Virus record (IMG/VR): IMGVR_UViG_3300032157_000038
Location: 1-29,872 of that record
Direction: 5' to 3' (one strand)
Length of the DNA stretch: 29,872 nucleotides
From: a virus
The notes below the pieces were generated by a model. The model saw only the letters and a program-made list of their open reading frames with translations. It did no database searches and was not told the origin of the DNA. Position 1 is the stretch's first letter. Each line of letters starts with the position of its first letter. Shown here piece after piece: positions 1 to 29,872 of the stretch. A program made the position numbers and the translations under genes.

Positions 1-55
1 AATTATCATCGACTGTTATGAGTGATCCATCTGATTTATAAATTGAATATGCCAT
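1..55 (-). CDS. Start of a fibre-like structural gene (partial)
   Basis: Eighteen codons are visible before the window edge, reading MAYSIYKSDGSLITVDDN. An N-terminus of the form MA-x-x-IY-x-SDG-x-LITV resembles the start of tail-fibre or other virion proteins in T4-like phages, but only the first residues are present, so the function is an inference. The ATG at 55 is preceded by AAGGA about 10 nt upstream and by a late-promoter 9-mer at 78-86. It is therefore the first gene of its own late transcript, lying directly downstream of the 230-aa structural gene. Confidence 0.6.
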   Translation of the reverse strand, partial: MAYSIYKSDGSLITVDDN

Positions 56-77
56 TTATCTGAATTCCTTGGTTTTG

Positions 78-86
78 TTATTTATC
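78..86 (-). promoter_or_regulatory. T4-type late promoter (GATAAATAA)
   Basis: The leftward 9-mer GATAAATAA lies 22 bases before the ATG at 55. It matches the T4 late consensus TATAAATA except for the first base, and is identical to five other copies in front of late genes in this window. It overlaps the TGA stop of the upstream 230-aa gene. Confidence 0.75.
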
Positions 87-777
87 AGGCTACACCCATC
101 TGTACACGAAGCGTGTATATTATCTCGATTGATCTAATTGCGGATTTTTCAAGTGGATTAAAAATAACATGTGTTAACATTAATTTAGATTTAGATCCAG
201 GTGTATCTGAAAAATTTGGAGTTTGTTCAATAAAGTTTTCAACATCAGCTTCAGTTTGAGTATGATCTCCTTCGAATAAATTATTTGTTCCAGCGAATAA
301 TCCAATCTCATTAAAAATTATAGTATTAGGATTAGCAGGACTAAGTGCCACAGGTGGTTCTGAAAATCCGATAGTTACATCAACAATAATATCTTCATAA
401 CTTACTGCATAATTTTCATTAGGAATATAAGCTCGAGATGATGGATTAAAATTTGCATCATCCGATGACCCATTTGATATTTTCTTGACATAAATGGTAT
501 TATATAAATTTGCAGTCGGATTTTTAATTATACTTGATGTACTACCTAACGTAGGTTTATATAGTATTGTGCCAGGACCGCTAATATATGCCCCACCGTC
601 TCCGAAGGCCATGTATGCTAGAAAACTACTAGAATCTCCTATTAACGAATGTGCAACAGCCACAGACATATTACCATATAAGATATCATTATGAGTGTCG
701 AGCAACACTTCTTTTGTATCTTTATCGATAATTTTTACGAATCCCTGGATTCTAAGTTTAACCAATTCTGAAAACAT
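85..777 (-). CDS. Virion structural protein, 230 aa
   Basis: A complete 230-aa protein without membrane segments. The N-terminus (GFVKIIDKDTKEVLLDTHN), the glycine-rich FGDGGA motif near residue 58 and the C-terminal LTHVIFNPLEKS segment resemble a conserved structural protein of T4-like myoviruses found among baseplate and tail genes. That family assignment is from recall; no precise role is established. It has its own late promoter at 797-805 and an AAGG ribosome site close to the ATG, and follows the giant 3079-aa protein on the same strand. The context suggests a baseplate or fibre-attachment component. Confidence 0.65.
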   Translation of the reverse strand: MFSELVKLRIQGFVKIIDKDTKEVLLDTHNDILYGNMSVAVAHSLIGDSSSFLAYMAFGDGGAYISGPGTILYKPTLGSTSSIIKNPTANLYNTIYVKKISNGSSDDANFNPSSRAYIPNENYAVSYEDIIVDVTIGFSEPPVALSPANPNTIIFNEIGLFAGTNNLFEGDHTQTEADVENFIEQTPNFSDTPGSKSKLMLTHVIFNPLEKSAIRSIEIIYTLRVQMGVA

Positions 778-796
778 CTTTACCTTCTATATTCTA

Positions 797-805
797 TTAT
801 TTATC
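797..805 (-). promoter_or_regulatory. T4-type late promoter (GATAAATAA)
   Basis: An identical GATAAATAA in leftward orientation, 19 bases before the ATG at 777. It sits in the 46-bp gap after the giant structural gene, so the 230-aa gene can be transcribed separately. Confidence 0.75.
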
Positions 806-823
806 TAAAAATAAACATATACT

Positions 824-3800
824 TTATTCTTGTGGGAAGTTGTTGAAAAGTTCTATTTCTTCTATAAGGAATGTATGATCCCACGGATCTATACCACCAG
901 TATTACCAACCGGTACAAGACTCTCGTCCCATGGATGAATACCATCTTCGTCCCATGGAGTACCTTCAGTAAGAATTGACACAACTTTCTCGAGTACACT
1001 TCCTATAGCAATATCCATAGTATGATGTGAGCTGGTATAATCACGAATTTGTGTATGATATGGCTTAACATCTTTAATGTAATCAACTATATTTCCGATT
1101 TGATCTGGAATGAAAAGCTGACTTTGTGTCAATGGAATGTTATCTTCTTTAATGAAAATGTATGATGTCTTAAACACCCAATCAGGTGTTTTCTGTTCAC
1201 TCAATACATAATTAACCATTGAGAAGAATAGTTCATTTTGATCAACAATAAATTCATTAATCATAACTTCTGTTCTAAATGCATTTAATAATTGTCTTAA
1301 TTCAACTGATAATTCATATCTGTTGATAATTGTATACATGGTATCTAATATTTTAATTGAACTATTTTCAATACCAATTTCATTTAGACTTAATACAGGA
1401 ATATTAGGATTAGGTTGAATTACTACATATAAAATATATCTTCCATCAATTGTTCCATCAAGAACCTGTAGAATCGTATCCTTCATTAATTGTCCCGAAA
1501 TTAATGCTAGATTAGCTTGTGTCAGAGTTTGGAATACAACTGTTGGTACAGCATCTTCGAATCCTAATTCATACCAATTGGTGTAGGTCCAGAATTCATT
1601 TGTATCTACATTAATATTCCAGTCTGGATTATTATCCCTAATAGGGATATGTTTGAGTAATTCATTTGCTGCCTGAACAAAGATTTTTCGTGCTTCTTGA
1701 ATCTTAACAAACATACTCTGACGTGGACGATATTTAATTCCATATTTTTCTCTTTCGCTTAAAGTTGGATCTGGAACTGGTAAGACTTCGGTAGTTGGTT
1801 CGAGAGGAGGATCAACAGGAGGAATAGGCTGAACGGGCGGGATAATGATACCATTTTCCCATTCATCACTAATAGGTAGCTCATCTGTGTATCCAGTTAA
1901 ACTATCAACCATTTTATTCCAGAATTGATCTGTTACTATAGAATTTGGATCACCTTCACGGAACAATGCCCATTGAGTATGTTCTTGATCTTCTCTTTCA
2001 GAAAGTCTATATTGTACCTGAATATTGTCGCCTTGATATGCAAGAATTTCTTGTACATTAGAAAACATGTAAGAATTATTTGTCTCAGTTTGTTGTATAG
2101 GACTGAAGAATGTGAATCCTTGTCCTTTAGGATTCTGTAATAACCTTGCAACATCAACAGCAGCCATGGTCCTGTTTTTGATATTTGGCATATCAATTGT
2201 ACCACGCACCCAGAAATAATAATTTGTTTCTGTAATACTCGTAAATCTGTTAGATGTTGAAATTTGAACATAAGAAGTTACATCACGTGGTATACCAGAA
2301 CCAGTATATTCTGCTGGAGGTACTGGACTTTTAACCCATTCATAGATTGCAACAATTGATCCTGGGAATAATTGTGCCCAATGATCACGCCTGTAAACAA
2401 GATTATCTACCTCTGTTTCACTATCATCTTTGGCAATAGGTTGTTCATAATAAACATATCTTGTGTTTGAGAGATCCCACCATAATTTTCCAATTTGATC
2501 TTCATCAAAAGTAATGTTTTCACTAAACAATCTTACATCACCGGTGACATTATATCTTGCTGGATCTCTCAATGAAATATAAGAAATATTCTGTTTTGCA
2601 CTTCCTGGAAGAATAAACTTGAATGGATCATATATAGGTAATTGAACTAATTGAGTCCCTTCATCATTAAATACGGTTGCACTTTCAAATAAAGATGTAT
2701 TAATTAATTTTTCTTGTGTCCTGAATGGCTCTCCATCTTTAAATACATTCCATACGGGTGGATCTAAATCGATACCATCTACCCAAATCTTATTACCAAC
2801 ATCGACCCAATCAACAATGGATTCTGCTTTAGTTAAGAAACGCATTGTCTTAAATAGAAGTAAGTTTGTAAAATTAATATAATCAGGCAAATCTGTAGAT
2901 AGAATAGGGTTGCCATCTAATGTTATTAAACTGTAATAATTATGAGTTTGATCTAAGTCGTTATCTGTTTCTACTTGATTAAATGTGAATGGAATGGCAA
3001 AATTAGTTCCAGGATTAATAGCTAAAGGATCGGCAATTGTGACTGATGCGGCAGTATATCCTATTCCTGGATTTGTTATAATTATTTCACTAATCTTTCC
3101 ACCAGCAATGGTAGCAATTGCTGTCGCTCCAGTTCCAGTTCCAGTAATAGTAACTACTGGCGGAACAAGATAATTTGCACCAGTCTTAGTAACAGTTATT
3201 TCTTTAATTGCTCCTGCATAAGGTAATGGATCTGCAAATGTTATTGTAGGCGAGACATAACCAGCTCCACCATTAACAATATTAACAGATATAACTTTTC
3301 CATTCTCATCAAGATTAGCCTCAAGAATAGCTCCAGATCCACCACCTATAGGATTTATAGTTATTGCGGGAGGATCTTCATATCCGCTACCACCATCATC
3401 AACAACGATTGTAGTTATTATTCCACCCGATACATCTGGATGACCTAATGCTCTTTTAGTTATTACGGTAACTTCGGCTCTCGCTTCCTTAACATATAAA
3501 GAAAGAATATTACCATAATCTGTTTCACTATTAGGATCTCCACCGCCGAATTGTGGAGTGATTAAATAAGGCTTAAGTGTTCTTAAGAATAATTCATCAC
3601 CATCACCGACGATAATGTCAAAATCAGAATCGTCAGAAATATCTACCATTTTGTAGACACCCCAATCCTCTGTAAATGTCTTTGCTATCCAGATTGTATT
3701 TTCATTAATAGGATTAAAGCTTGGAGTACCCCATGCAGCAGTAAGTTCAACATCACTAAAAATACTAAAGTCAACATCATTAAAATGAACATATCCTGCG

Positions 3801-6800
3801 GTTGGTATAGGATTATATTCAATCTTATCTGTTAATGGAAACTCTAATGCAACTGATGGTTCTGTTGGACGAACTACCCATTTTTCCGTATCATCAATGT
3901 CTATATTAATAATATTATCAAGTGTTGGATCACGTAAAATTCCACCCTGCCAGACAGCGTAAAGTCTGTCAAGATCGTGTGATTCTGTTGATTCAATGGT
4001 AACTGTTGGTGCAACTAGATAACCAAAACCTGGATCTGAAATATCAACACGAGCAATTCTACCATTGGCATCAAGAACAACATAAGCCTTTGCAACTCTT
4101 AATAAAAGAAATACATCCCATTCTTCCGGAATAAATGGTCCCGGACCTGAATTAATCTTTTTCGAATAGAATACAGGAACTCCATCTGAACCGACGAATT
4201 TAACTATATCTCCTATGCCGTAGGTAGCTAATGAATTAAAATTCGACCATACAATTAAGGGTGTAGCATCTGGTTCTGAAATTACTATCTTAGGTACTGT
4301 GGTGTAAATATTTTCAGCATTGAAGATATTAATTTGTTTGACAAATCCAATTTCTGATGGTACAAAGTTTAGACGAGCAACAACAACTTCACCTGTATTC
4401 TGTTCTGGTATTAATCTAAATTCTGTAGAAACCTGTTCAACGGTATTACCGAAATCTCCAAGCCTAAGTGCCCATTCTTCATATACTTTAATGATTTCAT
4501 TGCCCTGAACTTTTGTAGATCTGAATAACTTTTCAAATGCTTGTTTAGTTCCTTTCTGTCTAATTACTCCTTGATAAAATAGATATTGAACATCGTTGGC
4601 AACTTCTAAATTGTCAAGATAACTCTTACTTTCATATCCAATAAGATTACGACCTAAATCTTCTAAACTTGGATTATCAATAGTTACATTTGCATCATAA
4701 TAATAACGCATTGCATCGACAATAGTATCATAATTAGGAACAAGTTGATCTTCAATAACTAGGTATCCTGGTGCTTCCATTTTACCGTACCATCCAAGAC
4801 TTCTGAATCCATTAAAACGAAGTCTTTGTTGTCTTGCACGATAAAGTGGATCATAAATGATATCACCAAAACTTGTTGAGTTATCGAAAATTATAACATG
4901 TTCTGTTTCGGATGCATTAATTTGCAAATAATAAATTCCACCGACTGTTAAATCTGCTGGTGCAACAGTTATAAGTGCTCCATCTCTATCAGTCGTAGTT
5001 CCATTTGGAGGAATTGCTACACCATATTTGTCTAGAATGCTATAAACACCATTTGATAACATTTCAACATCATTTGGATAGCCACGTTTGACGATTAATG
5101 TGGCTGAGTTGGAAAGAGGACTAAGTTGTATAGATGCATTAGGCGCCCAATTTGTATTAATCCAAAACAAAAATTGTTTAGCAGAAGATAACCAATCACT
5201 AATTTCATTTGTATCTGGACTTACGTCTTTAAATTGCCAACCTTGTTGTTCTAAATAAGCACCCCACCCAATCATAATATCAAAAACTTCTTGTACGGTT
5301 TTTATAATAGAACCATATGGATATCTTGTTATAGTGACATCTGATACTGGCCTATAGGTAACCGAAACTCCGCCTATGCTAGGTAATGCTTTTAATTTAT
5401 TCCATGTTGCAGGAGTAAATTTTGAAACAGTTTGTATTCCTTTACTTGTATAATACACACCATTATATCTAACAATATCACCTTCCTTATAAGTGGCACC
5501 TATTTCAAAATATCTAAACTCTGCAGGTGTTCCACCAACTGAAATATCGATTAGTTTATCATTTCTTCTATCAAGTGTTATGAATTCGGCATCTAATAAA
5601 TCATACCCGTAAATAACAAATGTTCCATCTTCTAAGGCGCGAATAATAATACCGCTGTAAGAATAAGTATCAACAATAGGACTTTTATGCAATATTACTT
5701 CGAAGTTATTCGTTGGAATAATTAATGTATTTGTATTTGCTCCAGGCGTGACTGAAGAAATATAAGTGTTAGTTGTATCTTTGTTAATAAATCCAGCTAG
5801 TTTATTTGCTAAATTGACATCAAGTGTTCTAACTTTTTGTCCAAAAGTATCACCCACATTTTTACCAAGAAAAAGAATTCTATCACTAATCCAGTTTTGA
5901 TAACCAAATCTAATTTGTGGTACACCGTCAATAAGTTCAGCATGAACAATTTGATCTTTATTTTTAGGACGCATCCATGAAAAGAATGGATCAGATTCAT
6001 GTGTAAATGGATCGAGTTCGAATTTATATCTATCATTCTGAACATATTGCCAATTCTTAGATGACATTGGAGAATTTGGATCTGTCGGATCAATTCTACC
6101 AGGCGATAATTCGGTACCTAATGTATCCCATAATAATTCTCCGAATGGACCTGGTCTCATTAGATATAGGAATTCCATCGCACTATATGCATATCCGGAT
6201 GTTGACATCCATGCTTGTTCGACTGGCCCACCATCACCATAAACCCACGGATCATCGAAATGATCAAATGGATCATCATCTTCCACTATATTGATATTAA
6301 AAATATCTGGAACAGATCTAATAACACCTGCAGCATTAACCGGAATTATTAATGACAACCCCGGACGAGCCCACATTTCCTGTGGTTGAGCTTCAAGTGT
6401 GTCTGGATCATAAATTGCTGATGGGCCTTGACGAATAATGCCTGCTTCTAAATCATCCCAAAGATCGGTATTCGAATCAGACCAATCTGTTCCATATTCT
6501 GATTCCCACCATTCCGGTTCTTCACTAAATCCAAGCATTTCCCAGGGACGAGTATCTGGGTAATAGGTATCATAATAATATTGAAAAATACCTTTCCAAT
6601 TTCCTGGCAATATATATGGTCGTGAAGGATCTGGTGATGTAATTCCTATTATAGCATCTGTATAATTATATAATTTCCAAAATTCTGTCGTAGGTGTTGG
6701 TGGCTGGCTTGCTGTAAGCCAATCATTAACACGATAATTAGCCTTATTCTTTGCAGACCATTTATTTAGATATGATTCTGTAACTTCGAGATATTCATCT

Positions 6801-9800
6801 CTTGAGTAACGAGTTTTTCTAAAGAATCCTGGCTTAACCGATTCAAGACGTAACGGAATAAAATATTCATTGCGATATTTTTGTTGTAAACCATTATAGA
6901 TTCTTTTTTCAAGATCTAAAAGAAGATCATCTCTATAATCATTATAAGCAATTGTTTTTGATCCATCATGCCCGATGATAACATCTGTAGGAATTGCATA
7001 ACTAGTATCTAATTCTTTTCTAGGAACATAAGCGCCCCATGCACCAACTTTTGTTGGTGTTGATGGAATGTATGTTGGCAATGGATTTTGATATAATGTT
7101 GCAAGAATTATTTTTCCTGCTTCGACTACTGTCGCACCGCCAGTTAAGGAATTTATAGGAACTTGTGAAATGGTAAAATGTGTTCCATCAATTGCTACTG
7201 ATACAACTCTTGTATTTGGTTCAAATTCTCCAGATCCAGAGCCTTCCTTAACTTTAACTACCATACCAGGCGAAAGACCAACAGTTGAATTTACAGTAAC
7301 ATCTAAACCAGTAGAAAATGCTCCCGGTGCAGATTCATAACCCGGAACAGTTTCTGTATTGAATTGTACTGTTATCGGATTAGTTGAAATAATATTGTAA
7401 TCGATACCAGCAACTAAAATATGTTCATCTGTAGAATCCGAAATATCATAAAAATAAATAGTGTTCTTCGGATCTGTTAAATTAATACTATTGGTTAATT
7501 CATATAATCCATCCGGAGGAACAATAATTGATTCTGAGAATGTTGGTGTTCCTTGTGCAACCATATATGAATATGCGAATGCATTTGAGAATTCTTTAGA
7601 GACATTAAGTCTCCTGAGTATTTCGCCGACCCATGCTGAAATATCTACAGTATTATTATGAACTTGAAGTGCGCTAAATCCTTGATTAATTAACTGCTGA
7701 GCTACACTAAGAAATCTATTCTTGAATTTAGTATATTCATCCGCACTAAATCTGATACCTTTAATAAAATCTAAATCATCAGAAGATGATACAAGCATTG
7801 ATTTTAATGTAGGAGCAAGATTTTGTAGAATATATGAACCAACACTTCTGTTCTTTCTAGAGTCGAGATAATTGTTAATACCTCCAAATGCAATTCCTTC
7901 AAACCCAATTTGATTTGAAATAATAGATGAAAAATGTTGAATTATTTGGCTTATACTAAATTCCGAAATTTCAAGTTGTGTTGGATTAGCTTCGAGTTGT
8001 TGTGGAATTTCAAAGTAACCAGGATACTCCGGATTAAGTAATTCGTGCGTATATGTTTGTGCTTCTACCACAGGTGCAATTGCTTGTGGTATTAATAAAA
8101 GATTAGTCAGATATGTTTCTAAATCAATATAGATACGGTTGTTTAATTCAAAGAAAGTAAACCCACTAAAATCATTTTTAACTTCAATCCCATTTACTGA
8201 AACTATAATATCGGCTAATGGTTGAATTGGGCCGCCACCCCATTCATATCCGTATGGAGTAACACTTAATCTAAATTGAAATTCAACTCCGTAGCCTACA
8301 ACAAATTTATCAATAACTCTTTGCTTACTTACTTCAATGCAATTAGCAGGAGGTGGTGGAATAATATCATCACAATCGCAAATATCATATAGATTCCAAC
8401 TATTATATAAAATATTGTTAGTGGTAATATGATGATAATAATAACCATCAATTGGTGTTAATTCTGGACCATAGATATATCTGTCTGTAATTAAATCATT
8501 TTGAAAAATAATATCCGAAGATTGTCCGGCTGATGAATATACAATAGGAAATCCTAATACAGGATCAACAGTTGCTCCTGGTGTTTCATTTATCTTATAA
8601 GAGAAAATTTCATTTCCTCTAAACGAACTTTGTGGATAAATTATTGGATCATCTAGTGGAATATTATTATGATCAACTAATTCAAATAATGGCGCTTGAT
8701 TTGTAGAAATTTTTTCATTGTGAACTTCTTGCCATACATTATTTGAAAAATACCAAGATTGTCCGGTTTGTGCGCTAAATCCCGGAACTGGTGCGTTTTC
8801 AGTTGCAATAAAAATATCACCTTCTTCAACAGGATCGAAAGTAGGGAAAGTAACAATGTTGGTTGTTGGATCAACATTAGCTGTCCAAATAAATCTATTA
8901 TTAATACCTACACCTGGTGTGGTAGCGGTATCTTTCATCCATACAATTAAGTCTTGATTGGATATTTCGATACCAAAATTCGCAAGAATGAATGCAACAG
9001 TATTTCCTTGGAATTGAGCTTTTGTAAAAGCTTGTCCAATTTCATTTGTTCCAAATCCAAAATTAATAGCAGCCTTAAATTGAGTTCCTGATTTATAAAG
9101 TGGAATATTAGCTACAAATTGAATTATAGGCCTTAATGCTCTTGCAGCATTTGATGGAAATGAACCACCTGTTATTTTAATAGTTTCGTTAATTGTTGAA
9201 ATGTGATACCATTTATTAGTCCTTGACCATGCATTATTATCTAATGCTCCACGTTCAATAGTAATATAATCATTTCCGGTTCCAGGTTGAGCTTGAATTA
9301 CCCAAGTAGTCGCATCCCAAAGTCTATTATCAATTAATCTACCAGATGTAGTTTCAATTATACCATCCCAAGGTAGAAATTCAAAAACTGTTCCTGCAGT
9401 TAAATCTGAAGCTGGTTCAATTAAGTCAATACCAAACCCGGTTCCGCTTTCTGTAACAATTCCTTCGGGATTACATCCTCCAAAGTTTTCAACAATATGT
9501 GGTTCAACAAAAGCAGGATCATCTAATAACGAAATATTCATTCCTGCCATTAAGGTTAGATTTGGAGGATCTGCCGTAGGTGGTGTTGTGTAAGAAGATT
9601 GCCCAATAATATCTGAACCCATCACACCGGATATTTCTATTACTGGTAATCCTTGATCAATCCAGTAATAATTTTGATAGTTAATAAACATATCATAATC
9701 AATAGGAGGGCCAAAACTATAATATTGAGATTCAAATAACCTATCTTGATTTAAAGTGTTACCTTCATAATACTCGATATTATCGAGAAGATCTTCATAA

Positions 9801-10063
9801 AAGAAAATATTTGTTCTATTGGTATCCGCATCACGTGCGTATGCTGTTGCTTCTAATTGCCACCATGTTCTATTTTTTGAAGGTTCTGGAAGATAGAAAT
9901 CAGTAATAGGATTATATTTTCCGGGATTCCTGCGGCCAAGAAACCCTGATAATAATTCACTTTCTTTCTTTTGAAAGACCTGATCGAATGTTGCATCGAA
10001 GAATTTCTTTTCTGTGACAGTTTGGAAAACTGCCGGTAATCTCTGGATATATTGAGCTGGCAT
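824..10063 (-). CDS. Giant virion structural protein, 3079 aa (likely baseplate wedge)
   Basis: One uninterrupted 3079-codon frame, the largest gene in the window. The N-terminal region (MPAQYIQRLPAVFQTVTEKK, then an aromatic-rich stretch with NYQNYYWIDQGLP near residue 128) resembles very large structural proteins of cyanophage-like T4 relatives. Near residues 1515-1561 and 1938-1988 are two modules with the pattern Y-x-x-GD-x-V, G-x-x-YYS/FYS and a trailing W, reminiscent of small carbohydrate-binding modules (CBM5/12-like). Residues about 2210-2345 hold tandem glycine-rich beta repeats. A proline-rich linker precedes the C-terminal domain, which contains DYIKDVKPYHTQIRDYT, a motif I associate with phage structural proteins. 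It starts 3 bases after the gp6-like gene and shares its transcript. By gene order it takes the place of the T4 gp7/gp10 wedge genes; that role is inferred. Confidence 0.8.
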   Translation of the reverse strand: MPAQYIQRLPAVFQTVTEKKFFDATFDQVFQKKESELLSGFLGRRNPGKYNPITDFYLPEPSKNRTWWQLEATAYARDADTNRTNIFFYEDLLDNIEYYEGNTLNQDRLFESQYYSFGPPIDYDMFINYQNYYWIDQGLPVIEISGVMGSDIIGQSSYTTPPTADPPNLTLMAGMNISLLDDPAFVEPHIVENFGGCNPEGIVTESGTGFGIDLIEPASDLTAGTVFEFLPWDGIIETTSGRLIDNRLWDATTWVIQAQPGTGNDYITIERGALDNNAWSRTNKWYHISTINETIKITGGSFPSNAARALRPIIQFVANIPLYKSGTQFKAAINFGFGTNEIGQAFTKAQFQGNTVAFILANFGIEISNQDLIVWMKDTATTPGVGINNRFIWTANVDPTTNIVTFPTFDPVEEGDIFIATENAPVPGFSAQTGQSWYFSNNVWQEVHNEKISTNQAPLFELVDHNNIPLDDPIIYPQSSFRGNEIFSYKINETPGATVDPVLGFPIVYSSAGQSSDIIFQNDLITDRYIYGPELTPIDGYYYHHITTNNILYNSWNLYDICDCDDIIPPPPANCIEVSKQRVIDKFVVGYGVEFQFRLSVTPYGYEWGGGPIQPLADIIVSVNGIEVKNDFSGFTFFELNNRIYIDLETYLTNLLLIPQAIAPVVEAQTYTHELLNPEYPGYFEIPQQLEANPTQLEISEFSISQIIQHFSSIISNQIGFEGIAFGGINNYLDSRKNRSVGSYILQNLAPTLKSMLVSSSDDLDFIKGIRFSADEYTKFKNRFLSVAQQLINQGFSALQVHNNTVDISAWVGEILRRLNVSKEFSNAFAYSYMVAQGTPTFSESIIVPPDGLYELTNSINLTDPKNTIYFYDISDSTDEHILVAGIDYNIISTNPITVQFNTETVPGYESAPGAFSTGLDVTVNSTVGLSPGMVVKVKEGSGSGEFEPNTRVVSVAIDGTHFTISQVPINSLTGGATVVEAGKIILATLYQNPLPTYIPSTPTKVGAWGAYVPRKELDTSYAIPTDVIIGHDGSKTIAYNDYRDDLLLDLEKRIYNGLQQKYRNEYFIPLRLESVKPGFFRKTRYSRDEYLEVTESYLNKWSAKNKANYRVNDWLTASQPPTPTTEFWKLYNYTDAIIGITSPDPSRPYILPGNWKGIFQYYYDTYYPDTRPWEMLGFSEEPEWWESEYGTDWSDSNTDLWDDLEAGIIRQGPSAIYDPDTLEAQPQEMWARPGLSLIIPVNAAGVIRSVPDIFNINIVEDDDPFDHFDDPWVYGDGGPVEQAWMSTSGYAYSAMEFLYLMRPGPFGELLWDTLGTELSPGRIDPTDPNSPMSSKNWQYVQNDRYKFELDPFTHESDPFFSWMRPKNKDQIVHAELIDGVPQIRFGYQNWISDRILFLGKNVGDTFGQKVRTLDVNLANKLAGFINKDTTNTYISSVTPGANTNTLIIPTNNFEVILHKSPIVDTYSYSGIIIRALEDGTFVIYGYDLLDAEFITLDRRNDKLIDISVGGTPAEFRYFEIGATYKEGDIVRYNGVYYTSKGIQTVSKFTPATWNKLKALPSIGGVSVTYRPVSDVTITRYPYGSIIKTVQEVFDIMIGWGAYLEQQGWQFKDVSPDTNEISDWLSSAKQFLFWINTNWAPNASIQLSPLSNSATLIVKRGYPNDVEMLSNGVYSILDKYGVAIPPNGTTTDRDGALITVAPADLTVGGIYYLQINASETEHVIIFDNSTSFGDIIYDPLYRARQQRLRFNGFRSLGWYGKMEAPGYLVIEDQLVPNYDTIVDAMRYYYDANVTIDNPSLEDLGRNLIGYESKSYLDNLEVANDVQYLFYQGVIRQKGTKQAFEKLFRSTKVQGNEIIKVYEEWALRLGDFGNTVEQVSTEFRLIPEQNTGEVVVARLNFVPSEIGFVKQINIFNAENIYTTVPKIVISEPDATPLIVWSNFNSLATYGIGDIVKFVGSDGVPVFYSKKINSGPGPFIPEEWDVFLLLRVAKAYVVLDANGRIARVDISDPGFGYLVAPTVTIESTESHDLDRLYAVWQGGILRDPTLDNIINIDIDDTEKWVVRPTEPSVALEFPLTDKIEYNPIPTAGYVHFNDVDFSIFSDVELTAAWGTPSFNPINENTIWIAKTFTEDWGVYKMVDISDDSDFDIIVGDGDELFLRTLKPYLITPQFGGGDPNSETDYGNILSLYVKEARAEVTVITKRALGHPDVSGGIITTIVVDDGGSGYEDPPAITINPIGGGSGAILEANLDENGKVISVNIVNGGAGYVSPTITFADPLPYAGAIKEITVTKTGANYLVPPVVTITGTGTGATAIATIAGGKISEIIITNPGIGYTAASVTIADPLAINPGTNFAIPFTFNQVETDNDLDQTHNYYSLITLDGNPILSTDLPDYINFTNLLLFKTMRFLTKAESIVDWVDVGNKIWVDGIDLDPPVWNVFKDGEPFRTQEKLINTSLFESATVFNDEGTQLVQLPIYDPFKFILPGSAKQNISYISLRDPARYNVTGDVRLFSENITFDEDQIGKLWWDLSNTRYVYYEQPIAKDDSETEVDNLVYRRDHWAQLFPGSIVAIYEWVKSPVPPAEYTGSGIPRDVTSYVQISTSNRFTSITETNYYFWVRGTIDMPNIKNRTMAAVDVARLLQNPKGQGFTFFSPIQQTETNNSYMFSNVQEILAYQGDNIQVQYRLSEREDQEHTQWALFREGDPNSIVTDQFWNKMVDSLTGYTDELPISDEWENGIIIPPVQPIPPVDPPLEPTTEVLPVPDPTLSEREKYGIKYRPRQSMFVKIQEARKIFVQAANELLKHIPIRDNNPDWNINVDTNEFWTYTNWYELGFEDAVPTVVFQTLTQANLALISGQLMKDTILQVLDGTIDGRYILYVVIQPNPNIPVLSLNEIGIENSSIKILDTMYTIINRYELSVELRQLLNAFRTEVMINEFIVDQNELFFSMVNYVLSEQKTPDWVFKTSYIFIKEDNIPLTQSQLFIPDQIGNIVDYIKDVKPYHTQIRDYTSSHHTMDIAIGSVLEKVVSILTEGTPWDEDGIHPWDESLVPVGNTGGIDPWDHTFLIEEIELFNNFPQE
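3027..3430 (-). repeat. Tandem beta-repeats inside the giant structural protein
   Basis: Residues about 2210-2345 of the 3079-aa protein repeat a unit of roughly 30-45 residues: a hydrophobic ITxIxV strand, G-x-GY, PPxITI, then G-x-GA and a GKI turn. About four units are visible (GSGYEDPPAITI, GAGYVSPTITF, GANYLVPPVVTI, GIGYTAASVTI). A related isolated unit (GFGYLVAPTVTI) occurs near residue 2015. Such repeats are common in cyanophage virion proteins and probably form a beta-helical or beta-sandwich stalk. Confidence 0.7.
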
Positions 10064-10066
10064 GTA

Positions 10067-13000
10067 TTATACTCTTAAATTCTGATCTGTAAGGTTGGCA
10101 ACAATTTGCACATTATTTACGGTTGCGGTAGACATGAATAATTCTGTTGGGCCAGCAACAATTTCAAATAGGTTACCGAATTGTGAATTAGCATTATTAG
10201 GAACAATAACTACTGAGCTAATAATTCTTGATAACTGTTGGTGAATAAATGCTGACAATTCAGACCAGAAGAATTTTTCACCAAAGTCCCAATTTCTAAT
10301 ATCGAAATAAATATCAACAGCTTGAATTACTCTTGTTTTAATTTCATTATCACTTATATTTGTTGATGGTGATTTAACAACCTTAATGGTTGCTTGCAAT
10401 TCTGCAGCAGCCTGTGGACCAAATAAAATCTTAAATGTTCCAGAGTTCCATATCATAGCATCACTAACCATTTTATATTTTTCTAAATCTTGAAATTGAA
10501 TTCTAAGTTCTTCAGTTGTTGGTGCATCTGGTTTTGATAATATTGTACCATTACTATTTTTCCAAATTATCATATCTCTATAGAAACTATCTGTAACAAC
10601 AATCATATCGATAATATTAGTTGGTGATGGATCGACTCGTTGATCAATTGGAGAATAATGACTCCATTTAAAATATAAAGGTAATCTTTCATTTTCTGGA
10701 ATATCAGTATTTTGTGTGAATACTTTACCATTTCTATCATAATGTTCTTTATCGAATACAGAGATATATACTAATCCTGTAGGATACACTGCTAGATTTG
10801 CTGTAGTGTTTGACTCGAATGAATAATAAATTCCATTTCCTGGAGGAGTATCTGCAATTAAGAAAGATTTATCTATAAAATTCGATGTCACTATTTCCGC
10901 TTTATTGATTATAGTATCTGTTCCAGCAAGCCATGGAAAATCAATTGCAATTTGTGCATTTGTTGTTGGATTAATATTATTGAAAAATGCGGTAACTTGA
11001 TTACCTACAGTTCTAAGAGTTGGATTTACAGGATCGAATAATAATTGACTAACGTTATTAATGAAAATTAAATCTGCTGTATCTAAATAAACAGTAGTTG
11101 GTGCTGGAGGATCATATTGACTTCCGGGACCTGCGCCACCCGGAAGTAATACACTCGAAATAATTGGAGCACTAAACATTTTGGTATTATCTACTAAATC
11201 AACAGGAAAGTAAACATATAAATTACCGGTTGCATTAGAAAGATTTGTTGCCCAAGAACCTATCCAAGGACGTGTACTTTGATATCCAGTAACTTCATTA
11301 TTGAAATATTCAAAAACAACTCTGTCGTCAGAACCTATTATTTCATTAAATCCATCAGGATTATCTGGAATACCGTCTTCATTGTTATCAACTAATGATA
11401 CCTCTACCTTGGATGGATCTACATAACCATCAAGTTGAGTAAAGACACCGGTAATGTTAAATAATACTTGTTCTGGTAAGAAAGCTTCGCAAGGAAGATC
11501 AATAGGATCAGGTGGATTATTATTATCAATTGTGCTATTAGTATTTACAAATGGCATAATTTCAATTGTATCTTGAAGTGCTTGACCTGTTGCACTATCA
11601 AGAACAATAACACCTGGTTCCCAGAAGAATCGAACATTTCTATAAGATTCGAAAACATAGACTCGTCCTCGTGCGGTTAAGTCATATGTAATAGTTCCAA
11701 GATCATTATTACTTGCAATGTTTATATATAATAAACCACTATCGGGATAATTTTGCCAGGTGGAATAAATTTGAGTTACTGGGGGAGTACCAATAACATC
11801 TGGTGGAGCATAATTCCAAGGCTGTTCTGCCTGATTAAGAACAAGTGGGGTTGTTTCTATAGATGTCCCCCATCTATTTCTTAATAAATCATAATATAAC
11901 CAGAATGAAATACCATCGTCTATTCTTTGAATAATTTCTGCAATTTCATCATTTGTTAAATCATTTCTAAAAACTGGAATTACTTTAACTGCTTCATAAT
12001 CAATTTGTTCTTCTACACCTAATTCAACAGGTCCAACAACAGCAAACGGATTCGATGGATCAACTATTAAAGGAAGACCATTTTGAATGACACTTTTAAC
12101 TGGTGCGGAATTTAAATTGCTAAAAACTGTTGGAAGTGTGGTAGAAGTTTTAGCAAATTCTACCACAGCACCCGGTGAAATAAAATTCCATGCCTGATAA
12201 ACATTATTAGGAATATTTGCAGCAGTTAATGTATTAACTAAACCTACCGCTGTTAAGGAATTTTTCGTACTTGTAAAAAATCCTGTATCATTTTTAAATT
12301 TTCGAGGGCTGGTCTGCCAAAATAATTTAGAACTAGGATCTGTTGATATAGGAGCAAGAGGATTGGTATTATCTACAGTTGGTACAAGATTTAGCAATGA
12401 TCTACCTGTTGGTTGAGTAGGTGATGGATTAACTCGAATTGTACTTTCGAATTGTGGGAGATATTCGTCATAGAAGAACGCGGATATTTGTGAATTTCTT
12501 AACATTTCTTGAATAGTGTTTATTAAGATATTATCAATATTACCAGCATTAGATACATCTTGAACAACTTCAATTAACACATCTTGATTATCTCTGTATA
12601 AGGCGCCGTCCTGTCCAAAAATAATTAAATCACGATGAAATCCAGTTGGATCATTTAAATCAATATAACGGCTTTGTCCGCTATAAGTTCTGTCAGTAGC
12701 TTGAATTTTTGCAATCTGATTACCATAAACAAGTGGAAGAACATTATAATCGCTTCCATTAACCATACGTGATTGAGTAGAAAATACTTCAGGGGCACGC
12801 AATCTAATCTGTTCATCTGTTTCTGCCGCGGCAGCATTTCCAATTGTTTGTTCTAGATTAAATACAAGTCTGAGAACATATTGTTGTTGATCGAACCCTA
12901 TGTATGGAATATTAATTTGAAGACCTTGTGCATCATCTGGACGAATAACAAGTGCTTGATCTGCACTAACACGTACCCATGCTCTAAATAAACCAGTCGG

Positions 13001-14056
13001 TACATTACCAAAATTGCCATCAGCAAAGCGAATATTAACTGTATTATTGGGACCGGAAATTACAGAGAAAATATTTCTCTCAGCAAAATGAATACTATTA
13101 TATATAATATTTTCACCAGCAAGGGCAGGTACTTTAACCCATTTATTAATTACAATACCATTTTGATCTGTTTCTTGAACGTAAACATCATCTTGATTAA
13201 TATTTTGAATATTAATAGGAAATAAACGATTAGGTACAGGAAATTCAAAGTTAGAATCTACATTAAGTAAATTACCTTGCTTAAAATATAAAAAGAAACC
13301 TGTATTATCTGAAGCTACTCCTAAACTATCATTTCTATAAATGAAATGGAAAGCGTTGTCTGGATCAGGATCACGTTCAAAAATTGTCATATTTGTAATG
13401 AAATCTGGATTACAGATATCAATTGGATATGTTTGCCCACTAACCGCAATTGATGCAGGATAGGTAACGTTTAGACGTTTGATGTTATTTAATTGATACA
13501 AATCTGTCGGAATTGAGCCAATTGTGCCACTTTTTGTCGGGCGCCCAAACGGATTAAGCGTGCTAAAAGCGGCATTGCAAATTTGTATAAATTGGTCGAA
13601 CCAATCAGAATTGTTTGGATCATTCCAGAACACTGACACATCATTAATAGCAACACCATTGGCATCTATTAGTGGTTGATTGGTTTGAACTGCGGCAATT
13701 TTAAATAATCCACTTGCAGGAATATTTCTACGAGGAATGTAATTAACCATCTGAGCAAGACGGACAATGCTTTCTCTGCGCTCTGCGGTGTCAATGAAGT
13801 TTTCACGACTGTTAAGATCTGTTCTGAATGCAAGGCTTGTACCAAAGTAAGCAAGTAATTCAATAATTGCAATAAACTCAGAACTTTCAATATAGTCATT
13901 GAAATCTTCCGGATAGTAAGCCTGTATGTAATTAATTAAGGCTTGCTTTAAGGTATCAAAGTCATAAGCAGTATAATCAATAAATTGGAAGGCTTTAAAG
14001 ACTTTCTTGTAATCTTCTGCCGCAAACAAGTTGGATTGGCGAATTGATTCTGACAT
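10067..14056 (-). CDS. gp6: Baseplate wedge protein gp6-like (baseplate J type), 1329 aa
   Basis: The gp6/baseplate-J family forms the ring that joins wedges around the baseplate hub. The N-terminus holds the expected helical region (DYIESSEFIAIIELLAYFGTSLAFR, about residues 53-78) followed by ERRESIVRLAQMVNYIPRR. Near residues 400-440 is the J-type motif TIGNAAAAETDEQIRLRAPE followed by MVNGSDY. The protein is about twice the length of T4 gp6 (about 660 aa); the extra sequence is mainly beta-rich and follows the J-type core. Its ATG overlaps the gp25 stop codon in a TAATG junction, implying translational coupling, and the giant protein follows after 3 bases. Gene order 25-6-giant matches the T4 wedge cluster 25-6-7. 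Confidence 0.85.
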   Translation of the reverse strand: MSESIRQSNLFAAEDYKKVFKAFQFIDYTAYDFDTLKQALINYIQAYYPEDFNDYIESSEFIAIIELLAYFGTSLAFRTDLNSRENFIDTAERRESIVRLAQMVNYIPRRNIPASGLFKIAAVQTNQPLIDANGVAINDVSVFWNDPNNSDWFDQFIQICNAAFSTLNPFGRPTKSGTIGSIPTDLYQLNNIKRLNVTYPASIAVSGQTYPIDICNPDFITNMTIFERDPDPDNAFHFIYRNDSLGVASDNTGFFLYFKQGNLLNVDSNFEFPVPNRLFPINIQNINQDDVYVQETDQNGIVINKWVKVPALAGENIIYNSIHFAERNIFSVISGPNNTVNIRFADGNFGNVPTGLFRAWVRVSADQALVIRPDDAQGLQINIPYIGFDQQQYVLRLVFNLEQTIGNAAAAETDEQIRLRAPEVFSTQSRMVNGSDYNVLPLVYGNQIAKIQATDRTYSGQSRYIDLNDPTGFHRDLIIFGQDGALYRDNQDVLIEVVQDVSNAGNIDNILINTIQEMLRNSQISAFFYDEYLPQFESTIRVNPSPTQPTGRSLLNLVPTVDNTNPLAPISTDPSSKLFWQTSPRKFKNDTGFFTSTKNSLTAVGLVNTLTAANIPNNVYQAWNFISPGAVVEFAKTSTTLPTVFSNLNSAPVKSVIQNGLPLIVDPSNPFAVVGPVELGVEEQIDYEAVKVIPVFRNDLTNDEIAEIIQRIDDGISFWLYYDLLRNRWGTSIETTPLVLNQAEQPWNYAPPDVIGTPPVTQIYSTWQNYPDSGLLYINIASNNDLGTITYDLTARGRVYVFESYRNVRFFWEPGVIVLDSATGQALQDTIEIMPFVNTNSTIDNNNPPDPIDLPCEAFLPEQVLFNITGVFTQLDGYVDPSKVEVSLVDNNEDGIPDNPDGFNEIIGSDDRVVFEYFNNEVTGYQSTRPWIGSWATNLSNATGNLYVYFPVDLVDNTKMFSAPIISSVLLPGGAGPGSQYDPPAPTTVYLDTADLIFINNVSQLLFDPVNPTLRTVGNQVTAFFNNINPTTNAQIAIDFPWLAGTDTIINKAEIVTSNFIDKSFLIADTPPGNGIYYSFESNTTANLAVYPTGLVYISVFDKEHYDRNGKVFTQNTDIPENERLPLYFKWSHYSPIDQRVDPSPTNIIDMIVVTDSFYRDMIIWKNSNGTILSKPDAPTTEELRIQFQDLEKYKMVSDAMIWNSGTFKILFGPQAAAELQATIKVVKSPSTNISDNEIKTRVIQAVDIYFDIRNWDFGEKFFWSELSAFIHQQLSRIISSVVIVPNNANSQFGNLFEIVAGPTELFMSTATVNNVQIVANLTDQNLRV

Positions 14057-14475
14057 TAGGTGCTCTCTCTATCTTTTAAGGAGAATCGAACAAATAGATT
14101 ATCGGTTATTGATTCTGGTTTGAATAACAAGATCATAACAACATTTAATGCCTGATCTTCTTGAAATACATCGACGGATACAAGTTCTACTCTAGGTTCA
14201 CTTTGAACAACATTAACAGCATCGGCAATGATTGCGTTCTTGGTATATTCATCAAATGGATCAAAAAGAAGTTCATAAATTCTTGTTCCAAAATTTGGCA
14301 ACATTACTCGTGAACCTAATGGTGTAGCAAAATGATTTTCGATATCCCTTTTGACTAATTCGATATTATTTAAATTATAAGGTGGATTAGGTTGCCCTAC
14401 TGTGTTGAAACCAACAAAGTAGGGTTTTCTTGTAATGCGATGCTGTTGGACGTAGCCAGATTGATTGGATGCCAT
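14056..14475 (-). CDS. gp25: Baseplate wedge protein gp25-like, 139 aa
   Basis: A member of the gp25/gpW-type family, which binds gp6 and helps start sheath assembly. The family signature is clear: GSRVMLPNFGTRIYELLFDP, then TKNAIIADAVNVVQSEPRVEL and a closing beta-strand VVMILLF. The frame stays open to a TTG at 14502, but the ATG at 14475 is preferred because it has an AGAGAA ribosome site at good spacing and because the TTG lies inside the late promoter. The stop overlaps the gp6 ATG (TAATG). The start region sits in the 3' arm of a perfect 11-bp inverted repeat with a late promoter in its loop, suggesting that only promoter-proximal transcripts are well translated. Confidence 0.88.
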   Translation of the reverse strand: MASNQSGYVQQHRITRKPYFVGFNTVGQPNPPYNLNNIELVKRDIENHFATPLGSRVMLPNFGTRIYELLFDPFDEYTKNAIIADAVNVVQSEPRVELVSVDVFQEDQALNVVMILLFKPESITDNLFVRFSLKDREST

Positions 14476-14476
14476 A

Positions 14477-14511
14477 TTAATTCTCTTTTTGTTATTTATC
14501 AAGAGAATTAA
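14477..14511 (-). promoter_or_regulatory. Inverted repeat masking the gp25 ribosome site
   Basis: Perfect 11-bp arms (TTAATTCTCTT at 14477-14487 and its complement at 14501-14511) flank a 13-base loop containing the late promoter. On the transcribed strand the downstream arm reads AAGAGAATTAA directly before ATG, so it contains the gp25 ribosome-binding site. An RNA coming from the upstream gp5 operon carries both arms and can hide that site; an RNA starting at the internal promoter lacks the 5' arm. T4 uses this arrangement on some late genes such as lysozyme e. Confidence 0.7.
14492..14500 (-). promoter_or_regulatory. T4-type late promoter for gp25-gp6-giant operon
   Basis: An identical leftward GATAAATAA, 16 bases before the gp25 ATG, in the loop of the 11-bp inverted repeat. 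With T4-like spacing, transcription would start near 14486, giving a leader of only about 10 bases. Confidence 0.75.
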
Positions 14512-14522
14512 CAGGGACTATA

Positions 14523-16745
14523 TTAAGCAGGAGGAAATTTCTTATCGCAGCCGTTAGGATCAATATTTTGTACAATCATTGTGATAATCTTTGGACCACG
14601 TATTTTAACCTGTGAAAACCACTTTGATTCACGTAATGATTGTCCTGCCATATTGTAGTCTCCTGCCTTCATTGCAGAAATAAATCTGGTAAATTTTGAA
14701 AGTCTTCCTTCACCCAAATTAAAACATAAATCTGCACATGCTCTTTTACGAACATCAGATAGGTTATCCCATGTTGTCATTCCTAATAATCTTTGAGCGC
14801 CAGTTATGGAGAATTGTGCATCCTGATTAAACCATCGAGAAACTTGTTCTGGTGTAACTTTTGTAGGAACAGGAAATTTTGGTTTTTCATTTTCTCTTAA
14901 TAAATGTCCAATACCGGCTGTTGGCAATCCCACACTATCAATATAAGAAATATACTTAACACCTTCATGATTCTTTAATTCACATTCATATGCAGCCATA
15001 TTAAAATTCTTTGTGACAACACTGTCTGTAGCATCTACAGGAGGCAATTTACTATTATCTGCACCTGGTGTAGTATCAGGCGGAGGACTTACCTTTGCTT
15101 CATTACCAGCACCGCCGGATCCTCCGTAAGTTTTTGAACCTTCAGTTTGTTGTGGTGTATATCCTGCAATTGATCTAAATCTAAATGTTTCATGTTCCGG
15201 GCATGGTTCGTATGTCGGAAATACACTTACTGTTGTATTAAGAGCTTCTGAATTTCTTGTAAATTTAGATTCGGGATCTGCCCAGGTAGCAAGAATATTT
15301 ACTTTTTCTACCAATTCTTTTATTTCTGCTTTAGGCGGAACAGGAATACTAACAGCTTGTCCAGCTTCACCCGGACCACCATTAGATGCACCATCGCCCG
15401 ATCTGAGTCCAGGAAAGGTACCAATAATTGTTCCAGCTATAATGTCTCCAGATAAACTTAATGATGAACCATTAATAGAATTTACAACTCCTAAAGTGCT
15501 TCCAAAAGCAACTGCTCCAGTAACATCAAGAGTTCCACGAATTTTAACCGCACCTACATTTGTTATACTTGGTGCCGTTAGACTATATTCTCCATCGATG
15601 TTTATATATGAAGAACCTTTAACAGTTGTATGCATATCATTTAATGATTGCATAACAATGTTACCGCCTTCTCCATTACCTTGTCCTACATATTTGAAAT
15701 ATTGAATTGTGGAGGGTTTAGGAATATTATTTACGTCATATGTGAATGAAGTTGTTGCAGTGGTAGTATCTTTCGCTGCCTTCATAAAGATGTTTTGACC
15801 GGCTTCAATATTAATATTTCTATCGGCACGAAGGTTAATATCTTTTTGAGCACGCATTGAAATACTTGTTGCCCCAAAGATATTGATATTGCCTTTTTGA
15901 TCTAATTGCACCCATGCGGTGCCATCACGATTAATTAAATAAACAAATCCATTTGTTTCATCGAGTTTAATCTGGGCACCGGTCTTTGTAGTTAATTGAA
16001 TGTATTCAGAACTTGTTTCATCATCCATTATGAATGCTGAGCCACCTTTTCTTCTAATATTTTCTGGACTAACAGTCGCATCAATTGGTGGTCCAGGTGT
16101 AAGAATTCCAAAAACCGTACTAGGAGATTCTCGACGTGCGCTCGATGTTGTTATTCCACGACCTTGATCATTAATTAAGCCTTGATTGCCGAGCCCTTGA
16201 AACTTTGTCTTTTCATATGGCTTAATTGCATCTCTTGGGTGAGTTACTTTTGTGTCCCATTTATTATATTCAGCCGTCGGTACAAGTTTTCCTGGATATT
16301 GATAGTTACTAGCACTAGCAGGCATACCAGGAACCATGTCATTTATATATTGGTTATATAAGGAACCAATCCAAACACCTCTGGACGGATCTCCATTAAC
16401 AAACATTATAAGGACTTGATTATTAACATCCGGTGGTATCATCCACATACCATACGAAGTTTGTGTGCCTTCAAATGTTTGAATATTAGCTTCACTAATA
16501 GTTTTATCATTTGTTGCACCTGCAAATGGCGAACAATAATTCACGGTAATCCAACCGTGTTGATCATCCGGGGCTGATCCTAATTCAGCTACCCAGACTC
16601 TTAATCTACCATTTCTTTGTATGTCTTGAGCATCTTTTACAAATCCGACAAAGACTCCATGCAATGAAGCTGTTCTTCCAATAGGTTGAAATTTATTGGA
16701 TTTTGTGGTAGCGGTAGTTCTGGCATTGGTATCTAAGTATGACAT
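14523..16745 (-). CDS. gp5: Baseplate hub/spike protein gp5-like with C-terminal lysozyme domain, 740 aa
   Basis: The tail spike that pierces the envelope and digests peptidoglycan locally. Residues about 28-135 form the gp5/VgrG-type OB-fold (VFVGFVKDAQDIQRNGRLRV, WITVNYCSPFAGA, VLIMFVNGDPSRGVWIGSLY). Residues 245-330 contain short beta-strands (TGAQIKLDE, GNINIF, DINLRADRNINIEAGQNIFMKA) typical of the gp5 C-terminal helix, followed by a second beta-rich region to about 445. A Gly/Pro/Ser linker (540-575) leads to a T4-lysozyme-like GH24 domain (582-730) with the catalytic set intact: Glu594 (NHEG), Asp603 (YIDS) and Thr609 (PTAGIGH). In T4 gp5 the lysozyme lies between OB-fold and helix; here it is C-terminal. 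It lies 11 bases after the 904-aa hub gene and is the last gene before the gp25 promoter. Confidence 0.88.
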   Translation of the reverse strand: MSYLDTNARTTATTKSNKFQPIGRTASLHGVFVGFVKDAQDIQRNGRLRVWVAELGSAPDDQHGWITVNYCSPFAGATNDKTISEANIQTFEGTQTSYGMWMIPPDVNNQVLIMFVNGDPSRGVWIGSLYNQYINDMVPGMPASASNYQYPGKLVPTAEYNKWDTKVTHPRDAIKPYEKTKFQGLGNQGLINDQGRGITTSSARRESPSTVFGILTPGPPIDATVSPENIRRKGGSAFIMDDETSSEYIQLTTKTGAQIKLDETNGFVYLINRDGTAWVQLDQKGNINIFGATSISMRAQKDINLRADRNINIEAGQNIFMKAAKDTTTATTSFTYDVNNIPKPSTIQYFKYVGQGNGEGGNIVMQSLNDMHTTVKGSSYINIDGEYSLTAPSITNVGAVKIRGTLDVTGAVAFGSTLGVVNSINGSSLSLSGDIIAGTIIGTFPGLRSGDGASNGGPGEAGQAVSIPVPPKAEIKELVEKVNILATWADPESKFTRNSEALNTTVSVFPTYEPCPEHETFRFRSIAGYTPQQTEGSKTYGGSGGAGNEAKVSPPPDTTPGADNSKLPPVDATDSVVTKNFNMAAYECELKNHEGVKYISYIDSVGLPTAGIGHLLRENEKPKFPVPTKVTPEQVSRWFNQDAQFSITGAQRLLGMTTWDNLSDVRKRACADLCFNLGEGRLSKFTRFISAMKAGDYNMAGQSLRESKWFSQVKIRGPKIITMIVQNIDPNGCDKKFPPA

Positions 16746-16756
16746 TAAAAAGTTCT

Positions 16757-19471
16757 CTATGTAATTTTCAAGTTTGCTATTGCTAGTCTTTGAGCATCAG
16801 TTAATACTGGTATATTACCATTTAGATCAGTACCAGGACCGAATGTAACCTTTGTAACAACCTTTCCAGCAAGATCCCTTGCAGTATCGACTTTTCCTTT
16901 AATATCACTAACACCACTTTTAATTTTATCTGTTATTATTGCGGTATCTGGAACCACATCATTAGATCCACGAAGGAAATTTGGCTTGCCTTGAGTTGTT
17001 TCTGCTGGTTTATTTGTGCCTTCAAGTTGTGCTATAAACTCTGGAAAATCTTTAAGATTAATTAAATTATCAAGAATAGCTGTTATTTCTTGTGTAAATT
17101 TTCCCATTTCAAATTTGCTAGCTACTGAAATAACCTTATAGACACCGCTATATGTTTCCACTTCTGAATAGGCTTCTGTTAGACCTGTATTTTCATTTGC
17201 TATTTTTGGAGTCCTAAATCTTATTACAATAAAATTATCAGTTCCATAAGGATTTACTGTTTTTTTATGTTCATTATTATGACCTTGTTTAATTAATGCT
17301 ATGGCCTTATCTGCAGGCATTTTGGATTTATACGGTAATAATTTATCAGCAGGTTCATTTCTAGGAAATAGCCAAAATGGATCGCCCTTAATAGTGAATT
17401 TAATATGTTGTAAACTAGCATCTAGACTGGAATATAATGCTGTGGTAAAAAGACTAGCAGTTCTTGCGCGCCCAGCGTCACTAGAAGGATCAACACCAAA
17501 GGCTCCGTTAATTTCATGTGAGCCTTCTATTAATGGAACAGGCCTTAATTTACCTTGCCTAACTGAATCAATAAGTTTTCTTGCCTCTTTTGCTTGATCA
17601 GAATTAATATCAACATCAGAAACAAATTTTAAAGAAGTAGTTGGATTTGTCGGAGTAACTAAAGATCTTGGTGTAATTGCCTTACCATTTAACTCACCGG
17701 TTCCTTGGATACCTCCCGATTTTACAATTTCTTTAGCTAGATCAAGCCTATTGGCGGGTTTTGATCTACTGACATCTAGTGCAGCGTTAAATCGAGATCT
17801 ATCTACATCACTTATTTTCAAATTATTTAAGGATTCTTTTGCCGCGGCTATTGTTACACTAGGATCGGATTTATTGTTTGGATCATTTATCCATCTTACT
17901 TGTCTTTTTACATATTCAGTTGCAGATTGTGTATCTTCTAATTTACCATGATGTACAACACCGGTATCATTAATGGCTGTATCATAATAGAGACCGCCAA
18001 ATCTTGCTATTACTGCGGCATATGAGAAATTCATATTTAAATCAAAATTAAGAATTTGATCATTTAGACCTGTGAAAATATAATTATATTTCTTTTTTAA
18101 AATTCCTGTATTATTATAAGTTATTAATCTTTTTCTTGCTGCTTCCAGTGTAGATGATGTTTGTGCTGTCTGTGATGCAGTAGCTTCAATTAATCCAATG
18201 TCATACTGAACAATATAAACCGTAATAGCCACTGCATTATTTTGTCTTAAATGATCAAATTTAGTAGGTTTAGTTTCTGTAATAACTCTCCAAAAGAATC
18301 TCATTGGAGATGCTTTATCTGCGGTATCTGGCTCGGCCATGCTTGTTGAGGCACTTGGTAATTTTCGATTAAAATAATCTGTACTTTGTAATAATGAATC
18401 GACAATTTTATCAATACCTGTTCCAGTGTTATATGTTGCTGTTTTCTCTGAAAAATCAATATAACTACCACCACGAGAGGTAGATTGATTAGCATTCGGC
18501 CTAGCCACAGGAATATTTGCTAATAAAGGATCAACTATAATTTCATATGTATCCGGAATACTATATGAGTCAATAGTTTGTATATAAGCATCGAGATTTA
18601 ATTTATTTTCAAGTTGTGTCATGGCGTCGCCAAAATTATTGAGGTCAGTAAGAACAGTGGTATGCTGAATTACGAAATAAGCATTGGACTGTGCTAATTC
18701 ATCATAAAAAATAGCATCAACATCATACACGGTTCCTCCATTAGTTACACGAGCTTTCATGCTAGTGATTTTTATAGGCCATACCCACTGAAGTCCTGCT
18801 AAAGTTCCTGGACTTCCATTAGTAGGCGCATCTGAGCTTTCTGTATCCCTTCCACGAAATTCCATTTGTAAATAAAATGGTGACACAAGCCAATTTCCAA
18901 TTCCTAAGGCAATTGATTGGTAATACATCTTGTCAAGAAGGCCAGCGCCACCTGGTTCTAATATTTCAAATTTTACTGTTGTTTGGGTTCCAGTACCGGC
19001 TTGAAGGGATGGAACTACAAAACCTTGCATTTCAACCTTATCTATCGATACATCGGTGACACCGTTTTCAACAATGATTGTTTGAGCTTCTCTATCTAAA
19101 ACTTTACCTTCTGATGCATCTTCTACCGAAGTCATGAAAAGCTTAAAATGATATGTATAGGCATCAAAACTATCTAAAACATTAGGTTGTATTTGAATTT
19201 TAATTTCTTCGGCTGTTGCCGATGGATCATTATTTTTTTTATCGTTTTTGTAAAGAGTTGGAACTACATCACGACTTCCACGTAAAAAATCCGGCTTATT
19301 TACAATTGCCCTTGCATTCAAGTCTTTCATAAGCTTTGATTTTTGAGCCTGGGCTGTGATGTGAGGATTTCCGAAAGCCGGTTTAGAAGCATTAAGAATT
19401 TCTTCTGCCGTCGGCGGAGCAGCAGCAAGTGGTGTAATTCTGCCAGGATTAAATTTAGGAATATCAGCCAT
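16757..19471 (-). CDS. Large baseplate hub-like structural protein, 904 aa
   Basis: A soluble protein with no enzymatic motif. Residues about 95-215 contain a recognisable phage structural pattern (LDSFDAYTYHFKLFM, then KFEILEPGGAGLLDKMYYQ and SPFYLQMEFRGRD) seen in baseplate or tail proteins of T4-like phages. Near residues 770-820, a beta-rich stretch (FIVIRFRTPK, SGVYKVISVASKFEMGKF) recalls hub-type domains. The motif KP(D/N)FLRGS(R/N)DVVP occurs twice, at residues 59-71 and 829-841. The ATG overlaps the stop of the gp53-like gene (TAATG), and gp5 follows after 11 bases. Lying next to gp5, it is the best candidate for the gp27-equivalent hub that carries the spike; this is inferred from position, not from clear gp27 similarity. 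Confidence 0.6.
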   Translation of the reverse strand: MADIPKFNPGRITPLAAAPPTAEEILNASKPAFGNPHITAQAQKSKLMKDLNARAIVNKPDFLRGSRDVVPTLYKNDKKNNDPSATAEEIKIQIQPNVLDSFDAYTYHFKLFMTSVEDASEGKVLDREAQTIIVENGVTDVSIDKVEMQGFVVPSLQAGTGTQTTVKFEILEPGGAGLLDKMYYQSIALGIGNWLVSPFYLQMEFRGRDTESSDAPTNGSPGTLAGLQWVWPIKITSMKARVTNGGTVYDVDAIFYDELAQSNAYFVIQHTTVLTDLNNFGDAMTQLENKLNLDAYIQTIDSYSIPDTYEIIVDPLLANIPVARPNANQSTSRGGSYIDFSEKTATYNTGTGIDKIVDSLLQSTDYFNRKLPSASTSMAEPDTADKASPMRFFWRVITETKPTKFDHLRQNNAVAITVYIVQYDIGLIEATASQTAQTSSTLEAARKRLITYNNTGILKKKYNYIFTGLNDQILNFDLNMNFSYAAVIARFGGLYYDTAINDTGVVHHGKLEDTQSATEYVKRQVRWINDPNNKSDPSVTIAAAKESLNNLKISDVDRSRFNAALDVSRSKPANRLDLAKEIVKSGGIQGTGELNGKAITPRSLVTPTNPTTSLKFVSDVDINSDQAKEARKLIDSVRQGKLRPVPLIEGSHEINGAFGVDPSSDAGRARTASLFTTALYSSLDASLQHIKFTIKGDPFWLFPRNEPADKLLPYKSKMPADKAIALIKQGHNNEHKKTVNPYGTDNFIVIRFRTPKIANENTGLTEAYSEVETYSGVYKVISVASKFEMGKFTQEITAILDNLINLKDFPEFIAQLEGTNKPAETTQGKPNFLRGSNDVVPDTAIITDKIKSGVSDIKGKVDTARDLAGKVVTKVTFGPGTDLNGNIPVLTDAQRLAIANLKIT

Positions 19472-19758
19472 TATTGTTTAAGTATATTTACAGGAACATA
19501 AATTTCAAGACCTGAAATAAAATCATTAATCGGATCTATAATTAAATTTGGATTACGAATGCAGAATACCCACCATAGATCTGGAGTTCCATATTGTTGA
19601 TTACTTAACAAATCCGGACGTTGATGAAATTCTGGCGGGATAATAAGAATGTTATCGAAATCGCTTTTTGGTACAGATCTTGGTATCCATAGATCTAAAT
19701 ACCAATCTCTAATTGGTGTCAATTTATATTGACTTGTATCTTTTGAATTTTGTGCCAT
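19471..19758 (-). CDS. gp53: Baseplate wedge protein gp53-like, 95 aa
   Basis: A short protein with the pattern RPDLLSNQQYGTPDLWWVF at residues 48-65, the YG-x-P-x-LWWV signature shared by T4 gp53 and LysM-like tail proteins. It then has NP-x-LI and a closing GLEIYVPV strand. T4 gp53 is about twice as long, so this is a core-only version. It lies between the tube-initiator-like gene (1-base gap) and the 904-aa hub-like gene (overlapping TAATG junction), strongly suggesting one co-translated baseplate operon. Confidence 0.7.
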   Translation of the reverse strand: MAQNSKDTSQYKLTPIRDWYLDLWIPRSVPKSDFDNILIIPPEFHQRPDLLSNQQYGTPDLWWVFCIRNPNLIIDPINDFISGLEIYVPVNILKQ

Positions 19759-19759
19759 T

Positions 19760-20446
19760 TTAAATAAATCCGTCGCCTATTAATTTACCAGCTCTAAATT
19801 CATCAAGATTAAATTCATCCCTTAATTTAATAGGAGTATATTGAGTATCTAATTCAACACTTACAGACATATGAGCTGGTACCCATGATATGCCTTTTGA
19901 ATTTGATGGAGTGAGTTTTACCTTAAAATTTTCTGAATATTTTATTCCTACACCCGAGGTGTCAACTGGTACATAATCGATATTATTAGGATAGGTATAA
20001 CCAAAATCTTTAACAATTACAGGAACATTATTGAATTGATATTCTCCTAAATAATTAAATTGTAAAACAGGTGGTGGTGTTCCTGCTTTTTCATAAGGCG
20101 TTTGGCCAAAATAAGTTTTCGTAACGGAACGGAAGAAATGGATTACCGCTAATAAATATAGTGCTTCATCATTTGATTGAGCAGTGAATTCTGCAGTTAT
20201 ACTTATTGTTTTAGGATAAGATCTAATATAAGAATTAAAGGTATAATTCGACTGGATGAAGGGCATACCTTCATATTCTGCCGTAGACCCGCTTGTTATA
20301 GTTGGAGTATAAGGAAAAAGAACACCATTAGTAGTATGCAAAGGATGTAGTAGATTTTCTACAGTATTAGGACCCAAAATTGATTCGGCAAACTTTGGAT
20401 TTTTTGGTTGTAAACGTGCTCGATGATCTTGAATTATCTGTGGCAT
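19760..20446 (-). CDS. Tail-tube/baseplate initiator-like protein (gp48/gp54-like), 228 aa
   Basis: First gene of the hub-side late operon. The central block (about residues 75-160) contains SYPKTISITAEFTAQSNDEA, then LLAVIHFFRSVTK, AGTPPPVLQFNYLG and NNVPVIVKDFGYTYP. I associate this arrangement with tube-cap or tube-initiator proteins of T4-like cyanophages, which sit on the baseplate hub and start tube polymerisation. T4 gp48 and gp54 are longer (over 300 aa), so the exact equivalent is uncertain. An AGGAGA ribosome site and a late promoter (20467-20475) precede the ATG. Confidence 0.6.
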   Translation of the reverse strand: MPQIIQDHRARLQPKNPKFAESILGPNTVENLLHPLHTTNGVLFPYTPTITSGSTAEYEGMPFIQSNYTFNSYIRSYPKTISITAEFTAQSNDEALYLLAVIHFFRSVTKTYFGQTPYEKAGTPPPVLQFNYLGEYQFNNVPVIVKDFGYTYPNNIDYVPVDTSGVGIKYSENFKVKLTPSNSKGISWVPAHMSVSVELDTQYTPIKLRDEFNLDEFRAGKLIGDGFI

Positions 20447-20466
20447 TAAGAAATTCTCCTATTGTC

Positions 20467-20475
20467 TTATTTATC
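20467..20475 (-). promoter_or_regulatory. T4-type late promoter for the hub operon
   Basis: A leftward GATAAATAA 20 bases before the ATG at 20446, identical to the other copies. It is divergent from the sigma70-type promoter of gp55, so the 117-bp gap separates early rightward from late leftward transcription. Confidence 0.75.
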
Positions 20476-20509
20476 AAGGTCATAATATTGGTACTTTATA
20501 TAGATATTC

Positions 20510-20538
20510 TTGACGAAATGCTTTATGTATGTTACAAT
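20510..20538 (+). promoter_or_regulatory. Sigma70-type early promoter for gp55-47-46-HNH
   Basis: TTGACG (20510-20515), a 17-base spacer and TACAAT (20533-20538), with TG at the extended -10 position. It lies 25 bases upstream of the gp55 ATG and is followed by AGGAG at optimal spacing. This is an early, host-polymerase promoter; no late motif precedes these genes. Confidence 0.8.
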
Positions 20539-20563
20539 TCACTAACTGACAGGAGAAACAATA

Positions 20564-21469
20564 ATGTCACCAGATTTAGACGATATCCTAATAGAGGATG
20601 ATGAGGGAAATGAAGCTCCAGATGTAATTTCAATATCACCTATTAGGAAAGTTAATTATCTTAATAATAAAGATATGCTTAAGGAAATTCATCAGAGTAA
20701 GAATTCTTTTTGTGAATATATAAATCCAAAATACAGTGATTATGATGTCATTGTAGAAAATATATCAGAAATTTATCTACCAGAAATACAAGAAAAAGCA
20801 AAAGCATCTAGAGCATCTCGCATGGCAGAAATATCTTATGAGGCTGCACTTTTATCAAAACCAGATGTTTCAAAGGCAGATAGACCTAAATTATCAGAAT
20901 TTAAAATTAAATCAGATACAATACCAGTTGAAGATTTAGTATTTAGAGTTCTTGGATTTGATCATATTCCACTTGCTCCAGGACGTAAGAAGAATCCAAA
21001 AAACGAAGCAGACAATTATGTCAAATTAAATTTCTATCCTTTCAAACATTTCATAATTGAAAACGGAGTAGCTAAAGAAGTTGGACGTTCACATTCAAAA
21101 AATGGTAAGTTTAATCTTGAACGCGGTTCTATAACAAATAAGTTAGCAAGGATGTTTATCTTGATGGTGAATAAATATGCACAGCGTGGTAACTGGCGTG
21201 GTTATACTTATATAGATGAAATGAAGGGACAGGCACTTCTACAATTAGCTCAGATGGGTTTAAAATTTGATGAATATAAATCTGATAATCCATTCTCCTA
21301 TTATACAGCCAGTGTATCAAATAGTTTTACACGGGTATTCAATTTAGAAAAGAAAAATCAAGAACTTCGCGATGATTTATTAGTTGAGAGTGGTGCAAGC
21401 CCAAGCTTCTCTCGCCAATTGGCTGTTGAAGAAGAGATTCGCAGGCTTAGGGAAGATGCACAAGAATAA
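20564..21469 (+). CDS. gp55: Late-transcription sigma factor gp55, 301 aa
   Basis: Redirects host RNA polymerase to late promoters. KVNYLNNKDMLKEI (residues 29-42) matches the T4 gp55 N-terminus (YNYVNNKELLQAI). Residues about 188-275 hold the sigma region 2-like helices, including GNWRGYTYIDEMKGQALLQL and KSDNPFSYYTASVSNSFTRV, the counterpart of T4 YKNPHAYITQACFNAFV. Between them lies about 130 residues without a T4 counterpart (roughly 52-185), so the protein is about 115 aa longer than T4 gp55. The C-terminus (SPSFSRQLAVEEEIRRLRED) is charged and lacks an obvious version of the hydrophobic clamp-binding tail of T4 gp55. The gene leads the early operon; gp47 follows almost at once. Confidence 0.88.
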   Translation: MSPDLDDILIEDDEGNEAPDVISISPIRKVNYLNNKDMLKEIHQSKNSFCEYINPKYSDYDVIVENISEIYLPEIQEKAKASRASRMAEISYEAALLSKPDVSKADRPKLSEFKIKSDTIPVEDLVFRVLGFDHIPLAPGRKKNPKNEADNYVKLNFYPFKHFIIENGVAKEVGRSHSKNGKFNLERGSITNKLARMFILMVNKYAQRGNWRGYTYIDEMKGQALLQLAQMGLKFDEYKSDNPFSYYTASVSNSFTRVFNLEKKNQELRDDLLVESGASPSFSRQLAVEEEIRRLREDAQE

Positions 21470-21470
21470 G

Positions 21471-22487
21471 ATGAGCGCCAGACTTTTTGATAAAGTTGTA
21501 GTCTTTACAGATATTCATTTCGGTCTTAGACATAATGCTAGAGATCACAATCAAGATTGTTTAGATTTTCTTGATTGGCTTATCGAACAAGCACGTCTGA
21601 GGGGCGCCGAATCCTGTATATTCCTCGGTGATTGGCACCATCACCGGTCGAATATTAACATTCTGACCCTTGACTACACCATGCAAGCGTTGAGGAAACT
21701 CAACGCTGCTTTTAAAAAATCCTATGTTATGGTTGGTAATCACGATCTCTTTTATAGAGAAAAGCGTGAGATACATTCTATGGTTGTAGGTAGCGAATTT
21801 CCGAACATTGTATTAGTTAATGAGCCAATGGTTGTAGATGATGTAGCTCTGATTCCATGGCTTGTTGAAGATGAATGGAAAGATATAGCTGATATCAAAT
21901 CTAAATATTTATTTGGACATTTAGAACTGCCTGGATTTAAAATGAATGCAATGGTAGAGATGCCGGATCACGGCGAGCTTAATTCTACACATTTTCAACA
22001 TCAAGATTATGTCTTTTCTGGTCACTTTCATAAGCGTCAATCAAAAGGGAAGATTAGTTATATAGGTAATCCTTTCGGTCACAACTATTCAGATGTATGG
22101 GATTTTGAACGTGGTGGTATGTTTTTAGAATGGGGTAAAGAACCCGAATTCTTAGATTATACAGAAGGTCCGCGTTTCATTACTATTAATCTTACAGCAT
22201 TATTGGAAAATCCGGACATTTATTTAAAACCAAAAACGTATCTTCAGGTTACACTTGATGCTGATATCACATATGAAGATGCAAGTTTCATGCGAGAACA
22301 GTTTTTAGAAAATTATAATGTTCGTGAATTTAAACTGATAAAAGATCAGGACGACGATATTTCTAAAGGTTATACAGGAGAAATTAATATAAAGACGGTA
22401 GATCAAATTGTTATTGAAGGATTAGGAAAAGTTGAAAGTAATCATCTTGATCCAAAATTATTAATAGAAATTTATAACGGATTATAA
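21471..22487 (+). CDS. gp47: Recombination endonuclease subunit gp47 (Mre11/SbcD-like), 338 aa
   Basis: Metallophosphoesterase nuclease subunit that, with gp46, resects DNA ends for recombination-dependent replication. All key motifs are visible: FTDIHFG (Asp14, His16), GDWHHH (53-58), GNHD (89-92) and SGHFH (183-187), followed by a GNPFGHN loop. ATG 21471, one base after the gp55 stop, gives an N-terminus of the usual length; an in-frame ATG at 21456 inside the gp55 end is also possible, and neither has a well-spaced ribosome site, so coupling to gp55 translation is likely. The frame remains open back to a TTG at 21384, which would add residues unlike the family. gp46 starts 1 base after the stop. 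Confidence 0.92.
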   Translation: MSARLFDKVVVFTDIHFGLRHNARDHNQDCLDFLDWLIEQARLRGAESCIFLGDWHHHRSNINILTLDYTMQALRKLNAAFKKSYVMVGNHDLFYREKREIHSMVVGSEFPNIVLVNEPMVVDDVALIPWLVEDEWKDIADIKSKYLFGHLELPGFKMNAMVEMPDHGELNSTHFQHQDYVFSGHFHKRQSKGKISYIGNPFGHNYSDVWDFERGGMFLEWGKEPEFLDYTEGPRFITINLTALLENPDIYLKPKTYLQVTLDADITYEDASFMREQFLENYNVREFKLIKDQDDDISKGYTGEINIKTVDQIVIEGLGKVESNHLDPKLLIEIYNGL

Positions 22488-22488
22488 C

Positions 22489-24279
22489 ATGTTAAATTTA
22501 CATGGATTAACAATAAAAAATTTCATGAGTATTGGATCAAATACTCAATCAATCAATTTTAAAGGAAATGATCTTGTTCTTGTGCTGGGTGAAAATTTAG
22601 ATCTTGGTGGCAATGATAATCGAAACGGTGTAGGTAAATCTACAATTGTGAATGCATTATCTTATGCATTGTTTGGATCTGCTTTAACAAATATTAAGAA
22701 AGATAATTTAATTAATAAATCCAATATGAAACACATGTTGGTAACATTAACGTTTGATTCCGGTGGAACAAAATATAAAATTGAAAGAGGTCGCAAGCCC
22801 GGGATTTTTAAATTTATAAAAGATGGTATCGAAAAAGAAGATAAGGAAGAAGATAACGAGGCACAAGGAGAAAACAGACATACACAATTAGAAATTGAAA
22901 AAATTATTGGAATTTCTCACGATATGTTTAAGCATATTCTTGCTTTGAATACTTATGTCGAGCCATTTCTTGCGTTGAAAACAAATGATCAAAGAATTAT
23001 TATCGAACAACTTTTAGGAATTACCAAATTATCTGAGAAGGCTGAAAAACTTAAAGAAGAATCAAGGATTACAAAAGATGAGATTAAGGAAGAAGAATTT
23101 CGCATTTCAGCTGCGAATGAAGCAAATAAACGGATCGAAACCAATATTAAGCATCTTGAGATTAAGTCCTCTAATTGGGAACAGAATAAGGAATCCAGAA
23201 TACAAACATTGCAGACCTCTATTATGGAGATGTTATCGATTGATATTGAGAGAGAAATTGCCCTTCATAAATCGAAGAAAGAAGCAGAAGATTTAACTGT
23301 TGAATATCGTTCATTAACTAAAGAACTTTCTAGTTTAGAAAAAGATGTCACCGATACAAATAAAACTATTACTCGCCTTAAGACTATATTGTCGAATTCT
23401 GTTCAGAAGATTTGTCCAACCTGTAATCAAGAAATGGATAAGGATACACATGAACAAGTTCATAAAGAGTATCTATCACAACACGAAGACGCACAAAAGA
23501 AATTAGAAACAAAAACTGTAAAGCGTGATGAAGTAAAAGCTTTATCTCAAACAGTTGCTTCTATTATTCCTATTTTGCCCGATACCTATTATGATACTAT
23601 TGATGAGGCATATAATCATAAATCAACATTGGATACACTCGGTAATAGTTTAGATACTGAACTTAATTCTGAAAATCCCTTCATTGATCAAATTGAAACA
23701 TTACGAAGAGATGGACTACAAGAAATTGATTTTACCAAATTAAATACATTAGTCAGGTTAAAAGATCATCAAGATTGTTTATATAAATATCTTACCAATA
23801 AAGATAGTTCTATTCGAATGACAATCATTAATCAAAATTTAACATTCTTAAATCGTCGTCTTTCTCATTATCTAATAGATATAGGTCTTCCACATGAGGT
23901 TAAATTTAAATCTGATTTGGATGTTGAGATAACACAATACGGTAAAGAATTTGATTTTGATAATTTATCTCGTGGTGAACGCACAAGATTAATTTTATCT
24001 CTTTCCTGGAGCTTTAGAGATGTGTATGAATCTTTAAATGATAAGATTAATTTGCTTTTTATCGATGAATTAATTGATTCAGGTTTAGATGCTAGTGGTG
24101 TTGAATCATCATTGGCAATTCTTAAGAAAATGGGTCGTGAAAACAAGAGAAATATCTTCCTTATTTCTCACCGTGATGAATTAATTGGTCGTGTATCGAA
24201 TGTTTTGATGGTTATTAAGGAAGGCGGATATACAACTCTCGAGTCTAACGATGCTCTTGCAATTCAAGAGAGCATCTAG
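22489..24279 (+). CDS. gp46: Recombination endonuclease subunit gp46 (Rad50/SbcC-like ATPase), 596 aa
   Basis: ABC-type SMC-like ATPase partner of gp47. Residues 42-52 hold the Walker A motif (NRNGVGKST). Two charged coiled-coil arms flank a zinc hook near residue 308 (CPTCNQEM). The C-terminal half has the ABC signature LSRGERTRLILSLS (about 492), Walker B LLFIDELIDSGLD (about 522) and the switch histidine in ISHRDE (about 559). The length is close to T4 gp46 (560 aa). It lacks a clear ribosome site and starts 1 base after gp47, so it is probably translationally coupled. The pair would process ends during replication and packaging of concatemers. Confidence 0.93.
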   Translation: MLNLHGLTIKNFMSIGSNTQSINFKGNDLVLVLGENLDLGGNDNRNGVGKSTIVNALSYALFGSALTNIKKDNLINKSNMKHMLVTLTFDSGGTKYKIERGRKPGIFKFIKDGIEKEDKEEDNEAQGENRHTQLEIEKIIGISHDMFKHILALNTYVEPFLALKTNDQRIIIEQLLGITKLSEKAEKLKEESRITKDEIKEEEFRISAANEANKRIETNIKHLEIKSSNWEQNKESRIQTLQTSIMEMLSIDIEREIALHKSKKEAEDLTVEYRSLTKELSSLEKDVTDTNKTITRLKTILSNSVQKICPTCNQEMDKDTHEQVHKEYLSQHEDAQKKLETKTVKRDEVKALSQTVASIIPILPDTYYDTIDEAYNHKSTLDTLGNSLDTELNSENPFIDQIETLRRDGLQEIDFTKLNTLVRLKDHQDCLYKYLTNKDSSIRMTIINQNLTFLNRRLSHYLIDIGLPHEVKFKSDLDVEITQYGKEFDFDNLSRGERTRLILSLSWSFRDVYESLNDKINLLFIDELIDSGLDASGVESSLAILKKMGRENKRNIFLISHRDELIGRVSNVLMVIKEGGYTTLESNDALAIQESI

Positions 24280-24309
24280 CTAAACTTAGAAAAATAACAG
24301 AGAGGACAA

Positions 24310-24945
24310 ATGAATATATTACCTTACGAAATTATAAACGATGAAATTATTTGGTCAGCAAGCTACAGATTTAGGGACGGATCACCAAGACCGAAATGTA
24401 TTAATCCAGGATGTAATAGTCCAGTAACCTGTTCATCTGGCGGAGAATCTAGTTCACCATCTTCCAGAACACTTCGAACAGTGTGCCACAAATGTCATAG
24501 AGCAAGCTATGGAAAAGATTCTTTACCGTTTGGTGTAACTAGTTTTAAGAAAGATTATTGCGAGAATATTGATGGTCGTATTGATGGCATACCATGTACC
24601 GCATCTAATTTATCTAGTGCTCAATTAGAACTTGATCATATAGATGGAAATCATATAAACAATATTCCGGGTAATGTTCAAACATTATGCAAGAATTGTC
24701 ATTCTAAGAAATCGGTTCTTGCAGGTGATTATCGGAAGTCATGTAAATCACATCGTTCGCCTTTATCATCGGCAGAAAGTTTATTGACATGGTCGAATAA
24801 TTTTTCACAGCTATTTGATTTAGTGGATTATTCCAAAACTGATCCCAATGAACAAAAGTCCAACCTTTATAATTCAGAAATCGATCAACTACAAAATCTA
24901 ATTCCTGAGGATACACCACCCACTTCTCTTTCCGGGATATCTTAA
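24310..24945 (+). CDS. HNH endonuclease, 211 aa
   Basis: Zinc-bound HNH nuclease. The core is LELDHIDGNHINN (about residues 106-118) followed by NVQTLCKNCHSKKS (about 122-135). Upstream Cys pairs (CINPGC, CHKCH, and a Cys near residue 87) suggest a second zinc site. The ATG has a strong AGAGAGGA ribosome site. The last 77 residues have no recognisable domain and are encoded opposite the end of the convergent nuclease gene. It could be a free-standing homing nuclease (common next to replication genes in T4-like phages) or a phage DNA-processing enzyme; sequence alone does not decide. Confidence 0.8.
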   Translation: MNILPYEIINDEIIWSASYRFRDGSPRPKCINPGCNSPVTCSSGGESSSPSSRTLRTVCHKCHRASYGKDSLPFGVTSFKKDYCENIDGRIDGIPCTASNLSSAQLELDHIDGNHINNIPGNVQTLCKNCHSKKSVLAGDYRKSCKSHRSPLSSAESLLTWSNNFSQLFDLVDYSKTDPNEQKSNLYNSEIDQLQNLIPEDTPPTSLSGIS

Positions 24946-25285
24946 TAAGAATTAAATTTAAGTCGCCGGGATCCTCGACGTCCTTCTGCTGTTGGATCCA
25001 GTCGTCGAGGATCTTCACATCTGCATACCACAATTGATGAAAGGGAAAATCTGCATAACTTTTGCATTCAATATTCCAATATTTCCAAGATTCAGGCGGA
25101 TGAATATCTCCCTTTTTACTTTGAATTTGGGCGTTTCCTAACGATGTTTTTCGGAAATTATTTTTGCCACCGACGAACGCACCAGACGATGGAATTCTGA
25201 TGAAAGATTCATTGTAGGTTGCTGATAAGAATTTCGCTACTTCTAATTCCCATGCATTACCTTTAGCCTTTGATTTGGATGGCAT
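24704..25285 (-). CDS. PD-(D/E)XK nuclease, Hjc-like Holliday junction resolvase, 193 aa
   Basis: The pattern fits the archaeal-Hjc/RecU-like resolvase family: basic N-terminus, GNAWELEVAKFL (Glu13/Glu15), IPSSGAF (Ser33-Ser34-Gly35), GDI (Asp60) and IECKSY (Glu73, Lys75), which together form the PD-(D/E)XK active site. It has its own late promoter at 25302-25310 and a ribosome site AGGGGA. In T4 the late resolvase is endonuclease VII (gp49); a late-expressed Hjc-like enzyme here may replace it to trim branched DNA before packaging. That role is inferred. The last 80 residues overlap the HNH gene on the opposite strand by 242 bases. VRR-NUC or other restriction-like nucleases are alternatives. 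Confidence 0.75.
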   Translation of the reverse strand: MPSKSKAKGNAWELEVAKFLSATYNESFIRIPSSGAFVGGKNNFRKTSLGNAQIQSKKGDIHPPESWKYWNIECKSYADFPFHQLWYADVKILDDWIQQQKDVEDPGDLNLILIKISRKEKWVVYPQELDFVVDRFLNYKGWTFVHWDQFWNNPLNQIAVKNYSTMSINFLPMIKANDVIYMTSDNHLQEPIS

Positions 25286-25301
25286 TATGTCCCCTGTTTC
25301 A

Positions 25302-25310
25302 TTATTTATC
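25302..25310 (-). promoter_or_regulatory. T4-type late promoter for the Hjc-like nuclease
   Basis: A leftward GATAAATAA 16 bases before the ATG at 25285. It is back to back with a weaker rightward late-like element for the endolysin. Confidence 0.75.
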
Positions 25311-25316
25311 GCCTCT

Positions 25317-25325
25317 CATAAATAT
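25317..25325 (+). promoter_or_regulatory. Probable rightward late promoter for the endolysin (CATAAATAT)
   Basis: CATAAATAT shares the ATAAATA core with the leftward late promoters and T4 late promoters. It lies 23 bases before the endolysin ATG, with AGGAG at 25335-25339 in between. The first base differs from both T4 and the local consensus, so strength is uncertain. Confidence 0.5.
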
Positions 25326-25348
25326 GTGAATAAAAGGAGATTTGCCCT

Positions 25349-25972
25349 ATGTATACATTTGATTATTTGAAGGCTGTAAATCACGCCATGCTTTATGAAG
25401 TTGGCGGATTTTGGGACCTATGGACATTAGGAACTAGAAGTGGTTTAAACTTATCAGCATGTGGTTATGTAGATGACCCCGATGATACTGGTGGTGAAAC
25501 AAAATATGGAATTTCAAAAAATAATAATCCAGATCTTGATATTAGACACTTAAATTGGGCCGGCGCAAAAGAAAGATTTTATGAAAATTATTGGTTGCCC
25601 GGCAAGGCTGATCAGATCGAAAATCGTATAGCAGTTTTACACTTCGATGGTTGCATAAATCACGGGGTCAGTCAAGCATCTAAATTTCTACAACGAGCAG
25701 TAGGTGCCGATGATGATGGAGTAGTAGGGCCACAAACCATTGAACTTGTTAACGCAGCAAACCCTATCGATGTATGTAATAGTATTTGTGATCAACGTGA
25801 ACAATTTTATTATAACATTGTTGAAGACAATCCTTCGCAAGAAAAATATATTGACGGATGGATAAGACGCATTGATGAGATGCGTGAATACACCACAAAT
25901 CCTTACGCAGTGTTCAGTCTTAAGGACTTAATCAATATTATTGTGGCCTATTTGTCGGGCGAGATAAGTTAG
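25349..25972 (+). CDS. Endolysin, GH108-type N-acetylmuramidase, 207 aa
   Basis: Hydrolyses peptidoglycan for lysis. The N-terminal catalytic domain has Glu17 in LYEVGGF and the hallmark GYVDDPDDTGGETKYGIS (residues 39-56); GH108 enzymes usually join these as EGGY-x-x-x-x-D-x-GG-x-T-x-xGI, so here about 18 residues separate the Glu motif from GYVDDP. A subfamily with such an insertion exists to my recollection. Residues 96-135 (VLHFDGCINHG, KFLQRAVGADDDGVVGPQT) fit the peptidoglycan-binding 3-type region. There is no signal peptide or membrane segment, so it needs a holin that I do not see in this window. AGGAG at 9-base spacing and a late-like promoter fit late expression. Confidence 0.85.
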   Translation: MYTFDYLKAVNHAMLYEVGGFWDLWTLGTRSGLNLSACGYVDDPDDTGGETKYGISKNNNPDLDIRHLNWAGAKERFYENYWLPGKADQIENRIAVLHFDGCINHGVSQASKFLQRAVGADDDGVVGPQTIELVNAANPIDVCNSICDQREQFYYNIVEDNPSQEKYIDGWIRRIDEMREYTTNPYAVFSLKDLINIIVAYLSGEIS

Positions 25973-25996
25973 TACATAATAGTAAACTATTTAAGC

Positions 25997-26032
25997 AAAA
26001 AATCAGGCTACAGGGTTGACGCGCCCTGTAGC
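25997..26032 (-). terminator. Intrinsic terminator for leftward transcription
   Basis: A perfect 9-bp stem (GCTACAGGG at 26007-26015, CCCTGTAGC at 26024-26032, 8-base loop). Read leftward it is followed after four bases by six T (A6 at 25997-26002 on the + strand). It would stop leftward RNA from the gp26-like operon before it runs antisense into the endolysin. On the + strand there is no T tract, so it is at best a weak rightward stop. Confidence 0.7.
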
Positions 26033-26060
26033 ACGTTCTAAATCAAATTGCGTATAGGTT

Positions 26061-26104
26061 TAAACTAAAGCAGATATAAACCCAAATCTTAATAAACTAA
26101 AGCA
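26061..26104. repeat. 12-bp direct repeat TAAACTAAAGCA, start-to-start 32 bp
   Basis: Exact copies at 26061-26072 and 26093-26104, three helical turns apart. A broken third version (TAAACTA, TTT, AAGCA) lies at 25983-25997 just after the endolysin. It may be a protein-binding site or an iteron; no function is shown by sequence alone. Confidence 0.6.
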
Positions 26105-26121
26105 AAATTATCAAAACACAA

Positions 26122-26530
26122 TTTAGGGTTGGCGAGCCTAGTTACAATTTCGCTGGCGTGTCGTTCGGAATGGAGCGCAACAGCCAATGTCTGTTGAGTG
26201 TGCAACAGCAAGTCATAAGAAAACAACCTATGTTGTTAGTAAGATGATAATGAAGTTTGTAGCGAGTATGTGAAAACAGGGTATGGCTCGCTAGCCGCGT
26301 AATTGGCTGACTGAAGGTAGATTACAATGCGGTGAGGATAACAAGGCTCTAAAGGCTGGGTCCCCCTTCCGAAACGCTAATAATGCGTGTAGTTGACATA
26401 ATCAATCCAACACTACGTGAAATATTTCGGTATCAGTTCTGGCGACGCAGGTGGCGTTTCCTATCCAAGGTTTTGGATACCCTTGGTCTGACTCTACCGG
26501 TGTTCATTTAAAACCATTAAGTTTAAGTGC
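26122..26530 (+). ncRNA. Candidate large structured RNA (no known family recognised)
   Basis: A segment of about 400 bases without any frame of useful length and visibly richer in G and C than its neighbours, packed with local stems: GGCGAG/TTCGCT (26131/26149), CAACAG/CTGTTG (26178/26191, 7-base loop), AACAAC/GTTGTT (26222/26232, 4-base loop), TAGCGAG/CTCGCTA (26260/26287), AGCC/GGCT (26293/26305), a 10-pair bulged stem (26386-26395 with 26408-26419), ACGC/GCGT (26445/26454), TATCCAA/TTGGATA (26462/26473, 4-base loop), and a long-range GGTAGA/TCTACC pairing (26316 with 26493). Several stems need G-U pairs that exist only in the rightward sense, so + is favoured. I cannot assign it to GOLLD, ROOL, tmRNA, RNase P or an intron. 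Stems were found by eye; the probability that some are chance is real. Confidence 0.45.
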
Positions 26531-26578
26531 GAAGCGATACAGATCGAAATGAAGAACGAAGCTGAGCTTGCGAAGCGA
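26528..26578. repeat. 10-bp direct repeat TGCGAAGCGA in a purine-rich segment
   Basis: Exact copies at 26528-26537 and 26569-26578, start to start 41 bp. Between and around them, short GAAGC/GCTT units can fold into alternative small hairpins. The segment lies between the candidate RNA and the end of the leftward 177-aa gene and contains no supportable gene; it may be the 3' edge of the RNA element. Confidence 0.5.
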
Positions 26579-26595
26579 GTGAATCATGAAGATCT

Positions 26596-26609
26596 CGGTC
26601 TTTAGACCG
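26596..26609. other. Short hairpin over the stop codon of the 177-aa gene
   Basis: A perfect CGGTC/GACCG stem with loop TTTA; the TAA stop of the leftward gene lies in the loop. No T tract follows on either strand, so it is not a standard terminator, but it could stabilise a 3' end. Confidence 0.4.
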
Positions 26610-27135
26610 CTTGTATTGATAGAACTTTTTTATAAATGCGTTTTATTAGTTTTATCACTTCTTGATTAGTATCGTCCATAATGGATAGGTATGACCTTAA
26701 TTGAATGTGATAGATCTCATTTGAAAATGTCTCGATTCCTAAAACTCCTGTGAATTTTTGAAAATACAGAGATACAAACGCATTGATTCGTAACTCTACT
26801 TCTCCATTTATATCGGGTAATTCCTCTTGACTACGAAGTTGCACATGTCGTATGAATTTAATCTCACCTTTAATGATATATACCTCAGTGAATAGATGAG
26901 GTCCTTCTAATTTCTTCATGTATATGAAGCCAGGATGAAGTGTCTTAGATGTATCTAATTTAATATTAGATTCTTTGTCAGGTAATCCGTCCAGTTCATA
27001 TGGACTCCACTTGATATTTTGTGAGTCGAGTAATCTTGATAATTCATATACCCAACGATGTTTAGGATAACGCTCCCAGCATTCAATGTCATCTTTAGGG
27101 ATGTCTAGCTCTTGAGTTTCTGTCTTTCTGTTCAT
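26602..27135 (-). CDS. Conserved-looking hypothetical phage protein, 177 aa
   Basis: I do not recognise the family. It is a soluble, mixed alpha/beta protein with an aromatic N-terminal motif (CWERYPKHRWVYELSRLL, residues 19-36), a central beta-rich part (HLFTEVYIIKGEIKFIRHVQLR) and a basic C-terminal helix (VIKLIKRIYKKVLSI). There are no membrane segments or catalytic motif. The ATG follows an AAGAGG ribosome site, 10 bases after the small 72-aa gene, in the late operon headed by the gp26-like gene. Co-transcription with baseplate genes suggests a virion or tail-assembly function. Confidence 0.65.
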   Translation of the reverse strand: MNRKTETQELDIPKDDIECWERYPKHRWVYELSRLLDSQNIKWSPYELDGLPDKESNIKLDTSKTLHPGFIYMKKLEGPHLFTEVYIIKGEIKFIRHVQLRSQEELPDINGEVELRINAFVSLYFQKFTGVLGIETFSNEIYHIQLRSYLSIMDDTNQEVIKLIKRIYKKVLSIQAV

Positions 27136-27145
27136 AGCATACCTC

Positions 27146-27364
27146 TTACATGTATTCTTTACCGCCTGGATTTTCTGCCTTCAATTTTTTATTAATTGCT
27201 TTAATAATAATTTCTCGATCTTCAAATGACATTCCCCAGGCACTATTCCAGTCAACTCCGCCATTCATATAAAGACAAATATCAGTAATTTGTTCTTTAA
27301 GTTCACGAGTTTCCCTGACATATGATTGTATTAGGTCGCCTAATTTCTCAGGTGGTAAAAGTAT
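27146..27364 (-). CDS. Small late protein, about 72 aa, probable AUA start
   Basis: This frame fills most of the gap between the gp26-like gene and the 177-aa gene. It reads ILLPPEKLGDLIQSYV, then a charged helix (RETRELKEQITDICLYM), NGGVDWNSAWGMSFEDRE and a basic tail ending GGKEYM. The GG-x-x-W-x-x-AW-x-MS-x-x-DRE pattern resembles small conserved proteins near gp26-type genes in T4-like phages (from recall). No ATG, GTG or TTG lies upstream of residue 33; an AUA at 27364 has AAGG six bases before it and directly follows the gp26-like stop. The only ATG (27268) would remove the conserved helix and has no ribosome site. An AUA start, or a single-base error for AUG, is inferred. Confidence 0.65.
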   Translation of the reverse strand: MLLPPEKLGDLIQSYVRETRELKEQITDICLYMNGGVDWNSAWGMSFEDREIIIKAINKKLKAENPGGKEYM

Positions 27365-27372
27365 TAGTGACC

Positions 27373-28221
27373 TTATGAAAAATTTACAGGATTAAAATCA
27401 ATGTCACTTTCCCATTCATGTTCACATTTTTCACATTTGGCAGTGAATGTTTTTTTAATACCAATTTTATTAATCTCTTCTATCATATCACTTATTTTAT
27501 CAGCACTTTTTTTATCGATGTTTTGCAAAAATTCTTTGATATATCTGGGTTCTGATACATTAATATTATCTTTCTCATTGACTACTTTCACTACACCATT
27601 TGTCATTAATTCGAATTTTATGATTGCCATATTTTTAAATGCTTCAGTGAATAATGCTGATCTCTTTTCTTTTGTTATATCATCATTTTCAATAGATCTT
27701 GTTATTTTTCTTCTTTCAAATTCTGAATGTAATGCCTTAAGCAAATCGGGGAAGGAATATGGTTTTACAAATACAGATAATCCTGAATCTAAATAAACAA
27801 TGTATTCTGGTTCAAGTGTGTCCATATTATCTAAGGCATACTGCAAATCTAGTTTGAATAGATTATCATGATTGCAAGCAGGACAATCTAGTCGTGTTTC
27901 TAATGATTCATTAAATGTTGCATAGCGAACTGCGGTGATTAAAGCGTCAATATCGTTGGTCAACAGTGCTCGTGGCTGTTTAACGGCCGGTACACAACTT
28001 GTTAAAACTTCTATTATAGCCTCACCATTTAATAAAGCATCTGGATTCTTAAGTATGAGTTCGTCCTTTCCAGTCATAGGTAATACACCAACTTCACCCT
28101 GTTCATTGAGACTAATAACCCCGTCTTTATAATAACTAGTACCACTAGGTATTTTTAGATAGAGTTTAATCGACCTAAAATATTGTTTTAATGGATTACC
28201 TTGCTGGACTGCTTGATTCAT
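27373..28221 (-). CDS. gp26: Baseplate hub protein gp26-like (T4 base plate protein family), 282 aa
   Basis: Resembles the T4 base plate protein family that contains gp26, which takes part in hub assembly. The core has GVLPMTGKDELILKNPDALL (about residues 45-64), then LTSCVP and LLTNDIDALITAVRYATF. A split zinc-ribbon appears as CPAC (113-116) and CEKC (about 263-266) before a conserved end (DIDFNPVNFS). Two ATGs exist: 28227 has its ribosome site AGAGG only one base away, whereas 28221 has it at 7 bases, so 28221 is chosen. A late promoter at 28272-28280 drives it; the AUA-start gene and the 177-aa gene follow. Confidence 0.78.
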   Translation of the reverse strand: MNQAVQQGNPLKQYFRSIKLYLKIPSGTSYYKDGVISLNEQGEVGVLPMTGKDELILKNPDALLNGEAIIEVLTSCVPAVKQPRALLTNDIDALITAVRYATFNESLETRLDCPACNHDNLFKLDLQYALDNMDTLEPEYIVYLDSGLSVFVKPYSFPDLLKALHSEFERRKITRSIENDDITKEKRSALFTEAFKNMAIIKFELMTNGVVKVVNEKDNINVSEPRYIKEFLQNIDKKSADKISDMIEEINKIGIKKTFTAKCEKCEHEWESDIDFNPVNFS

Positions 28222-28244
28222 ATTCATACCTCTGAAAATATTTT

Positions 28245-28253
28245 GATAAATAG
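28245..28253 (+). promoter_or_regulatory. Rightward late promoter (GATAAATAG) for the tape-measure-like gene
   Basis: Differs from the leftward consensus only in the last base. It lies 49 bases before the ATG at 28303 and faces the leftward late promoter at 28272-28280, so the two polymerases would cross. Confidence 0.65.
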
Positions 28254-28271
28254 TATTTGAATTACTTTTGT

Positions 28272-28280
28272 TTATTTATC
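28272..28280 (-). promoter_or_regulatory. T4-type late promoter for gp26-like operon
   Basis: A leftward GATAAATAA, identical to the other copies, 50 bases before the chosen ATG at 28221. This leader is longer than at the other late units and runs through the opposing rightward promoter. Confidence 0.72.
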
Positions 28281-28302
28281 ACGGGACTTAACCTAATATT
28301 TT

Positions 28303-29872
28303 ATGGCTGATACTACCACAATCATTACAGGCGTAGCGGATGGTGCGTTTGAGACGGCCTTTGAAGGATTGCCACCTTGGGCAACACAAGAAACTCTCGA
28401 AGATATTGAGGTTATTCTAACTAAACTTCTAAAAACTCAATCTACCGCTTTAGCTCAAATGATGAAGAGTGCTGGCGCTGGCGGCCACGGATTAAAACCG
28501 GAAGATCTTGATAAACTCAATGACGAAATTCAAGATGCTCAAAAATATTTCAAAGGTATAAATGATGATGAGCCTAAGGCTAAGAAGAGACGAAGAGATG
28601 AAGAAGATATACATAAGAAATCTCTCGCCGAATGGAAGAAAGGCATATCTACTTGGAAGATTTTACAAACTGGTATAGCTAGTGCTGGTGAAAATATCAA
28701 GAAGGCTATGACCGAGAATGTCAACACATTCGACGAACTATATAGTTCTGGTATAAATGTGATGAATGGGTTTGATAATGCAACTAGCGGGTTTAATGCA
28801 CTTCAACAGTTAGCAACAATGACTGGAACTCGTTTTACTGAATTATCTGCTTCTATTGTAAAATATAACACTGCAATTAATAAATTAGGATTAGGTAATT
28901 TCGGTAAGACACTTCAAGCAACAAAGTCAGAATTAGAAAGATTTGGTTATAAAGGTAAAGAAGCATCTGAATTATTAGGCGCTTACCTAGAATCTCAAAG
29001 AGGCTATACAGATGCTAGCACTCAATCTCAAGAAGAATTAAATAAAAATGTTGTAGAATTCGGTAAGAGAATGACAAAATTGTCTCAGGCAACTGGAACA
29101 TTAAGGTCACAATTAATAGATACCGTTGTTGCACTTTCTGAATCTGTCGACGCAAGTAACTTAATGGCTCAGACAAATAGAGATGCATCTGAATCCACAT
29201 TAGAATTTATAGCATCTTTTAAAGATAAGAGTATTGGGCAAGAATTCTTAAAGATGATGACCGCCCAAATCAAACCATTAAATGCGACATTTATGGCATT
29301 TCAAAAAGCTGGATATGGTGGATTTGGAATAAGATTGCAAAAGCAACTCGATTCCCTTAAAGGAATAGATGATCCTAAAGAAAAAGCAAGGAGAATGGCA
29401 GAATTCACAAAGATGAGTAAAGGTGAATTTAACGCCATGCGACCTATATTACAATTACAGGCCGAGAATGGAAATCAATCCGCTGCTGAATCATTAAGAG
29501 TTATGACCGCAATGGAACAACAAGAGAGGGCATTTACAGAAACTGGTAAAGTTCAGGAAGATGTTGCTGATGATACTGCAAAAGCAAGTAAAAAGTTTCA
29601 AAATGAATTGGAAGAATTAGAATCTTCTTATCAAAAGGCGTTTGCACCAACAATAGAAATGATGAATGCATTTTCTAAGCTTTTGGGAGGCGTAAATGCC
29701 GCAATTACCGGAACTATAGCTTTAATTGGTACACAAGCATTAGCGTATGTTGGTGCTGGAATTGCTCTTATAGCAATGACAATGAAAATACGTATAGTTA
29801 GTTCAGCACTCGATGCCTTATTAGAAACTCTAATAAGGCATCGAGGAGGAGAATCTCAGGATCAAACCCGCG
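28303..29872 (+). CDS. Tail tape-measure-like structural protein (partial, 523 codons)
   Basis: An open frame from ATG 28303 to the window edge with no stop. The N-terminus (MADTTTIITG, LEDIEVILTKLLKTQ) leads into long polar alpha-helical and coiled-coil stretches with a basic cluster KAKKRRR near residue 95. The visible end holds a hydrophobic segment (about residues 465-495: AITGTIALIGTQALAYVGAG, IALIAMTM). Long helices plus hydrophobic stretches are typical of tape-measure proteins that span the tail tube and set its length. The gene lies opposite the gp26-like hub gene. No strong ribosome site is visible. The last 12 residues follow a perfect palindrome and may not be genuine. Another virion-internal protein is possible. 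Confidence 0.6.
   Translation, partial: MADTTTIITGVADGAFETAFEGLPPWATQETLEDIEVILTKLLKTQSTALAQMMKSAGAGGHGLKPEDLDKLNDEIQDAQKYFKGINDDEPKAKKRRRDEEDIHKKSLAEWKKGISTWKILQTGIASAGENIKKAMTENVNTFDELYSSGINVMNGFDNATSGFNALQQLATMTGTRFTELSASIVKYNTAINKLGLGNFGKTLQATKSELERFGYKGKEASELLGAYLESQRGYTDASTQSQEELNKNVVEFGKRMTKLSQATGTLRSQLIDTVVALSESVDASNLMAQTNRDASESTLEFIASFKDKSIGQEFLKMMTAQIKPLNATFMAFQKAGYGGFGIRLQKQLDSLKGIDDPKEKARRMAEFTKMSKGEFNAMRPILQLQAENGNQSAAESLRVMTAMEQQERAFTETGKVQEDVADDTAKASKKFQNELEELESSYQKAFAPTIEMMNAFSKLLGGVNAAITGTIALIGTQALAYVGAGIALIAMTMKIRIVSSALDALLETLIRHRGGESQDQTR
29809..29845. repeat. Perfect 17-bp inverted repeat near the window end
   Basis: Arms 29809-29825 and 29829-29845 are exactly complementary with a 3-base loop (AAC). 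It lies inside the tape-measure-like frame, 27 bases from the last base. It may be a fold-back assembly artefact or a real intragenic hairpin. Confidence 0.8.

What the first reader, a model, noticed from the sequence alone, without database searches (positions are those of the whole stretch)
26122..26530. Possible unrecognised large structured RNA between endolysin and late hypothetical gene
Seen: about 400 bases with no usable frame, higher G+C than its surroundings, and at least eight short stems, several perfect with 4-7 base loops, plus a candidate long-range GGTAGA/TCTACC closure. G-U pairs in several stems are possible only in the rightward sense. In such a compact phage genome a 600-base gap between a late endolysin and a late operon is notable. 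Known: phages encode large ornate RNAs (GOLLD, ROOL) in such positions. Inference: this may be a member of one of these classes or a new class; I could not match it from memory.
Basis: partly seen in the sequence, partly recalled or inferred. Interest (0 to 1): 0.72.

Follow-up and report, generated by a model that had tools for sequence, protein, structure and literature searches.

The report
New large structured RNA in jumbo phages
Between two genes of a large environmental phage lies a real, intricately folded RNA of about 400-600 letters that is not in the RNA database, has relatives in many giant phages (probably including cultured Pseudomonas phages where RNA sequencing already saw one such transcript), and carries a pair of matched short sequences of unknown purpose.

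Summary
The gap 25973-26601 between the GH108 endolysin and an orphan ATP-grasp-like gene holds a conserved structured RNA read rightward. I collected 57 loci (29 non-redundant). A 61-pair structure with two pseudoknots is kept in 97.8% of cells, with two-sided compensatory changes at 38 pairs (shuffles 19.5±2.1). No reading frame is conserved, and Rfam 15 has no match. It is not a detectable GOLLD, ROOL, tmRNA or group I intron. More divergent RNAs of the same architecture occupy the same slot in other phages. The cultured P. aeruginosa jumbo phages PA5oct/Paride carry three paralogous RNA genes that very probably belong here; RefSeq annotates one as a 619-nt 'putative lncRNA' from RNA-Seq. 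An unforeseen feature: a 5-nt sequence in a hairpin loop and one ~49 nt downstream stay identical to each other while both change between phages (diagonal score 79 against a null maximum of 51), with no complement in the RNA. Best reading: a stand-alone, trans-acting large ncRNA (confidence 0.6), perhaps contacting one partner at two equal sites (about 0.3). Function is untested.

The parts
25974..26600 (+). whole conserved RNA element (5' hairpins, core, 3' hairpin); exact ends not determined
   Evidence: alignment of the gap in syntenic relatives; blastn 69-76% identity over about 500 nt
25980..25989 (+). 5' hairpin A (TAGT/ACTA; in relatives AACAG/CTGTT, ACAAC/GTTGT and similar)
   Evidence: covarying in the alignment (read by eye)
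26007..26032 (+). 5' hairpin B, 9-bp stem GCTACAGGG/CCCTGTAGC, loop TTGACGCG (relatives YTGACGCG); on the minus strand it is followed by T6 in the window, so it could also terminate leftward transcripts
26119..26511 (+). structured core used for the covariation tests
   Evidence: 57 loci, 29 non-redundant
26127..26153 (+). P1 hairpin GGTT/AGCC whose loop forms pseudoknot PK1 (26132-26134 with 26151-26153)
   Evidence: PK1: 3 of 3 pairs with two-sided changes (GCG/CGC, ACG/CGT, ACA/TGT) (helix 2)
26155..26185 (+). P2a (GGC/GCC) enclosing P2b 26162-26177 (CGTTC/GAGCG)
   Evidence: helices 3 and 4; loop pair 26167/26172 changes as G-G to A-A
26191..26208 (+). P3
   Evidence: helix 5
26212..26248 (+). 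P4 (with a variable hairpin P5 inside)
   Evidence: helix 6; 4 of 5 pairs with two-sided changes
26260..26293 (+). P6, the strongest helix
   Evidence: helix 7: 6 of 7 pairs with two-sided changes; one search score 129.9 against null maximum 48.4
26295..26332 (+). P7a/P7b; its loop 26311-26314 pairs with about 26433-26436 (pseudoknot PK2, CTGA/TCAG or TTAT/ATAA in relatives; poorly registered in the window itself)
   Evidence: helices 8-10
26336..26363 (+). P8
   Evidence: helix 11
26371..26428 (+). P9 outer stem enclosing P9 26375-26387 and P10 26389-26416; P10 has the near-invariant loop ACATAATCAATC
   Evidence: helices 12-14
26445..26457 (+). hairpin ACGC/GCGT presenting repeat copy 1 (GGTG, 26450-26453) in its loop
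   Evidence: stem read by eye in each homologue
26499..26503 (+). repeat copy 2 (GGTG, 26499-26502) in the 3' tail; columns 26450-26454 and 26499-26503 stay identical across homologues while both change
26553..26590 (+). 3' hairpin region; relatives share GAGYGnAGTTTACGAAGCGA with a covarying basal stem, not repeated elsewhere in the loci examined
25349..25972 (+). upstream gene: GH108 endolysin
   Evidence: Pfam PF05838 E 7.7e-16, PHROG 315 E 4e-44
26602..27135 (-). downstream convergent gene: orphan protein, ATP-grasp-like fold by AlphaFold/Foldseek

Best explanation
SHOWN: 26119-26511 is the core of a conserved structured RNA, read rightward, with two pseudoknots and no coding capacity, in a family of T4-like jumbo-phage contigs. 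SHOWN: related or paralogous copies lie in different gene contexts, twice within one phage contig. VERY LIKELY (weak similarity plus the same slot): PA5oct and Paride carry three diverged members; one is annotated from RNA-Seq as a 619-nt ncRNA, and all three have sigma-70-like promoters. INFERRED: it is a stand-alone ncRNA gene acting in trans, not a cis-acting leader or UTR. A compact pseudoknotted body presents a hairpin loop and a 3' tail with the same 5-nt sequence. The least strained explanation of those matched sequences is that both contact the same partner sequence outside the RNA (bivalent binding of another RNA or DNA). The bivalent step is a hypothesis at about 0.3; the stated confidence is for 'stand-alone trans-acting structured ncRNA'.
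For: Homologues and synteny. Covariation: (97.8% of 1341 cells paired, slid controls 34-42%; 38 of 61 pairs with two-sided changes against 19.5±2.1; covariation score 0.429 against 0.165±0.009). Phylogeny-aware null in the manner of R-scape: ten helices exceed all 60 simulations. Sense: G-U cells far exceed A-C cells. No frame conserved. Second copies: contigs G001 and G003 hold another copy, and L043/L047/L065/L244 lie beside PhoH-like or other genes. PA5oct: copies at 75929-76729 (same slot), about 12900-13500 and 246116-246734; the last is 'ncRNA004, annotation based on RNA-Seq data'. Upstream of the 75.9-kb copy: TTGACA-17-TATAAT, 12 of 12; TTGACA-17-TATAAT before the 12.9-kb copy and TTGACA-17-TAAACT before the lncRNA copy, read from the sequence. 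Matched repeat: diagonal 26451-26454 x 26500-26503 scores 79.1 against null maximum 50.9; columns 26451=26500, 26452=26501, 26453=26502 in all 28 sequences despite 2-3 alleles each; also in divergent types: CAGGCAAAG x2 (L022), AGATGAA x2 (L220), AGATGAT x2 (L218). No complement in -450..+650.
Against: No transcript has been measured for the window's phage and its promoter is not identified; the sigma-70-like match at 25952-25980 is weak (9 of 12). Folding energies are not unusual. The link from the window's type to PA5oct passes through type II RNAs at E = 0.0016, 0.21 and 0.47 for the three genes, plus synteny; the matched repeats were not found clearly in PA5oct. Paralogues in one phage can differ in the repeat (GTCAT and GTCAA in G003), so a single shared target per phage is not supported. 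No partner molecule is known.
Confidence: 0.6

Rival explanations
1. Structural ornate RNA that assembles as a homo-oligomer (RNA cage), working like GOLLD and ROOL. The conserved loops make contacts between copies; the matched loop and tail reflect symmetry of the assembly, not binding of a foreign target.
For: Same kind of object: large, pseudoknotted, phage-encoded; GOLLD and ROOL form RNA-only cages (PMC12286853). Very conserved unpaired loops (ACATAATCAATC, GTGAAAACAGGGTATG).
Against: Known intermolecular contacts are complementary or self-complementary; the matched repeats are identical, not complementary, and alleles such as GGTG or CCCA are not self-pairing. No Rfam match. Not testable here.
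Confidence: 0.3
2. Cis-acting 3' UTR element of the endolysin mRNA or an insulator between convergent late transcripts, controlling mRNA stability or termination.
For: It starts directly after the lysin stop codon and lies between convergent genes; hairpin B with a T-run on the minus strand is terminator-like.
Against: Copies exist in other gene contexts with no lysin next to them (L043, L047, L065, L244, L218, L220, PA5oct); pseudoknots and covariation over 400 nt exceed what a terminator needs; the PA5oct copies have their own promoters.
Confidence: 0.12
3. Recombination or guide RNA: two segments with a shared core sequence recognise two nucleic-acid sites that share that core, as in IS110 bridge RNA, with an unknown protein.
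For: Identity-coupled loop and tail is what a shared crossover core would produce (inference); recombination proteins (gp46/47-like, PDDEXK resolvase) are constant neighbours.
Against: No IS110 transposase (PF02371) in ten related contigs; those neighbours are ordinary T4-like genes; no target found.
Confidence: 0.06
4. Mobile ribozyme (intron-like element) spread with homing endonucleases.
For: Homing-endonuclease-like ORFs (PHROG 314, E 6e-6, 7e-5, 0.006) sit beside the RNA in L198, L002 and L244.
Against: No group I or II intron match; the RNA interrupts no gene; most loci lack such an ORF. The endonuclease may simply use the site.
Confidence: 0.05

Closest known systems
PA5oct ncRNA004 (NC_071039 246116-246734, 'putative lncRNA; annotation based on RNA-Seq data') and its two unannotated paralogues
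   Same: Jumbo phage of the nearest cultured relatives (gp46-like protein 53% identical); one paralogue sits in the same gene slot; shares the block GGATnnTGCkCTGGTmGAAAmAGA..ACACCAACA with type II RNAs of that slot
   Different: Sequence similarity to the window's own RNA is not detectable directly; matched repeats not clearly found; the record proposes no structure or function
GOLLD RNA (RF01998) and ROOL RNA (RF03087) (accessions from memory)
   Same: Large, ornate, pseudoknotted, phage-encoded, function unknown
   Different: No covariance-model match; not beside tRNA genes (no tRNA in the window); has identity-coupled short repeats
Staphylococcus phage K lnc001/lnc002
   Same: Phage lncRNAs of 0.6-1.2 kb, one from its own early promoter (PMC9241854)
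   Different: Unrelated phage; no sequence link tested
IS110 bridge RNA
   Same: Two recognition segments in one RNA that must share a core sequence (from general knowledge)
   Different: Here the coupled sequences are a loop and a tail about 49 nt apart; no IS110 recombinase found

Membership tests
Conserved structured RNA (general) | Compensatory base-pair changes beyond chance and phylogeny | tested here: met
Conserved structured RNA (general) | Not protein coding | tested here: met
   no shared open frame; lengths vary by indels not in threes
Conserved structured RNA (general) | Expressed as a discrete transcript | tested here: inconclusive
   only for a likely relative: PA5oct ncRNA004, RNA-Seq based; none for the window's phage
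GOLLD | Match to the GOLLD covariance model | tested here: not met
   no match at gathering score; none for GOLLD at E<=10 on the window stretch
GOLLD / ROOL | Often near a tRNA island | tested here: not met
   no tRNA in the 29.9-kb window
ROOL | Match to the ROOL covariance model | tested here: not met
GOLLD / ROOL | Assembles into a homo-oligomeric RNA cage | not testable with these tools
   needs native gels, mass photometry or cryo-EM
tmRNA / tRNA | tRNA-like domain and tag reading frame | tested here: not met
   ARAGORN; Rfam
Group I / II intron | Match to intron models; interrupts a gene | tested here: not met
   intergenic in all loci examined
IS110 bridge RNA | Partner IS110 recombinase | tested here: not met
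   0 of 10 contigs (fragments, so absence is not strict)
PA5oct lncRNA group | Same genomic slot (resolvase / gp26-like hub) and shared sequence blocks | tested here: inconclusive
   slot met; sequence E 0.0016, 0.21, 0.47 via type II RNAs

The most novel reading that the evidence does not exclude
A new class of phage RNA that works bivalently: a folded, pseudoknotted scaffold displays the same short recognition sequence twice (hairpin loop and 3' tail), each RNA gene with its own sequence, to grip one partner nucleic acid at two equal sites. Jumbo phages carry up to three such genes with different recognition sequences.
Probability: 0.25. Interest if true: 0.9.

Novelty: new variant of a known kind. 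Interest (0 to 1): 0.72.

Why it matters
Large ornate phage RNAs are among the biggest bacterial RNAs without a known function. This adds a family that is absent from Rfam, sits at one conserved place in a group of jumbo-phage genomes, is multi-copy, and probably reaches cultured P. aeruginosa phages (PA5oct; Paride, the phage reported to kill dormant cells), so the function of such an RNA becomes testable by gene removal in a laboratory host. The coupled identical 5-nt elements are a concrete, unusual clue to mechanism that I know of in no other large phage RNA.

Tried and rejected
Rfam at gathering and at E<=10: only chance hits. DNA search of 50,697 phage records with the window RNA: none; with the L220 RNA: chance only. 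Single-sequence folding as proof of structure: not informative. A cis partner complementary to the repeats: none. IS110 recombinase: not found. The orphan neighbour as RNA-binding partner: model looks ATP-grasp-like, no RNA-binding fold, and the paralogous RNAs lack it. Genome contigs pattern hits: chance 20-mers, rejected by profile search. A sigma-70 promoter in the window: weak; a conserved GCTAAAATAG at the lysin stop codon is only a candidate phage promoter. The PA5oct RNA-Seq paper (PMC7318152) is not in the held library. A covariance model of the full core was not built, because the core exceeds the calibration limit; an R-scape-like null was scripted instead. P5, P11 and P12 were left out of the final structure because alignment shifts make their columns unreliable; PK2 was re-registered there on relatives' columns.

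Full report
What the stretch is. The window is a 29.9-kb IMG/VR contig of a T4-like phage: gp46/47-like and late sigma genes, a PDDEXK resolvase, a GH108 endolysin (25349-25972), then on the opposite strand an orphan gene (26602-27135) and a gp26-like baseplate hub (27373-28227). The 629 bases between endolysin and orphan gene have no gene, tRNA or Rfam match and higher G+C than most of the flanks.

Conservation. Searching IMG/VR with the two flanking proteins gave syntenic relatives. blastn of the gap against them gives 69-76% identity over about 500 nt in more than ten loci. Two pattern scans and a profile search raised this to 57 loci, 29 after removing those 97% or more alike. They come from contigs up to 385 kb, that is, jumbo phages.

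Structure. In the alignment A2 of 22 cores I wrote down 14 helices (61 pairs), two of them pseudoknots. 97.8% of cells are standard pairs; with the 3' partners slid by 1-3 columns this drops to 34-42%. 38 pairs have changes on both sides (shuffles 19.5±2.1, none of 500 as high). RNAalifold independently predicts most of the nested helices. A null that shuffles the inferred substitutions along the tree, scripted after the idea of R-scape, leaves ten helices above every one of 60 simulations; single pairs reach E 0-0.05. G-U cells greatly outnumber A-C cells, so the RNA is read rightward (helices P5, PK2, P11 and P12 excluded as mis-registered there). No reading frame is shared. Single-sequence energy is ordinary, which shows why comparison was needed.

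Ends. The conserved region also includes two 5' hairpins (about 25980-25989 and 26007-26032) and a 3' hairpin (about 26553-26590), so the gene is probably about 600 nt, but its ends are not determined. A conserved GCTAAAATAG at the lysin stop codon could be a phage promoter; the phage's other late promoters read GATAAATA/CATAAATA. This is unproven.

A wider family. In the same slot L022, L198 and L002 carry 'type II' RNAs and L207 a 'type III' RNA that do not align over the core but keep recognisable blocks. L218 and L220 carry further members near the same neighbours. Second copies of the type I RNA lie elsewhere in contigs G001 and G003 (L047/L245 and L244) and near PhoH-like genes in L043 and L065.

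Link to cultured phages. The nearest cultured relatives by the gp46-like protein are PA5oct, Paride and kin (53% identity). PA5oct has an ORF-poor stretch in the same slot, 75929-76729, covered by tiny predicted ORFs, and two diverged copies at 12900 and 246155. RefSeq annotates the last as 'putative lncRNA, ncRNA004; annotation based on RNA-Seq data', 246116-246734. Promoters: TTGACA-17-TATAAT (12 of 12) before the first; read from the sequence, TTGACA-17-TATAAT before the second and TTGACA-17-TAAACT before the third. A type II profile finds all three at the same model position with E 0.0016, 0.21 and 0.47, the best hits outside the close family in all loci held. I take this as very likely homology, not as proof. 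The original PA5oct paper could not be read.

The matched repeats. Columns 26450-26454 (loop of a hairpin, stem ACGC/GCGT in the window) and 26499-26503 (3' tail) stay identical to each other while changing between phages: GTCA in most, GGTG in the window, GGCA in L010, GTCC in L039, CCCA in L052, GTTA in L032, GTCG in L043; the fifth position mostly follows as A/A, T/T or G/G, with some A/G. The diagonal score is 79.1 against a null maximum of 50.9. Other 'dir' signals in that call are shadows of helices or of the split between two clades. The pattern returns in divergent types: CAGGCAAAG twice in L022, AGATGAA twice in L220, AGATGAT twice in L218; the GCCTGAA pair in L207 could be chance. 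No complement exists consistently from -450 to +650, and paralogues within one phage differ (GTCAT and GTCAA in G003). Two sequences kept equal to each other, with no partner in the molecule, suggest a common partner outside it. That is inference.

Judgement. Structured RNA: shown. Stand-alone, trans-acting ncRNA: likely (0.6), from copies in several contexts and from the PA5oct transcript and promoters. Bivalent contact: a hypothesis (about 0.3, with an RNA-cage role as main rival). As an RNA family it is new to Rfam; as a kind of thing it joins the large ornate phage RNAs of unknown function, with an unusual coupled-repeat feature.

Noticed in passing
window 26602-27135 (-): The conserved orphan neighbour has no Pfam or PHROG match, but its AlphaFold model (mean pLDDT 84) resembles ATP-grasp domains (best PDB E 2.5e-4; viral ATP-grasp proteins E 2e-5), apparently as a truncated domain.
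   Followed up: partly
L198:3527-4138 (-), L002:6769-7242 (+), L244:934-1401 (-): Homing-endonuclease-like ORFs (PHROG 314) lie directly beside the RNA gene in three loci, including a paralogous RNA locus; they may explain how the RNA core is swapped between types.
   Followed up: partly
L223 (Sinorhizobium phage Phosso 229759-230772): A 1-kb ORF-free gap after the resolvase gene in the same neighbourhood shows no similarity to these RNAs; it may hold yet another large RNA.
   Followed up: no
L221 (PA5oct NC_071039 75920-76516): Annotated mini-ORFs gp340, gp339 and gp338 lie on top of the proposed RNA gene and are probably not genes.
   Followed up: no
L220:4340-6100: Two adjacent gp26-like baseplate hub genes in tandem in this phage.
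   Followed up: no
window 26167 and 26172: In the loop of P2b two positions change together as G-G or A-A, a possible non-Watson-Crick loop pair.
   Followed up: no
window 24310-24945 (+): HNH endonuclease gene that overlaps the convergent resolvase gene 24704-25285 by about 240 bases.
   Followed up: no
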